Shown: positions 1 through 64,000 of the stretch, one piece after another
Position numbering within the stretch: the first letter of the stretch is position 1
Layout: every line of letters starts with the position of its first letter
DNA from: Microbacteriaceae bacterium
Lineage (GTDB): Bacteria; Actinomycetota; Actinomycetes; Actinomycetales; Microbacteriaceae
DNA: 64,000 nucleotides
Direction: 5' to 3'
Assembly: GCA_024639935.1 (NCBI GenBank)
Contig: JAHEFZ010000005.1
Location: 1-64,000 of the forward strand
Notes under the pieces: generated by a model
What the model saw: only the letters and a program-made list of their open reading frames with translations
Databases searched by the model: none
What the model was told of the DNA's origin: nothing
Position numbers and translations under genes: made by a program

Positions 1-288
1 ATCTCGTCGACCACCGAAGCTCCCACGTGTGCCTACCTCTGGCTCGAGCACATGGCGGACCCGGAAACCAATGCACTGGCAACCGGCTACTTCGGTGAAG
101 CTCCGTCGAGCGATGCCGCGTGTGACTTCCGGACGGACTGCGAGGCGTTCCACGCTGGTGACGCCGCGTACGCCGCACAGCTCTGGTACTGGACGACCCC
201 GACGGCCGAGTGCCTCGACGGTCGCACCGATGCCGTCTGTATGGACTACCCCGCCTGGACTCAGGCCTGGCAGGAAATCAAGGGCTAG
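1..288 (+). CDS. ABC transporter substrate-binding protein, PotD-like, C-terminal fragment (5' truncated by window)
   Basis: Frame 1 is open from base 1 (ISSTTEAPTCAYLWLEHMADPETNALATGYFGEAPSS...); immediately upstream of two PotB/PotC-like permeases. Confidence 0.75.
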   Translation: MSSTTEAPTCAYLWLEHMADPETNALATGYFGEAPSSDAACDFRTDCEAFHAGDAAYAAQLWYWTTPTAECLDGRTDAVCMDYPAWTQAWQEIKG

Positions 289-307
289 CTAGCCCAAGGA
301 GTAAGAC

Positions 308-1231
308 ATGACCACCGTGTCCTCGTCTGCACCCGAACGGGTCGGGGAGTCGCCATTGCGCGCCTCCCTGGCCCGGCGGGGCTCCGTCTTTCTCTATCGT
401 CACGCCAAGGTTCGTTTGGCGTTGCTGCTTTCAGCACCACTGTTCTGGCTCGGACTTGTCTACATCGCCGCACTAGTCGCGCTTCTCATCACGGCGTTCT
501 GGACCGTCGATTCCTTCACCGGCGAGATCCTCCTCGACTGGAACGTCAACAACATCACCAAGGTGGTCGGTGACGCGCTTTATCACGCGGTCACGCTCCG
601 AACTGTTGGTGCGGCCCTCCTCGTGACAGCCATCGATATCGTCATCGCCCTGCCCATCGCCTTCTTCATGGCAAAAGTTGCTAGTCGGACCGCTCGGCGC
701 GCGCTGGTTATCGCGATCCTCATGCCCCTTTGGGCGTCCTACCTCGTCAAGGCGTATGCCTGGCGAAGCATCCTGGCTCAAGACGGAATCATCGATTGGA
801 TTGTCGGACCTCTGGGAGGTTCGTCCCCCGGATACGGTTTCGACGGTGCCGTCCTGACGCTGGCGTATCTTTGGCTCCCCTTCGTCATTCTGCCCATCTA
901 CACGGCGCTCGAACGCGTCCCCGATTCACTTCTCGATGCGTCAAGTGACCTCGGCGCCAAGACGGGGTCAACCTTTCGACACATCGTTCTGCCGCTGATC
1001 TTTCCCGGGATTGTTGCGGGAAGCATTTTTAGCTTTTCGCTGACGCTCGGCGACTACATCGCCGTCAAAATTGTGGGTGGGGCAACGCAGATGCTGGGAA
1101 CGCTCGTCTACTCGAATGTCGGCGTTGCCAATAACCTGCCCCTTGCCGCCGCGATTTCGCTCATTCCTCTTGCCATCATTTTCATCTACCTCGGGGTCGT
1201 TCGTCGCACAGGCGCCCTCAACAGCCTGTGA
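308..1231 (+). CDS. ABC transporter permease, PotB-like (spermidine/putrescine-type)
   Basis: 307 aa multi-TM protein with EAA-like loop LDASSDLGAKTGSTFRHIVLPLIFPGI; RBS aaggag upstream. Confidence 0.85.
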   Translation: MTTVSSSAPERVGESPLRASLARRGSVFLYRHAKVRLALLLSAPLFWLGLVYIAALVALLITAFWTVDSFTGEILLDWNVNNITKVVGDALYHAVTLRTVGAALLVTAIDIVIALPIAFFMAKVASRTARRALVIAILMPLWASYLVKAYAWRSILAQDGIIDWIVGPLGGSSPGYGFDGAVLTLAYLWLPFVILPIYTALERVPDSLLDASSDLGAKTGSTFRHIVLPLIFPGIVAGSIFSFSLTLGDYIAVKIVGGATQMLGTLVYSNVGVANNLPLAAAISLIPLAIIFIYLGVVRRTGALNSL

Positions 1232-1238
1232 GACACAA

Positions 1239-2033
1239 ATGAGACTGTCGCTGTCATCCAAAATTGTTTTGTGGGTTACCACGGCGTTGACGCTCGCCTT
1301 CATCTACGTCCCGATTCTCGTTGTTGTTCTCAATTCATTTTCGACGAGTAGAACATTGTCGTGGCCGCCGCCCGGCTTGACCACAGAGTGGTGGGGTAAG
1401 GCGTTGACCAATGCGGGTGCGTTGACTGCGATATCAACGTCGCTCGTCGTCGCCGCGGTATCGACGGTGATTGCCCTATTGCTCGGAACGGCACTCTCCT
1501 TCGCGCTTCATCGCTTTGATTTTTTCGGCAAGTCGACTGTCAATCTTCTCGTCGTTCTTCCGATCGCACTTCCTGGAATCGTCACCGGAATCGCTCTCAA
1601 CAATGCCTTCCGGACGATGCTCGACATGCAGTTGGGCTGGTTCACAATCATCGTCGCCCACGCAACATTCTGTGTCGTGACGGTTTTCAACAATGTCTTT
1701 GCTCGTTTGCGCCGGGTCGGGACTTCGCTGGAGGAAGCGTCCAGCGACCTTGGTGCGGGAATCTGGACAACATTTCGACTCGTGACATTCCCACAAATTC
1801 GCTCGGCCCTCTTTGCCGGCGGATTGCTGTCGTTCGCGCTCTCGTTCGACGAGATCATCGTCACTACGTTTACCGCCGGTAGCGGTGTTCAGACACTACC
1901 GATTTTCATCCTCGATAATATGTTCCGCCCGAATCAAGCGCCCATCGTCGCAGTGGTGGCCGTCGTCATGATCCTCATTGCGATTGTGCCTATTTATCTT
2001 GCGCAGCGACTCACGGCAACCGACGATCGCTAA
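1239..2033 (+). CDS. ABC transporter permease, PotC-like
   Basis: Start trimmed to ATG 1239 (MRLSLSSKIVLWVTT); EAA loop LEEASSDLGAGIWTTFRLVTFPQI. Confidence 0.85.
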   Translation: MRLSLSSKIVLWVTTALTLAFIYVPILVVVLNSFSTSRTLSWPPPGLTTEWWGKALTNAGALTAISTSLVVAAVSTVIALLLGTALSFALHRFDFFGKSTVNLLVVLPIALPGIVTGIALNNAFRTMLDMQLGWFTIIVAHATFCVVTVFNNVFARLRRVGTSLEEASSDLGAGIWTTFRLVTFPQIRSALFAGGLLSFALSFDEIIVTTFTAGSGVQTLPIFILDNMFRPNQAPIVAVVAVVMILIAIVPIYLAQRLTATDDR

Positions 2034-2332
2034 CGGTCCGGTCCCGCGACGGCCGATGCGGTGACTCCGTCAATCGTGATCTGAACCGTCGCGACGCCAT
2101 CCGTTACGCCACAGGAATTCTGGGCTGGAAATTCCGGCTCACACGGGGTCGTGTTCCCCGCCAAGGCACGAGTGGCAACCGCCGATGCGGTGAGTTCCGC
2201 GTTTCGAATCGCGTCCGTCACGCGAAGAATCACCGCCGCGCCTCCTAGCCCTCCCAAGCCAAGTAACACCACCGCCCCGAACATGACGAGTGAGGTCACG
2301 CTGCCAGAGCCGCGATCTAGCGAGGAGCGCAC
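2030..2332 (-). CDS. Rv3654c-like / TadE-associated secreted small protein of the Tad locus
   Basis: GTG start 2332: VRSSLDRGSGSVTSLVMFGAVVLLGLGGLGGAAVILRVTDAIRNAELTASAVATRALAG; overlaps upstream TadE gene. Confidence 0.65.
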   Translation of the reverse strand: MRSSLDRGSGSVTSLVMFGAVVLLGLGGLGGAAVILRVTDAIRNAELTASAVATRALAGNTTPCEPEFPAQNSCGVTDGVATVQITIDGVTASAVAGPDR

Positions 2333-2649
2333 TGTGTCACCGTGACATTTCCCATCAGCGGGAGCGGCGGCGGAAGCCAGACGTCCACACAGACCTCGAG
2401 AGGCTCGCGACGAACGGACCAGTCCCCGGACGGAACGATTTCTTCCGATGCCGACACGCTTGCCCTCTCTGGCTCTCCGCGAACAATTTTTCGGGCGGTC
2501 TCGGCGGCAACCGATGTCGCCGAGATAGCGTCCATTGACCATCGAATCGCACCGAGAACGAGTCCGACAACGATTAGCAGACTGGGAATGGCGATAGCAA
2601 GTTCAGCGGTAACGAGCCCGCGCTCGTCACGTGACGATCGACAGAGCAC
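2317..2649 (-). CDS. TadE family pilus assembly protein
   Basis: RDERGLVTAELAIAIPSLLIVVGLVLGAIRWSMDAISATSVAAETARKIVRGE; single N-terminal TM with TAELA motif. Confidence 0.75.
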   Translation of the reverse strand: MLCRSSRDERGLVTAELAIAIPSLLIVVGLVLGAIRWSMDAISATSVAAETARKIVRGEPERASVSASEEIVPSGDWSVRREPLEVCVDVWLPPPLPLMGNVTVTQCAPR

Positions 2650-2812
2650 CGCTGATGAGGTCGGTCAGAAGGTTTTGCACCGGATTGCTCTTGAGAACGA
2701 CGGCGAGCAGGCCCGCAAATCCCGCGGCAGCGACCGTCGCGATGGCGTATTCCGCGGTGGCAGCACCGCGTTCACATGTACTTGTATTGGGTGGAGTGAA
2801 TGTATTGATCAT
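2627..2812 (-). CDS. DUF4244 family, Flp-pilin-like small protein
   Basis: CERGAATAEYAIATVAAAGFAGLLAVVLKSNPVQNLLTDLISGALS; directly upstream of TadE. Confidence 0.8.
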   Translation of the reverse strand: MINTFTPPNTSTCERGAATAEYAIATVAAAGFAGLLAVVLKSNPVQNLLTDLISGALSIVT

Positions 2813-3098
2813 TCAGCCAGAATGACGATCTCCAGGAAATTACTGTGAATGATGCGCCAACCTGTGCAAAGTTCCTACGGCGAGCGCCCTGCGGACAAAG
2901 ATTTTCACTACATCACGAGATAAAGCGCCAGTCAACACGACGGTCACGGTGTTCACACTGGTCGGACTTAATGATGTGACAAAGCAGTACGGTCCATACC
3001 TCCGTCGACGCGCCATGGACCAGTAATCGAGAGACCACAAGCCAGAAAGAGCGATTCCGTCGCCGCAAATTCGAGAAATCTGGAGTGTTGTGGACACC

Positions 3099-3123
3099 GT
3101 GTTTGTTCATCTAGACTAAACAC
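3099..3123. promoter_or_regulatory. Candidate operator: inverted repeat GTGTTT-N13-AAACAC upstream of the SDR operon
   Basis: gtgtttgttcatctagactaaacac read directly; 44 bp before the SDR start. Confidence 0.35.
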
Positions 3124-3166
3124 ACACAAAAGTTCCAGAATGGGGCGACATGTCAAGGAGGACATG

Positions 3167-3946
3167 ATGGGATCGCGAATGGCTGGGCGCACCGTGATTG
3201 TCACTGGTGGAGCTTCGGGTATTGGTTTGGGTATCTCGACAGGCTTGGCCGCTGAAGGCGCTAACCTCGTCATCGCCGATGTCAATCTCGACAACGCTCA
3301 AAAGGCCGCCGATGCTATCTCCCAGTCCGGAGGTAAGGCCATCGCCGTGAATGTTGATGTCACAAAGCGTGAATCAGTCACGGCTGGCGTTGAACGAGCG
3401 GTGCAGGAATTCGGAAAATTGGATTGCTACTTCAATAACGCTGGGTTCAACAAGCCGATGAAGTTTCTGGATGTGACCGAAGAGAATTTCACCGCAATCA
3501 TGAATGTCAATGCCTTGGCTGTTTTTGTCGGTACACAAGAAGCGGCGAAACAATTCATTCGCCAAGGCACCGGCGGGAAGGTAGTCAACACCGCCTCGAT
3601 CGCTGGTCGATCGGGTTTTCCGAGTTTTGCACCATACAGTGCGTCCAAGGCCGCCGTCATTTCCATCACCCAAGCAGCTGCACGGGCACTCGCCGAACAC
3701 AACATCACCGTGAACGCCTTCTCGCCCGGGGTGGTTCAGACACCTCTGTGGACCGCGCTGGACAAAGACCTAGAAGAAATTGGCGAAGGCGATTCGGGTT
3801 TCGACTCCATGGCGGCGGGAATTCTCGTAGGCCGAGCCGCACAACCGGACGATATCGTCCCAACGGCGTTGTTCCTCGCCAGTAGCGATTCTGATTACGT
3901 CACGGGACAAACAATGGCAATAGACGGCGGAATGATTCTGGTCTAG
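3167..3946 (+). CDS. SDR family oxidoreductase (butanediol/sugar-alcohol dehydrogenase-like)
   Basis: GRTVIVTGGASGIGLGIS nucleotide motif, YSASK active site, NAG; AGGAGG upstream of ATG 3167. Confidence 0.85.
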   Translation: MGSRMAGRTVIVTGGASGIGLGISTGLAAEGANLVIADVNLDNAQKAADAISQSGGKAIAVNVDVTKRESVTAGVERAVQEFGKLDCYFNNAGFNKPMKFLDVTEENFTAIMNVNALAVFVGTQEAAKQFIRQGTGGKVVNTASIAGRSGFPSFAPYSASKAAVISITQAAARALAEHNITVNAFSPGVVQTPLWTALDKDLEEIGEGDSGFDSMAAGILVGRAAQPDDIVPTALFLASSDSDYVTGQTMAIDGGMILV

Positions 3947-3977
3947 CCAGAACTTAGTCCTCAACGAAAGGTACATC

Positions 3978-5360
3978 ATGACAACGGCAACATTCGGAAC
4001 CAACCAGGTCGACTGGGAACAGCGTTTGGATTTTGACAAGCTTCGCTCTGATCGACTTGTCAAATTGAAGGCTGAACTCGAAAAGTCTGACGTCGGTGCG
4101 TTGTTGGCGTTTGATTTTGCAAACATTCGATACATGTCATCGACCCACATCGGAACCTGGGCGATTGACAAAGCGATCCGTTTCGCTCTGGTTACTCGAA
4201 AATCCGATCCGATCGTGTGGGACTTTGGCTCTGCCGCAAAACATCACCAGTTGTACAACCCGTGGCTCGCCACCACGACTGCTGAAGCAGACGCCGACCC
4301 GCATGCCCCTCACCATGGGGCGGTAAAGCCACGCGCGGAATCGGGTGCACGCGCCGGGATTTCTACTCTTCGGGGGGCGTTCAACCCCGACGCGGGAATT
4401 GCCGACGAAGTCGCCGCAAAAATCAAGCGGGAACTTGAAAAGTTTGGTTTGCTCAATGAACCTTTGGGAATCGACATTGTTGAACTTCCGATTCTGTTTG
4501 CGCTTCAGCGCGCCGGCATCACCGTCGTTGATGGCCAGCAGATCTTTTTGAACGCTCGCGCTATCAAGACCAGCGAAGAAATCGGTTTGCTTACCCAGGC
4601 TGCATCGATGGTGGATGCCGCCTACGAGAAGCTTTACGAGTTTCTTCGACCCGGCGTTCGAGAGAACGAGGCGGTTGGACTGGTCTCTAAAGTTCTCTAC
4701 GATCTTGGATCCGAATACGTCGAGGGCGTCAACGCTATTTCTGGCGAACGCTGTTCACCTCACCCACACGTGTATTCAGACCGCTTGATTCGACCTGGAG
4801 ACCCAGCGTTCTTTGATATCTTGCACAGCTATCAGGGCTACCGCACCTGCTACTACCGCACCTTTGCGGTTGGTTCTGCGAGCACCGCGCAGCACGACGC
4901 ATACAAACGCGCCCGCGAATACATGGACCGCGCCATCGCGTTGGTTCGCCCGGGTGCAACGACAGCAGACATCGTTGCCGTGTGGCCCAAGGCAGAAGAG
5001 TTCGGCTTTGCGAATGAAGAGGCCGCCTTTGCATTGCAATACGGCCACGGTGTCGGTCTGTCGATCTGGGAAAAGCCCATTTTCTCTCGCCTCGTCTCGT
5101 TCGATCACCCCGAAGTTCTTCACGAAGGAATGGTTTTTGCGCTGGAAACCTACTGGCCATCATCTGACGGCTGGGGCGCCGCTCGAATCGAAGAGGAAGT
5201 CGTTGTCACCGCCACGGGATGCCAAGTGATCACTAAGTTCCCTGCCGAGGATCTCCTGGTTGCTGGGCAACGCTACTACTCGGTGGGTGGCCCACTTCCA
5301 CTCGAACGTGATTCTCAATCACACCTCAACACCGTTGCCGGTCGCGGTCAAAAAGCGTAG
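3978..5360 (+). CDS. M24 (pita-bread fold) metallopeptidase-family protein, DddP-like subgroup
   Basis: N-terminal RLVKLKAELEKSDVGALLAFDFANIRYMSS; C-terminal FDILHSYQGYRTCYYRTF, GHGVGL, FALETYW, ARIEEEVVVT. Confidence 0.8.
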   Translation: MTTATFGTNQVDWEQRLDFDKLRSDRLVKLKAELEKSDVGALLAFDFANIRYMSSTHIGTWAIDKAIRFALVTRKSDPIVWDFGSAAKHHQLYNPWLATTTAEADADPHAPHHGAVKPRAESGARAGISTLRGAFNPDAGIADEVAAKIKRELEKFGLLNEPLGIDIVELPILFALQRAGITVVDGQQIFLNARAIKTSEEIGLLTQAASMVDAAYEKLYEFLRPGVRENEAVGLVSKVLYDLGSEYVEGVNAISGERCSPHPHVYSDRLIRPGDPAFFDILHSYQGYRTCYYRTFAVGSASTAQHDAYKRAREYMDRAIALVRPGATTADIVAVWPKAEEFGFANEEAAFALQYGHGVGLSIWEKPIFSRLVSFDHPEVLHEGMVFALETYWPSSDGWGAARIEEEVVVTATGCQVITKFPAEDLLVAGQRYYSVGGPLPLERDSQSHLNTVAGRGQKA

Positions 5361-5368
5361 CGATACTG

Positions 5369-6430
5369 ATGGGAAAAATGAAAGCCGCCGTTTACCACGC
5401 AGCGGGTGATGTTCGCATCGAAGAGCGCGATGTGCCCGTACCGTCGTCCGGCGAGGTGTTGCTCAAGGTCCTACGCTCGGGAATGTGCGGAACCGACGCA
5501 TCGGAATTCAAATCGGGTCCCAAAATTTTTGCCACGCAAACTCGGCACCCCGTGAGCGGCCACGAAGGCCCCATGATTCTGGGGCACGAGTTTATTGGCG
5601 AAATTGTTGGCGATGTTGACGCATCGTCCGGATTCGCGACCGGTGATCGGGTGGCTTCGGGGGCTGGAATTTCGTGTGGAAAATGCACGCGGTGCGCGGA
5701 AATGCGCACGAATTTGTGCGAAAAATACGTGACGCTTGGTTTGAACCGCGATGGCGGAATGGCAGAATACGTTGCCGTTCCAACCAGCACACTGGTGAAA
5801 ATTCCTGAAGAGCTAAGTTTGGATGCCGCCGGAATTGCGCAACCACTTGCGGTTGGCTTGCATGCCGCGCGACGTGCCGGCGTCCGCGATGGCGACAAGG
5901 TGTTGCTGATTGGCGCCGGCGCAATCGGAACATTCGTCTTGGCTGGACTGAAAAAACTTTTTTCGGCAGAGGTAACCGTGCTCGATTTCGGCGGGAGCCG
6001 GCTAGAGCGCGCGGCCAGGCTCGGGGCGGATCACACCGTTGAAGTCGGCGAAAACGCTGAAGCGGACATCGCGAAAATCTTTGGCAACGCAGGAATTGAT
6101 GTGATCATCGAGGCCAGCGGTGCACCCGGCCAGCTTCAATTCGCCATTGGCTTGGTCAAGCGAGGTGGCAACATATTGCAGGTTGGTTTGCCCTCAACCA
6201 AACAAGAAATTGATGTGCACAAGATTGTCATGAGCGAAATCAACATCCGAACCACCCTCGCCCATGTCTGCGATCAAGACCTCGGACCAGCACTCGAAAT
6301 TTTGGGTGCAACAACATTGGCTGCAGAGTTGATTGAGGGCGTCTATCCGCTCTCAGAAATAAGCACTCAACTTGAGCTTCTCGGCACGGGCAAAATTCAG
6401 GGCAAAGTCCTTTTCGATCCATCGCGTTGA
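5369..6430 (+). CDS. Zinc-binding alcohol dehydrogenase (MDR family)
   Basis: GHEFIGEIVGD, structural zinc loop SCGKCTRCAEMRTNLC, Rossmann GAGAIGTF. Confidence 0.85.
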   Translation: MGKMKAAVYHAAGDVRIEERDVPVPSSGEVLLKVLRSGMCGTDASEFKSGPKIFATQTRHPVSGHEGPMILGHEFIGEIVGDVDASSGFATGDRVASGAGISCGKCTRCAEMRTNLCEKYVTLGLNRDGGMAEYVAVPTSTLVKIPEELSLDAAGIAQPLAVGLHAARRAGVRDGDKVLLIGAGAIGTFVLAGLKKLFSAEVTVLDFGGSRLERAARLGADHTVEVGENAEADIAKIFGNAGIDVIIEASGAPGQLQFAIGLVKRGGNILQVGLPSTKQEIDVHKIVMSEINIRTTLAHVCDQDLGPALEILGATTLAAELIEGVYPLSEISTQLELLGTGKIQGKVLFDPSR

Positions 6431-6454
6431 ACACGGAAATACTAAGGAGCAACA

Positions 6455-7513
6455 ATGAAGGCAGCAATCTTTTACGGAGCGAAAGACATCCGCGTTGACA
6501 ACGTGGCTGAACCCCAGTCGGTAGGCGTTGGCGAAGTACGGCTCAAACCTTTTTGGTGTGGAATCTGTGGCACGGATGTGCACGAATACGCAATGGGGCC
6601 GATTGTGATTCCGTCTCAGCCACACAAGCTCAATGGCTCGATCCTGCCTCAGATTCTTGGTCACGAGTTCTCTGCCGAAGTCTTGGAAGTTGGCAAGGGA
6701 GTGACCAATGTAAAGGTTGGCGATCGTGTTTCGGCGATGCCGTTGTTGTCCTGTGGCGTGTGCTACTTCTGTTCGCGCGGCGACAACCACCTCTGCACCT
6801 CAATGGCGTGTATTGGTTTGAGCTGCGAATGGGGCGGCATCGCAGAACAAGCGGTCGTTCCAGCCGCCAACGTCTTCACCTTGCACGACAACGTTTCGGA
6901 CGTCGCCGGTGCACTCGTTGAGCCAACCGCGGTAGCTGCCTACGGTGTCGACCGCGGAAATGTTCGCCCGGGAGATACGATTCTCATCACGGGCGCGGGT
7001 CCGATCGGCGCACTGGCAGCGCTCTACGCCGAAAATCTCGGAGCACGCGTCTACGTTTCAGAGCTCAACCCAAACCGTCAAAAGATGATGAATGACCTTG
7101 GCGTTGCGACACTGCTGGACCCGACCAAAGACGACGTCATCGCCGCGTTGAAAGATGCCACCGGCGGTATCGGCGTTGACGCCGTCATCGAATGTTCGGG
7201 GAACGAACGGGCACTGCAGACAGCAATCAAAGCCGTTCGCTCGGGTGGATACGTGGTTCAGACTGGGTTGCACACGAAGCCTGCGTCAATCGAGCCGATG
7301 GAACTTGCCGAGCGCGAAATTACGTACACGGGGACCTGGTGCTACCCGGTAACGGACTGGCCACGAATCATCGACTTGATCGGTCGACGCGGACTCCAGG
7401 TTGAAAAGGTTGTGAGCTCGAAAATCAATATGGACGACATCGTGACAAAAGGCTTCGAAGAACTTGTATCGCCAACCGGAACCGAAACCAAAGTACTAGT
7501 GAGGGGACACTAA
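6455..7513 (+). CDS. 2,3-butanediol dehydrogenase-like MDR dehydrogenase
   Basis: MKAAIFYGAKDIRVDNVAEP...CGICGTDVHEYAMGPIVIP...ILGHEFSAEV; SCGVCYFCSRGDNHLC; GAGPIGALAAL. Confidence 0.8.
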   Translation: MKAAIFYGAKDIRVDNVAEPQSVGVGEVRLKPFWCGICGTDVHEYAMGPIVIPSQPHKLNGSILPQILGHEFSAEVLEVGKGVTNVKVGDRVSAMPLLSCGVCYFCSRGDNHLCTSMACIGLSCEWGGIAEQAVVPAANVFTLHDNVSDVAGALVEPTAVAAYGVDRGNVRPGDTILITGAGPIGALAALYAENLGARVYVSELNPNRQKMMNDLGVATLLDPTKDDVIAALKDATGGIGVDAVIECSGNERALQTAIKAVRSGGYVVQTGLHTKPASIEPMELAEREITYTGTWCYPVTDWPRIIDLIGRRGLQVEKVVSSKINMDDIVTKGFEELVSPTGTETKVLVRGH

Positions 7514-7515
7514 TC

Positions 7516-8490
7516 ATGAAGGCTCTGCAGTTTGTCTCAGAAGGTAAAGCCGAAGTCAACGAACTTGCTGTTCCCGACATTGCGGACGATGAAGTTTTAA
7601 TCGCGTCTCGAGCGGTGGGGGTTTGCCACTCAGACATTGAGTTACTGGAAGGGCGCTACATCATTCCTTTCAGCTACCCGATTATCCCAGGACACGAATG
7701 GTCTGGCGAAGTGATGAAGGTCGGCGCAAAAGTAGCGAATTTCGCGAAAGGGGACCACGTTGTTGGCGATTGTGTCATTGGGGACGACCACTTTGGCTTT
7801 TCGATAAGTGGTGCGGCGGCGGAATTCTTCATTACGAAGGCCTCCTGGCTGCATAAAATTCCCACGAATATCTCGTGGAATAATGGCGCTCTCGTCGAGC
7901 CATTCAGTGTTGCGTATTACGCATTGATGCGCGTTGGCAACGTGAACGCAAGCGATACTCTCGTGGTGCTCGGTGCTGGCCCGATTGGACTCGCGGTAAC
8001 CGCCGCGTCAAAAGCGTTGGGTGCGCGAACGATTGTTGTTGAACCCGTTGATTTTCGTCAGAAGGCGGCACGCGAACTCGGCGCAGACATCGTGTGTACG
8101 CCGGACGAAATCGCAGCGGTCCTTGACAAAGACACCGGTGGCCGAGGAGCCAACGTTGTCGTCGAAGCAACGGGTCGCCCCGACGTGATGGCAACCGCAC
8201 TCGAGCTCGCGGGCTTCAAGGGACGCATCGCTTACATCGGCATCGATGTCGGCAAGTCGGCGCCGGCGCAGCTCGGATTGATTCAATCCAAGGAACTCAC
8301 CATCACCGGTTCAATCGGTTCGCCCGGCGTCTGGGAAGAGACAATTCGCTTCATGTCGACAAAGAACATCGATCTCTCGCCTCTTGTCACCGCCCGGTTT
8401 GCCATCGATGACGCCCTCGGCGCCGTCGACGCAGCGCAACACCCGATGAACAACATCAAAGCTCACATCGAATTGAACGCAAGCATCTAA
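7516..8490 (+). CDS. MDR alcohol dehydrogenase lacking a canonical structural-zinc Cys lobe
   Basis: VGVCHSDIELLEGRY, PGHEWSGEV, LGAGPIGLAVTAASKALGA; loop GDCVIGDDHFGFSISGAAAEF instead of four Cys. Confidence 0.8.
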   Translation: MKALQFVSEGKAEVNELAVPDIADDEVLIASRAVGVCHSDIELLEGRYIIPFSYPIIPGHEWSGEVMKVGAKVANFAKGDHVVGDCVIGDDHFGFSISGAAAEFFITKASWLHKIPTNISWNNGALVEPFSVAYYALMRVGNVNASDTLVVLGAGPIGLAVTAASKALGARTIVVEPVDFRQKAARELGADIVCTPDEIAAVLDKDTGGRGANVVVEATGRPDVMATALELAGFKGRIAYIGIDVGKSAPAQLGLIQSKELTITGSIGSPGVWEETIRFMSTKNIDLSPLVTARFAIDDALGAVDAAQHPMNNIKAHIELNASI

Positions 8491-8503
8491 CAAGGACGCG
8501 AAG

Positions 8504-8535
8504 GTGGGGCCGCCATTTCTGGCGGCCCCACTTTT
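8504..8535 (+). terminator. Rho-independent terminator after the dehydrogenase operon
   Basis: GTGGGGCCGCC-atttct-GGCGGCCCCAC followed by TTTT; 11 bp perfect stem. Confidence 0.9.
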
Positions 8536-8564
8536 CATTTCATTCGGAAGAGAGGTACTTCTGT

Positions 8565-9647
8565 CTATTGGGGAAGAATGTTGGCTTTGCGATAGGCTTC
8601 AACGTTTGAGAAGAAGCTCTTGGGGCTGGACCGGAAATTCAAGAAGCCTGCTTCGCGTGACTTCGTCATGTCCGTGAAGCACTCAATCTGGCGACCGAGG
8701 TCACTGTCGCTGTGCCACCATGAGGCAAGTTTGGTCACATCGGAAACGGCAAGATTGTGCTTTTGGGCGATCTCTTCCCAAACCGGTGCAGCGTCCTTCA
8801 TTTGCTCTTCGAGCGGCTGGAAGTGAGATTCCTTTGGGCCCTCGTAGGGCAGACCGAAGTGTTCTGCGATCTGTGGCCACATCCAGCGCCACCGAAATGT
8901 ATCCCCGTTCGCAATGTTGAACGCTTCGTTTTCGCCAGCCTTGTGTGTCGCTGCCCAGACAAGTTGTTCGCCGAGCAGGTCGGCATCGGTCACATCGACC
9001 ACACCGTTCCACGACTGAGTCGATCCAGGGTAGATGAACGGTTTGCCCAGTGCTTTTTGAATTTCAGCATAGACAGAGAGAGTCAGCACCATGTTCATTG
9101 CATTGTCGACGGCATAACCAAAAATGGTGTGCGAGCGGTGAACACTCCAGGTGAATCCTTGGTCGCGTGCCGCAGCAAACAGTTCATCTTCTTGGGTGTA
9201 ATAGAAATTCGGAACATCGAGGCGAGGTTCGTCCTCGTGGAAAGGAGTCTCTGCCATGACAGCGTTCGCATAATTGTCGAACGGTCCAAGATAGTGTTTC
9301 AAGCCCGTCTGAAGAGCGACGTGACGAACGCCGCCATCTGGCTTTAGTCCGGCAAGAAGATTTCGGATGGTGGCGCCGTTCACTTCAATGTTTTCGGCTT
9401 CCGAATCCTTTTTGATCCATGCGGTCATGAATACAATTTCCGGCTTCAGCCCCGAGAGCGCGGTTTTCACCTCTTCAGCGTCGAGCAAGTCAGCCTTGAT
9501 GTGATGAACACCAGCCGGCAGGCCGTCTGTCCGGCGCGATAACCCGTGTACTTCCCACCCTGCATTCATCAGCTGCGTGGCAATTACTTGACCTGAGATT
9601 CCGGTGACTCCAACGACGAGTGCCTTGCGAGTTGAATCGTTGCCCAT
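8565..9647 (-). CDS. PRISE-type SDR (progesterone 5-beta-reductase/iridoid synthase-like)
   Basis: GVTGISGQV, NFYYTQEDELF and HRSHTIFGY motifs; start trimmed to ATG 9647 (MGNDSTRKALVVG). Confidence 0.75.
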   Translation of the reverse strand: MGNDSTRKALVVGVTGISGQVIATQLMNAGWEVHGLSRRTDGLPAGVHHIKADLLDAEEVKTALSGLKPEIVFMTAWIKKDSEAENIEVNGATIRNLLAGLKPDGGVRHVALQTGLKHYLGPFDNYANAVMAETPFHEDEPRLDVPNFYYTQEDELFAAARDQGFTWSVHRSHTIFGYAVDNAMNMVLTLSVYAEIQKALGKPFIYPGSTQSWNGVVDVTDADLLGEQLVWAATHKAGENEAFNIANGDTFRWRWMWPQIAEHFGLPYEGPKESHFQPLEEQMKDAAPVWEEIAQKHNLAVSDVTKLASWWHSDSDLGRQIECFTDMTKSREAGFLNFRSSPKSFFSNVEAYRKANILPQ

Positions 9648-9849
9648 TTCTACGCATCTCCATTTCATGCTGTCGTTCACTTGAGATGAACGATACCAGA
9701 ACTTCTCAACTTTGCGCCCTGGCAGCGGAAACGACGGTTTGGCCGTCATTTAGCCCGAGTCGGATACGTGTATGTTCAGACAATATCCTTGCTAACATCA
9801 AGGGAGTCTCGCTTTTAGTGGAGGAAGCTCAAACAAATTTGGCATAACG

Positions 9850-9873
9850 GTGTGACAGAAATTGTTGCCACAC
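9850..9873. promoter_or_regulatory. Candidate operator: imperfect inverted repeat GTGTGACA-N8-TGCCACAC
   Basis: Read directly between the divergent PRISE SDR and sugar ABC permease; 7/8 arm match. Confidence 0.3.
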
Positions 9874-9950
9874 ACTATGCTCGAACTATAAAGTGGCAGT
9901 CAACACATGTTCAGTACTATGGAACTGAACTCGGGCACGAAGGAGTGCAG

Positions 9951-10988
9951 ATGGCACAGCAAAGTGAGGCGACCCTCTCGAGGGGTCCACGCTTTCAGGT
10001 CTCGAAAGGTCTGTTGACCGTTTCGGTATCGACTGTGGTTCTGTTCGTTCTCAGCGCTATCGTTGCGCCGTCGAGTGTTTCGCCAGGACCTCTGGGCAGC
10101 ATGATTCCGTTCGCCGCAATTTTGGCAATCGTTGGGCTCGGTCAAATGCTGGTCATCCAGCAGGCCGGTATCGATCTTTCTGTTCCAGGATCCGTTTCAC
10201 TCGCGGCTGTCATCGTTTCGGCACTACCTGAAATCGAAGACGATCGCCTTCTCCCGGCGGTAATTCTCTCGCTCGTTGTCGCCATTGCGATTGGGATTCT
10301 CAACGGATACCTGGTTGGTTTCCTCAAATTGAACCCGATCATTGCAACTCTCGGAACCAACTCGTTGCTTTTTGGCTTCGTGATGCTGATAACCCAGGGA
10401 ATCCCTCGCATGACGACTGCCTTGCTGTTGTCCATCGTGAGCGGGTCCACTTTCGGGATTCCGAATTCGGTATTCTTCGCAACCGCTGTCCTCATGGTGG
10501 TCGTTTTCATTTTGCGCAAAACTGTTCCGGGTCGGCGATTTGAATCGATTGGTGCAAGCGCCCCGGTCGCAATGGTCTCTGGTTTACGGATCAAGACCCA
10601 TCAAGCAATGGCCTATGTGTGGGCACAAGTTCTGTACGCAATTGCAGGGATTATGATCGCTGGAGTTATCTCTGAACCCAACGGCACTATGGGTAGCGCG
10701 TATCTCCTGCCGTCGGTCGCCGTGGTCGTTCTCGGTGGAACTTCGCTGTTAGGCGGTCGTGGCCTTCCCGCCGCCACTGTGATTGCCGCAGTATTCCTCT
10801 CCCAACTCGACCAATTCGTTCTTGCGCTTGGGGTAAATTTTGCAATCCGCACCCTCGTTCAAGCAGCAGCGCTCGCAATCGGCGTTGCAATTTACACCGT
10901 GGACTGGTCTCGCGTGAGATCTGTCCTTCAAAAATTCCTGTCGACTCAACGTCGCGGGGAGCAACAAACTTCTTTGCCGACGGCTTAG
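9951..10988 (+). CDS. Sugar-type ABC transporter permease (RbsC/BPD_transp_2 family)
   Basis: LGQMLVIQQAGIDLSVPGSVSLAAV, VVLGGTSLLGGRG; start trimmed to MAQQSEATL. Confidence 0.85.
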   Translation: MAQQSEATLSRGPRFQVSKGLLTVSVSTVVLFVLSAIVAPSSVSPGPLGSMIPFAAILAIVGLGQMLVIQQAGIDLSVPGSVSLAAVIVSALPEIEDDRLLPAVILSLVVAIAIGILNGYLVGFLKLNPIIATLGTNSLLFGFVMLITQGIPRMTTALLLSIVSGSTFGIPNSVFFATAVLMVVVFILRKTVPGRRFESIGASAPVAMVSGLRIKTHQAMAYVWAQVLYAIAGIMIAGVISEPNGTMGSAYLLPSVAVVVLGGTSLLGGRGLPAATVIAAVFLSQLDQFVLALGVNFAIRTLVQAAALAIGVAIYTVDWSRVRSVLQKFLSTQRRGEQQTSLPTA

Positions 10989-11040
10989 AAGCACAATATG
11001 CGTGACAGTGATGCCACGCAGTCAGATGGAGGAAACATAG

Positions 11041-12144
11041 ATGATTCGTCGTCGTAAAGTCGCTGCAGCGCTTTCTGCTGCGGCCATTGCCGCCCTGCTG
11101 TTAGCGGGCTGTGCAAGCACTGCCACAACTGATCCCGGTACCGACGCCGCAGCGGGCGACCGCCCCGACTGGTGTGGACCAACCGAAATCACCATGGGAC
11201 TCACCGATGGTTTCGGTGGAAACAACTGGCGTCTCGTCACCACTGCCTCGGCACAAGACGAGATCGCAAAGTGTTCGAGCGTCACCGAGCTGCTCTACGC
11301 AGACGGCCAGGGCGACACCACCAAGGCAATCTCGGACATCAACGCAATGGTTGCCAAGGGCGTCAAGGCGCTCGTCGTGTTCCCTGATGCAGGTCCCGCA
11401 ATCCTTCCTGCACTTCGCGACGCCTACGCAGCTGGTGTTGTCACGGTTCCTTACCGTGTCGACGCGGGTGGCGTTGCTGGCGAGGACTTCAACCTTTGGG
11501 TTGGTGGCGACTTCGTGACCGACGGCAAGAACTGGGGCGAGTGGGTCAAGGCCAACTTCCCCGACGGCGCGAACATCTTGTTCTTGTCAGGTCCTGCTGG
11601 AAACAGCCAGGGTGTCGACGAGCGAACAGGTTTCGAATCCGTTCTCGGTGATGGAACCGGCGCTTACAAGTACATCGGTGAGCAGCCCTTCGAAGTTACC
11701 AACTGGGATGCAGCACTCACCCAGAAGGTACTTACCGCCGCAATCGCAAAGTACGACCAGATTGACGTAATCATGTCCGACTTCGGTCCGGTTATGGTTT
11801 CGTCACTTGGTGAATTCACCAAGAGTGGCCGTTCGATTCCTGCACTCGCAACTTCTGACGGAAACATCCTCGGTTGCTTCTACGAAGACAACAAGGACGC
11901 AAACCCCGACTTCAAGTTGATGACCGTTGCCACGGGTAACGACCACGTGCGTCTTGCAGTTCAGCACGCTGTTGCCCTCGCAACTGGTGGTGTCGTTCCC
12001 ACGGCGACATCATTCGCTGGACCGGTGTTCGAGGACTCCACGTCAACGGACAAGCCCGTGCAGTGCAACCGCGACATCGACCCCTGGACCTTCCTCTCAG
12101 CTCAGCTGAGCGGCGAGGCCCAGCAGGCGCTGCTCGGTCAGTAA
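11041..12144 (+). CDS. Sugar ABC transporter substrate-binding lipoprotein
   Basis: Lipobox LLLAGC; periplasmic-binding pattern KGVKALVVFPDAGPAILPALRDAYAAGV; ggagg RBS. Confidence 0.85.
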   Translation: MIRRRKVAAALSAAAIAALLLAGCASTATTDPGTDAAAGDRPDWCGPTEITMGLTDGFGGNNWRLVTTASAQDEIAKCSSVTELLYADGQGDTTKAISDINAMVAKGVKALVVFPDAGPAILPALRDAYAAGVVTVPYRVDAGGVAGEDFNLWVGGDFVTDGKNWGEWVKANFPDGANILFLSGPAGNSQGVDERTGFESVLGDGTGAYKYIGEQPFEVTNWDAALTQKVLTAAIAKYDQIDVIMSDFGPVMVSSLGEFTKSGRSIPALATSDGNILGCFYEDNKDANPDFKLMTVATGNDHVRLAVQHAVALATGGVVPTATSFAGPVFEDSTSTDKPVQCNRDIDPWTFLSAQLSGEAQQALLGQ

Positions 12145-12166
12145 TAGGCTCCAACAGTAATAACGG

Positions 12167-12202
12167 GCGCTGGGTCGGCTTAGAAATAAGTCGGCCCAGC
12201 GC
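12167..12202 (+). promoter_or_regulatory. Intercistronic stem-loop between SBP and ATPase-permease genes
   Basis: GCGCTGGGTCGGCTT-agaaat-AAGTCGGCCCAGCGC (with G-U pairs), no T-run. Confidence 0.6.
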
Positions 12203-12238
12203 ACCATCTCACCGAATTGATACATCAGGAGAAGCAGA

Positions 12239-14752
12239 GTGGTTCAGAGCAAATCGGACAACGTGGTGATGGAACTGCGTGGGATCTCCAAGGATTACTC
12301 GGGCGTCCCCGCCCTGACAGATGTAAGCCTGCAGATCAAAGCCGGGGAAGTTCATGCGCTTCTCGGTGAAAACGGTGCGGGCAAGTCGACCCTGATGAAT
12401 GTCGCCTCGGGCACCGTTGCCCCGTCCAAGGGCGATCTCAGTGTCCACGGAGAGCGCTTTGATGCGCTCACGCCAGCGCTGGCGAACAAACTTGGAATTG
12501 CAATCGTTCACCAACACCCCGCAGTGTTGAATGACCTCACCGTCTTGGAAAACCTCCAAGTGGCGTTGCCGAGTTCGGTTTTCCGAGGCCGCAGCCCCGA
12601 AGCCGTGGGAGCGAGCATCCTCGAACGGGTGGGTCTTAAAATTTCGCTCAATCTGCGCGTTGAAGATTTGACCATCGCACAAAAACACTTGCTTGAAATC
12701 GCGAAGGCGTTGGCCACCGAGCCCAAAATTTTGGTTCTTGACGAGCCAACCGCGGCACTCGGCCAGGATTCCGTAGAAATTCTCTTCCAACTCATCGCCA
12801 AGGAAATCGCAAAGAAAACCGCGGTGATTTACATCACGCACCGCCTCGCGGAAGTTCGCCAACTTGCCGACATCGTTACGGTGCTGCGCGACGGCCTGCT
12901 CAGGGCTACATCACCGATCGATAAAATTACGGACGCAGAGCTTTTGGCTCAGATTGTTGGCCGTGAATTAAAATCCACTTTCCCCGCCAAGAGTCCCGAG
13001 CCGTCCGGTGTTAAGCCAAACCTTGTGGTCACGAATTTAACGGGCAATGGCTTTACCGACGTCAGCATTCAATCGTTTCCCGGGCAAATTATCGGAATTG
13101 CGGGCGTAATCGGAAACGGGCAGTCACAATTTCTCAAGGCGTTGTCCGGTCAAGCAGAATTCACGGGTTCCATCGAAATCAACGGTGAAACCAAAACCGC
13201 ACGCCAGCTAAACGGCAAGGCGGCTCTCATGCCGGCTGACCGCCAGCGCGAGGGTGTCATGATGCGAATGTCAGTTCGAGAGAATTCGGCCTTGTCATCG
13301 CTGAAACGATTCAAACAGTGGGGACTCTTGAGCCGCTCAAAGGAAGTCAATGACGTCCACGACACCCTCAGCTCACTGTCCATCAAGGCGCCGAGCCTCG
13401 AGGCGCCAGTTTCCGCATTATCCGGTGGAAACCAACAGAAGGTCGTCATGGCTCGCGCCCTGCTGTCGAACCCGGTGATGATTCTCGCAGATGAGCCAAC
13501 CCAGGGTGTTGACGTCGGCGCGCGCTTGGAACTCTATGACATCCTGCGCAAGGCATCGGCGGACGGAATCCCCGTAGTCGTTGCATCGTCAGACGCCAAG
13601 GAACTGGAGGGTCTCTGTGACACCGTCTACGTGTTGTCACGTGGACAGGTCGTCAAGACCCTGCACGATGGGGAAAACCGCGAAGAGGCAATGATCGAAG
13701 CGGCGGTTACGTCCACCACGAAAGTTATTCGAATGGAACGAGAAGTTCGAGAACAGAAGTTGGGGAACGAGACGTTTGTCGAAAAGTTTCGCCGATTCCT
13801 CCGGGGCGACTACGCGCCGCCCGTGATGTTGGCGCTGGTGATGGTCGCCGTGGCAGCCATAATTCTGCCCGGTAGCTCCACTTACCTGGGGGATTTCAAC
13901 ATCAAATCGATGTTGCTCCTCGTCAGTGTGCTTGCTTTTGTCGGTATTGGACAGACAACGGTCATGATGACGGGTGGAATCGACCTGTCGACCGGCCCTC
14001 TGGCTGGGTTCTTGGTGGTCATCGCATCGTTCTATTTGAACGACGATTCACCGCTCACTGCCGTGATCATGGGTCTCGTCACAATGGCGCTCGTTGCAGC
14101 GGTGGTCGGCTTAGTCAACAGTTCCTTGATCAGGTTTGTGAAATTCACGGCAATTGCCGCGACCCTCACGACCTACATCGCCATCGGTGGTTTCGCGTTC
14201 ATCTTGCGCCCCGAACCAGGCGGTCTCATCAGCCAGGCAATCGCTGAGTCGATGAAGTCGACGGTCGGTCCGATTCCTTACGTATTCGTCGCCGCTGTCG
14301 TCGCGGCAATTGGAATGGAGTACCTGCTTCGGAAGTCGCGCTGGGGATGGAATCTTCGCGCGGTCGGTTCACATGAAGAGTCTGCTCGGAAGCTCGGAAT
14401 CAACATCAACCGCACAATAATCGGGGCCTACGTTGTTTCGTCGTTATTTGTCTTCCTAGGATCGATCCTGCTCGCAGTCCAACTTGGGATCGGTGACGCT
14501 ACTCAAGGTGTGACATACACGCTGACCGGAATTACCGCGGTCGTCCTCGGGGGAACCTCACTAATGGGTGGACGCGGAACCTACATCGGAACGCTGATGG
14601 GTTCGGTATTGCTCATTCAAGTCCTCAACGCCACTGTGTTCCTCGATCTCGACCAAAAATGGCAATACTGGTTGCAGGCGGGGCTCATCCTGATTGCCGC
14701 AATCGTGTATAGCGTCGCCCGTGCGAGAAAGACCCGACTCAAAATAGCGTAA
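12239..14752 (+). CDS. Sugar ABC transporter, RbsA-type tandem ATPase fused to RbsC-type permease
   Basis: 837 aa single ORF: GENGAGKST, LVLDEPTAAL, LSGGNQQKVVMARAL, ADEPTQGVD, then MMTGGIDLSTGPLAG and VVLGGTSLMGGRG; GTG start with aggag RBS. Confidence 0.9.
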   Translation: MVQSKSDNVVMELRGISKDYSGVPALTDVSLQIKAGEVHALLGENGAGKSTLMNVASGTVAPSKGDLSVHGERFDALTPALANKLGIAIVHQHPAVLNDLTVLENLQVALPSSVFRGRSPEAVGASILERVGLKISLNLRVEDLTIAQKHLLEIAKALATEPKILVLDEPTAALGQDSVEILFQLIAKEIAKKTAVIYITHRLAEVRQLADIVTVLRDGLLRATSPIDKITDAELLAQIVGRELKSTFPAKSPEPSGVKPNLVVTNLTGNGFTDVSIQSFPGQIIGIAGVIGNGQSQFLKALSGQAEFTGSIEINGETKTARQLNGKAALMPADRQREGVMMRMSVRENSALSSLKRFKQWGLLSRSKEVNDVHDTLSSLSIKAPSLEAPVSALSGGNQQKVVMARALLSNPVMILADEPTQGVDVGARLELYDILRKASADGIPVVVASSDAKELEGLCDTVYVLSRGQVVKTLHDGENREEAMIEAAVTSTTKVIRMEREVREQKLGNETFVEKFRRFLRGDYAPPVMLALVMVAVAAIILPGSSTYLGDFNIKSMLLLVSVLAFVGIGQTTVMMTGGIDLSTGPLAGFLVVIASFYLNDDSPLTAVIMGLVTMALVAAVVGLVNSSLIRFVKFTAIAATLTTYIAIGGFAFILRPEPGGLISQAIAESMKSTVGPIPYVFVAAVVAAIGMEYLLRKSRWGWNLRAVGSHEESARKLGININRTIIGAYVVSSLFVFLGSILLAVQLGIGDATQGVTYTLTGITAVVLGGTSLMGGRGTYIGTLMGSVLLIQVLNATVFLDLDQKWQYWLQAGLILIAAIVYSVARARKTRLKIA

Positions 14753-14815
14753 GTCGCTCGGCTTTAACTCTTTGGCTTTCAGAAAAACAGCGCGTTTGCC
14801 GTAAACGACCGAGAC

Positions 14816-15697
14816 TTAGCGAATCTTCTTTTGTCGTGTCAACTCGGCAACCGCGGACCAGTCCAGGTCTTTGAGGTCGGGGTCGACGAGTGCCTGATCA
14901 AAGAGTTGGTGTAGCACAGTGGCAACCGGAAGCGTGAGGCCAAGGCTCGCCGCTGCATCCTCAACGAGCTTCACGTCCTTGAGGCCGAGTGCCATCGAGA
15001 ACCCGCGCGGAGTGTATGCACGATTGACAATCATCGGGCCATACCCGACATACGCGGAACCGGTGAACGCGGTGTGCGTCAAAATTTCCATGAAAGTGTT
15101 GGCGTCGACTCCCGCGGATTCCACTAATGCCACCGACTCCCCGATGGCCTGGAGTGCATGGATCAGGTTGTAGTTGACGCCGAGTTTGACGAAATTGGAT
15201 TTGGAATGGTCTTCCCCAACATTCCAATACTGTGCGGCGATCTTGTCAAAAATATGTCCGGCGGCATCGATATCCCCTGCCTTCCCGGCGGCAACGACAA
15301 GAAGTTTGCCGCTCGTGATTGCGATCGGGCGACCAAGCACAGGCGCCGCAATGTACCCAATCCCGTGGGCGTCATGACGTGAGGCGAGGGTTTCCGACGC
15401 GGCCGGGCTCAAGGTTGACATATTGATATGAATTGCGCCAGGTTTAGCTGTCGCGAGGCGCTCGTCGCTGAAAACGTCCAATGCGGCATCATCATTACTG
15501 AGTAACGACATCACGAAGTCGTTGCGTAACGCCTCGATCAGCTCAACCTGTCGAGCTCCCTTGTCACGAAGTTCATCGATGTCTTTTGCGGATCGATTCC
15601 AGATATCGACGTCGAAGCCTTGGTCAAGTAATCGATGTGCCATCGCAGTACCCATTGAACCAAGGCCAATGAGAGAAACACGAGTTTTATCCACCAC
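14816..15697 (-). CDS. NAD(P)-dependent oxidoreductase, 3-hydroxyisobutyrate dehydrogenase family
   Basis: VSLIGLGSMGTAMAHRLLDQGFDVDIWNRS; GVNYNLIHALQAIGE; KDVKLVEDAA. Confidence 0.85.
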   Translation of the reverse strand: MVDKTRVSLIGLGSMGTAMAHRLLDQGFDVDIWNRSAKDIDELRDKGARQVELIEALRNDFVMSLLSNDDAALDVFSDERLATAKPGAIHINMSTLSPAASETLASRHDAHGIGYIAAPVLGRPIAITSGKLLVVAAGKAGDIDAAGHIFDKIAAQYWNVGEDHSKSNFVKLGVNYNLIHALQAIGESVALVESAGVDANTFMEILTHTAFTGSAYVGYGPMIVNRAYTPRGFSMALGLKDVKLVEDAAASLGLTLPVATVLHQLFDQALVDPDLKDLDWSAVAELTRQKKIR

Positions 15698-15700
15698 GAG

Positions 15701-16900
15701 TTATCCGATCAATTCGTTGCGAACAAATTCAAGTTCCCGACTGACGTACTCGATAATGTCGCCGGTTTTCAGCTCTGGAGGCAATACATCCCACGTGTAG
15801 GTTTCGATTTCCAAGTGATCCGATAAAGGAGTTTCCCGGTGCATTGCCAGTGCTTCTTGGACGCCGAATCGAGTCGTCCGAAATGGGCCGAGTTCCTCGA
15901 GGAACACCGGCACGTGAAAATGTGTGCGCATCTCACTGGGTACTGGATTCGCCTCATAGGCGTCGAGCGCTTCGCCGAGGTTCAAAAACTTGGTGATCGT
16001 GCCGCCTTGCTTGAGCGATGTCTGGCTGAGATAGATCGTGTCCGTGAAACGCCTGAGTGCGGCGATCTTGTCGTGCGTGAGTTCCTCAACCCAGAGCGAT
16101 GATGCTTCCTGAAGTTTAAAGATTGGGATACCGGCGTCAACTATTTTGTTGAGAGAGTCGGTGATGTTCTCGAAACCGACCGACTGGTGCCCGATATCAA
16201 AAACAATTCCCAGATATCGCCGAACAGCGCCTTCAGCTTCACTCAAGGGAATGTTGGCGACTTCGGCGAGTTCGCTGATGCCGGCGCGCGAATAGATTCG
16301 ATTCGTGAACCACTCGATTGTTTCGTCGGTGGTTTCGAGATAACACGCGGGCTCGGGTTCGATCGCAAGTTTGACTCGGCGCCCCGTGCGTTCTTCGAGA
16401 TTGCGCAAATGAGCCACCACCCGAAAAGCATTGCGCGTGAACTTAGCGATGTACGGTTCTCCTGCAACATTTGGCTTGAACGCAAGAGGCGCAGTCTGAA
16501 TTGAAGGATTCACATCAGCCGGCGAAATCTCCGCCAGAATGTCGGCAATCGAATTGGTGTAGTTGACGCGGTCATCGGTGGTCCAGTCCGGTTCGTAGAC
16601 CCGTTCCATCACCACTTCGCCCTTGAACGGACCGTAGGGAAAGGCATTCACTGTGTAGACATACAAGTCTTCCTTCGCCAGGAACTCGGCTAAGGACGCA
16701 CGCTCGTCAGGGTTTTCCGTCAGCGCTTTCGCTGACGAAGCAGATATTCGCAGGGAAACCGCGAAGGGTTCGTTCGGCGAGATCCGCTTTTTGACCTGTG
16801 GGACGAACTCGCGGAGGCTTGCGTTCATTTCAGACCATGTGTCGCCAAGGTGCACCAGGGTCGAATAACCGAGGTGGCCCAAGCCGTTGTTGAGTTTCAT
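15701..16900 (-). CDS. EboE-like TIM-barrel protein (metabolite traffic protein EboE / AP-endonuclease-2-like)
   Basis: Start at ATG 16900: MKLNNGLGHLGYSTLVHLGDTWSEM...LYVYTVNAFPYGPFKGEVVMERVYEPDW..R..YT; IEPEPACYLE. Confidence 0.75.
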   Translation of the reverse strand: MKLNNGLGHLGYSTLVHLGDTWSEMNASLREFVPQVKKRISPNEPFAVSLRISASSAKALTENPDERASLAEFLAKEDLYVYTVNAFPYGPFKGEVVMERVYEPDWTTDDRVNYTNSIADILAEISPADVNPSIQTAPLAFKPNVAGEPYIAKFTRNAFRVVAHLRNLEERTGRRVKLAIEPEPACYLETTDETIEWFTNRIYSRAGISELAEVANIPLSEAEGAVRRYLGIVFDIGHQSVGFENITDSLNKIVDAGIPIFKLQEASSLWVEELTHDKIAALRRFTDTIYLSQTSLKQGGTITKFLNLGEALDAYEANPVPSEMRTHFHVPVFLEELGPFRTTRFGVQEALAMHRETPLSDHLEIETYTWDVLPPELKTGDIIEYVSRELEFVRNELIG

Positions 16901-17076
16901 GAAGCCCTTCCGCGCTGTCGTTAAAGCCAGTTTATGTGCAGTTTGACTTAACACGAAGCGTGAATTTGACCACTTTTTGCCGATTTCATAAAGAATCAAT
17001 GAAAAAGAAGGAACGATTCTGTAAGGTGATGGTAAACCACCTGGTTGTCGGGTGCCAGCGCAAAAGAGGGGACGCG

Positions 17077-17799
17077 ATGCATTTCGCAATCGGTGAAGAG
17101 CTGCGTAGAGTCCGCCTGTCGCGCAAATTGAGCTTAAGAAACGTCGCATCGGCAGTCGGAGTTTCCGCCAGCCTCCTCTCCCAGGTTGAGACGGGCAAAA
17201 CTCAGCCATCGGTGTCCACACTCTACGCACTGGTCAATCATCTAGGGGTGTCGCTCGATGGGCTGATGAAGGGCATTAGCCAATCCGAGGACAAAACGTT
17301 AGACGGCTCTGATTACGAAGATGGGCACCACGGAATCGTCCAGCGACGAAGCGAGAATCCCCTGATTGAAATGGAAAACGGAGTGGTGTGGGAGCGTTTG
17401 GCTGACGGTGGGCGTGATGACGCCGACCCGCTGATGGTGACCTACGAACCGGGAAGTTCTAGTTCGGTTGAAGGCAAAATGATGCGCCATGATGCCCTCG
17501 AGTACGGACTGATAATCGAAGGCACCTTGACCCTTCGAATCGAAAACGAAGTGCACGAGATTTATCCAGGTGACTCATTTAGCTTCGACGCAAATCGTTT
17601 GCACATGTTCGAAAACAATTCGGCGAAACCTGCACGAGGAATCTGGTTTGTCATTGGCAGTAAACACGCCGAAAGTGCCGACCTGAGTAACCTCGGTCCG
17701 GCAAAATCTACGGCACCGTCACTGCCCGCGAAATCTGCTGTCGATGTCCTCAATGCGATGGGTGACGCGAAAACCCGCAAGCTGAAAGGCCGGGGCTAA
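17077..17799 (+). CDS. XRE-family HTH transcriptional regulator with C-terminal cupin domain
   Basis: IGEELRRVRLSRKLSLRNVASAVGVSASLLSQVETGKTQPSVSTLYAL; cupin EYGLIIEGTLTLRIENEVHEIYPGDSFSF. Confidence 0.85.
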   Translation: MHFAIGEELRRVRLSRKLSLRNVASAVGVSASLLSQVETGKTQPSVSTLYALVNHLGVSLDGLMKGISQSEDKTLDGSDYEDGHHGIVQRRSENPLIEMENGVVWERLADGGRDDADPLMVTYEPGSSSSVEGKMMRHDALEYGLIIEGTLTLRIENEVHEIYPGDSFSFDANRLHMFENNSAKPARGIWFVIGSKHAESADLSNLGPAKSTAPSLPAKSAVDVLNAMGDAKTRKLKGRG

Positions 17800-17812
17800 T
17801 AATCCCTTCGAG

Positions 17813-19075
17813 CTAAACCAACATGCTGAGCGGATTTTCGATTCGCGTCACGAACGCCGCCAACCACTGGGCTGCCAAAGCACCGTCTACCGCGCGATGG
17901 TCCGCGGAAAGCGTTACCGTCATCACGTTCGCAATAACGATCTGACCGTCGACGACAATCGCACGCGGTGACGCTGCTCCCACGGCCAGAATTCCGGATT
18001 GAGGCGGATTCAAAATTGCGCTGAATTCCTTCGTACCAAACATTCCTAAATTGCTGACCGCAAAACTTCCGCCGTCAAGTTCTTCTTGACGCAGTTTGCC
18101 TGCGCGCGCGCGCGACGCCATTTCCGAAATTTCTTGGCTCAGGTTGCTGAGTGAGCGTTTTTCGACGCCGCGAATCACCGGCGTGAACAAGCCGCCTTCG
18201 GTGGTGACTGCAACAGCTATGTCGGCCGACTCGTACTTGTACATCGCCTCGGCGTTCCACACCACGTTCGAGTCAGGAACATCCATCAGCGCGCTGGCGA
18301 CCGCCTTCACCACGAAGTCATTGACCGAAATCTTGACGGACGAGGACTGATTAATGCTCGCGCGAAGTTCGAGCAATGCGTCGACTTTACAGTCGGCGGT
18401 TACATAAAAGTGAGGAACCGTAGACTTGCTCTCGGTCAAGCGGCGTGCAATCGCTCGACGCATCCCGGTGTGCGGAACGGTCGAATAACTGCTCGAGTGC
18501 TCTTGTGTCGCAAGTTCCGAACTCGACGAGAGGGATGGCGTGTCCGATGACATCGTGCCTGCGCCGCTCTTTGCGAAACTCTCGAGATCCCGCCGAACAA
18601 CGCGCCCAAGGGGGCCCGTTCCCGAAACGCGTGACAATTCGATGCCCCGTTCCCGAGCCAACTTGCGAACTATCGGGCTCACGAACTGCCGAGACCCCTC
18701 CGGTGTTTCGGCAACTTCGGCTTCGGCCCGAACCGGTGCATCCACGGGCGACGAAGTAGTTTCCTCGACGGTGCCCACAGCGTAAACCGTGGATGTCGTG
18801 GTGCCCAGCAGCGCATCACCTACAGAGCCGTCTTCGCCAGCGCTCAGAACGATCATGATGGGGGCGCCGACGTCAACCGACGCACCGTCGGCAACAAGAA
18901 TCTTGTACACGGTGCCTTCGGCATCGCACGCGAAATCTACGACAGCCTTCTCTGTTTCGATATCGGCAATGATGTCGCCGACTTTGACGGATGCACCGAC
19001 CTCGACATGCCATTTCGACAGAACGATCTCGGTTGCACCGGCGGCGACCTCTGGCATCGTGATGAGAGTAGCCAT
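17813..19075 (-). CDS. 2-oxo acid dehydrogenase E2 component (dihydrolipoamide acyltransferase)
   Basis: Lipoyl domain DIETEKA; PSBD VSPIVRKLARERGIELSRVSGTGPLGRVVRRDLE; catalytic TLSADHRAVDGALAAQWL. Confidence 0.9.
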   Translation of the reverse strand: MATLITMPEVAAGATEIVLSKWHVEVGASVKVGDIIADIETEKAVVDFACDAEGTVYKILVADGASVDVGAPIMIVLSAGEDGSVGDALLGTTTSTVYAVGTVEETTSSPVDAPVRAEAEVAETPEGSRQFVSPIVRKLARERGIELSRVSGTGPLGRVVRRDLESFAKSGAGTMSSDTPSLSSSSELATQEHSSSYSTVPHTGMRRAIARRLTESKSTVPHFYVTADCKVDALLELRASINQSSSVKISVNDFVVKAVASALMDVPDSNVVWNAEAMYKYESADIAVAVTTEGGLFTPVIRGVEKRSLSNLSQEISEMASRARAGKLRQEELDGGSFAVSNLGMFGTKEFSAILNPPQSGILAVGAASPRAIVVDGQIVIANVMTVTLSADHRAVDGALAAQWLAAFVTRIENPLSMLV

Positions 19076-21264
19076 CAGTTCTTTCCAAATCCCAGAGCCG
19101 CGTTTTTGAGGCCAACGACAACTTCTTCGGTTCGTGCGATTGCCGCGCGTTCAAGCACCTTTGAGATGCTCGGTGACGCTTCGCCACCGTGCACACGCTG
19201 CACCGGCTGATCAAGATAGTCAAAGTAACGGCGTTGGATTTCATCGGCCAGCCAGCTGCCGTAACTCGTTCCCTGCGCACCTTGCTCGACAATCATCACT
19301 GCATTTGTCTTTTTGATGCTGGTTTCGATTGTCGTCCAGTCAATGCTTGCGCGGTCAAGCCAGCGAAGGTCGATGACTTCGGCGTCAATTCCGGTTTGTT
19401 CGACGGCTTCCAGCGAGTGGCGCACCATTGAAAGATAGGTCAGTACCGTCAGGTCGTTCCCGGCACGCTTCACGGCAGCCTTTCCAAACGGTATCTGGTA
19501 ATCGAAATCACCGACGGCAATTTCACCCGTTGAGGCGTAAAGATCGACGTGCTCGATGACGAGTACCGGATCGTTGAGTGCCAGTGCGGCATTCATGAGG
19601 CCGATGTAGTCAAAAGGATTCGATGGCGCAACTATGCGCCATCCTGGTGCGGTTGCGAAAATGCCCGCCGGGTCCATGAGGTGTTGGGACCCATACCCAG
19701 AGCCCATGGCAACCTTGGTGCGAATTACGACGGGAACCGACGCATCCCCACCAAACATGTGCCGTGCCTTGCCGATTTGGTTGAAGACCTGGTCAGCCGC
19801 CACCCACATGAAGTCCGGGTACATGAATTCGATCACGGGCCGGAAGCGGCCGTCGAGCCCCATTCCACCGCCAAGGCCCGCGAATGCGTTCTCGCTAATC
19901 GGTGTTCCCAGAACTCGATCGGGATATTTCTCGACAAGCCCTTTCGTTGCGCCGTTCGTTCCACCCTTGAGGCGGTGGATGTCTTCACCGAGTACCACGA
20001 TGCGCGAATCCGTTTCCATGCGACGATCCATGACCGCCGCAACCGCATCAACGAAACGTACTTCTTCCTTTTCGCCTGTGTGCGAAGAAAATTCCTCGGT
20101 TCGAACGCCACTCAATTCCGACGCGTCGCCACGAACTCCCACGTTGACGAAGTCGGGGCTCGGCCACAGATCGACACGAATTCGCCGAGAACCGGGCTTG
20201 CCTTCAGGGTCTGGCTCGAGTAATTCACTCACGGCCAGTTCCATTGCGGACTGCGCCTGTGCTCGAACGTTGTCGACTTCGACTTGGTCGATCAATCCGA
20301 GGGCCATCATCTCGTTGGCAACACGCGTGAGGGGATCGCGTCCGCGCCACTCTTCTTCCTCGTCCTTTGGTCGGTATCCGAATGCGCTACCCGGGAACGG
20401 GCCGTTCTGGTGGAAGAACCGATAAACCTCTGCCTCAATGACCGCCGGGCCGTTGCCCGCACGAGTGTGTTCTTCGATTTCTTTCATCGCAAGGTAAACC
20501 GCGAGTGGGTCCATGCCGTCCACCCGCCAGCTGGGAATTCCGAATCCGGTTCCCCGACCAGAGAGGCGTTCTTCCGCCGTCACTTCCGAAACGTGCGTGG
20601 ACACCGCGTAAAGGTTGTTCTCGATGAAAAACACCAGCGGAATATCCCACGCGGCGGTGAGGTTCATCGTTTCAAGCACTGACCCGATGTTGACAGCGCC
20701 GTCGCCGAAGTAACTCACGGTCAGATCGCTGGTACCCGAGTGCAGCTGTGCCCAGGCATTACCTGCGCCGAGTGGAACACCGCCACCAACAATCGCGTTG
20801 GTTCCCAAGGCGCCCGCTTCTTTCCATTGCAAGTGCATTGAGCCGCCGCGTCCGCGACAATATCCTTGCGCCAAACCCAAGATTTCCGCGAGTGTTCGTT
20901 GAAGTACCTCTTGAATCGGTTCGCTCACCAGATTGGTAACGTCCAGACCGTCCGGCGAGACAAATCCAATCGCCTTCGCCAAGAATTGGTGGTGCCCGCG
21001 GTGAGAACCGTTCACTGCGTCCGTCCCACGTAGTCCAATAATCGAACCGACCGCGCCACCCTCTTGGCCAATACTCGAGTGTGCGGGGCCGTGGACGAGA
21101 CCCTCGCCAGCTAGTTGCAGAACTGTCTCTTCGAAGGCCCGAATGAGGTGGAGTTGACCCAGCATGGTTTCAAGCAGGTGCGGGTCGGCGTTTCGCCAGT
21201 CTTCCGGTGTGGTGCGAAGCTCCACCCAGGCTTCTTTCGGGGAAAGCTGAATTTTCTCGGTCAT
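19075..21264 (-). CDS. Thiamine pyrophosphate-dependent dehydrogenase E1, fused alpha and beta subunits
   Basis: TPP motif GDGAVNIGSVLETMNLTAAWDIPLVFFIENN; beta domain EEVRFVDAVAAVMDRRMETDSRIVVLGEDI; 729 aa; start trimmed to MTEKIQL. Confidence 0.85.
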   Translation of the reverse strand: MTEKIQLSPKEAWVELRTTPEDWRNADPHLLETMLGQLHLIRAFEETVLQLAGEGLVHGPAHSSIGQEGGAVGSIIGLRGTDAVNGSHRGHHQFLAKAIGFVSPDGLDVTNLVSEPIQEVLQRTLAEILGLAQGYCRGRGGSMHLQWKEAGALGTNAIVGGGVPLGAGNAWAQLHSGTSDLTVSYFGDGAVNIGSVLETMNLTAAWDIPLVFFIENNLYAVSTHVSEVTAEERLSGRGTGFGIPSWRVDGMDPLAVYLAMKEIEEHTRAGNGPAVIEAEVYRFFHQNGPFPGSAFGYRPKDEEEEWRGRDPLTRVANEMMALGLIDQVEVDNVRAQAQSAMELAVSELLEPDPEGKPGSRRIRVDLWPSPDFVNVGVRGDASELSGVRTEEFSSHTGEKEEVRFVDAVAAVMDRRMETDSRIVVLGEDIHRLKGGTNGATKGLVEKYPDRVLGTPISENAFAGLGGGMGLDGRFRPVIEFMYPDFMWVAADQVFNQIGKARHMFGGDASVPVVIRTKVAMGSGYGSQHLMDPAGIFATAPGWRIVAPSNPFDYIGLMNAALALNDPVLVIEHVDLYASTGEIAVGDFDYQIPFGKAAVKRAGNDLTVLTYLSMVRHSLEAVEQTGIDAEVIDLRWLDRASIDWTTIETSIKKTNAVMIVEQGAQGTSYGSWLADEIQRRYFDYLDQPVQRVHGGEASPSISKVLERAAIARTEEVVVGLKNAALGFGKN

Positions 21265-21325
21265 CGTTGACTCCAATGCGGGATGGACTGCGGCGGGTTT
21301 TGTACTTACCCATAGACTAGCAAAA

Positions 21326-21395
21326 TGTATCCAATTGGCAAACAAAATTGTCGAAATAGGAACAAAATGGCAAATTTTGGGCAAGACTGTATCCA
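21326..21395. promoter_or_regulatory. Divergent promoter region with two direct TGTATCCA repeats 62 bp apart
   Basis: TGTATCCA at 21326-21333 and 21388-21395, between E1 (-) and VOC-GntR (+). Confidence 0.3.
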
Positions 21396-21417
21396 TTCAG
21401 CGAATTGAGGAGTCGCC

Positions 21418-21954
21418 ATGAGCTCAGGAATCCCTGGTTTACGGGGCACGGACCACATTGGTTTCACCGTTCCCGATATTGAGGAAGCAACAATCTTCTT
21501 CAGGGACATCATCGGTTGCGAACTTGTTTACGAGCTGGGACCGTTTCACAGCGACGACGACTGGATGGCGGAACATCTCAACGTTCACCCACGCACCGTC
21601 ATGAAACAAATACGCTTCTTTCGCTGCAAATTCGGGTCTAACTTCGAGATCTTCGAATATGTCTCCGCTGACCCCGAGGGGGCACGACCACAGCCTCGCA
21701 ACAGCGACATTGGTGGACATCATCTTTGTTTTTATGTGGACGACATCGATTCGGCCATTGGTTACCTCAAAGAAAACGGAATTCGGGTATTGGGGGAAAA
21801 GACGAATAGTTCCAATGCGAGCCTTGGCCAGCAGTGGGTCTATTTCCTCAGCCCGTGGGGAATGCAATTTGAGTTATGCAGCTTTCCGAACGGCAAAGCG
21901 TACGAGAGCGACGCAAAGGTGATGTTGTGGCATCCAGCCAGCCCAGCACAGTAG
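21418..21954 (+). CDS. VOC superfamily (glyoxalase/dioxygenase-like) protein
   Basis: GTDHIGFTVPDIEEATIFFRDIIGCELVYE; GGHHLCFYVDDIDSAIGYL; GMQFELCSF. Confidence 0.8.
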   Translation: MSSGIPGLRGTDHIGFTVPDIEEATIFFRDIIGCELVYELGPFHSDDDWMAEHLNVHPRTVMKQIRFFRCKFGSNFEIFEYVSADPEGARPQPRNSDIGGHHLCFYVDDIDSAIGYLKENGIRVLGEKTNSSNASLGQQWVYFLSPWGMQFELCSFPNGKAYESDAKVMLWHPASPAQ

Positions 21955-22568
21955 CCGCGGCGCTGCGGGAAGAAATTCTCAACGGAACACTCGCGCCAGG
22001 CGAACGCATAGTTCAGGAAGAAATCGCTGAACGATTTGGTGCGAGCCGGCAACCCGTGCGTGATGCCCTTCGCCTTCTCGAGGGCGACGGGCTCGTCACG
22101 TTGAAGGCCAATTCGGGCGCGTGGGTTTCTCAATTGTCCGAAAGCGAATGCGAAGAAGCGTATCTTGTCCGAGAGAGGCTCGAGCCGCTTCTCCTCTCGC
22201 ACAGTATCCCGAATTTGACGAGCCTCCAGATTGACCGACTCGGGCAGTTAACGGAAGAAATTGAAAAGGCGACCGACACGGAAAGCTTCTTGCGCCTCGA
22301 TCGCGAGTTTCACCTGTTGTCCTACGCAGGTGCCAGCGATGGGATGCTCAAAGAATTTGTAGAACGCATCTGGAACACCACACAGCACTATCGACGTGCT
22401 TTCGCGCAATTGAATGAATTCTCTGATTCCAATGTCACGCACATCGAACACAAACTCATCGTGGATGGAATTGTCCGCAATGATTCGCGTCAAGCAGAAC
22501 TAGCGCTGGAGGGCCATATTCGCCGAACGCGCGTCACGTTGGCCCAACATCGAGAACTATTTAGTTGA
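21927..22568 (+). CDS. GntR family transcriptional regulator (FCD-type C-terminal domain)
   Basis: LREEILNGTLAPGERIVQEEIAERFGASRQPVRDALRLLEGDGLV; GTG start overlapping the VOC gene. Confidence 0.85.
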   Translation: MASSQPSTVAAALREEILNGTLAPGERIVQEEIAERFGASRQPVRDALRLLEGDGLVTLKANSGAWVSQLSESECEEAYLVRERLEPLLLSHSIPNLTSLQIDRLGQLTEEIEKATDTESFLRLDREFHLLSYAGASDGMLKEFVERIWNTTQHYRRAFAQLNEFSDSNVTHIEHKLIVDGIVRNDSRQAELALEGHIRRTRVTLAQHRELFS

Positions 22569-22573
22569 TTGAC

Positions 22574-23596
22574 TCAGTAGTCAAAAGCAGACGTGTACCC
22601 GTTAATTGCAGGTTGACCACCAAGGTGCGCATAGAGAACCTGGCTCCCTTCGGGGAAGAACCCTTCCCGCACCAGGTCAATCATCGCCGCCATTGACTTG
22701 CCTTCATAAACCGGATCGGTGATCATTCCGTCCATCCGTGCCGCAAGTTCGATTGCCTCGATAGTCCGGGGTCCGGCAATTCCATAAATTCCATCGTGCC
22801 AACGGTCAAGGAGGACGATTTCGTCGTCCCGAACCTCACGGCCCAGTTCGATACCGGCTGCGGTTCGACGCGCGATTCGCGCGATTTGCTCTCGAGTCTT
22901 TTCCACCGTTGCTGACGCGTCGATTCCGAGAACCGATTGTGCCCGGTTTGAATGGGCAAATCCCGCGACCATTCCACCCTGAGTTGACCCGGTCACCGAA
23001 CACACAATCACGTTGTTGAAGGCAAAACCGAGTTCCTTTTCCTGGTCTTCTAGTTCGAACGCCCATCCGGCAAAGCCGTGGCCGCCCAGTTCGTGATCGG
23101 ACGCCCCAGCGGGAATCGGATAGGGCTTGCCGCCACGATCCTCAACGGAGGCGATTGCCTCTTCCCACGACTTACGGAACCCGATGTCAAACCCTGCCGG
23201 GTCGAGTCGGACGTCAGCGCCGAGAATTCGGCTCAACAGAATGTTGCCGGTCTTCTCGTAATTGACTTCGTCCCAGTCGACCCAGTGTTCTTGGACCAAC
23301 ACGGCTCGTAGCCCAAGCTTCGCCGCGACCGCAGCGACCTGACGAGTGTGGTTCGACTGAACGCCACCAATAGACACCAAGGTGTCACATCCCTGGTTGA
23401 TCGCGTCAGCCGCGAGGTATTCCAACTTGCGCGTTTTATTACCACCAAACGCAATACCCGAATTGACGTCCTCTCGCTTTGCCCACAATTCGACCTTGCC
23501 GCCGAGGTGTTCGGTCAGGCGATCGAGGCGGTGAACAGGCGAAGGTCCAAATCGCAGATTGACGCGAGGAGTATTTTCGAGTGCGACACGTGACAT
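22574..23596 (-). CDS. acdS: 1-aminocyclopropane-1-carboxylate deaminase
   Basis: [53 protein letters not shown] (Glu) and YAHLGG (Leu), which separate AcdS from D-cysteine desulfhydrase. Confidence 0.85.
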
Positions 23597-23659
23597 GGGA
23601 TAATACTAACTAGCGACCACGCGCCAGGTTGGTCCCATACGCGGAAAAAGGCGAGGACA

Positions 23660-25609
23660 ATGACGTCCAACTCAACAATCGACAGTCTGCTAAACGAGGA
23701 CCGGCGCTTCCCGCCGTCTGAGTCATTTGTCAAACACGCTGTTGCTCGACCCGACATCTACGTGGCCGCAGCGGCGGACCGCCTCGGATTCTGGGCCGAC
23801 CAGGCCCGCGCGTTGCACTGGCACAAGCCCTTCACGCAAACGCTCGACTGGTCGAATGCTCCGTTTGCTCAATGGTTCGCGGATGGTGAAATAAACGTGG
23901 CTTACAACTGTCTCGATCGACACATCGAGGCCGGGCTCGGAAACCGCGTCGCCTTGCAATTCGAGGGCGAGCCCGGTGACTCACGCACCATTACGTATCG
24001 TGAATTGACCGATGAAGTTCGGAAGGCGGCAAACCTTCTTGCCAGCCTCGGAGTTGGGCACGGCGACCGCGTTGCCATATACATGCCGCTGATTCCTGAG
24101 GCCGTTGTCGCGATTCTCGCCTGTGCCCGAGTGGGTGCCATTCACTCGGTGGTGTTTGGCGGTTTCGCCGCCGAGAGCCTTCGCGCCCGAATTGCCGACG
24201 CCGAAGCCAAACTCGTCATCACTGCCGACGGCGGATACCGCAAGGGCGCGGTCGTTAATCTGAAGGACGCGGTCGACGAGGCCGTCGCGCAGACGCCAAT
24301 GGTCGAGAAGGTTTTGGTTGTCAAGCGTGCGGATAACGACATTGCCTGGTTCGATGGGCGCGATCTGTGGTGGCACAGCGAAATGGCCCCGATGAGTGAC
24401 GACCACATTGCGCAAGGCTTTCCCGCCGAAAACCCGTTATTCATTCTGTACACGTCGGGCACGACGGGAAAGCCGAAGGGAATTCTGCACACCTCGGGCG
24501 GCTACCTCACCCAGGCTGCGTTCACCCACAAAAACGTGTTCGATCTGCATCCCGAGTCGGATGTGTACTGGTGCACCGCCGACATCGGCTGGATCACTGG
24601 ACACTCGTATGTCGTCTATGGCCCGCTTGCCAACGGTGCGACTCAAGTCATTTACGAGGGGACGCCGGACTTCCCCGCGCCCGGTCGATGGTGGGACATC
24701 ATCGAAAAGTACAAAGTGTCAATTTTCTACACCGCCCCGACTGCGATTCGGTCGTTCATGAAGGCGGGACGCGAGATTCCCCAAGCACGCGACCTGTCAT
24801 CACTGCGGGTACTCGGGTCGGTGGGAGAACCAATCAACCCGGAAGCGTGGATGTGGTACCGCGAGGTGATTGGTGGCAACAACTGTCCCATTGTCGACAC
24901 GTGGTGGCAGACCGAAACGGGCGCCATCATGATTTCGGCACTGCCCGGCATCACGACGACCAAACCGGGTAGTGCACAGGTTCCGATTCCTGGAATCACG
25001 GTGGAAGTGCTTGACGACAATGGTGTTCCGGTTGGAACGTCGGGTGGTGGACTCCTCGTCATCACGGAACCGTGGCCGTCGATGTTGCGCGGAATCTGGA
25101 AGGACCCGGATCGATACACCGAAACGTACTGGTCGACTTTCGACGGTCTGTACTTTGCGGGCGACGGCGCACACCTCGACGCCGACAACGACGTCTGGCT
25201 TCTCGGTCGAGTCGATGACGTGATGAACGTGTCCGGACACCGGCTGTCCACGATGGAAATTGAATCGGCACTTGTCTCGAATCAGGCCGTTGCGGAAGCG
25301 GCCGTTGTCGGGGCTACGGACGACTTGACCGGTCAGGCCGTCGTTGCCTTCGTCGTGCTCAAGAAGCGTTCCCTTGGCGTCTCGAATCCAGAGAATGACA
25401 TCGTCGCGCTCAAGGCTCATGTTGTCCATGAGATCGGGGCGATCGCCCGGCCTCGCGACATCTATCTGGTCGACGACCTTCCGAAGACGCGGTCCGGCAA
25501 GATCATGCGCCGTCTGCTGCGCGACATCGCTGAGGGACGTGAGGTCGGTGACACCACCACTCTTCTTGATACCAACGTCATTCGAGTGATTGATGGTCAA
25601 GTCAATTAG
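23660..25609 (+). CDS. acsA: Acetyl-CoA synthetase
   Basis: [60 protein letters not shown]. Confidence 0.95.
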
Positions 25610-26376
25610 CTCGAAGACCTGAAGAACCCCTGCGCCATACCGGCGACCGCGGGCACGACGGTCAACACGACGAACGCGGGAAAAAGACAAACTCCAAGCG
25701 GGATGAGCATCTGTCCTGGGAGTCGCTCCGTCGCTTCGCGCACCGTGAATCGGGTTGATCGTCGTCGTTCCTGAGAATCCGCGCGAATGAGCCCCGAAAC
25801 GGGTATTCCCGTCTCGCGAGCCGCCGCTCGAATATCGGCGATGCTCGTCCACTCCGAGTCGAGACCCCATCGTTCACCGCTCGCGCGGAGCGCTTTCTCG
25901 ACGTCCTTACGAATGCCCGTGACCGACAGAATCTCGGCTACCACATCACCCATAACCCCCGTCGCCGGCGACGGTGTGGGGATCCGACGACGCAGGTGGT
26001 CCATCCACTTCCAGCCGCCGAAGGACGCACCGGCTCCGATGACAAGGCACAGCCATCCAATCGGCGCACCGAGAAGAAATCCGAGGGCGTGTATGCCAAA
26101 CAACTCGGTGGCAATAAGTGTGAAGGCGGGCAGTGCGGTCAGGACCAACGCCGAATGCCGGGCCGAAGTCGAGGCGATGGTGGCCTCGCGCATTAGTTCG
26201 ATGTTTGAGTCCAGTGCGTCGGCCACGACTCGAAGGACGCGCGTCCGAGGAGCCCCCGTCTCGCGGGCAATGTCCAGAAGTTCGGTGACAAAATCGTCGT
26301 CGCCCGTGAAAACAGCGTGGTGGGTGACCCCGGCGTCCAACGTCGCCGCGAGTCGTCTCAACTCGGTCGGAGTCAT
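25606..26376 (-). CDS. Type II secretion system F domain / TadC-TadB-like protein
   Basis: 256 aa; TM segments plus [42 protein letters not shown]; overlaps TadA stop. Confidence 0.75.
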
Positions 26377-27263
26377 CGCGACACCTCGAGTAGATCCCCC
26401 ACACGTCGGATCACCCCCGTGCTCAGCCGGACTCCGGATTCGGTTCTCTCGCAGTGAATGATGCGATCGAACGCGACCGTGGTGAGCCGTGCGATCGTAA
26501 TGGGGTCACAACCCGAAATCATTCCGAGTGCGATCAACCTCTCGGGTACTTCTCCGAGCGTTCGCGCGTGAAGCGACGACATTCCGGGATGACCCGAGGT
26601 GAGCGCCAAAAGTAGGTCGATGATTTCCGCGCCACGAACTTCGCCAAGGATGATGCGGTCAGGGCTCATTCGCAACGATTCCCGCACTAAAGAGCCCATT
26701 GTGACCTGCCCCGCACCTTCCGCGTTCGCTGCTCGCGTGCACAGGAAGACGGCGTGAGGGTGGCGCGACGCGAGTTCGGGGATGTCCTCGATGACGAGCA
26801 GTCGCTCAGAGGAAGAAATGCGTGCCATCAACAACTCCAACAAGGTCGTCTTGCCGCTCCCCGTTGCGCCGGTGATGAGGATTGATTGATTCACCAGGTT
26901 CCCCCAATCCCACTCTGAATCAACCAGATAGTCGTCAGTGGTGACGGGAACTTGGCGTGGAAATCGAAACGTCACGATGGCACCGTCCCGCGCAACAGGA
27001 GGGAGTGCGACATGTACTCGGACCTGCCCGGCGAGCGCCGCGTCACCGAGTGGTCTCGCATCGTCGACCCGGCCGCCCGCCATCTCGACAAGTCCGACCC
27101 CAATCCGCCGAGCTTCACGAGGATCGACATGGATTCCCGTTGGGGCGAATCCACGACCATCGCTTTTCCACACGTGACCATCAGACGTGACACACAGGTC
27201 GCGGACATCGTCGTCGACCGCCGAGCTGAGCGGGCCGAGTGTTGCACTGAGAGTTGGGCTCAT
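26373..27263 (-). CDS. tadA: TadA/CpaF family secretion ATPase
   Basis: ITGATGSGKTTLLELLM, VIEDIPEL, RMSPDRIILGEVRGAEIIDLLLALTSGHPGMSSLHA; start trimmed to ATG 27263. Confidence 0.9.
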   Translation of the reverse strand: MSPTLSATLGPLSSAVDDDVRDLCVTSDGHVWKSDGRGFAPTGIHVDPREARRIGVGLVEMAGGRVDDARPLGDAALAGQVRVHVALPPVARDGAIVTFRFPRQVPVTTDDYLVDSEWDWGNLVNQSILITGATGSGKTTLLELLMARISSSERLLVIEDIPELASRHPHAVFLCTRAANAEGAGQVTMGSLVRESLRMSPDRIILGEVRGAEIIDLLLALTSGHPGMSSLHARTLGEVPERLIALGMISGCDPITIARLTTVAFDRIIHCERTESGVRLSTGVIRRVGDLLEVSR

Positions 27264-27358
27264 TGCAATAGCGTTACGCGATGTTCCGCGATTCGCTCTG
27301 GACGTCACCATCGTGGGGACAATTACGACCCTCGATCACCTGTCAATAAGTTTGGTTG

Positions 27359-27823
27359 CTACGCCTGCGAAAACTCAACGATGAGCTCGAGTTCAACCGG
27401 CGCGTCCAAAGGGAGAACCGCAACTCCGACGGCGCTCCGCGCGTGAAATCCGGCGTCTCCAAATATCTCGACGAGCGTGTCGCTCGCGCCGTTTGCGACT
27501 GATGGTTGGCCACTAAATTCGGGCGCTGATGCGACGAACACGACCAGTTTGACAATACGAGTGATGCGGTCCACTGATCCAATCGCCGTTTGAACTGCTG
27601 CAAGAGCGTTGAGCACGGCGATCCGCGCAAACGCCTTCGCGTCGTCTGGGCTGACCTCTGCGCCGACCTTTCCCGTAGCTGGCAGCGAACCGTCCACAAA
27701 TGGCAGTTGCCCTGCCGTGAACACAAGATCTCCCGTGATGGTTGCGGGTACGTACGACGCAACGGGCTTGGCGACATCGGGAATAGCAATTCCCAGTTCA
27801 GCGAGACGCGCGGTAACTGACAC
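27359..27823 (-). CDS. RidA family protein
   Basis: DLVFTAGQLPFVDGSLPATGKVGAEVSPDDAKAFARIAVLNALAAVQTAIGSVDRITRIVKLVVFV. Confidence 0.85.
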   Translation of the reverse strand: MSVTARLAELGIAIPDVAKPVASYVPATITGDLVFTAGQLPFVDGSLPATGKVGAEVSPDDAKAFARIAVLNALAAVQTAIGSVDRITRIVKLVVFVASAPEFSGQPSVANGASDTLVEIFGDAGFHARSAVGVAVLPLDAPVELELIVEFSQA

Positions 27824-27833
27824 GATTAAAACC

Positions 27834-27989
27834 CTAACCGTTCAGGGGACGCTTGAAATAGGCAACGAGTCCGCCCTCAGGCCCTGCAATGATGGTGACG
27901 AGCTCCCAACCGTCCTCGCCCCACGTGTTGAGAATCTGCGTTGTCGAGTGAATGATGAGCGGCGTTGTTGCATATTCCCACTGGCTCAC
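27834..27989 (-). CDS. DUF4177-like small protein
   Basis: VSQWEYATTPLIIHSTTQILNTWGEDGWELVTIIAGPEGGLVAYFKRP; GTG start 27989. Confidence 0.7.
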   Translation of the reverse strand: MSQWEYATTPLIIHSTTQILNTWGEDGWELVTIIAGPEGGLVAYFKRPLNG

Positions 27990-28038
27990 GATTGCTCCGT
28001 TTCGGAAATTCTTAGGTTGACTAGGTAATCTTGAGTCT

Positions 28039-30549
28039 ATGCCCAACCTCTATACGCGCTTAACGAACAATGTCGGATCTTGGCTGGGGCTGGGAATCAT
28101 CGGAGTCATTTCCGGCGTTCTCGTGACTGTCATGATTACACCACTCCTCGCCGTGAGCGGGATTGCAATCAAGAACTCCCTTTCCGTATTCGATGCGCTT
28201 CCGGATTTCATTGAGGTCGGTCGCCAGGCTCAAAACAACGAGATTTACGCTCAAAAGAACTCGGATCCCGAGAATGGTTATGTAAAAATCGCCGACGTGT
28301 ATTGGCAAAACCGAGTCGAGGTCAGCCTTGATCAAATGTCGCAATATCTTAAAGACGCCGCTATCGACGGCGAAGACCGCCGCTTCTATGAACACAAAGG
28401 TGTGGACCTCACCGGACTAATTCGCGCAGCGATTGGAAATGTCACTTCCGGAGGCGTGACGTCCGGAGCGTCGACTCTCACCATGCAACTGATCAAGAAC
28501 ATTTATGTCCAGCGCGCCGAAGCGTTGCCCTCCGAAGAAGATCGGGCCGCCGCCTACGCGGAAGCAACGGCAACCAGCACCGAGCGCAAGCTGAAGGAAA
28601 TCAAGCTGGCGATTGGACTCGAGAAGCGTTTCAATAAGGAACAAATTCTGGAAGCGTACCTCAACATTTCCGGGTTCGGCGGAAACACCTATGGCGTCGA
28701 AGCCGCAGCGAATCGATACTTTGGTGTCAGCGCACAAGATGTCACGATTTCGCAAGCGGCATCGCTTTTGGCCATCGTCCAGTATCCGGTTTTGCGAAAT
28801 TTGGCTCAACCCGAAAACTACTCGGCAAACCAAATCCGCCGCGATGACATCCTTAGGTCAATGCGTGACGCTGGACACATTACTGACGCGGAGTATCAAG
28901 AGGCGGTCTCAATTCCTGTTGATGCTAATTTTGTGAACCTCAAAGACCCCTCGAGTGGTTGTATCGCGGGCGAAAAATATTCGCGGTATTTCTGCGATTA
29001 CGTCGTGAAAAACATCACCAACTTCGAAGCGCTCGGGTCAACGGTCGATGAACGCATCACGAACTGGAACATTGGCGGCTTCAAGCTTTACACCACGCTT
29101 GATCTCTCGTTACAAAAGTTCGCCCAAAAGGAAGTCTGGAACGTCCCGAAGTCCTCGCCAATCGTGAATATCGGTGCGGCGTACGACTCAGTGGAGGTCG
29201 GCACGGGCCGTGTCCTGACGATGACGCAAAACAAGATCTTTAATGACACGCTCGAAGGCGGCGGGGCTGACGCCAGTGCGGTCAACTTCTCTACCGACCG
29301 GGATTACGGCGGGTCGAGCGGATTCCAGACAGGTTCAACGTACAAGATCATGGGTCTGCTCGCGTGGCTGAATTCCGGCCACGGTCTGAGTGAAGTTGTC
29401 AATGCGAGCGAGTTTAAGAAAGACCAGTCCCACTTCTTGGACACCTGCACAGACGGTGGCGGACCGTGGGGCGGAATGTGGGAATTCAAGAACGATGCGC
29501 AAGCCCCGAAAGTGGTGACGGTGTTGGAAGCGGTGCGGGCCTCGATCAACTCTGCGTTCGCGTCGATTGGGGAACAACTGGACCAGTGCGAAATTCGCAA
29601 GATGGCGCAGTCTCTCGGGATTCACCGTGCGGACGGAGCAGTTCTGCAAACCAACCCGTCGGCAATTCTGGGAACAAACGAAATTGCCCCGCTGACAATG
29701 GCAACGGCGTGGGCTGGCATCGCCAATAACGGGAAGTTCTGCGAAAGCATCATCCTCGATCACGCAGAGGGGCCCGACGGTGCGGTATTGCCCGGGCAAC
29801 CGGTGACGTGTAGTCAGACGATCGACCCCGAAGTGGCGCAAGCCGCAATCTATGCGATGAAAACGGTTATGAGCGGCGGAACGGGATCAGCGGGTAATCC
29901 CGGGGACGGCATCCCCATCTTCGGTAAAACGGGAACCACCGACAGCTCGTCGCAAACCTGGATTGTTGCGTCGACCTCTCGGGTCGCCAGCGTGGCATGG
30001 GTCGGAAACATCGTCGGAACATACCCGATGCGCTCATTCCCCAACGGGGCCCTGTACCGCCACCAAATCATGTCTGCAGTGATGCGGATGGCGAACCAGT
30101 CGTATACGGGAGCGATTGATTGGCCCGCACCCCCCTCACGCCTACTGCAGGGCAGCGGACTTAAGATTCCTTCCGTCGAAGGACTCAGCGTGGAGGAAGC
30201 AACAACTCTGCTCGTAGGCCTCGGATTCCAAGTCAAACTTGGAGGGTATGAGCCGTCCGATTTCGTCCCCGAAGGAGACGTCACGGGAACCGACCCCGGT
30301 GAGGGCGAGATGGGCGCGGGAGGGATGCTCGTCAGACTTTATCGATCATCCGGACCTAATGTGGAAATCCCCGATGTCGTGGGCATGCTCGAAGCAGATG
30401 CGAGGGATACACTAACGAACGCCGGCATATCCGTTTCGGTTAACTGTTCGGTCGCTGACGATCCGCTTGACCCGGAAATTGGCTCCGTGATAAGCCAGGC
30501 GGGGAAGAAATCGGTGACCATCACTGTCCTCAATGAAAGTTGCCCATAA
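28039..30549 (+). CDS. Bifunctional class A penicillin-binding protein (transglycosylase/transpeptidase) with two PASTA domains
   Basis: DAAIDGEDRRFYEHKGVDLTGLIRA; GSTYKIMGL; GKTGTTDSSSQTW; two C-terminal PASTA-like repeats. Confidence 0.9.
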   Translation: MPNLYTRLTNNVGSWLGLGIIGVISGVLVTVMITPLLAVSGIAIKNSLSVFDALPDFIEVGRQAQNNEIYAQKNSDPENGYVKIADVYWQNRVEVSLDQMSQYLKDAAIDGEDRRFYEHKGVDLTGLIRAAIGNVTSGGVTSGASTLTMQLIKNIYVQRAEALPSEEDRAAAYAEATATSTERKLKEIKLAIGLEKRFNKEQILEAYLNISGFGGNTYGVEAAANRYFGVSAQDVTISQAASLLAIVQYPVLRNLAQPENYSANQIRRDDILRSMRDAGHITDAEYQEAVSIPVDANFVNLKDPSSGCIAGEKYSRYFCDYVVKNITNFEALGSTVDERITNWNIGGFKLYTTLDLSLQKFAQKEVWNVPKSSPIVNIGAAYDSVEVGTGRVLTMTQNKIFNDTLEGGGADASAVNFSTDRDYGGSSGFQTGSTYKIMGLLAWLNSGHGLSEVVNASEFKKDQSHFLDTCTDGGGPWGGMWEFKNDAQAPKVVTVLEAVRASINSAFASIGEQLDQCEIRKMAQSLGIHRADGAVLQTNPSAILGTNEIAPLTMATAWAGIANNGKFCESIILDHAEGPDGAVLPGQPVTCSQTIDPEVAQAAIYAMKTVMSGGTGSAGNPGDGIPIFGKTGTTDSSSQTWIVASTSRVASVAWVGNIVGTYPMRSFPNGALYRHQIMSAVMRMANQSYTGAIDWPAPPSRLLQGSGLKIPSVEGLSVEEATTLLVGLGFQVKLGGYEPSDFVPEGDVTGTDPGEGEMGAGGMLVRLYRSSGPNVEIPDVVGMLEADARDTLTNAGISVSVNCSVADDPLDPEIGSVISQAGKKSVTITVLNESCP

Positions 30550-31478
30550 TTATTTCCCCGGCATTACTCGTCGGAGTTGCCGCAATTGGCGTTGGGGTCT
30601 TTGCGTATGCGTCACTATTTGAGCGCACCCGGTTCAAAGTACGGCACGATGCCATTAGCGTGCTCGAGGCTGGCGCGTCACGCATTCGAGTTCTCCATCT
30701 CTCCGACATTCACCTAGCACCGTGGCAAAGCCGCAAAATCGACTGGATTCGTGGTTTGGCGTCTCTGCGCCCCGACCTTGTTGTCGTCACCGGCGACTCT
30801 CTCGGTCACGCGGAATCCGTTCCCGCTCTGTCACGCGCGCTTTCGGCCTTTCGCGGCACCACAGGAGTCTTCGTCCACGGATCAAACGATTATTTTGCAC
30901 CGCGGATGCCCAATCCCTTTTCCTATCTCTTCCGACCGTCAGAACCAGATCTGGACGGAAAGCGAATAGACACTGACGGACTTGATGCGCTGTATTCGTC
31001 ACTGGGATGGCTCGACCTCAACAACGCGTCAACTCGAGTAACCGTCAATGGGTCATCGATTGTGTTCACGGGTACCGATGATCCGCATCTCAACCTTGAT
31101 CGACTCGACGTTGTCGCAACGTCCGTCGACGAGGCGCGTGGTGATCCAGCAACACCCGTCGCGGCAATTGTCGGGGTCACTCACGCGCCATATCGACGTG
31201 TCGTGGACGCACTCACAGCCCTCGGGGCAGACGTCATTTTTGCCGGGCACACCCATGGTGGCCAGGTGTGCATTCCGGGGGTCGGTGCGTTGACGACAAA
31301 CAGCGACCTTCCCCGTGCGTTCGCCCGAGGGGTGAACGTGTGGAAAGGTGTCGGCCGCAATGCATTTCTCAATGTCAGCGCAGGTATCGGCACATCTATT
31401 TATGCTCCCGTTCGATTCGCGTGTCCTCCAGAGGCAGTTCTCATCACGCTCACGGGAAAGGAAATCGGGTACGCTTGA
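30540..31478 (+). CDS. Metallophosphoesterase
   Basis: VLHLSDIHLAPWQ; VVTGDSLGH; GSNDYF; FAGHTHGGQV. Confidence 0.9.
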   Translation: MPIIISPALLVGVAAIGVGVFAYASLFERTRFKVRHDAISVLEAGASRIRVLHLSDIHLAPWQSRKIDWIRGLASLRPDLVVVTGDSLGHAESVPALSRALSAFRGTTGVFVHGSNDYFAPRMPNPFSYLFRPSEPDLDGKRIDTDGLDALYSSLGWLDLNNASTRVTVNGSSIVFTGTDDPHLNLDRLDVVATSVDEARGDPATPVAAIVGVTHAPYRRVVDALTALGADVIFAGHTHGGQVCIPGVGALTTNSDLPRAFARGVNVWKGVGRNAFLNVSAGIGTSIYAPVRFACPPEAVLITLTGKEIGYA

Positions 31479-31489
31479 GCCGTAAGTTA

Positions 31490-31563
31490 CGGGGTGTGGC
31501 GCAGCTTGGTAGCGCGCGTCGTTCGGGACGACGAGGTCGCAGGTTCAAATCCTGTTACCCCGA
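31490..31563 (+). tRNA. tRNA-Pro (CGG)
   Basis: Cloverleaf readable: acceptor CGGGGTG/TACCCCG, anticodon stem CGTCG-ttCGGga-CGACG, T-arm GGTTCAAATCC. Confidence 0.93.
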
Positions 31564-31566
31564 CTA

Positions 31567-31599
31567 GGTAACGAGGCCGTGTCCGATGGTCTCGTTACC
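31567..31599. terminator. Hairpin downstream of tRNA-Pro
   Basis: GGTAACGAGgcc...ggtCTCGTTACC, 12 bp stem with one G-U; weak T-tract. Confidence 0.6.
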
Positions 31600-31600
31600 T

Positions 31601-32185
31601 TCACCGAGTGTCAGTAGAAAAACCAATATGGACGCCTGCCGCCGCCATCTCTGCCATTGCTTTTATCGACGCGACCTGATCGACGCCGACGCACAGGTCC
31701 GCCACGACAGTCACGCTGTACCCCTTGTCGACGGCGTCGAGGGCGGTGGCACGAACGCAGTGATCGGTCGCAATTCCCACGATGTCGATACGACTTGCCT
31801 TTGCCGTTCGAAGAACATCATGGAGCGACGCACCCCCCGGCGTATTACCCTCAAACGCGGAATACGCGGGACTTCCGTCCCCCTTGTAAACCTGAACGTC
31901 GATCAATTCGGATTCCAGCGCCGGGTTGTAGGCCGAACCGGTCGTGCCCCGGACACAATGTCGGGGCCAGGTGGTCACCATGTCGGGCTTTGCCGCGAAA
32001 TGGCCACCGTTGTCCCCGTCAGGTGAGTGCCAGTCGCGTGACGCGATGACGCGCGAGTAACCCGATTTATGCGCACGGATGAATGCCGTTATCGACGTCG
32101 CCGTGAGGTTCCCGCCTTTCACCCCGAGCGGTCCGCCCTCGGTGAAGTCGTTTTGAACATCGACGACAATAAGTACGTTGGTCAT
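31601..32185 (-). CDS. pncA: Nicotinamidase/isochorismatase family hydrolase
   Basis: ALIVVDVQNDFTEGG-like start; SRDWHSPDGDNGGHF; DIVGIATDHCVRATALDA. Confidence 0.85.
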   Translation of the reverse strand: MTNVLIVVDVQNDFTEGGPLGVKGGNLTATSITAFIRAHKSGYSRVIASRDWHSPDGDNGGHFAAKPDMVTTWPRHCVRGTTGSAYNPALESELIDVQVYKGDGSPAYSAFEGNTPGGASLHDVLRTAKASRIDIVGIATDHCVRATALDAVDKGYSVTVVADLCVGVDQVASIKAMAEMAAAGVHIGFSTDTR

Positions 32186-32191
32186 GATGTC

Positions 32192-33592
32192 CTAGAATGA
32201 CGCAAGGTTCGTTCCGCAGGAATAAATCCCAGCGACGAGTTCGTCGATCGCGGGAATCGCGGTCGCATCAACCTGACCTCGCGCGACCACCACAAAGAAG
32301 AGCGGGCCGTCGCGTTCGGTAACAATTTGCCCGGCGAGTGAGTAAACGCCGTTAATCCAGCCGGTTTTCGCGAAAACGTGCCCACGCGCAACCTCGGCAT
32401 TACCGACGAAGCGACTCGTGAGTGTCCCCGATTGACCAGCGACCGGCAAAGCATCCCCGATGTCGCTGAGTTCCTCGTCGCCGGTGAATATCTGTTGGAC
32501 GAGTTCAACCATTGCAAGGGGCGGAATCAGGTCGCTCGCGGATTCACCCGAGCCGTCGACAAACGTTGCGCCGGCCATGTCGACTCCGTGTTTGATGAGC
32601 GTGCTCAGCACCAGTTGTTGAATGGAATTGGTGCCACCATCAAATCCCGCACTGACCGAGGACGCACGCAAGAGAAATTCGGCCAGCGTGTTATCGGAGG
32701 ACAGCAACATCTGAGGAATGAGTTGGGAAACAGGAGCCGAACTGACGGCGGCGAGCTCTGTGGCGTTGCTCGGCGCACTTTGATAATCAATTTCAATGTC
32801 GCCGTCACCATTTCCGGCCTGTTGCAGCGCAGAAACAAATGCATCTGCAGCGCGGCCCGCCGGGTCAGTCGAACGAGGGCTCGTCTGCTGGCGTGAGTTT
32901 GCTCGGTCACCATCGACCATAAATGGAACTATTCGAGGCTGGTACCCGATAGTCCGTTCCGACTCGGGCCACGTCGGATGCCACGCATCGTTGATCGGAA
33001 ACATCGAAAGGTCAATCACCACCCGCGTGATCGTAGGGCTCTCTGGATGTTCCTCTTGATATGACGCCACCGTCTCACTCGCAAGGTCGACGATGCTTGC
33101 TGAACCGGGATAGATAGACACTCCTCCCGCCCGGAGCGTTGGGTCCCCACCACCGATCACGATGACGGTTCCCTCGGACGATCCGTCGACGACGCGGGTT
33201 GTGAGGCGCCCGTCGTTGCCCAGAATGTCAAGGGCAACCGTCGCGGTGATCACCTTCATGACGCTCCCCATTGGTATGGGATCATTCGCATTGTTCGTGA
33301 GCAAAGTATTTCCGGAATCATCGAATACGACAACGGTCTGCGTGCCGAGAGCGGGATTATTCATCGCCCTGCCAACCGAACACGTTCGAATCCCCGACGG
33401 ACTTGCCGGTTCAGACGGAACGGTCCGCGAGATAGCGGCCGGCTCAGCTACAGGGCTTACCGGACCCGACGGCAGCACATAGCCTGCCGCAAAGGACCCG
33501 CCAGACACGAACAACCCGACAATTCCCAGAATCATGACGGGGTTCAGCGAACGTCGAGGTGACGCTGACGAATCTGGCTTGTCGATTGTCAA
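32192..33592 (-). CDS. dacB: D-alanyl-D-alanine carboxypeptidase / PBP4 (S13 family)
   Basis: IPMGSVMKVITA (SxxK), LLSSDNTLAEFLLR (SDN), FAKTGWINGVYSLAG (KTG). Confidence 0.9.
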   Translation of the reverse strand: MTIDKPDSSASPRRSLNPVMILGIVGLFVSGGSFAAGYVLPSGPVSPVAEPAAISRTVPSEPASPSGIRTCSVGRAMNNPALGTQTVVVFDDSGNTLLTNNANDPIPMGSVMKVITATVALDILGNDGRLTTRVVDGSSEGTVIVIGGGDPTLRAGGVSIYPGSASIVDLASETVASYQEEHPESPTITRVVIDLSMFPINDAWHPTWPESERTIGYQPRIVPFMVDGDRANSRQQTSPRSTDPAGRAADAFVSALQQAGNGDGDIEIDYQSAPSNATELAAVSSAPVSQLIPQMLLSSDNTLAEFLLRASSVSAGFDGGTNSIQQLVLSTLIKHGVDMAGATFVDGSGESASDLIPPLAMVELVQQIFTGDEELSDIGDALPVAGQSGTLTSRFVGNAEVARGHVFAKTGWINGVYSLAGQIVTERDGPLFFVVVARGQVDATAIPAIDELVAGIYSCGTNLASF

Positions 33593-33625
33593 CGATTCGT
33601 TCCTCTCGGGATTCTGACTATTCCG

Positions 33626-33698
33626 AGCCGACTACGAGGTTCGAACTCGTGACCTTCTGTTTACAAGACAGATGCTCTACCAGCTGAGCTAAGTCGGC
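33626..33698 (-). tRNA. tRNA-Thr (TGT)
   Basis: Reverse complement GCCGACTTAGCTCAGCTGGTAGAGCATCTGTCTTGTAAACAGAAGGTCACGAGTTCGAACCTCGTAGTCGGCT. Confidence 0.95.
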
Positions 33699-33737
33699 GA
33701 CATCACCAGAGTAGCAAGTGACCTCCGGTGACGGTGG

Positions 33738-34619
33738 CTACTGCTGAACGCCTGCGGCGGTCACAACAGCGCCAAGAAACTCATCGATGCTGAACTGCGG
33801 CGTCGCGCTCGGGTCATACGAGGGGTTGAACTGTACGCCGTTGATGACGATCGTCGGTGTTCCCGTCACGCTTTCGAATTTCTTGTCCTTGTTGTTGATC
33901 GCGATGTCGCCGCTGATCGCACGTTCGGTGCTCGCCTTGACCCAGTCCTTGAATTGCATGTCGTTGATACACGCCTCAACCTTCGGTCCGGCTCCCGACT
34001 GCGTCGCAAAGCCGATGAGTTCTTCGTCTGTCCAACCAGGCGTTTCCTCTTGCGGTTGGTTTGCAAAGAGGGTGTTGTGGAAATTCATGAAACTGTTGGG
34101 ATAATCATTTGCCACACACGCCGCGGCGTTTGCCGCACGCAGGGAATACTGGGTTCCCTGGGAACGGTTTGTCAGAATGGCAATGGGGTGAATCTCAATT
34201 GTTGCCGCGCCACGCGCAAGAAGATCGTCAATCGCGGGCTTGTTGGCTGCTTCGAACTGGCCACAAATCGGGCACAGATAGTCGACATACAGTGTGATGT
34301 CGACCACTCCCGCGCCGTTCTGGGGGCTCGCCACGGGGCTAGCGTCGGACGGGTTTGCGGGTGTCGGCACCGCGACGTTCCCAGTCGAGATTTTGATTCC
34401 GTCACTTTGCATATTGAGCGGCCCAGGTCCGGCTGGTTTGAACGCGGTGAGGATGACGGCAGCGAGCGCACCGATGACAGCAAGTGCCAAGACCCCAAGA
34501 CCGAGTTGGACGAACAGACGGTTCCGCTTTTCACGCGAATTCCCTGCGAGACGCATTTCACGGGCCTTTTCGCGCGCGAGTTCCCGAGCTTCGTTACGGT
34601 TGGGGCGTTCTGCGTTCAT
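33738..34619 (-). CDS. DsbA-family thioredoxin-fold membrane-anchored protein
   Basis: N-terminal TM; DYLCPICGQFEAANKP CxxC; TGTPTIVINGVQF cis-Pro loop. Confidence 0.88.
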   Translation of the reverse strand: MNAERPNRNEARELAREKAREMRLAGNSREKRNRLFVQLGLGVLALAVIGALAAVILTAFKPAGPGPLNMQSDGIKISTGNVAVPTPANPSDASPVASPQNGAGVVDITLYVDYLCPICGQFEAANKPAIDDLLARGAATIEIHPIAILTNRSQGTQYSLRAANAAACVANDYPNSFMNFHNTLFANQPQEETPGWTDEELIGFATQSGAGPKVEACINDMQFKDWVKASTERAISGDIAINNKDKKFESVTGTPTIVINGVQFNPSYDPSATPQFSIDEFLGAVVTAAGVQQ

Positions 34620-34737
34620 TGGAACTTTTCCTGACTTCAGTGCGACGAATGCGCAAATGGCGGGACAACTTCCCTAGTTTAGCGCGCGAGTGCATTTCGG
34701 CAATTCGTAGATACTCTCGCCGGCGCCCGTGGGAACG

Positions 34738-35736
34738 CTAGCGACGTCCCACAATGGCCGCCCGACGCACGGCGATTTCGTAAAGAGCAATCGATGTTGC
34801 GATTCCCGCATTGAGCGATTCTGTTGCCGTGCCAATTGGAATCGACACAATCGCGTCACAGTTCTCCGAGACCAGTCTGGATAGTCCCTTCCCCTCGCTT
34901 CCCACAACGATGAGCAATGGGCGATCCGCGATGTCGATTTTCGGCAAAGACATATCTCCGTCCCCATCGAGACCGATAACGAACACTCCGCGTTCCTTGA
35001 AGTTCTTGATCGCCTGGTTAAGGTTCGATGCCATCGCAACAGGCAGCCGAGCGGCAGCCCCCGCGGAGGTTTTCCACGCGGCCGCAGTGACCCCAACGCT
35101 CCGGCGTTGCGGCACGATGATTCCGTGTCCGCCAAACGCCGCGGCCGAACGGATGATGGCGCCAAGGTTGCGAGGGTCGGTCACTCCGTCCAACGCAACA
35201 AACAGCGGAGTCTGCCCACGCCCTTCGACGGTGTCAAGGAGTTCGAGCGGGTGGCTGTAGGCGTAAGGCGGGACCGCCAATGCGATTCCCTGATGCACCG
35301 AGTTCTCGCCACACAGGCGGTCCATTTCAGGACGCATGATTTCGAGAACCGCAATTCCCTTTTTCGTGGCAAGCGAGAGAGTCTCTTTGACGCGATCATC
35401 AAATTCGACTCTCGAGGCGATATACAGAGTCGTTGCCGGGACGTTCGTGCGAAGCGCCTCGAGAACAGAGTTCCTCCCGTTAATGATTTCGTTATCACTG
35501 TCCTTGCCCCGGCGAACCGACTTCTGTGGAGGCTTCGAACTCGTCTTGCCGAAGCGTTCACGAGCTTCGGTCAATCGATCCTGCGCGATTTTGCGCTTCC
35601 CCGCCGGATGCCACGTTCGGTCTTCCGCCTTGGGGGTAGGTCCTTTACCTTCGAGGGAACGGCGCTGTTTGCCTCCGGAACCTTTCGAGGGGCCCTTCTT
35701 GCTCTTTGCCGCTCCTGGTCGTCCTGGCTTAACCAT
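34738..35736 (-). CDS. rlmB: 23S rRNA (guanosine-2'-O-)-methyltransferase, TrmH/SpoU family
   Basis: INGRNSVLEAL; LDGVTDPRNLGAIIRSAAAFG; VVGSEGKGLSRLV; SLNAGIATSIALYE. Confidence 0.92.
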   Translation of the reverse strand: MVKPGRPGAAKSKKGPSKGSGGKQRRSLEGKGPTPKAEDRTWHPAGKRKIAQDRLTEARERFGKTSSKPPQKSVRRGKDSDNEIINGRNSVLEALRTNVPATTLYIASRVEFDDRVKETLSLATKKGIAVLEIMRPEMDRLCGENSVHQGIALAVPPYAYSHPLELLDTVEGRGQTPLFVALDGVTDPRNLGAIIRSAAAFGGHGIIVPQRRSVGVTAAAWKTSAGAAARLPVAMASNLNQAIKNFKERGVFVIGLDGDGDMSLPKIDIADRPLLIVVGSEGKGLSRLVSENCDAIVSIPIGTATESLNAGIATSIALYEIAVRRAAIVGRR

Positions 35737-37108
35737 TAGTGATACTCCATCGGGTTGTGTCGGCGCCGTCTTCCAGCGTGATTCCCGCGGCGTCGATATC
35801 GTCGCGAATTCTGTCGGCCGTTGACCAATCTTTGTCCAAACGGGCGCGGTTGCGTTCCGTTATGAGGCGGTCGATCAGTGTTCCCAACGCTGCGTGCGTC
35901 GCATCGTGAGCAACTGAATCGACTGTCAGTCCTAACACACTCACCATCGCTGCGACCTCGTTCGCGCGGGCGAGTACCGCAGATGAATCGTTGGAATCGA
36001 GGGCCGTGTTGCCTGCGCGAACCGTGTCGTGGAGAACCGCTAGAGCGGCAGGGATGGCGAGGTCGTCATCCATGGCAGACGCGAAAGAATCAGGAACTAC
36101 GGAAGCATCGTTGACTAAATCTGACGTTCGTCGAGCGAATCCGCGAATTCGATCCCATGCCGACGCGGATTCCGCGAGCGACCCTTCATGAACGTCCATC
36201 GTCGATCGATAATGCGAAGAGAGGAGGAAGTACCGAGCCGTTGCCGAATCGGTTTGAGACAACAAGTCGTCCGCCAGCATGACATTCCCGATGGACTTTG
36301 ACATTTTGTGGCCGTTCATCGTGACGAGCCCGTTGTGAAGCCAGGTCGTGGCAAAGGCGTCACCCGCTGCGCGCGATTGTGCGAGTTCGTTTTCGTGATG
36401 CGGGAACCGAAGATCCAGCCCTCCGCCATGGATATCGAATCCAGACCCGAGATAACGGGTAGCCATTGCTGAACATTCAATGTGCCAACCGGGTCTTCCG
36501 AGACCCCACGGGGATTCCCACGATGCGGTTGAGGGTTCGAAGTCTTTGCGGCCTTTCCACAGTGCAAAATCACGCGGGTCTTTCTTGCCACGCTCAGAAT
36601 TGGACTCATCGGATTCGACCTCGTCGGGTGACTGGCGTGTCAACTGCCCGTAGTCCGCCCAGGATGCGACGGAGAAATACACATCCCCCGAACAATCGGA
36701 GGCGGCGTAGGCATTCCCACAGTCAATCAATCGAGAGATGAGTGTGACCATGGCCCCGATGTGCCCTGTCGCCCGAGGCTCAATGGTCGGAGGCAGGATT
36801 CCCAGCGCCGAAGCAGCGCGATCAAAGTCCCGTTCAATTCGTGCCGCCAGCGCCCACCATTCCTCGGTTCCACCCACAGCCAGGATTTTGTCGTCGATGT
36901 CGGTGACGTTTCGAACGAGCGTCACCGAGAAGCCTCGATAGGTGAACCAACGACGCCAGAGGTCGTAAACGAGAGCACTGCGAAGGTGCCCGATGTGGGG
37001 TGCGGATTGAACCGTTGGTCCGCAAACGTATATTCCTACGTGCCCCGGAACACGCGGTTCGAAGTCACGCAGCGATTGCGAGAGCGTATCGAACAGACGG
37101 AGGGTCAC
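35729..37108 (-). CDS. cysS: Cysteinyl-tRNA synthetase
   Basis: YVCGPTVQSAPHIGHLRSALVYD; GRPGWHIECSAM; HNGLVTMNGHKMSKSIGN. Confidence 0.96.
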   Translation of the reverse strand: MTLRLFDTLSQSLRDFEPRVPGHVGIYVCGPTVQSAPHIGHLRSALVYDLWRRWFTYRGFSVTLVRNVTDIDDKILAVGGTEEWWALAARIERDFDRAASALGILPPTIEPRATGHIGAMVTLISRLIDCGNAYAASDCSGDVYFSVASWADYGQLTRQSPDEVESDESNSERGKKDPRDFALWKGRKDFEPSTASWESPWGLGRPGWHIECSAMATRYLGSGFDIHGGGLDLRFPHHENELAQSRAAGDAFATTWLHNGLVTMNGHKMSKSIGNVMLADDLLSQTDSATARYFLLSSHYRSTMDVHEGSLAESASAWDRIRGFARRTSDLVNDASVVPDSFASAMDDDLAIPAALAVLHDTVRAGNTALDSNDSSAVLARANEVAAMVSVLGLTVDSVAHDATHAALGTLIDRLITERNRARLDKDWSTADRIRDDIDAAGITLEDGADTTRWSITNG

Positions 37109-37127
37109 GTGCCCATGTTACCGAGCG

Positions 37128-38243
37128 TTATCGTGCGACGACGTGAGCGATGGCGATGGCGGTGATCCCCTTGCCTTCGCCGGTGAAGCCTAATCCGTCG
37201 GTAGTCGTCGCGCTGACCGATACGGGTGCTCCGAGTATGCGGGTGAGTATGTTTTCGATTTCGACTCGTCGTGGCCCGATTTTCGGCCGGTTTCCCACAA
37301 TCTGAACCGACGCCGATCGGGGCGCAAGACCAATTTTGGCGAGCTCGTCGAGGGCACCGCGAAGGAACACTTCGCCGCGCGCACCGGAATATCGTGGGTC
37401 GTCCGTCCCGAACACCGTGCCGATGTCACCCAGCCCGGCGCCAGACAACAGAGCGTCGCAGAGAGCGTGGGCCACTGCGTCCCCGTCAGAATGCCCGGTC
37501 AAGCCGATTTCGCCCGACCATTCGACGCACCCCAACCATAACGATTCCGAACCGCCAAAAGCATGGGTATCGGTTCCCAGCCCGACCCGAATTGAACCCG
37601 AACGCGAGGAGATATCGGCCTCTACTGTGATCTTGTGTGACCGCTCGTCCCCGGAAACCGTGCGAACAGTTCCCCCCGTTCCACGCCAAATACTGGCGTC
37701 GTCAGTGAAGTCCCCGATCGTCTCGGCAATGACCGCGGCGTACCTCGCTCCGGGAAATCCCTGTGGGGTTTGAACACGATAGAGAAGCGCGCGCTCGGTA
37801 TTTTCCGTCACGATCCCCTGATCAGCCAGAACAATGGTGTCCGCGACTGGCAATACTGGAATGGCGGCGTCATTGGTCGTCACGACGGACGCGATCACGC
37901 GCTCGAATACATCAATAGGCGCACCGAAACGTGCGACGTCGTGGACCAGGACAACATCAACGGCCGGCATCACCGCCAACGCTCGTCGAACGCTGTCCGT
38001 CCGAGTGTCGCCCCCAGCGACAACCGTCGCGACAACCCCCGCTTCATCGACGATTTCCTCTACCGCCTCGAGGTGCGCCGGCGGACCGGCGATGATCAAC
38101 GTGTCGGGGTTGACCCCGCGCACCACGTCAAGCGCTCGGGCGAGCATGGTCGTTCCGTCGACATCGACAAACGCTTTGGGAATTCCGCGGCCGAGCCTCA
38201 GGCCCGAACCGGCCGCAACGATAACAATCCCGACCGTTGGCAT
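37128..38243 (-). CDS. ispDF: Bifunctional IspD-IspF (MEP cytidylyltransferase / MECDP synthase)
   Basis: IspD AAGSGLRLGRGIPKAFVDV; IspF RVGLGTDTHAFG ... GHSDGDAVAHALCDALLSGAGLGDIG. Confidence 0.95.
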   Translation of the reverse strand: MPTVGIVIVAAGSGLRLGRGIPKAFVDVDGTTMLARALDVVRGVNPDTLIIAGPPAHLEAVEEIVDEAGVVATVVAGGDTRTDSVRRALAVMPAVDVVLVHDVARFGAPIDVFERVIASVVTTNDAAIPVLPVADTIVLADQGIVTENTERALLYRVQTPQGFPGARYAAVIAETIGDFTDDASIWRGTGGTVRTVSGDERSHKITVEADISSRSGSIRVGLGTDTHAFGGSESLWLGCVEWSGEIGLTGHSDGDAVAHALCDALLSGAGLGDIGTVFGTDDPRYSGARGEVFLRGALDELAKIGLAPRSASVQIVGNRPKIGPRRVEIENILTRILGAPVSVSATTTDGLGFTGEGKGITAIAIAHVVAR

Positions 38244-38249
38244 GTGCGA

Positions 38250-38732
38250 CTACGAGGCGAGAACCTCGTCGAGACGGGTCGAGGCGCGCTCCTCGTCCGT
38301 CTTTTCGGCGAGGGCAAGTTCAGAGATGAGAATCTGTCGAGCCTTTGCCAGCATGCGCTTTTCGCCCGCCGACAATCCGCGATCTTGTTCGCGGCGCCAC
38401 AGGTCCCGAACAACCTCGGATACCTTGATGACGTCTCCAGAAGCGAGCTTTTCGAGGTTTGCCTTGTATCGACGAGACCAGTTAGCGGGTTCTTCGACTA
38501 TCGGGTCGCGCAGCACACTGAAGACGAGCTTGAGGCCGGCCTTATCGATGACATCACGAACACCGACGTCTTCGACTTTGCTCTCGGGAACCATAATCTC
38601 GAGGTTGCTTTGCGACACCTGAAGTTTGAGGAATTTCTGCTGTTCGCCCTGAAAATCACGAGTAGTGATGGCAATTATTTTTGCTGCACCGTGGTGGGGA
38701 TAGACGACGGTTTCTCCGACTTTGAATGCCAT
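38250..38732 (-). CDS. carD: CarD family transcriptional regulator
   Basis: [50 protein letters not shown]. Confidence 0.95.
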
Positions 38733-38862
38733 GTAGTTGGTTCTCCTTTAGCAGAAATTCGATTTTACCACAGACGACCGCAGTGAATCTTCCCGCAGGA
38801 TGAGGCCGCCGGCTCCACTAGACTGGGCGAGGAATTACCGCTCCATTCGATAAGGATTTGTC

Positions 38863-39387
38863 GTGAACATTCGCGCGTTTGCTAGTTCAACTCTCGCCGT
38901 CACGTTGCTCATGGGAACCGCTGCATGCGGTATCTTCGTTGACTCCGCCACACTGAAGCCTTATTCGGCGGGTGACGGACTCAATGTCAACGTTGGCGCA
39001 TTGCAATTGCGGAACGTTCTCGTCATCACCGATGATTCGGGTGATGCGTCGCTTGTCGCGACGATCGTCAATGACACCACTGCTGTGCAGTACCTCGCCG
39101 TTGAGTTTCGGACCGGCACCCCCGTCGACCTCACCGTCGTCGCCAACGAGGGACTCACCAAGGTCGGACTTGCGGACCGTAACCCCGCCATCGCAAGGGG
39201 AACTGCGCTCACCGCCGGTCAGTACGTTGACGTCTACTTCCAATACGGAGAACAGGACGGTGTGATGATGGCGATTCCTGTGCTCGATGGCAGCTACGAG
39301 CTCTACGCTCCTTACGCACCGTCATTGTTTGCCCCCGAACCGGCGATCACTCCCGACGTCACTCCGTCCGCCACTCCTGAGGGCTAG
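38863..39387 (+). CDS. Conserved lipoprotein of unknown function
   Basis: Signal peptide with lipobox TAAC; secreted 174 aa. Confidence 0.75.
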   Translation: MNIRAFASSTLAVTLLMGTAACGIFVDSATLKPYSAGDGLNVNVGALQLRNVLVITDDSGDASLVATIVNDTTAVQYLAVEFRTGTPVDLTVVANEGLTKVGLADRNPAIARGTALTAGQYVDVYFQYGEQDGVMMAIPVLDGSYELYAPYAPSLFAPEPAITPDVTPSATPEG

Positions 39388-39393
39388 AAACCC

Positions 39394-40137
39394 CTAATTT
39401 TTCCCTTGGCTCGCTACAGCGGCTGCACCCGCTGCCGCTGCCTCGGGGTCGAGATATTCGGCCACACCGATGGGCGCGAGGTCGTCGTCAAGCGAATACA
39501 CGAGCGGGATTCCGGTTGGGATATTCAACTCGGCGATCGCGTCGTCACTAATTCCATCGAGGTGTTTGACCAGCGCCCGAAGGGAATTTCCATGGGCCGT
39601 AATCAGAACGGTCTTGCCGGCACGGATATCCGGTGCAATATCGCTCGTCCAATACGGAAGCATGCGGTCAATGACGAGAGCGAGTGATTCCGTGCGCGGA
39701 AGTTCCGCCCCTAGTTCGGCGTAACGCTCGTCGTGTACCTGAGAGAACTCTGAGTTGTCATCCAGAGCGGGCGGCGGAACATCGAACGAACGACGCCACA
39801 ATTGGAACTGTTCTGGGCCAAATTCTTCGAGTGTCTGCGCCTTGTCTAAGCCTTGAAGCGCACCGTAGTGGCGCTCATTGAGTCGCCACGAGCGCTTCAC
39901 CGGGATCCAGAGCCTGTCCGCGACGTCAAGCGCGATGTTTGCCGTCTGAATCGCACGGGACAAAACGCTCGTGTACAGAACATCGGGCTTGAGCCCGCTT
40001 TGTGCGAGAAGTTCTCCGGCCCGCGTGGCCTCCACCACGCCCTGATCGGACAGTCGAACGTCAACCCATCCCGTAAAGAGGTTCTTTTGGTTCCAAATCG
40101 AGTTTCCGTGACGAAGCAAAATTAGCGTGTGAGTCAT
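39394..40137 (-). CDS. gpmA: 2,3-bisphosphoglycerate-dependent phosphoglycerate mutase
   Basis: [58 protein letters not shown]; start trimmed to MTHTL. Confidence 0.95.
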
Positions 40138-40168
40138 AGTCATTAGCCTAACCAGCCAGAATGGTGGG

Positions 40169-40945
40169 GTGGTAGTCGGACGAATCACCCGCGGAACAAC
40201 GGGCACGAACCGACTTCGGCGTGCAGACCGATGGCTGTGTCGTCACCCGCGTTTTCGCGGGATGCTCGATCCGCTCGTCGTCGATCTCGGTTATGGCGCG
40301 GCGCCGCACACGGCTTTGGAACTGGCGGACCGGCTTGCGCTCGTCCAGCCCCGCCTTCGCGTGATCGGCATCGAAATCGACCCCGAACGAGTGGCGAGCG
40401 CACAAACGAGCGCGACGGAACGGGTTTCGTTCGTCCGTGGCGGTTTTGAAATTCCCCTTCCCGAAAATCGAACCGCAGACGTCATCCGCGCGTTCAACGT
40501 GTTGCGCCAGTACGACGAGTCGGAGGTCGCCGAAATTTGGACGCGGGTTCAAACGAGGCTCTCGCCTGGCGGCATCTTCCTCGATGGAACATGCGACGAA
40601 ATCGGTCGCGTTGCGACATGGGTTTCACTGGGCAAGGACGGACCCGAATCGTTTACCGTTTCTCTTCGCCTTGCGGAATTGGACACTCCCAGCATTGCTG
40701 CCGAGCGTCTGGTCAAAGCGCTGATTCATCGAAACGTCGAGGGTGAAGAAATCCACCGCTTTTTGCGCGACCTCGATCGCCAATGGATGGTTGCGGCACC
40801 GCTGCAGGTTTATTCACCAATTCAGCGATGGACGGCCACTGTTCGAGCGATGAAAGATTCTGGTTGGTCGGTTCAGGGAACCGCCGCCGTGTGGCGTCTC
40901 GGCGAGATTACCGTCGACTGGTCCGCAGTCTCTCCGCGACGGTAG
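40169..40945 (+). CDS. Class I SAM-dependent methyltransferase
   Basis: [41 protein letters not shown]. Confidence 0.75.
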
Positions 40946-41861
40946 CGCCAGCGCTCGGAGGAACAAGGACCTCCTGCGTTGCCGCGAGCGGGTGATCGTC
41001 GTGCAGGACGATCAGTTCGTCTTTCACATCGACGGTTCGCTTAATTACCGCGAGCGCCACGGGACCGTCTTCACAATGGTTCCCGGCGGTGGTGATCATG
41101 CCGATCGCAACCCCATTGACCAGCACCGAGTCGCCAGCTTCGGCGAAAACGGACTCTGAACCGTCAAGGTGCAAGCGCACGAGTCGCCTCGGCGGGTGCC
41201 CGACGTTGTGAATCTTGGATACCGTTTCTTGCCCCGGATAACACCCTTTGGACAAATGCACCGCGGTCCGTAGCCAATCGAGTTCGTGTGGGAGTGACCG
41301 ATCGTCTACCTCTGCCATCGATGGACGCCCGGCCACGACCCGAAGTGGGTCGACAAGGCCAGCGTCGACAATGTCGACTGTCGGCATATCCCCGGCGGGA
41401 AGCAACGTTTCAACCCAGTTCCACGCGGGAACCGTTTGGTTCCCATACGTGACGCCGCCGGGGACCACCGTTGGCCACGGGTCGGTCCAAGCGAGGTCGC
41501 CAAAAGCGACGGCTCCTCCCCACACCGAATACTGAGCCGTCACATCGAGCGCCTCGACATCCTCCATGAAGATTCTGGCGTCAAGCCATGCCGCAACGTC
41601 TGCCCCCGGAGTCTCGGGGACTATGAGAAGTGTGCCCTCGGTCGATTCGAGCACGTGCATGCTGTGCCGGATTCGTCCGTGAGCGTCTAGTTCGAGAGCA
41701 TCACGCGAGTCTCCAACCGCGAGACCGCGGAGGTCTTGACTGAGCGTCGCATTGAGGATGGTGAATCGGTCGGGCCCGGTAACGAGTACAACCCCCGCTG
41801 TGACGGAAACCGCCGCGTCCCCGTCAACCAATCGTCTCTGGTCGACGAACGGGTTCGACAT
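40908..41861 (-). CDS. ygfZ: YgfZ/GcvT family folate-binding protein
   Basis: VHLSKGCYPGQETVSKIHNVGHPPRRLVRLHL (KGCYxGQE motif). Confidence 0.92.
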   Translation of the reverse strand: MSNPFVDQRRLVDGDAAVSVTAGVVLVTGPDRFTILNATLSQDLRGLAVGDSRDALELDAHGRIRHSMHVLESTEGTLLIVPETPGADVAAWLDARIFMEDVEALDVTAQYSVWGGAVAFGDLAWTDPWPTVVPGGVTYGNQTVPAWNWVETLLPAGDMPTVDIVDAGLVDPLRVVAGRPSMAEVDDRSLPHELDWLRTAVHLSKGCYPGQETVSKIHNVGHPPRRLVRLHLDGSESVFAEAGDSVLVNGVAIGMITTAGNHCEDGPVALAVIKRTVDVKDELIVLHDDHPLAATQEVLVPPSAGATVAERLRTSRR

Positions 41862-41863
41862 CG

Positions 41864-41974
41864 CTAACGCTGACCGCGAAAGAGTCGAACGAGAACGACG
41901 ATGCTCGTGAAGCCGATTGCGACGAACGCGAGGCCCAACAGTGCCAAGAAAAAAATCTCGAACCAGAAGATCAT
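41864..41974 (-). CDS. 36-aa single-TM small protein
   Basis: MIFWFEIFFLALLGLAFVAIGFTSIVVLVRLFRGQR; fits tightly between ygfZ and the next membrane protein. Confidence 0.6.
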   Translation of the reverse strand: MIFWFEIFFLALLGLAFVAIGFTSIVVLVRLFRGQR

Positions 41975-41978
41975 TGTT

Positions 41979-42242
41979 CTAGCCTAAACCGTATCGAGCC
42001 AACGCGACCACGATACCGACCGCGCCAATGACAAGACTTCCCGTTGTCGTGAACGCGAGGCGATTTACGAGGCCCTGCCTTCTTTGCATCAACAATTGAA
42101 TAACGAACGACAACACGAGCGACGCGCCCATTGCCGCCGAAATAATGGTCGGCCACTGAGCGGATCCGAACAAGACCGCGAAAACAGTTCCCGCAATCGC
42201 AACAATCCACGAGGGGAGGGCGGATGCGATTCGGCGAGGCAT
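41979..42242 (-). CDS. Hypothetical membrane protein (87 aa)
   Basis: Three hydrophobic segments; short spacing to downstream genes. Confidence 0.7.
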   Translation of the reverse strand: MPRRIASALPSWIVAIAGTVFAVLFGSAQWPTIISAAMGASLVLSFVIQLLMQRRQGLVNRLAFTTTGSLVIGAVGIVVALARYGLG

Positions 42243-42294
42243 GTCACCATGCTAAACGCGCCTAGACTTTAACGAATCGTGGGAGGGGTGGGCC

Positions 42295-42954
42295 GTGTCT
42301 CGAATACTGTTGCTTTCCCCCTCGTCCGCGCCGGTCATTCCCGCTTTGGCCCTGTTGCCACACGAATTGACCGTCGCTCCACTGGCCCCACAGTCTCTCG
42401 CTTCTCACCCCGACGTCGATCTTGTCCTCATCGACGGTGTGACCGACTTGGTCGGGGCGAAATCCATGTCGTCGACCCTCTCATCGGCTCAATTGCCCGT
42501 TCCCGTCCTCATCGTGGTGTCCGAGACGTCGCTGTCTGTCGTGGACCATTCGTGGGGGATTTCCGACTTTTTGTTGCCGTCAGCTTCACTGGCCGAAATC
42601 GATGCGCGTATCCGGCTGGCCGTTCAGTCTGCAAGCGGCGCCGTCGCAACGGGACTGAGTCACTCTGGGGTATCCATCGACGAATCGAGCTACCAGGCAA
42701 CCGCTGGAGGACGTCCTTTGGATCTCACCTTCAAAGAGTTCGAGTTGTTGAGATATTTGGTCGCAAATCCGGGTCGCGTGTTCACCCGTGAGCAATTACT
42801 CTCGGACGTGTGGGGCTACGACTATTTTGGAGGAACGCGAACGGTCGACGTTCATGTTCGCCGACTCCGTTTCAAGCTCGGAGAGCGTGAATCAGTGATC
42901 GGCACAGTGCGCAACGTCGGTTACCGATTCGCACCAACAGGAGAAGACGAATGA
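42295..42954 (+). CDS. glnR: GlnR-type atypical OmpR-family response regulator
   Basis: GRPLDLTFKEFELLRYLVANPGRVFTREQLLSDVWGYDYFGGTRTVDVHVRRLRFKLGERESVIGTVRNVGYRF; GTG start. Confidence 0.85.
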   Translation: MSRILLLSPSSAPVIPALALLPHELTVAPLAPQSLASHPDVDLVLIDGVTDLVGAKSMSSTLSSAQLPVPVLIVVSETSLSVVDHSWGISDFLLPSASLAEIDARIRLAVQSASGAVATGLSHSGVSIDESSYQATAGGRPLDLTFKEFELLRYLVANPGRVFTREQLLSDVWGYDYFGGTRTVDVHVRRLRFKLGERESVIGTVRNVGYRFAPTGEDE

Positions 42955-45119
42955 GCGAGAAGAACCCGACGACGGGTTCCACTGGCGCGGAACTTGACGA
43001 CGATTGGGGTGAGTCCCTTCCGCCGAACGACGCTACTCTTCCCCGCAATCGATTTTTCGACCGCGAGTTGTCGTGGCTTGCGTTCAACGGCCGAGTTCTC
43101 GAACTCGCAAAGGACGAATCGATTCCGATTCTTGAACGCGTGAACTTCCTTGCCATATTCGCCAATAATCTCGACGAATTTTTCATGGTCCGCGTCGCGG
43201 GATTAAAACGTCGCCTCGAAACCGGAATTGCGGTGCCCAACAACGTGGGGCGCGCACCTCACCACGTCTTGACCGATATCCATGCGGACGCCTACGCGCT
43301 GCAACGTGAACATGCTCGTCTTACCGCGGAGGTCATCCGCCCCGCACTAGAGGTCGCCGGCGTCGCAATCATGTCGATTGATGACCTGTCGCCCGCCGAC
43401 CGACAGTCGGTTGACGAATTGTTTGTCTCTCAAATTTTTCCCGTCCTCACCCCTCTCGCGGTCGACCCGGCACACCCGTTTCCCTACATCTCGGGTCTCT
43501 CGTTGAACTTGGCGGTTCGGGTGCAAAACCCGAAGTCCGGTGACGAGAACTTTGCGCGAGTCAAGGTGCCCGCGATTCTGCCCCGATTTGTTGAGCTGCC
43601 CGCCTCGGGAGACGGTTCGATTCGATTCCTTCCACTCGAAGACCTCGTCGCTCACCACCTCGGTTCGCTGTTTCCCGGAATGGTAATTCTCGACCATCAT
43701 TTTTTCCGCGTCACGCGAAACGAAGACCTCGAGATTGATGCGGACGACAGCGAAAACCTCCTCAAGGCCCTCGAAAAGGAACTTTCCCGACGCCGTTTCG
43801 GTGCACCGATTCGTTTGGAAATCAGCGAAGAAATGGACACCGTCACCCTCGGATTGCTCATCCGCGAACTCGGAATGGAAGAGGGCGAGGTTTACCGTCT
43901 CCCCGGAATCCTCGGGCTCGACCAACTCTTTCAAATCACTCGCGTCGATAGGAGGGATCTCAAGTTTGCTCCACACGTGCCCACAACTGTCGCTCAGTTC
44001 CAACCGTCGGAACCAGGGGCGCCGGCAGATTTGTTCGGAGCACTCAACGAGGGCGAGGTGCTTGTTCACCACCCCTACGAATCGTTCGCGACGAGCGTCC
44101 AAGCCTTTGTCGAACAAGCCGCAACGGACCCCGAAGTTCTCGCGATCAAGCAGACCCTGTATCGAACTTCAGGAGACTCCCCCATTGTTCGATCCTTGAT
44201 CACCGCCGCGGAATCAGGAAAAGCAGTTCTCGCATTGGTCGAAATCAAGGCGCGATTCGACGAACAGAACAACATCACGTGGGCGAGACAACTCGAGCGC
44301 GCTGGTGTGCACGTCGTCTATGGGCTTGTTGGACTGAAAACTCACTGCAAGCTGACCCAAGTGGTTCGTCGCGAAAAATCGGGCGACATTTCCTACTACT
44401 CGCACATCGGTACCGGAAATTACAACCCAAAAACCAGCCGCACCTACGAAGACCTTGGCCTTTTCACGAATTCGGCCGAGGTTGGAGCGGAATTGACCCG
44501 TCTATTCAACGAGCTCAGCGGCTACGCAATCGAAAAGAAATTCAAACGGCTTCTCGTCGCACCGCGGTATTTGCGAAACGGTTTGCTCAAGAACATCGCG
44601 CGCGAGACCGAGGCTGCTCTCGCCGGAGAAAAGTCGGGCATACGGTTCAAAATGAACTCGCTCGTCGACGAAACAATTATCGACGCGCTCTACCGGGCCA
44701 GTCGCGCAGGGGTCCCCATCGATGTTTCCGTGCGCGGTATCTGTTCACTGGTCCCCGGTCGCACGGGATTGTCCGAGACCATTCGCGTCCGAAGTGTTCT
44801 GGGGCGATATCTCGAACACTCCCGCATCTATTCGTTCTATAACGGTGGCAAGCCCTTGATGTACATCGGCAGTAGCGACATGATGCATCGAAACCTCGAT
44901 CGGCGAATCGAGGTGTTGGTCAAAATCGACGTTCCCGAGCACCTCGACCGGATCGATCACCTTTTCGAATTGCACATGAGCGACTCGTCGTCGACTTGGT
45001 CACTCGCAGAGAGCGGTGAGTGGACTCGCCACAACGGACTCGCCGGCGAACTCGCGGACATCCAAGACGCACTCATGTCCGAATACGCGCGGCGGAACTC
45101 GCGAGGAAAGAACACGTGA
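42951..45119 (+). CDS. ppk1: Polyphosphate kinase 1
   Basis: RFFDRELSWLAFNGRVLELA; SYYSHIGTGNYNPKTSRTYEDLGLFT; SSDMMHRNLDRRIEVLV. Confidence 0.96.
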   Translation: MSEKNPTTGSTGAELDDDWGESLPPNDATLPRNRFFDRELSWLAFNGRVLELAKDESIPILERVNFLAIFANNLDEFFMVRVAGLKRRLETGIAVPNNVGRAPHHVLTDIHADAYALQREHARLTAEVIRPALEVAGVAIMSIDDLSPADRQSVDELFVSQIFPVLTPLAVDPAHPFPYISGLSLNLAVRVQNPKSGDENFARVKVPAILPRFVELPASGDGSIRFLPLEDLVAHHLGSLFPGMVILDHHFFRVTRNEDLEIDADDSENLLKALEKELSRRRFGAPIRLEISEEMDTVTLGLLIRELGMEEGEVYRLPGILGLDQLFQITRVDRRDLKFAPHVPTTVAQFQPSEPGAPADLFGALNEGEVLVHHPYESFATSVQAFVEQAATDPEVLAIKQTLYRTSGDSPIVRSLITAAESGKAVLALVEIKARFDEQNNITWARQLERAGVHVVYGLVGLKTHCKLTQVVRREKSGDISYYSHIGTGNYNPKTSRTYEDLGLFTNSAEVGAELTRLFNELSGYAIEKKFKRLLVAPRYLRNGLLKNIARETEAALAGEKSGIRFKMNSLVDETIIDALYRASRAGVPIDVSVRGICSLVPGRTGLSETIRVRSVLGRYLEHSRIYSFYNGGKPLMYIGSSDMMHRNLDRRIEVLVKIDVPEHLDRIDHLFELHMSDSSSTWSLAESGEWTRHNGLAGELADIQDALMSEYARRNSRGKNT

Positions 45120-46057
45120 GCAAGACCGAGCCGGTCGTCGCAGCGGGCGCGGTCCCGTGGCGTGTCGTCAACGGGAAACTGCAGGTGCTTGTTGTTTATC
45201 GCAAACAACATCGCGACGTGTCCGTTCCCAAGGGGAAGGTTGACCCTGGCGAGACGTTGCCCCACACTGCCGTCCGAGAAATTTTCGAAGAAACAGGTCT
45301 CAAAGTGAACCTTGGGCCGTCACTTGGCTCGGTTCACTATGTTCAGCCAACGAACGGTAAACCAAAGATTGTCCACTATTGGGCGGCCGAAGTTGACCCA
45401 GTCGCAGAAGCCAAGTCAAAGTTTGTGTCGAACGACGAGATCTTTGCCCTCGAGTGGCTCAGTGCAAAGAAAGCAATTGCGGTGTTGACGTACGAGCATG
45501 ATCGGGAATTGATTGACAACGTACGTTCTTTGTGGAAATCGGGTTCCACGGACACCTTTCCGCTCATTATCGCCCGACATGGAAAAGCAACCGCACACGA
45601 ACAATGGGACGGAATTGATTCACTTCGCCCCCTCGTGGCACAGGGCATGCAACAGGCCCGCGACATTGCCGGTGGTCTCGCGGCTTTTGGCCCCGCGTCA
45701 ATCATTTCGTCACCCGCCATTCGGTGTCTTCAAACGGTCGCGCCACTGTCATACAAACAGGGGATGGAGATTCGCGAGTCCGGCAAAATCTCGCAAGACA
45801 AATGGACAAGCGAAGGTGAGCGCGTTGTCGATTTCGTGGCGGCGCGATTGCGCAAATCGGTTCCGGTGGTGATGTGTTCACACGGACCGGTCATTCCCCA
45901 AATCGTGAGTGAAATCATCACTCAGACTGGTGGTGTGATAACCGATGACGCGCGCCGGGCTGCGTCCCTCGGAACCGGCGACTTCGCGATTTTTCACATC
46001 GCAAAGACCGACCATGGCTTACGGCTGGTTTCCATAGAAACGCACACGGCACCTTAA
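45116..46057 (+). CDS. MutT1-like protein: NUDIX hydrolase fused to histidine phosphatase
   Basis: Nudix box GKVDPGETLPHTAVREIFEETGL; histidine phosphatase IIARHGKATAHEQWDG; GTG start overlapping ppk1 stop. Confidence 0.88.
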   Translation: MSKTEPVVAAGAVPWRVVNGKLQVLVVYRKQHRDVSVPKGKVDPGETLPHTAVREIFEETGLKVNLGPSLGSVHYVQPTNGKPKIVHYWAAEVDPVAEAKSKFVSNDEIFALEWLSAKKAIAVLTYEHDRELIDNVRSLWKSGSTDTFPLIIARHGKATAHEQWDGIDSLRPLVAQGMQQARDIAGGLAAFGPASIISSPAIRCLQTVAPLSYKQGMEIRESGKISQDKWTSEGERVVDFVAARLRKSVPVVMCSHGPVIPQIVSEIITQTGGVITDDARRAASLGTGDFAIFHIAKTDHGLRLVSIETHTAP

Positions 46058-46182
46058 GAAGTGCCGGGCCGTGGGTTACGCCTCTCGGCACGTTGCCACT
46101 CGCGGTGGCTCATTATTAATGGAACCCGGGGAATCCGCACGACCCGACCGTTCCAGTGTACGAGCCTCATCGCTTTGGTTCG

Positions 46183-46806
46183 TTAGCTGAGTTTGCCTGC
46201 CGCCGCAAGAACCGAACAGGCATGCAGATCCCGCGCGAAGTCGGCGAGGGTCACCGCTCGTTCCAGCAGCGCACTTGTTCCGATCTCGGTCCCCGCGACG
46301 AGGGTGGTCACACCGTGCGCTTCGATTCGACAATAGGCGGCCGCGCGTTCGAGGGCATCGGAAAGTTCTCCGACGAACGCTCCTCGCAAGATCTCATCGG
46401 CAAGTTCCCGAATGTCCTCCGGGCCGGTTGGCTGCCGCGCACCGGCGACAACCTCGTCGATTGTGTTGAGGTCGTTGACACCTCGTTGGTAGGCGTGCGC
46501 GGCCGTGTCGGGATCATGGACGATGCTCGCGTGAACCACATACAGTCGCCACAGCGCACCGGGAAGCGAATGCGCGGGAGCCGATGACCACAGCTCGGCG
46601 ATTTCGCCAACTCCGTATTCCCTCGTGTACTCGAGAAGCCGTTCGACGACATCGGCGGTGCCCTCATCTCGAACGCGTGCAACGAGGGCCGTTGCCGTAT
46701 CGTGCGCGATCTGAAGTTTCAAGGCCGGGTCCAACGCGCCCTCAAATTGGTCGAAGGCCCGCGGTTCAACGGCGACGGGTCTGCGGGGTCGGTTCACAAT
46801 CTTCAA
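46183..46806 (-). CDS. Conserved hypothetical alpha-helical protein
   Basis: LKIVNRPRRPVAVEPRAFDQFEGALDPALKLQIAHDTATALVARVRDEG...; probable TTG start. Confidence 0.6.
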   Translation of the reverse strand: MKIVNRPRRPVAVEPRAFDQFEGALDPALKLQIAHDTATALVARVRDEGTADVVERLLEYTREYGVGEIAELWSSAPAHSLPGALWRLYVVHASIVHDPDTAAHAYQRGVNDLNTIDEVVAGARQPTGPEDIRELADEILRGAFVGELSDALERAAAYCRIEAHGVTTLVAGTEIGTSALLERAVTLADFARDLHACSVLAAAGKLS

Positions 46807-46860
46807 CGATAGGTGACGCCACGATGCTGCGGGACCGCAACCTTCGGTATCGTCTAAATT

Positions 46861-47760
46861 GTGAGCGCAGAAACCCCCTCCTCCGGCAGGGCGGTGCGCG
46901 CAATGTTTGCCGTCGTGCTGGGTGGAATTGTCCTCAGCGTCATCGCTTTTGTGTTGCGTGCCCAACCTGCGGTGCACGACTTTCTCATTCGATATCCGGG
47001 GGTGATCGCGCCATCATCGGATGGGCCCAGGGGAATTCCGGTTTGGCTCAACGTGACGCACTTCCTCAACATGCTCTTTCTAATGCTCATCATCCGCACC
47101 GCCCTGTCGATTCGCTCGAAGAAGCGCCCGATTGCATTCGTGATTCCGCGCCGAAGTGTATTCGGACAACCTCCGCGCCGAATTGGCATCACCGTGTGGT
47201 TGCACAACACGGTCGACCTGCTGTGGATGCTGAACGGTGTCGTCTACGTGGTGCTACTGTTCACGACTGGCCAGTGGTCGCGGATTGTGCCCACCTCGTG
47301 GGACGTCGTTCCCAACGCACTGTCCGCCGCACTTCAATACTTGACGTTCACCTGGCCGGTCGAAAATCCGTGGGTCGCCTACAACAGCCTGCAAACCCTC
47401 GCGTATTTCGGAGTGGTGTTCGTCCTTGCACCGCTCGCGATAGTCACCGGACTTCGACTGTCTTCCGCCTGGCCCCTAGCTGCACCGCGGCTGAACCGCG
47501 TACTGCCCGAGCGGTCGATCCGTTTGCTCCACAACTTCGTGTTGTTCGCCTTTATGGTTTTCATTGTTGTGCACGTCGGCCTTGTTCTCTTTACCGGAGC
47601 CGTTCAAAACTTGAACGTGATGTTTGCTGCGAGAAGCGATCTGAGTTACGTGGGCACTATCCTCTTTATCGCAGCGCTCGCGGGAATGACCGGAGTGTGG
47701 TTTGCGCTGACCCCGAGACTGCAAAAGGCTCTCGCCCGCCTGGCCGGCGAGGTCACGTAG
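46861..47760 (+). CDS. Cytochrome b/b6-domain integral membrane protein
   Basis: Multi-TM with VWLHNTVDLLWMLNGVVYVVLLFTTGQW and LLHNFVLFAFMVFIVVHVGLVLFTG; GTG start. Confidence 0.75.
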   Translation: MSAETPSSGRAVRAMFAVVLGGIVLSVIAFVLRAQPAVHDFLIRYPGVIAPSSDGPRGIPVWLNVTHFLNMLFLMLIIRTALSIRSKKRPIAFVIPRRSVFGQPPRRIGITVWLHNTVDLLWMLNGVVYVVLLFTTGQWSRIVPTSWDVVPNALSAALQYLTFTWPVENPWVAYNSLQTLAYFGVVFVLAPLAIVTGLRLSSAWPLAAPRLNRVLPERSIRLLHNFVLFAFMVFIVVHVGLVLFTGAVQNLNVMFAARSDLSYVGTILFIAALAGMTGVWFALTPRLQKALARLAGEVT

Positions 47761-47884
47761 AAAGACGAAAGCTGATGCAGCCCAGCCCAAAAGGCAACCG
47801 AGCATTGTGTCGTCCTCAATGGCTGCCAACCGATAGTCACCGTGCGTTTCGCAAGTAGATAGAATTGGGACTGCGTTACGGCGC

Positions 47885-47957
<73 letters not shown>

Positions 47958-48019
47958 CATTTGATTTATGTCGTACCGGACCAAATGTTGTGGTATCACA
48001 ATTCCATTGGGGGTGCTTA

Positions 48020-49204
48020 ATGCTCGATCCGCGTTCGATAACTATTGAGGCGCTCAATGCAGACCCCTACCCGATCTACGACGAGTTACGAAGGACTGCG
48101 CCTATCGTCTACGTGCCGCAAATCGACGAATGGTTGGTGACGTCGTGGGATGACTGCCGCGCAATCGGCGCGTTGAAAGACACGGTGCAACTCGCGCCAG
48201 GTCATCCGGTTGACCAGGAGTTTTTCGGTGGCGACAGCGTTCTGACGATGTCCGGCGACAAGCACAAGAGTCTTCGCGAGGGTATCGACCAATCACTCAA
48301 GGCTGGTCCCGTCGCCCGCTTCTTGGACGAAGGTGGACGTGACACCGTCATTCAGTACATCAACTCGATTGCCCCACAGGGACGCGGTGATCTCGCCATC
48401 GACCTCTTCAACAAAATCAGCGTTCGGGTTGTTGGAAATCGGCTCGGGTTCGACGACGTGGATGACGAGACTCTGGTTCGCTGGTTCGAAGCACTCAGCG
48501 GCGGATTGTCGAACAAAGAAGGCGAAAATGACGTCAGTAATCGAGCAATGGCAAGCCTGCGGGAAATCGACGACTACATGGGCGACAAAATTGCCCAGCT
48601 TCGCGAGAAACCAGATGAAACGCTTCTGTCACATATGCTCCATGGGGGTTTGCGGGACGGAGAAGAACCACGAACCTTCGGCGACGTCATGCCGTCGATT
48701 CGCGTCATCATCTTGGGAGCATTTCAGGAACCCGGACACTCGGTCGCCACGACCTTTTGGGGGCTACTGAATGAACCTGACCAACTGCGCGAGTTACAGG
48801 CGTCGCCGACCAAATTTGCTTCAGTCGCGCTTCGCGAAGGATTTCGCTGGATGGCACCGATCGGTGTCGTCGCGGCCCATCCGCTCACGGATTTCACCTA
48901 CGCCGGGGTAACAGTGCCCGCAGGTGCGCCATTGTCAATAGTCGTCGCCGCCGCCAATCGTGACCCGGCCAAGTTCACTGATGCACATCGTTATGACATG
49001 CATCGCACTCAAACCGTGAACGCAACGTTCGGATATGGTGTGCATCACTGCTCTGGCCACCACCTCGCCAAGGGCTTGGGTGAAATCATGGTTGAAGAGA
49101 CTGCTCGTCGACTTCCCTACCTCAGACTCGACCCCGACGCGGCCGCCACGGTTTCGGGATATCTGTTTCGCGGCGCGAAGTCACTTCCCGTTCTGTGGAA
49201 CTAG
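48020..49204 (+). CDS. Cytochrome P450, GcoA/CYP255-like
   Basis: Heme motif FGYGVHHCSGHHLA; I-helix LGAFQEPGHSVATTFWGLL; start trimmed to ATG 48020 outside tRNA-Lys. Confidence 0.85.
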   Translation: MLDPRSITIEALNADPYPIYDELRRTAPIVYVPQIDEWLVTSWDDCRAIGALKDTVQLAPGHPVDQEFFGGDSVLTMSGDKHKSLREGIDQSLKAGPVARFLDEGGRDTVIQYINSIAPQGRGDLAIDLFNKISVRVVGNRLGFDDVDDETLVRWFEALSGGLSNKEGENDVSNRAMASLREIDDYMGDKIAQLREKPDETLLSHMLHGGLRDGEEPRTFGDVMPSIRVIILGAFQEPGHSVATTFWGLLNEPDQLRELQASPTKFASVALREGFRWMAPIGVVAAHPLTDFTYAGVTVPAGAPLSIVVAAANRDPAKFTDAHRYDMHRTQTVNATFGYGVHHCSGHHLAKGLGEIMVEETARRLPYLRLDPDAAATVSGYLFRGAKSLPVLWN

Positions 49205-49208
49205 CCGG

Positions 49209-49571
49209 CTACGCGGAATAGACGACGTAGACCTTGCGTAGCGTCTCGTGGACCGTCCACACACCTTTCCAGCCAATCGGGAAATAGGCGGTGTCGCCGG
49301 CCGTGAGCGTGACGGGCTCGCCGCCGTCTTCGTCGACCGTCATGCGGCCAGAAACGACCGTGATCACCTCGCCCGTGTCGGTGAATTCCCAACGCGAGGT
49401 TCCCGGCTCGGATTCCCAGGAACCGGACCACACGCCGTGTTCACTGTCCGCAAGATAAGACCGGTCACGCACCACGATGTCGCCACTCATCGGTGTGGCC
49501 ATCGGTGGGGCGAGTAGCGACTCGGTGTAATCGTCCGAATTAAGGTCGTCAGCTCGAAAAACAGTTGTCAT
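49209..49571 (-). CDS. Cupin (cupin_3/DUF861-like) domain protein
   Basis: SRWEFTDTGEVITVVSGRMTVDEDGGEPVTLTAGDTAYFPIGWKGVWTVHE. Confidence 0.8.
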   Translation of the reverse strand: MTTVFRADDLNSDDYTESLLAPPMATPMSGDIVVRDRSYLADSEHGVWSGSWESEPGTSRWEFTDTGEVITVVSGRMTVDEDGGEPVTLTAGDTAYFPIGWKGVWTVHETLRKVYVVYSA

Positions 49572-49649
49572 CGTTGTCTACCGTTCGTCAGTTCAGGGGA
49601 TTGTTAGCGCAAGCCTAGTGCGAACAGCGTCCGGCGAATGGGGTCAAAT

Positions 49650-51458
49650 TCACGCGAGGGACTCACGCCACGCGCGGTGCAGAGTTGAGAATCGCCCCGA
49701 ACCTCGAAGCAGTTCCTCGGTAGGGCCGTCTTCAACGATGACTCCGTGGTCCATGACCAACACGCGATCCGCGATCGCCACCGTTGAAAGGCGGTGAGCG
49801 ATGATTATCGCTGTTCGATTCGTCAAAAGTTTCTGTAGTGCGCTCTGAATCAGTCGCTCGCTGGGGATGTCGAGGGACGCGGTGGCCTCGTCAAGAATCA
49901 GCACTCGTGGATTGGCGATAAACGCACGACAGAATGACACCAATTGTCGTTGTCCAGCCGAAATGCGGCTTCCCCGCTTGTTGACATCCGTGTCGTACCC
50001 GTCGGGCAGGGCCGTGATGAAATCGTGTGCGCCAACCGCCCGAGCCGCCGCCACAACCTCGTCATCGGTTGCGTCGGTTTTGCCGAGTCGAATGTTGTCG
50101 GCAATGCTTCCCGTGAACAGATACGCCTCTTGAGTGACAAGAGTCACAGCTCGCCGGAAATCGGCGTCGCCGATGGTGGTCAGATCACGCCCATCGATCG
50201 TGATTGCGCCGTCGGTCGGATCGTAAAAACGAGCGATGAGCTTGGCGAGCGTTGATTTTCCCGCGCCGGTCGCTCCCACCAGTGCTACCGTTTGTCCGCC
50301 TGCGATTTCCAACGAGAACGTCGGCAAAACCGGGTTTCCCGCGGAATAAGCAAAGGACACATCCGTGGCCACGATGTTCCCCTTGGTCGCGTCAAACGGT
50401 TCGGGGTTCAGTGGCTCGACGACCGACGGCCTTTCTTCGAGAAAACCCGAAATCTTTTCCAATGCGGACGACGCCGATTGGAACGAGTTGTAAAACATGG
50501 CGAGGTTTTCAATGGGACCAAAGAATCGTCGTGTGTACAAAACGACGGCGAGGAGTGCGCCGACCTCTAATGTGCCCTCAATCACTCGAAATGACCCCAA
50601 CAACAGAACTGCGGCAACCGTCAGGGTTCCAATAACTTTGAGCGCCGGGTCGTATATTCCGAAAACGTGGATTGTGCGACGGGTTGCCTCGCGATAATCC
50701 TCAACCTTGGCGGCGTAAGTCTCGCGGTCGAGGGCCTCCCGTCGGAAGGCTTTGACGGCACGAATCCCCGTCATGCTCTCGACGAATTGAATGATGAGCC
50801 GCGTGGAATAGATGCGTGAGGCTCGAAACTCTCTGCGCGACGCGTTTGAGAACCACAATGTGACCGCGACGATTGGGATCAACGCGACCGCCAGGGCAAT
50901 CCCGCTTTGCGGATCGATAGAAACCAGCGCAACGGCGGTGAACACGAGGAAGAGTAATCCCGCCACGAGGTTGCTCAATCCCCCGCTCAGAAGTTCGCCG
51001 AGAGTGTCGATATCGCTCGTCTGACGGGCGATGATGCGTCCCGAGGTGTACCGTTCGTGGAATTCGAGACTGAGCCTCTGAGTGTGCTTAAATATGCGGC
51101 GACGGAGTGCGACGAGAATGTCCTGGCTCATCGAAATCGACAACCGCGTATAAGACGCAAGGAAGCCCGCTGCGCAGATTCCGGTGGCGATGAACGCGGC
51201 AACAATGAACAGGATGGGTGTGAAATTTCCACGGTCGACAGCCGCAGGCAACCCCACGTCGATTCCCCAGGCAATCAACAGAGGCCCCGCGACCTGCGCG
51301 GCAGTGCTCGCGACGACCATGACGGCGGTCCACCCAAACCGAGCGCGATGAGGCCGCACCAAAAGACCGAGGAGGGCAATCGACCGGGCGCGAATCGCCT
51401 TGTTCTCGCGAGTGGTGAAATCTTGGCGGTCTTCCCCTGCCACGCCTGTTGTGTTCAC
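49650..51458 (-). CDS. ABC exporter half-transporter (permease-ATPase), consensus Walker B
   Basis: VGATGAGKSTLAKL; ISAGQRQLVSFCRAFIANPRVLILDEATASLD; six TM N-terminal half. Confidence 0.92.
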   Translation of the reverse strand: MNTTGVAGEDRQDFTTRENKAIRARSIALLGLLVRPHRARFGWTAVMVVASTAAQVAGPLLIAWGIDVGLPAAVDRGNFTPILFIVAAFIATGICAAGFLASYTRLSISMSQDILVALRRRIFKHTQRLSLEFHERYTSGRIIARQTSDIDTLGELLSGGLSNLVAGLLFLVFTAVALVSIDPQSGIALAVALIPIVAVTLWFSNASRREFRASRIYSTRLIIQFVESMTGIRAVKAFRREALDRETYAAKVEDYREATRRTIHVFGIYDPALKVIGTLTVAAVLLLGSFRVIEGTLEVGALLAVVLYTRRFFGPIENLAMFYNSFQSASSALEKISGFLEERPSVVEPLNPEPFDATKGNIVATDVSFAYSAGNPVLPTFSLEIAGGQTVALVGATGAGKSTLAKLIARFYDPTDGAITIDGRDLTTIGDADFRRAVTLVTQEAYLFTGSIADNIRLGKTDATDDEVVAAARAVGAHDFITALPDGYDTDVNKRGSRISAGQRQLVSFCRAFIANPRVLILDEATASLDIPSERLIQSALQKLLTNRTAIIIAHRLSTVAIADRVLVMDHGVIVEDGPTEELLRGSGRFSTLHRAWRESLA

Positions 51459-53281
51459 GCGACACTTCCCTCGTCGTCGACATCGATGGGCTCATCGGAC
51501 AGAGACGAAATGAGATGGCGATAGACCGCCGATGTTGCCAAGAGTTCGGAATGGGTCCCGACTGCCGCGATGCGTCCCTTGTCCAGGAGTGCGACCCGAT
51601 CGGCAAGCATGACGGTCGACGGTCGGTGAGCGACCACCAGAGCCGTCGTCGTTGACAACACCTTGCGAAGTGCGGCTTCAACCCGTGCCTCGGTTTCGAC
51701 GTCGAGGGCCGACAGTGGGTCATCGAGCACCAATACTTCGGGCGCGGCGGCGATTGCTCGGGCCAGGGCCAGTCGTTGTCGCTGACCGCCAGACAGACTC
51801 AATCCCTGCTCGCCGATCACGGTATCGACACCGTCGGGGAGGTCATAGACGAATTCGGCTTCGGCGATGGACAATGCTTGCGAGAGCACCGCGTCAGAGT
51901 CGGACTCTGGCGCGCTCACGAGGTCGTGACGACCGAGCAAAACGTTGTTTCGAACGGTGTCAGAGAACAACGTTGCGTCTTCGAACGCCATGGCAATCCG
52001 GGTTCGGAGGGTGTCCAAACTCATGTCCCGAATGTCGACGCCGTCCAACAGAATTCGGCCGGAAGTCACGTCGTACAACCTGGCGGGCAGCGCCGTCAGT
52101 ACGGTCTTGCCACTGCCCGTTGCACCGACAACTGCCATCGTTTCGCCCGGCAGAATTTCGAGCGAGACACCGTTGAGGACGTCGCGCACGGGCCCATCAC
52201 CACCCTCGTGTCGATAGTGAACATCGTCGAAAACCAGGGAGCCGGCGGAACGTACCGGAACAATTGGAGCAGCTGGGCTGGTAATGGTGTTCTCGCGGTC
52301 AAAGATTTCGTAGATTCGATCGAGGCCGCTCTGTGCTTCGAGAGTCAGTGCCAACAAGTAGCCGACCGATTCGATTGGGCTGGCGAGAACGGCGGCGGTG
52401 GCAAAGAAGGCAAAGAGCTGCCCTGTTGTAAGGTCTCCCTCACTCGCGAGCCACACACCGACGAGCAAACAGGCAGCAAGCGCGAAATCGGGAATCCAGA
52501 CCAGCCAGAAACCGAGCGTCGCTCGGGCGTTACCTTTGACAACCTCGAGCTGTCTTCCGTGGGATGCACGTTCAGCAAACCGAGACAGTGAGTCGCCGCC
52601 ACGACCAAACGATCGCAACACTCGAATACCGTGAACCGATTCCTCGACCGACGTCGCGACGTCTCCCCACTGATCTTGGGCGGCCCGCGACAGTCCCGCA
52701 AATCGGTTGCGAAAACGGGATCCGAACACAAACATCGGTATCGAGCAAATCAAAAAGAGTATTGCGAGGGTTGGGCTCCACGTGAAAAGAATCCCAATGC
52801 CAAGCACAATGGCAATGGAATTGCCGACCAACATCACCACACCGAAGGAAACCCACCGTCGAATGAGGCTGACGTCTGTGTGGGCACGCGACAACAACTG
52901 GCCGCTCTGCCACTTATCGTGAAATGAGACCGGCAGGTTTTGCAAGTGGTCATACATCGCGTTTCGAATTCTCGAATCGATGCGAGTTCCCGGCGTTAAC
53001 ACCGTGACCCGTCGAAGGTAGATGAACAGTGCCTCGAACAATCCGAGCACGGCAATGAGCCCCACTGCGGGCCACACAAGTGACGGGTCATTTCCGCGCA
53101 GAGGCCCGTCGACGAGTGCCTCGAGGGCGATCGGAATGCCCAGTGCTAATCCGCTCGAAATGAGCGAGATGCCCATTCCCGCGACTAAACCGAACGTATC
53201 GCGACCAGCGAAGGGAAGAACCCGCGCCAAGCCGCGAATCGCCCCGATTCGGGGAGAGGCTTCGATGTCGACGGTAGGCAT
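51455..53281 (-). CDS. ABC exporter half-transporter (permease-ATPase), degenerate Walker B
   Basis: VGATGSGKTVLTAL; LSGGQRQRLALARAIAAAPEVLVLDDPLSALD. Confidence 0.92.
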   Translation of the reverse strand: MPTVDIEASPRIGAIRGLARVLPFAGRDTFGLVAGMGISLISSGLALGIPIALEALVDGPLRGNDPSLVWPAVGLIAVLGLFEALFIYLRRVTVLTPGTRIDSRIRNAMYDHLQNLPVSFHDKWQSGQLLSRAHTDVSLIRRWVSFGVVMLVGNSIAIVLGIGILFTWSPTLAILFLICSIPMFVFGSRFRNRFAGLSRAAQDQWGDVATSVEESVHGIRVLRSFGRGGDSLSRFAERASHGRQLEVVKGNARATLGFWLVWIPDFALAACLLVGVWLASEGDLTTGQLFAFFATAAVLASPIESVGYLLALTLEAQSGLDRIYEIFDRENTITSPAAPIVPVRSAGSLVFDDVHYRHEGGDGPVRDVLNGVSLEILPGETMAVVGATGSGKTVLTALPARLYDVTSGRILLDGVDIRDMSLDTLRTRIAMAFEDATLFSDTVRNNVLLGRHDLVSAPESDSDAVLSQALSIAEAEFVYDLPDGVDTVIGEQGLSLSGGQRQRLALARAIAAAPEVLVLDDPLSALDVETEARVEAALRKVLSTTTALVVAHRPSTVMLADRVALLDKGRIAAVGTHSELLATSAVYRHLISSLSDEPIDVDDEGSVA

Positions 53282-53318
53282 GGGTAAGAATTCAGTCTAA
53301 GCATGGCAGAATTGCGCC

Positions 53319-53690
53319 GTGACCGAAAAGGAACTCCTCGATCTCTGGAACCGAGCCCGAACCCATCTTGTTTTTGCTCAGTTGGCGCCGACTTTTTTAC
53401 TGATCACCACGGTTGGTTTCGTCCCCACAATTCGAGACGCAGGAACTTTAGCTGTCTGGGCCACCATCGGAATCTTGTTGGCGTCGGGCATCCTCGGAGC
53501 GCTCGTTGAGTTTGCCGCGGCGCACGAAGCCCAGGCTGTTGCGCGCGACCTTTCTGCAATCGCGAAGCCAAGCCACACGACCCGCACCATCATTCGCTAC
53601 GCTCCGTGGTTGGCCGTTGCAAAATTCGTGACCCCCGCAATTTTTATGGGAATCTTCGTCGCTCTTGCCGCTGCGCTCTTCGGCGTTTAG
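53319..53690 (+). CDS. Hypothetical small membrane protein
   Basis: 123 aa, GTG start, three hydrophobic stretches. Confidence 0.65.
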   Translation: MTEKELLDLWNRARTHLVFAQLAPTFLLITTVGFVPTIRDAGTLAVWATIGILLASGILGALVEFAAAHEAQAVARDLSAIAKPSHTTRTIIRYAPWLAVAKFVTPAIFMGIFVALAAALFGV

Positions 53691-53700
53691 GTCGGGGCGC

Positions 53701-54264
53701 CTACTCCGAGCCTTCGTTGTCGATGAACGAGAAGGCCAGCATGTGGCAGATTGCTAGATGTGCGTCCTCGATGCGCCCCATGTGCTGTTCCGGGACATTG
53801 ATGTGAAGAGTCGCTGCCGTTCCGAGGGTTCCCCCATCTCGACCGGTCAATGCGACGGCGTGCGCTCCTGCCGATTGTGCGAATCGAAGGGCTCGAATCA
53901 CATTGGCAGAATTCCCTGACCCGCTGATCGCAATCACGATATCTCCCTGAGCGATGAAGTTCCGCAATTGCTCTTCGAAGACAATGTCATATCCGACGTC
54001 ATTACTGTAGGCCGAGATGGTCGATGTTGCATCGGTTAGCGCGATGACTCGAAACTTCGCGTCGCGTTCGTAGCTCGCACCCTTTAACAGGTCGGTCGCG
54101 AAGTGGGACGCGGTCGAAGCGCTGCCTCCATTGCCGCAAGTGAAAATGGTTCGCCCGTCGGCTCGGGCGGTTTCCAGTAATTTGCGCAATTCTGCAACAC
54201 GGTCCAGATTCACCGAACCCAACGCGGAACTCAGCGCTTCTCGATAGGAATCAAAATAGGTCAC
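53701..54264 (-). CDS. SIS domain protein (GmhA/DiaA-like)
   Basis: IFTCGNGGSASTASHFATDLLKGA; VIAISGSGNSANVIRAL. Confidence 0.85.
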   Translation of the reverse strand: MTYFDSYREALSSALGSVNLDRVAELRKLLETARADGRTIFTCGNGGSASTASHFATDLLKGASYERDAKFRVIALTDATSTISAYSNDVGYDIVFEEQLRNFIAQGDIVIAISGSGNSANVIRALRFAQSAGAHAVALTGRDGGTLGTAATLHINVPEQHMGRIEDAHLAICHMLAFSFIDNEGSE

Positions 54265-55099
54265 GGGTTAGCTCCTTTGCGCCGAGGTGAACGCCGTCGC
54301 GGTCGAATGTCGATGTCGTGATGGCCGGGGTCAAGTGACTCCAGCTCTGAAGTTCACGGTCGACGTGGTCCGTCAAGATTTGTGTCAAACGAGTGCCGAC
54401 CCGCGCAACACCGCCGCCGAGAACGATTAGCGACGGGTTGTAAAGGAGGATTGCGCTGCTCAGTCCTCGCGCGAAAACTCGCGCGTACTCGGCGAGAAAT
54501 TCATCATCGGCAAACAGTTCGACCGCTGGCCGTCCGTAATCTTGTTCAATCCAAAAACCGCTACACAGTCTCTCGAGACATCCGGACCGTCCACACTCAC
54601 AAATTTTTGCGTCGTCGCTAACACGGGTGTGCCCTAATTCACCTGCTTCGTTTGAGGCGCCCCGCACGATCCGACCGGAACTGATGACTCCCGCCCCGAT
54701 GCCCGTTGACACTGTCACATAGACGAGGTCGTCGGTTTCGTGACCCCCGTGATGGAATTCTGCGAGTGCCCCTACTTTGGCGTCGTTGTCGACCGCGAGG
54801 GGAAGGTCGAGTGTCGTGCGGGACCATTCCCCGAAATCAAATCCGCTCCAGCCTGAAACGTGGACTGATCGCTTCACTGTAGACGTTCGAAAATCGACGG
54901 GTCCCCCGAACGAGACGCCGATGGCGACCGCAGGGATTCCTCCGGATTGACAGTGCTTCTGATAGTAGGCAACCGCATGATCGAGGTTTTCGGTCGAACC
55001 AAATGTCGGCCACGTCTCGAGGTCGTGCACACCGTCGTCGTCCGTTATCGCGACTGCACACTTTGTCCCACCGATATCGATGGTCAGTGTCGTCGCCAT
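54251..55099 (-). CDS. ROK family sugar kinase
   Basis: LTIDIGGTKCAVAI; VSTGIGAGVISSGRIVRGASNEAGELGH; zinc motif CECGRSGCLE. Confidence 0.9.
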   Translation of the reverse strand: MATTLTIDIGGTKCAVAITDDDGVHDLETWPTFGSTENLDHAVAYYQKHCQSGGIPAVAIGVSFGGPVDFRTSTVKRSVHVSGWSGFDFGEWSRTTLDLPLAVDNDAKVGALAEFHHGGHETDDLVYVTVSTGIGAGVISSGRIVRGASNEAGELGHTRVSDDAKICECGRSGCLERLCSGFWIEQDYGRPAVELFADDEFLAEYARVFARGLSSAILLYNPSLIVLGGGVARVGTRLTQILTDHVDRELQSWSHLTPAITTSTFDRDGVHLGAKELTRDLF

Positions 55100-55194
55100 C
55101 GATTCACCCCCGTCGGTTCCCCTCATTCTATTGCGGGTGGAACGGCTCGCTTTGGAAACGCCCCACGAGCATTCTCTCGGCGTAGTCTTCAGTC

Positions 55195-55533
55195 ATGAAC
55201 CGAGAGTCACGAATTCGCATGTGGATATTCCTTACCTTGGCAGCCATCGGATTGGTCACCGCAATGGTGTTCAACGGGATAGCCGTCATGTCAGGCCAGG
55301 AATACGCCGCAGCATGGTTCGGCACCGCCGTGGATTGGGTGTTATCTGCGGACTTGTCGATCGTCGCCATCGCGTCGGTCGTGTTCATGATCGCCGAGGC
55401 TCGGCGGATCGGGATGAAACGCGTCTGGCTGTACATCGTTCTTTCCGGATTCACCGCAATGGCGTTTACGTTCCCGCTGTTCCTCGCGATGCGAGAGCGT
55501 CATCTTGCTGGTGGCGCCACGCCACAAAAATGA
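55195..55533 (+). CDS. DUF2834-like membrane protein
   Basis: 112 aa, three TM segments. Confidence 0.6.
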   Translation: MNRESRIRMWIFLTLAAIGLVTAMVFNGIAVMSGQEYAAAWFGTAVDWVLSADLSIVAIASVVFMIAEARRIGMKRVWLYIVLSGFTAMAFTFPLFLAMRERHLAGGATPQK

Positions 55534-56095
55534 CGATCGATAAGTAGAGTACTTGCGCTTCGGCGATGACCCGTTCCCATAGACCGACCATGGGCTGAGC
55601 CGGGTTCGTCCACACGGACAGGAACGCGATGGAGCCGACTGCAAAGATCAGCGTCGACGTGATCGCGGCAACGGGACGCACCACCCACGGGTAACGGCGA
55701 TTGAAGCGCATCGATAAGAGTGGCCACGCTGACATCAAAACAAAGGTCGCGATTGCAAACACGCGGTGCCAGAAGGACGACGAGACTTGTGACGGCGTCG
55801 CAAAGAATGTCAGCCCGTACGTTGTAAGCCCTGCAATGAAAATCGTGATGCGTCCCGGCATCGACAAGATCGGCGCCCACACCGCGGCAATGAGCGAGAG
55901 AGTTCCGCCGAGGAGAAAGAACGAGGATTGCACCCATTTGACGGGCGAGTCATCGGCGGCTAGGTCGCTAATTGTTTTGGTGACGTGGTCGTATCCCGGC
56001 CAGAGAGAACCGGCAACGAGCCAACCCATCACGGCTTGAATCGGTCCGATTATCGCCGCGATGAATGCGGGGCGACCGACAAAGTTCATGCCCAC
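55466..56095 (-). CDS. DUF998-like membrane protein
   Basis: 209 aa, six TM segments; WPGYDHVTKTISDLAADDSPVKW typical of DUF998. Confidence 0.75.
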   Translation of the reverse strand: MGMNFVGRPAFIAAIIGPIQAVMGWLVAGSLWPGYDHVTKTISDLAADDSPVKWVQSSFFLLGGTLSLIAAVWAPILSMPGRITIFIAGLTTYGLTFFATPSQVSSSFWHRVFAIATFVLMSAWPLLSMRFNRRYPWVVRPVAAITSTLIFAVGSIAFLSVWTNPAQPMVGLWERVIAEAQVLYLSIVIFVAWRHQQDDALASRGTAGT

Positions 56096-56108
56096 AGCCT
56101 ACGAGACG

Positions 56109-57032
56109 TCACAGTGCGCCAATTCGACGTAACCGTGCCAGCGCGCCATCTTCGATCGGACTGTCGGGGCCGATTGCCACGCGGATGGCCCGCAAGATGA
56201 ACCGTGTCAGCGGAATGACAAGCCATCGCGGTTTGGCCGTGAGCCCCAGCATCGTGCGAAATTCGGGTCGCATCGACACCACTGCGGCATCAAAAAGTAC
56301 GCGATAAACCGGGCGGACCGCAAACGGCAACGGTGGTCGGCGAATGAATCCCACGACGGACCGCGTTGACTCGGTCGACACGAGTACGCGGTCCTTCCAC
56401 AATTTCGTGATGGTGTCATCCATCTCGCGTCGAGAGTTCGGGGTTCGGGTCAACCCGAGTGGCGCCACCGAACGTCCCCACTGTTCGACATAGTTGTCGG
56501 CAGGGGACTCGGCGAATCCTCGCGGAATCGGTGTCCTCGCAAACATCTCGTGGGCAACGAGGAACGATTCCATAAACGCGACGTGAACCCAGAGTAGAAG
56601 GTCCGGATCATTAGCCCGATACGTGCGCGTCTCTTCCTGCCCTGTGACGTAACGGCCGGTGACTCGTTTGTGAAGGCGGTTAACGCGCGTGGCTTCCGCG
56701 GTCACAGCGGAGTGGCTTCCGAACGTCGTGACGGTCAGCCACCGAATCGTCCCCGCCAACCGACCCAGCGGGTCTTTTTCATATCGTGAATGGTCGGCAA
56801 CGCCCGCCAGTGAACCGGGGTGGAGCGCCTGCATGAGAAGCGCGCGAATACCCCCGACCAGAGTCCCGAAGTCCCGGTGGACCACCCATGGCGCATCGGT
56901 CGGGACATATAATCCTCCGTCATCACCCTTTGCAATGATGTCGAGCCACGGGGGCGTTCCGTCCACCGCCCCCGACAGCAACCGTCGAAAACGAATCGAC
57001 AGCCATTCCTGCACAAGGTTGTTGGAAGTCAT
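56109..57032 (-). CDS. Oxygenase MpaB family (DUF2236) protein
   Basis: LVGGIRALLMQALHPGSLAGVADHSRYEKDPLGRLAGTIRWLTVTTFG; VHVAFMESFLVAHE. Confidence 0.85.
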   Translation of the reverse strand: MTSNNLVQEWLSIRFRRLLSGAVDGTPPWLDIIAKGDDGGLYVPTDAPWVVHRDFGTLVGGIRALLMQALHPGSLAGVADHSRYEKDPLGRLAGTIRWLTVTTFGSHSAVTAEATRVNRLHKRVTGRYVTGQEETRTYRANDPDLLLWVHVAFMESFLVAHEMFARTPIPRGFAESPADNYVEQWGRSVAPLGLTRTPNSRREMDDTITKLWKDRVLVSTESTRSVVGFIRRPPLPFAVRPVYRVLFDAAVVSMRPEFRTMLGLTAKPRWLVIPLTRFILRAIRVAIGPDSPIEDGALARLRRIGAL

Positions 57033-57082
57033 AGTTCGAATAGCCTATGGGTACCGTCGAAATCCCCAGCCAAGGAGACCCC

Positions 57083-57769
57083 ATGACATCACTGACAAAC
57101 GCCGGCGTTCTCGTTATTGGCGCAAGCGGCGGAATCGGACAAAGCGTGTGTGCCGCACTTCACGAGTCTGGCGCGACCGTCATCGGTACGAGCCGCGACA
57201 GTGCGACATTGGCGAACCTCGCTGCGACCACCTCCAGCCAGCGGGTTCTCGACCTCGCTGACGGTGATTCCATCGCCGCGTTCTTGGATGATATCGAGGC
57301 GGATCACGTCGAACTCACCGGGATAATCGTTGCCGCCGGGGTTGTTGGCTTCGGCAACGCCGTTGACGTTCCCGCGGTCGGCTTTGACCGAATGATGGCA
57401 ATCAATGCGACGGGACCGATCCACGTGCTGTCAGCGCTTGCCCCGATAGTCGGACAATCGGGAGACGGATTTGTCGTGACGTTGTCGGGAATGATTGCCG
57501 AAACACCGATGGCCGGCCTGTCCGCCTATTCCGCGAGCAAGGCCGCGATGCACGCATTCAGCGTCGCCGCTGGTCGAGAGTTTCGTCGACTTGGAGTGCG
57601 GTTCATTGACGCACGTCCAGGCCACACCGAATCTGGATTGGCGACTCGAGCACTTTTTGGCGAAGCGCCGAACTTCGGCGTGGGCCTTTCGACCGATGCC
57701 GTCGCTGCTCGAATCATTGCGGCGATTGTCAATGACGAGAAGGACCTACCCAGTTCGGCATTCATCTAG
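57083..57769 (+). CDS. SDR family oxidoreductase
   Basis: GVLVIGASGGIGQSVCAALHESGATVIGTSR; YSASKAAMHAF; start trimmed to MTSLTNAG. Confidence 0.85.
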   Translation: MTSLTNAGVLVIGASGGIGQSVCAALHESGATVIGTSRDSATLANLAATTSSQRVLDLADGDSIAAFLDDIEADHVELTGIIVAAGVVGFGNAVDVPAVGFDRMMAINATGPIHVLSALAPIVGQSGDGFVVTLSGMIAETPMAGLSAYSASKAAMHAFSVAAGREFRRLGVRFIDARPGHTESGLATRALFGEAPNFGVGLSTDAVAARIIAAIVNDEKDLPSSAFI

Positions 57770-57783
57770 ACGGTCAGCGGCGA

Positions 57784-59496
57784 TTACTTTGCGACTTTTC
57801 CCGTCGATGCACTGGTTGCGGTCATCGTGGTGTAACCGGATTTCGACGCGGTAACCGCAACGGAAATTCGTTTTCCGCCATCACTTCGTTGAAGCACATA
57901 CGAGGTCCCCGTCGCCGAAGCAATGGGGCTGCCGTTCCGAAGCCATTGTTGCGACGTTTCCACACCCGACTCCCAGGACCCGATATCGACCGTTAGAGGG
58001 TTGCCGACTTTGAGGGTTCCCGAAATTGTTGGTGTTCCGGGTGCCAACGTTAGTTGGGTTTCCCCGGAAACGGACAGCCGATACTCGCCGACGCTTCCGT
58101 AGTCGGAGTATCCATTCGACGATGCCTTTCCAACCCCGACACCGTCGACCTTGACGAAATAGGTCTGTCCTTTAGTGACCGCCACCGTGATCGAAGCCGT
58201 CAGCCCGGTGGCGGAATTCGTTCCAAGCCCCAGAAAGCTGGGGTTGGCGGTCGCTACAGTCCGATTAAGCGAATTGAGGACGGTAATCGAGCAATCGAGA
58301 TTCGGGCTGCCCGAGGGGAGCGTAACCGCGATGTCAACACTTGCAGCCCCTGGTACGAAGCGGAAGTAGTCGACGTCACTTCGGGAGTGAATCGTTCCAC
58401 TAGTGGACGTGTTGAGCGAAAGCGTTGTCGCCGTCCCTGCGGAGTTTCCGAAATCGTCAGCCAGAAGTGAAAGACCGTACGAACGCATGATCGCGAAGTC
58501 ATCCTCGCGATTGGTTGCGCCCTGATAGTCCCCGATTGACCATTGAACGAGTGGCTGGTTGTAACCTGCACCCATGATGGGTGCCCACCCACTCCGACCC
58601 AGGTAATAGGCATTGTTTCCTTGCCCATCGTGTGAAAGCCCAAGGTTGTGGCCCACCTCGTGGCTGATGACGTCGGACAGAATTTTTCCCGAGAAACTGG
58701 GCCGACTGAACGCAAATGCCGGGGAGTACCATTCCCAGTCCCCCGTGGGGTCAACGTAATCAAAAGTTCCGACATACGCGACACCCTGACAACCCGTTGG
58801 GCACGCAATATCGGCGATTCCGTTGTTCTCATCGGTGATCAACGCACGGACTCCGAAACGGTCATCACTGTAACTTGTCCGATCAATTGCCGATTGACCC
58901 GGATCTTCCGTTGTGACGTCCACGTCGAACATCGAATAGTCCTCTGCAACGGCCGACCATGCATCGATAATGTTTTGCTTTTCGGTCGAACTAAAGCTCG
59001 CGGACCCATCAATGGAATATGCCGGCACGACTAAAGGGTCGGGATACGACCACGCGGTGTTGGTCATGGTCTGGCCATTGAAATCAAGATAAATGACTTT
59101 CGTCGATCCTGGCCGGCTGTGCAAAGCGAAGGCATCCGTGAGCGGTATATCCGAATGTATTGGCGCTGCTCGTGGTGAACCGGCCAGCCTGTGCGCGGGA
59201 AGTAGTGGTTCGACAACGAACGTTCGGCCACGAGAACCCACCTTGACCGTTTCATCGCCCACGGCGGTTAGCCACGCGTCTTTCGAGATACCCGACGACC
59301 GTTGCCAACCCAACCCCACCGAACCCGACTTCGACGACACAAATTCGCCGAGGGTGGGCTGCCGCGGTCCTGCAGAGCTCGGAACCGAATAGGAAAAGAC
59401 TGAGACTGCGCCAATGGCGAGCGACAACCCGACAGAAAGGAAAACTGATCGGATGGGTTGCACAATCACGATGATACCTTCTGACCGAGGACGCAA
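57784..59496 (-). CDS. Secreted zinc metalloprotease (reprolysin-like) with PPC and Ig-like C-terminal domains
   Basis: Signal peptide; zinc motif HEVGHNLGLSHDGQ; C-terminal DVDYFRFVPGAASVDIAVTLPSGSPNLD and SQQWLRNGSPIASATGTSYVL. Confidence 0.85.
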   Translation of the reverse strand: MRPRSEGIIVIVQPIRSVFLSVGLSLAIGAVSVFSYSVPSSAGPRQPTLGEFVSSKSGSVGLGWQRSSGISKDAWLTAVGDETVKVGSRGRTFVVEPLLPAHRLAGSPRAAPIHSDIPLTDAFALHSRPGSTKVIYLDFNGQTMTNTAWSYPDPLVVPAYSIDGSASFSSTEKQNIIDAWSAVAEDYSMFDVDVTTEDPGQSAIDRTSYSDDRFGVRALITDENNGIADIACPTGCQGVAYVGTFDYVDPTGDWEWYSPAFAFSRPSFSGKILSDVISHEVGHNLGLSHDGQGNNAYYLGRSGWAPIMGAGYNQPLVQWSIGDYQGATNREDDFAIMRSYGLSLLADDFGNSAGTATTLSLNTSTSGTIHSRSDVDYFRFVPGAASVDIAVTLPSGSPNLDCSITVLNSLNRTVATANPSFLGLGTNSATGLTASITVAVTKGQTYFVKVDGVGVGKASSNGYSDYGSVGEYRLSVSGETQLTLAPGTPTISGTLKVGNPLTVDIGSWESGVETSQQWLRNGSPIASATGTSYVLQRSDGGKRISVAVTASKSGYTTMTATSASTGKVAK

Positions 59497-60366
59497 CTAA
59501 GGTTGATCTTCACGAAGACGACCGATGTCGAACGCGTCGTATCCGCAACATCCGCCGAGGATTCGCGCACCGGCAGTGACCCATTCTTCGATATTCCGTC
59601 TGGTCGCAAACTCCTCCGTTCCTGCCCACGACATTGACTTCGAATCCCAGATTTGACCGGCATTGGGGTAAACGACGAAGGGAAGATTGGTAATGGCCGA
59701 GTTGAGCGTCGGAGTCACGACAGCACGAGGCGAACAATTGATGCCCACGGCAACGGCGTTCGCAGAGCTCTCGACCAATTCACACGCTTCGGCAAACGTG
59801 CCACCCCCAGAGATTGCGCCCGGCGCATTGACGGTGAACGAAACCCAGAACGGCATTTCGACATCCTTTGATTCGATGAGGTCGAGAAGAATTCGAACTT
59901 CGGTCAAGTCGGGCATCGTTTCCAGAGCAAGCAAGTCAGGCTCAGTGTCCAAGAGAATGTCAAGCCGGCGGTCGTGATACTCGTGAATCACGTCGTCATC
60001 GACGTCGTAGTGTCCCCGGAATTCGGACCCGTCGTTCCGATGGGCGCCAAACGGTCCGACACTGGCCGCGACGAGCGTGCCCTCATTGGTCGCGAGCCGA
60101 GCCGCCGTCGTCGAATTGCGAAGGGCGCGTTCGACATCGTCGTCGGACCAACCCGCACGCAGACCACCCTCGAACGACAATTGGTAGGACCCCGTGATGA
60201 TGATGTCGGCACCGGCCTCAACGAACGAACGGTGAGCCGCCGTCACCTTCTCGGGATTGGACAGCAGTAACTCGCCCGTCCACATCGAACCATCGAGCGC
60301 GATGCCCTGACCCTCCAGCGCGGTGGAGAGTCCCCCATCGAGCGTGAGGACCCCGATTTCGGTCAC
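59497..60366 (-). CDS. mmuM: Homocysteine S-methyltransferase family protein
   Basis: TLDGGLSTALEGQG; GINCSPRAVVTPTL; ARILGGCCGYDAFDIGRL. Confidence 0.85.
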   Translation of the reverse strand: MTEIGVLTLDGGLSTALEGQGIALDGSMWTGELLLSNPEKVTAAHRSFVEAGADIIITGSYQLSFEGGLRAGWSDDDVERALRNSTTAARLATNEGTLVAASVGPFGAHRNDGSEFRGHYDVDDDVIHEYHDRRLDILLDTEPDLLALETMPDLTEVRILLDLIESKDVEMPFWVSFTVNAPGAISGGGTFAEACELVESSANAVAVGINCSPRAVVTPTLNSAITNLPFVVYPNAGQIWDSKSMSWAGTEEFATRRNIEEWVTAGARILGGCCGYDAFDIGRLREDQP

Positions 60367-61160
60367 GCGCGCTCTTCGGCGATCGAGTTTCCCCCGTCAA
60401 CGACGAGCACCTGGCCCGTGACATAGGCGGCTTCGGTGCTCGCAAGAAATCCGATACACGCGGCGACCTCGTCCGGTGTCGCCGACCTGCCGACGGGAAC
60501 GGTGTGTCCCTGACGAGCTTCGTGCGGGGTCTGCGATCCGGTCGCAATCCACCCCGGTGCAACGGTGTTCGCTGTGATTCCCGATGCGGCTTCGTCAACG
60601 GCGAGCGATCGGTTCAACCCGACCATCCCCGCCTTGCTTGCGGCGTAGGACGCATCGTTGGCCATCCCCATGACCGGGCCGGTGACCGATGCGACCGAGA
60701 TGATTCGACCCGCTCCACTCGCGCGGAGGGCGGGAAGAGCAGCTTTGCTCACGAGAAACGCGGACGTCAGATTTCGAGCAAGTGACGCATCCCATTCGGC
60801 TCGAGAAAGATCGGAAACTGCGCCCGTTTCGCCCGAGGTTTCCATCGGCTGGGCCATGCTCGTCATCCCTGCGTTGTTGACCACGATGTCGATTCGCCCA
60901 AACGCAACCGTGACCCGCTCGATAAGTTGATTGACCTCGGCATCGATGGTCAGGTCCGCGGGTGATGAGCCCGCCATGATTCCTTCGGCGCGCAGTTCCG
61001 TTTCGCGCTTTGCGACACGATCGCTCGCACCGGTTATATAGACGGCAGCGCCCATCCGTCCGAGAAATCGCGCAGTGGCGAAACCGATTCCCGTTGGGGA
61101 GCCGGCGCCCGTGATGAGGGCGACTCGTCCGTCGAGGCGGAACACGCTGTCGGTTGCCAT
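60363..61160 (-). CDS. SDR family oxidoreductase
   Basis: GRVALITGAGSPTGIGFATARFLGRMGAAVYITGAS; YAASKAGMVGLNRSLAVDEAASGITANTVAPGWIATG. Confidence 0.88.
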   Translation of the reverse strand: MATDSVFRLDGRVALITGAGSPTGIGFATARFLGRMGAAVYITGASDRVAKRETELRAEGIMAGSSPADLTIDAEVNQLIERVTVAFGRIDIVVNNAGMTSMAQPMETSGETGAVSDLSRAEWDASLARNLTSAFLVSKAALPALRASGAGRIISVASVTGPVMGMANDASYAASKAGMVGLNRSLAVDEAASGITANTVAPGWIATGSQTPHEARQGHTVPVGRSATPDEVAACIGFLASTEAAYVTGQVLVVDGGNSIAEERA

Positions 61161-61188
61161 GGTTCAACCGTATCCGCGCACACGCCGC

Positions 61189-61452
61189 TTAGCGGGTGTG
61201 ACCGCCGTTCATGAGTGACATCGAAATCGAGAGCATCGCCCGGTGGAGGCGCGTGACCAACTCCCCCTGTCGAATCCCGAGATCTTGGGACACATCGGAC
61301 ATCGTTCGTTTTTCGATGAGTATGGCGTGCGCGACGGATCGAAGCGCGTCGGGTAACTCGGCGACAGCTTTTTCCAATTTGTCGGCCGGGATTTTAGACA
61401 GGTCCGGCTCGTCTCCGTCAAATGAGACGTCGAGGTCAAAAAAGTTTGCCAT
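61189..61452 (-). CDS. Small protein with sigma-70 region-4-like HTH
   Basis: 87 aa: AVAELPDALRSVAHAILIEKRTMSDVSQDLGIRQGELVTRLHRAMLSI. Confidence 0.6.
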   Translation of the reverse strand: MANFFDLDVSFDGDEPDLSKIPADKLEKAVAELPDALRSVAHAILIEKRTMSDVSQDLGIRQGELVTRLHRAMLSISMSLMNGGHTR

Positions 61453-61466
61453 GATGAACCCTTTCT

Positions 61467-62636
61467 TTAGACAAAGTTAGTGCGGTGGCTCTGCACAACC
61501 GACCGCATGCCAATCCCGCAGACTCCCACCATTTTTCCTGAACGGTAGTATCCGAAAACGCAGTCGCCGGTGACGTCCCCCTCAATCAGCGTGACGTCGT
61601 CGGCGATGGACAGCACGCCGTAAGCGAGCAGGTGATTGTCGTACTGGTCTGTCCAGAACGACGGGATTGGTCGGAACGCGCCGTGTGCTTGTCCCGTGAA
61701 AACCTGAGCGACGCGTTTCGCCGTTTCGGTCGGGATGTTCCAGTGCTCGATCTGACGCGCTTCGTCGTCATAGGCGGGGTTCGGAAAGCGCGCAACGTCT
61801 CCGACGACAAACACGTTGTCCCAGGGAGTGCCGTTCCGTCGCAGCGCACGAAGGTCGTTGTCTGCGAGAACGCCAGCGGACAGATCGAGGTCGTTTCCCT
61901 CGAGCCATTCGGTGTTCTGGTGTGAACCAATCGCTTCGACCAGAACGTCGCAAGGCAGGGTGGTTCCGTCATCAAGAATGACACCCTCGACCGACGACTC
62001 GCCGACAAGGTCGGTCACGCTGGTTTTCATGCGGATAACAACGCCTTTCGATTCGTGACGGCGCTGCATTTCACTGGCGAGTTCCGTCCCCAACGATCGG
62101 TGCATCGGGTGAGTTCCGGGGGCGACGACTGTGACGTCGCATCCGAGCGTACGAGCCGTCGCTGCCACTTCACAACCGATGAATCCTGCTCCAACTATGA
62201 CAACCCGAGCGCCGGGTTTGAGCTCGGCGCGAAGCGCGATGGCATCATCCAGTGTTCGCACCGCGTGGCGGCCTCGAAGTTCGCCGTTCGAAACGCTCAA
62301 TCGGCGAGGCCGCAGTCCGGTGGCGATGACGAGCGCCGAAAAGGGGTGGACCTCCCCGTTCGAATCGGTCACTACATTGTGTTCGAGGTCTGCCGAATTC
62401 ACGCGAACGCCTAAAATCCAGTTGACGTCGGCGGTTGAATCGCGTTGTTCAAACGCCACCGCTTCGTGACTCACCGACTCGGCCAGCACCGCCTTCGACA
62501 ACGGCGGCCGGTTGTACGGTGCGTGTGGTTCATCGCCGATTGCCGTGATCGGGCCGCTGTAGCCGAAGCGGCGAAGTGCTTCCGCCGTTCGGAGACCACC
62601 CATCGACGCACCAACAATGAGAACGGGATGAACCAT
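61467..62636 (-). CDS. FAD-dependent NAD(P)H-ferredoxin reductase
   Basis: PVLIVGASMGGLRTAEALRRFGYSGPITAIGDEPHAPYNRPPLSKAVL; VVIVGAGFIGCEVAATARTLG; NVFVVGDVA. Confidence 0.9.
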   Translation of the reverse strand: MVHPVLIVGASMGGLRTAEALRRFGYSGPITAIGDEPHAPYNRPPLSKAVLAESVSHEAVAFEQRDSTADVNWILGVRVNSADLEHNVVTDSNGEVHPFSALVIATGLRPRRLSVSNGELRGRHAVRTLDDAIALRAELKPGARVVIVGAGFIGCEVAATARTLGCDVTVVAPGTHPMHRSLGTELASEMQRRHESKGVVIRMKTSVTDLVGESSVEGVILDDGTTLPCDVLVEAIGSHQNTEWLEGNDLDLSAGVLADNDLRALRRNGTPWDNVFVVGDVARFPNPAYDDEARQIEHWNIPTETAKRVAQVFTGQAHGAFRPIPSFWTDQYDNHLLAYGVLSIADDVTLIEGDVTGDCVFGYYRSGKMVGVCGIGMRSVVQSHRTNFV

Positions 62637-62644
62637 GAGCGTCG

Positions 62645-62836
62645 CTATTCGACGATGCGGATCGCCTGCATCGGGCACACATCGATCGCCGCCTCGATGT
62701 TGGCCCGCTCGGAGTCATCGGCCGTTGCCGTGTACTCGAGCTTGTCATCGTTGTTGAGTTCGAAGACGTTGGGGGCTTCGAACACGCACTGCCCATAGTG
62801 CTGGCACTTGGCCATGTCGACGTCGATCTTGATCAT
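62645..62836 (-). CDS. P450-type [3Fe-4S]/[4Fe-4S] ferredoxin
   Basis: MIKIDVDMAKCQHYGQCVFEAPNVFELNNDDKLEY...AIDVCPMQAIRI; CXXYXXC...CP. Confidence 0.9.
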   Translation of the reverse strand: MIKIDVDMAKCQHYGQCVFEAPNVFELNNDDKLEYTATADDSERANIEAAIDVCPMQAIRIVE

Positions 62837-63711
62837 TCTTTCTCCTCCACAGTTGACGGGTACAGGTCTTTGGACGGTGTGCGGATTCCGCGGAACTCCC
62901 AATCGCCGCCGAGTGCGGTCGACACGACCTCTTCGCTCTCGGTGGGTTGCGCCCCGACGTCGGTGCGAATCGGTGTCGGGCCTTCGACGATGTGGTTCGT
63001 GAGGCGACCGAGTCCTTCGACCTCGACCTCGACGACATCGCCCGGTTGGACGGGACGCGAGAACGCGGGCGTTCCCGAGAACAACATGTCACCGGGGACG
63101 AGCGTGATCGTCCGGGCGATGTCCGCCACGAGATAGTGCATGTCCCATTCCATGTTGTCGGTGTTGTCTTCTTGCTTGACCTCGCCGTTTACGTAGGTGC
63201 GAATCATCTTGTTGCGGAAATCCCAGTCAGTGACGAGTCCCGGCCCGACGGGTGCGAGAGTATCCGACCCCTTGACGCGCAACATCGAGCCGGCGTCGGT
63301 ATCGCGGAAGTCGTGCAGTCCATAGTCGTTTCCCACCGTGTACCCCGCGATGTATTCCGCTGCGTCCTCCGGCGCGATGTTGCGGCAGGTCTTTCCGATA
63401 ACGATGACGATTTCGCCTTCATAGTTGAGCCATTTGCACCCCGCGGGGCGCACGACCGCCCCCCGGTGTGTGTTCAACGCCGTGATTGGCTTGTGGAAAT
63501 AGGTCGGCGCCGCGGGCAACTTCGTCTTGAACTCTTGAGTCCGACTGTCGTAATTGAGGTGGACCGCGATGATTTTGGTCGGTTCGGACGGAGCGAGGTG
63601 AGTCGCATCGGCGATGGCGACGACCCGGCCGTCGTCTGCGACGAGGTTATCACCGTCACGCAAGACCTGTGTGGGATAACCGTCGAGGAGGATTCGGCGG
63701 TACTCAGTCAC
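62833..63711 (-). CDS. Fumarylacetoacetate hydrolase family protein
   Basis: YEGEIVIVIGKTCRNIAPEDAAEYIAGYTVGNDYGLHDFR; PGDMLFSGTPAFSRPVQPGDVVEVEVEGLGRLTN. Confidence 0.9.
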   Translation of the reverse strand: MTEYRRILLDGYPTQVLRDGDNLVADDGRVVAIADATHLAPSEPTKIIAVHLNYDSRTQEFKTKLPAAPTYFHKPITALNTHRGAVVRPAGCKWLNYEGEIVIVIGKTCRNIAPEDAAEYIAGYTVGNDYGLHDFRDTDAGSMLRVKGSDTLAPVGPGLVTDWDFRNKMIRTYVNGEVKQEDNTDNMEWDMHYLVADIARTITLVPGDMLFSGTPAFSRPVQPGDVVEVEVEGLGRLTNHIVEGPTPIRTDVGAQPTESEEVVSTALGGDWEFRGIRTPSKDLYPSTVEEKE

Positions 63712-64000
63712 GCGACAACACTAAGTCCTTTGGTCGCGCGAATCCGCCCTCGGGCTTCGAGAACCACACGTGCACCTGGCCGGTTCCAATCGAGTTCTCG
63801 TACTCGCTGTACATCTCGCCGGGTGCGGTGAAGTTTTCCTCGCCCAGTGCGCCCGCCATCGCGAGGTAGTGGAAGAAGCCCGCTTCCGGCTTGTACTTCT
63901 TGAAGGTGTCGAAGTCATCAAGAATCGCGGCGTGGTTTCCCGCCTTCATCCACTCGAGAACCTGAAGGTCGTACTTGTACGCCTCGGGCGTGTAGATGTT
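63704..64000 (-). CDS. Extradiol (LigB/DODA-type) dioxygenase-like protein, C-terminal fragment (5' end outside window)
   Basis: NIYTPEAYKYDLQVLEWMKAGNHAAILDDFDTFKKYKPEAGFFHYLAMAGALGEENFTAPGEMYSEYENSIGTGQVHVWF; followed by an FAH hydrolase. Confidence 0.6.
   Translation of the reverse strand, partial: NIYTPEAYKYDLQVLEWMKAGNHAAILDDFDTFKKYKPEAGFFHYLAMAGALGEENFTAPGEMYSEYENSIGTGQVHVWFSKPEGGFARPKDLVLSRD

Follow-up and report, generated by a model that had tools for sequence, protein, structure and literature searches.

The ebo cluster has been defined as a set of six genes, in which the substrate and the reaction of EboE cannot be inferred, and detached extra copies of ebo genes, e.g., eboB, are also found (PMC5133447). 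Genetic evidence, which concerns ebo clusters only, e.g., that of Nostoc, ties the cluster to the export of scytonemin precursors (PMC6282210). No description of an orphan EboE clade, or of EboE outside clusters, was found in the literature searched. To our knowledge, no EboE protein has been characterized biochemically.

The window, i.e., the whole stretch of 64,000 nucleotides of Microbacteriaceae DNA that was analysed, has an EboE-like gene outside an ebo cluster, which confirms the observation of the initial annotation. The features of the locus are collected in Table 1. A ribosome-binding site (GGAAGGG) is present just 5' of the start of the EboE-like gene; a longer, mechanically called reading frame from 17230 was rejected as the gene start because the homologues start at MKLNNGLGHL or its equivalent. 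The HIBADH-family gene follows 3 bp downstream on the same strand, and the two genes are probably cotranscribed. This is the placement between HIBADH and XRE-cupin genes that had been noted initially, and the sugar-catabolism context noted with it is borne out by the substrate-binding protein (SBP), the permease, the ATPase–permease fusion and the three Zn-dependent dehydrogenases (Zn-ADHs). The intergenic footprint between the EboE-like and the XRE-cupin genes is strongly conserved and, judged from the alignment, is a candidate promoter/operator; when the promoters of the window's cluster were compared for common motifs, weak 16-mers only were obtained.

Table 1. Coordinates of the features of the EboE-like locus in the window
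Feature	Position	Strand	Basis or remark
SDR dehydrogenase	3140–3946	+	
M24 (creatinase/DddP-type) protein, conserved partner	3978–5360	+	PF00557
Zn-dependent polyol/threonine-type dehydrogenase 1	5369–6430	+	
Zn-dependent dehydrogenase 2	6455–7513	+	Nearest solved structure: butanediol dehydrogenase 6ie0
Zn-dependent dehydrogenase 3	7516–8490	+	Best NCBIfam match IolM, below cut-off
PRISE-like SDR	8565–9749	-	PF22917
Sugar-type ABC permease	9852–10988	+	PF02653
Sugar-type substrate-binding protein	11041–12144	+	PF13407
ABC ATPase fused to permease, 837 aa	12239–14752	+	Two ABC_tran + BPD_transp_2
HIBADH-family beta-hydroxyacid dehydrogenase	14816–15697	-	PF03446 + PF14833; no NCBIfam cut-off reached
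EboE-like xylose-isomerase-type TIM barrel, 399 aa	15701–16900	-	ATG at 16900, stop at 15701; NF035939 profile match, AlphaFold model, Foldseek
Conserved intergenic footprint AGTTTATGTGCAGTTTGACTTAACAC	16929–16954	.	Alignment of 8 related intergenic regions
XRE-cupin regulator, transcribed divergently from the EboE-like gene	17077–17799	+	HTH_3 + Cupin_2
E2 acyltransferase, 2-oxoacid/acetoin-type dehydrogenase complex	17813–19075	-	
Fused E1 alpha-beta, 2-oxoacid/acetoin-type complex	19075–21396	-	
VOC/glyoxalase-family protein	21418–21954	+	

Several of the neighbouring proteins have features of their own. The M24 protein is related to the DMSP lyase DddP and to creatinase-type enzymes (105 bits against the DddP model, cut-off 600), and its second canonical metal Asp is, judged by eye, apparently a Cys (GYRTCYYRTF), so that it may not be a peptidase. 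The length of the ATPase–permease fusion is typical of 44 related loci. The alpha and beta parts of E1 form one protein of 773 residues, adjoining E2.

The protein matches the TIM_EboE profile (NF035939) over its full length (positions 1–379 of 379) with 390 bits (7e-117), above the cut-off of 250, as expected from the initial assignment as EboE-like; this is its sole NCBIfam match, and no rival family claims the protein. No Pfam match, PF01261 included, is obtained with the protein alone, and a PF01261 match with E ≤ 1 is seen for 20 of 49 orphan homologues, the best having an E-value of 2.5e-6. Sequence searches of the PDB with the protein and with its alignment gave nothing meaningful, the value of 0.03 for MavE being a chance match. 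The AlphaFold model (pLDDT 91.3, pTM 0.91) predicts a xylose-isomerase-like TIM barrel. A Foldseek comparison of this model with the PDB retrieves the L-xylulose-5-phosphate 3-epimerase UlaE, Art22, IolI, ketose 3-epimerases, xylose isomerases and the 3-dehydroshikimate dehydratase AsbF (3dx5), with TM-scores of 0.49 (query) and 0.68 (target), which indicate superfamily-level likeness only. The xylose-isomerase-like superfamily also holds dehydratases and endonucleases. It is possible, but rather unlikely, that the protein acts in the same catabolic setting by another chemistry, namely as an inosose-type (IolE-like) dehydratase, a hydrolase or a lyase having the same fold. PF01261-type barrels include dehydratases, as the match with AsbF illustrates, and a keto-cyclitol would be in line with the dehydrogenase matches of the Gfo/Idh and IolM-like types; against this, most of the top Foldseek matches are sugar isomerases and epimerases, though fold alone cannot discriminate.

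The statement of the initial annotation that no other ebo-like gene lies nearby holds for the window and the flanking loci, where no eboA, eboB, eboC, eboD or eboF is present. Nor were EboA, EboC or EboF found in the full genome (assembly of 1.31 Mb, 95.8% complete, with a single eboE-like copy): the EboA-domain and EboC/SCO3242 models gave nothing above threshold, and the EboF query, in a search without a positive control, gave nothing. The EboD query gave one partial match, with 33% identity, on another contig, and this is probably AroB. Profile searches likewise found neither EboA nor EboC/SCO3242 in the other orphan-only genomes tested.

The same separation is seen when 80 related loci, picked for the likeness of their sequences without regard to context, are compared with 22 reference ebo loci drawn from plasmids and whole genomes. 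A neighbouring EboA, EboB, EboC, EboD or EboF occurs in 0/80 of the former, and several of them occur in each of the 22 reference loci. Five genomes (Nonomuraea, Terracoccus, Actinoplanes and two Terrabacter) carry both types in separate loci, one EboE being beside EboA and the orphan elsewhere. It is very unlikely, given these data, that the protein is a true EboE having an ebo-type job in the processing or traffic of metabolite precursors, with partners that have been lost, are unassembled or lie elsewhere in the genome. Such a role would agree with the score above the NCBIfam equivalog cut-off and with the invariant core common to both groups (discussed below), and the completeness of 95.8% makes a small assembly gap possible, but the absence of EboA and EboC/SCO3242 extends to the other orphan-only genomes tested, the two-type genomes keep their second EboE beside EboA, and five residue swaps between the groups are near-complete. 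In the reference set, one Salipiger strain has two complete ebo clusters on two plasmids (L083 and L088).

In the phylogeny, which the initial annotation had suggested as a check, the orphans and the ebo-cluster EboE proteins split. The orphans fall together on one side of a branch with an SH-aLRT of 100 in a tree with 59 orphan rows, and in the careful tree all sampled close relatives form one orphan clade with 100/100 support, which is kept in 200 of the 200 bootstrap trees counted. The closest tree neighbours of this clade are the alphaproteobacterial ebo-cluster EboE proteins, and rooting with a distant homologue nests the orphans within the ebo diversity, with inner branches (89/82 and 87/94) that are not strongly supported. 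Descent of the orphan clade from EboE is therefore likely, but not proven, since the inner support is modest, some branches are long and the cyanobacterial EboE proteins were left out of the tree. More distant, shorter EboE relatives of Nonomuraea and Actinoplanes (L110:5114-6118 and L111:4400-5494; scores of about 190 and 108 bits, under the cut-off) may possibly form a third group. A Kribbella EboE-like copy (L109:5131-6288) has no ebo partners in its flanks of about 5 kb, and its diagnostic residues are mixed (S13, N15, S135, G233, S266).

Residues were compared between 88 orphan rows (some genomes being present as re-fetched copies) and 22 ebo rows. Neither group shows any variation at nine residues of active-site type, E181, E183, D235, H238, K262, Q264, H327, H329 and E366; the putative metal ligands are read from the strand ends of the model. 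At five other positions the orphans have S13, L15, Q135, V233 and A266, whereas C, N, S, C and S are found in 22/22 ebo rows; the exceptions among the orphans are one gap each at positions 13 and 15, and position 266, which is Ala in 84 and Val in 4 rows. The ebo-type signature defined in this way (C13, N15, S135, C233, S266) is absent from the protein of the window, which has S, L, Q, V and A. In the model, the five swapped positions are within -2 to +3 residues of the ends of strands β1, β4, β6 or β7; 13 of the 38 positions that are invariant in both groups are also at strand ends, and some enrichment is expected there because active-site columns are conserved at strand ends anyway. The mouth of the pocket has probably been altered for another substrate. 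The initial annotation had suggested that EboE-family proteins may act as sugar-type isomerases or epimerases. This finds fold-level support in the likeness to UlaE, IolI, ketose 3-epimerases and xylose isomerases, but its extension to the whole EboE family is limited: the orphans make up a clade of their own, in which five positions at the barrel mouth are almost completely swapped, so that they inform the chemistry class of EboE and not its substrate or role.

The neighbours of the orphan genes are catabolic. Among 56 nonredundant orphan loci, a HIBADH neighbour is present in 35, a Zn-ADH in 39, an M24 protein in 26, an XRE-cupin regulator in 25 and an SBP in 27, versus 0/18 ebo loci in each case, the ebo flanks being shorter. 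The HIBADH gene is directly adjacent and on the same strand, with gaps near zero, in 21 of 55 nonredundant orphan loci, and this arrangement occurs in Microbacteriaceae, Pseudomonadota and Acidobacteriota; the HIBADH proteins of distant loci have about 31–37% identity with that of the window, and therefore may not be one orthologous partner. The M24 gene is directly upstream of the EboE-like gene in 11/55 loci. The actinobacterial context comprises a sugar-type ABC importer, Zn-ADHs, M24, XRE-cupin, VOC proteins, HIBADH and E1/E2; in Alphaproteobacteria and Acidobacteriota a Gfo/Idh-type dehydrogenase is commonly found upstream and HIBADH downstream. Burkholderiaceae orphans (L040, L043, L044) have a gene for a BKACE-family cleavage enzyme next downstream, in the place of HIBADH.

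The orphan type, assigned by span and context, occurs in 6 of 250 Microbacteriaceae, and EboE-type matches of any kind in 14/297 Actinomycetota and 3/299 Pseudomonadota genomes (even samples). The M24 protein is widespread in Microbacteriaceae, and a close M24 homologue is present in 6/6 orphan carriers and in 31/244 other Microbacteriaceae (Fisher p=7e-6, kinship ignored), and none of the six ebo-cluster carriers among the 250 is listed among the close-M24 genomes. This association, like the same-strand adjacent HIBADH gene found across three phyla with gaps near zero, makes it scarcely probable that the EboE-like gene is functionally unlinked to its neighbours and that the colocation reflects shared ancestry or passive clustering, even though the neighbour sets vary between phyla and the close Microbacteriaceae loci are not independent. 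Most of the Microbacteriaceae having a close M24 protein have no EboE-like gene, which is therefore dispensable in some versions of the pathway; in a modular pathway it may provide an accessory step or one that widens the range of substrates. The gene maps, with labelled genes, of 16 M24 loci without the orphan gene show no obvious alternative TIM barrel in its slot.

It is proposed, with moderate confidence, that the protein is a metal-dependent keto-polyol isomerase or epimerase of a catabolic pathway, being related to EboE but having a changed pocket and no role in an ebo pathway. The importer would take up a polyol, which would be oxidized by the HIBADH, Zn-ADH or Gfo/Idh-type dehydrogenases into the keto-polyol substrate. 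With the help of a divalent metal, the EboE-like enzyme would then isomerize or epimerize this keto-polyol, be it a cyclitol, a sugar acid or an open-chain sugar, and the product would enter an oxidative route, the end point of which in the present organism may be the E1/E2 2-oxoacid/acetoin-type complex. The enzyme has a common origin with EboE and has kept the active-site core, while the mouth of its pocket would be changed. More tentatively, the orphans could be a new EboE-derived enzyme family acting on a keto-cyclitol or a rare keto-sugar, in an oxidative pathway common to Actinomycetota, Pseudomonadota and Acidobacteriota; if so, its reaction would be the first biochemical handle on EboE in ebo clusters. 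Assays should be easier with a catabolic relative that has dehydrogenase partners and a locus of inducible appearance than with an ebo cluster.

An EboE-related clade in catabolic loci is real and phylogenetically distinct, and an isomerase or epimerase is the best-supported guess for its predicted barrel. This family is found in bacteria that mostly have no ebo cluster, where it probably serves to degrade a food molecule resembling a sugar. When compared with the EboE of eboABCDEF, the orphan is alike in its full-length match with NF035939 and its nine identical core residues, and unlike in having no ebo partner, a separate clade, swaps at positions 13, 15, 135, 233 and 266 and catabolic neighbours. 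For the orphan clade, annotation as a "metabolite traffic protein" is probably misleading, since the NCBIfam equivalog model gives this label to proteins in genomes without detected EboA or EboC. The likeness to the PF01261-type enzymes UlaE, IolI and the D-allulose/L-ketose 3-epimerases concerns the predicted fold, the acidic and His residues at the strand ends and the polyol-catabolic context, but the identity is about 10–14% and the orphan has extra segments (399 versus about 275 residues); Q264 can be read as replacing the usual His of the UlaE/IolI-type enzymes. The HIBADH-family L-threonate dehydrogenase LtnD pairs with the TIM-barrel isomerase OtnI, and a dehydrogenase of this family is likewise paired with a TIM-barrel protein in the window, although the latter dehydrogenase reaches 122 bits with the threonate dehydrogenase model, the cut-off of which is 350. 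Among the genes examined around it, neither a kinase nor an aldolase partner was identified. The inositol pathway of Thermotoga (IolM/IolN/IolO) also uses a Zn-dehydrogenase and a TIM-barrel epimerase, and the locus described here has an IolM-resembling Zn-dehydrogenase together with a TIM-barrel protein, although the IolM match reaches 184 bits against a cut-off of 450.
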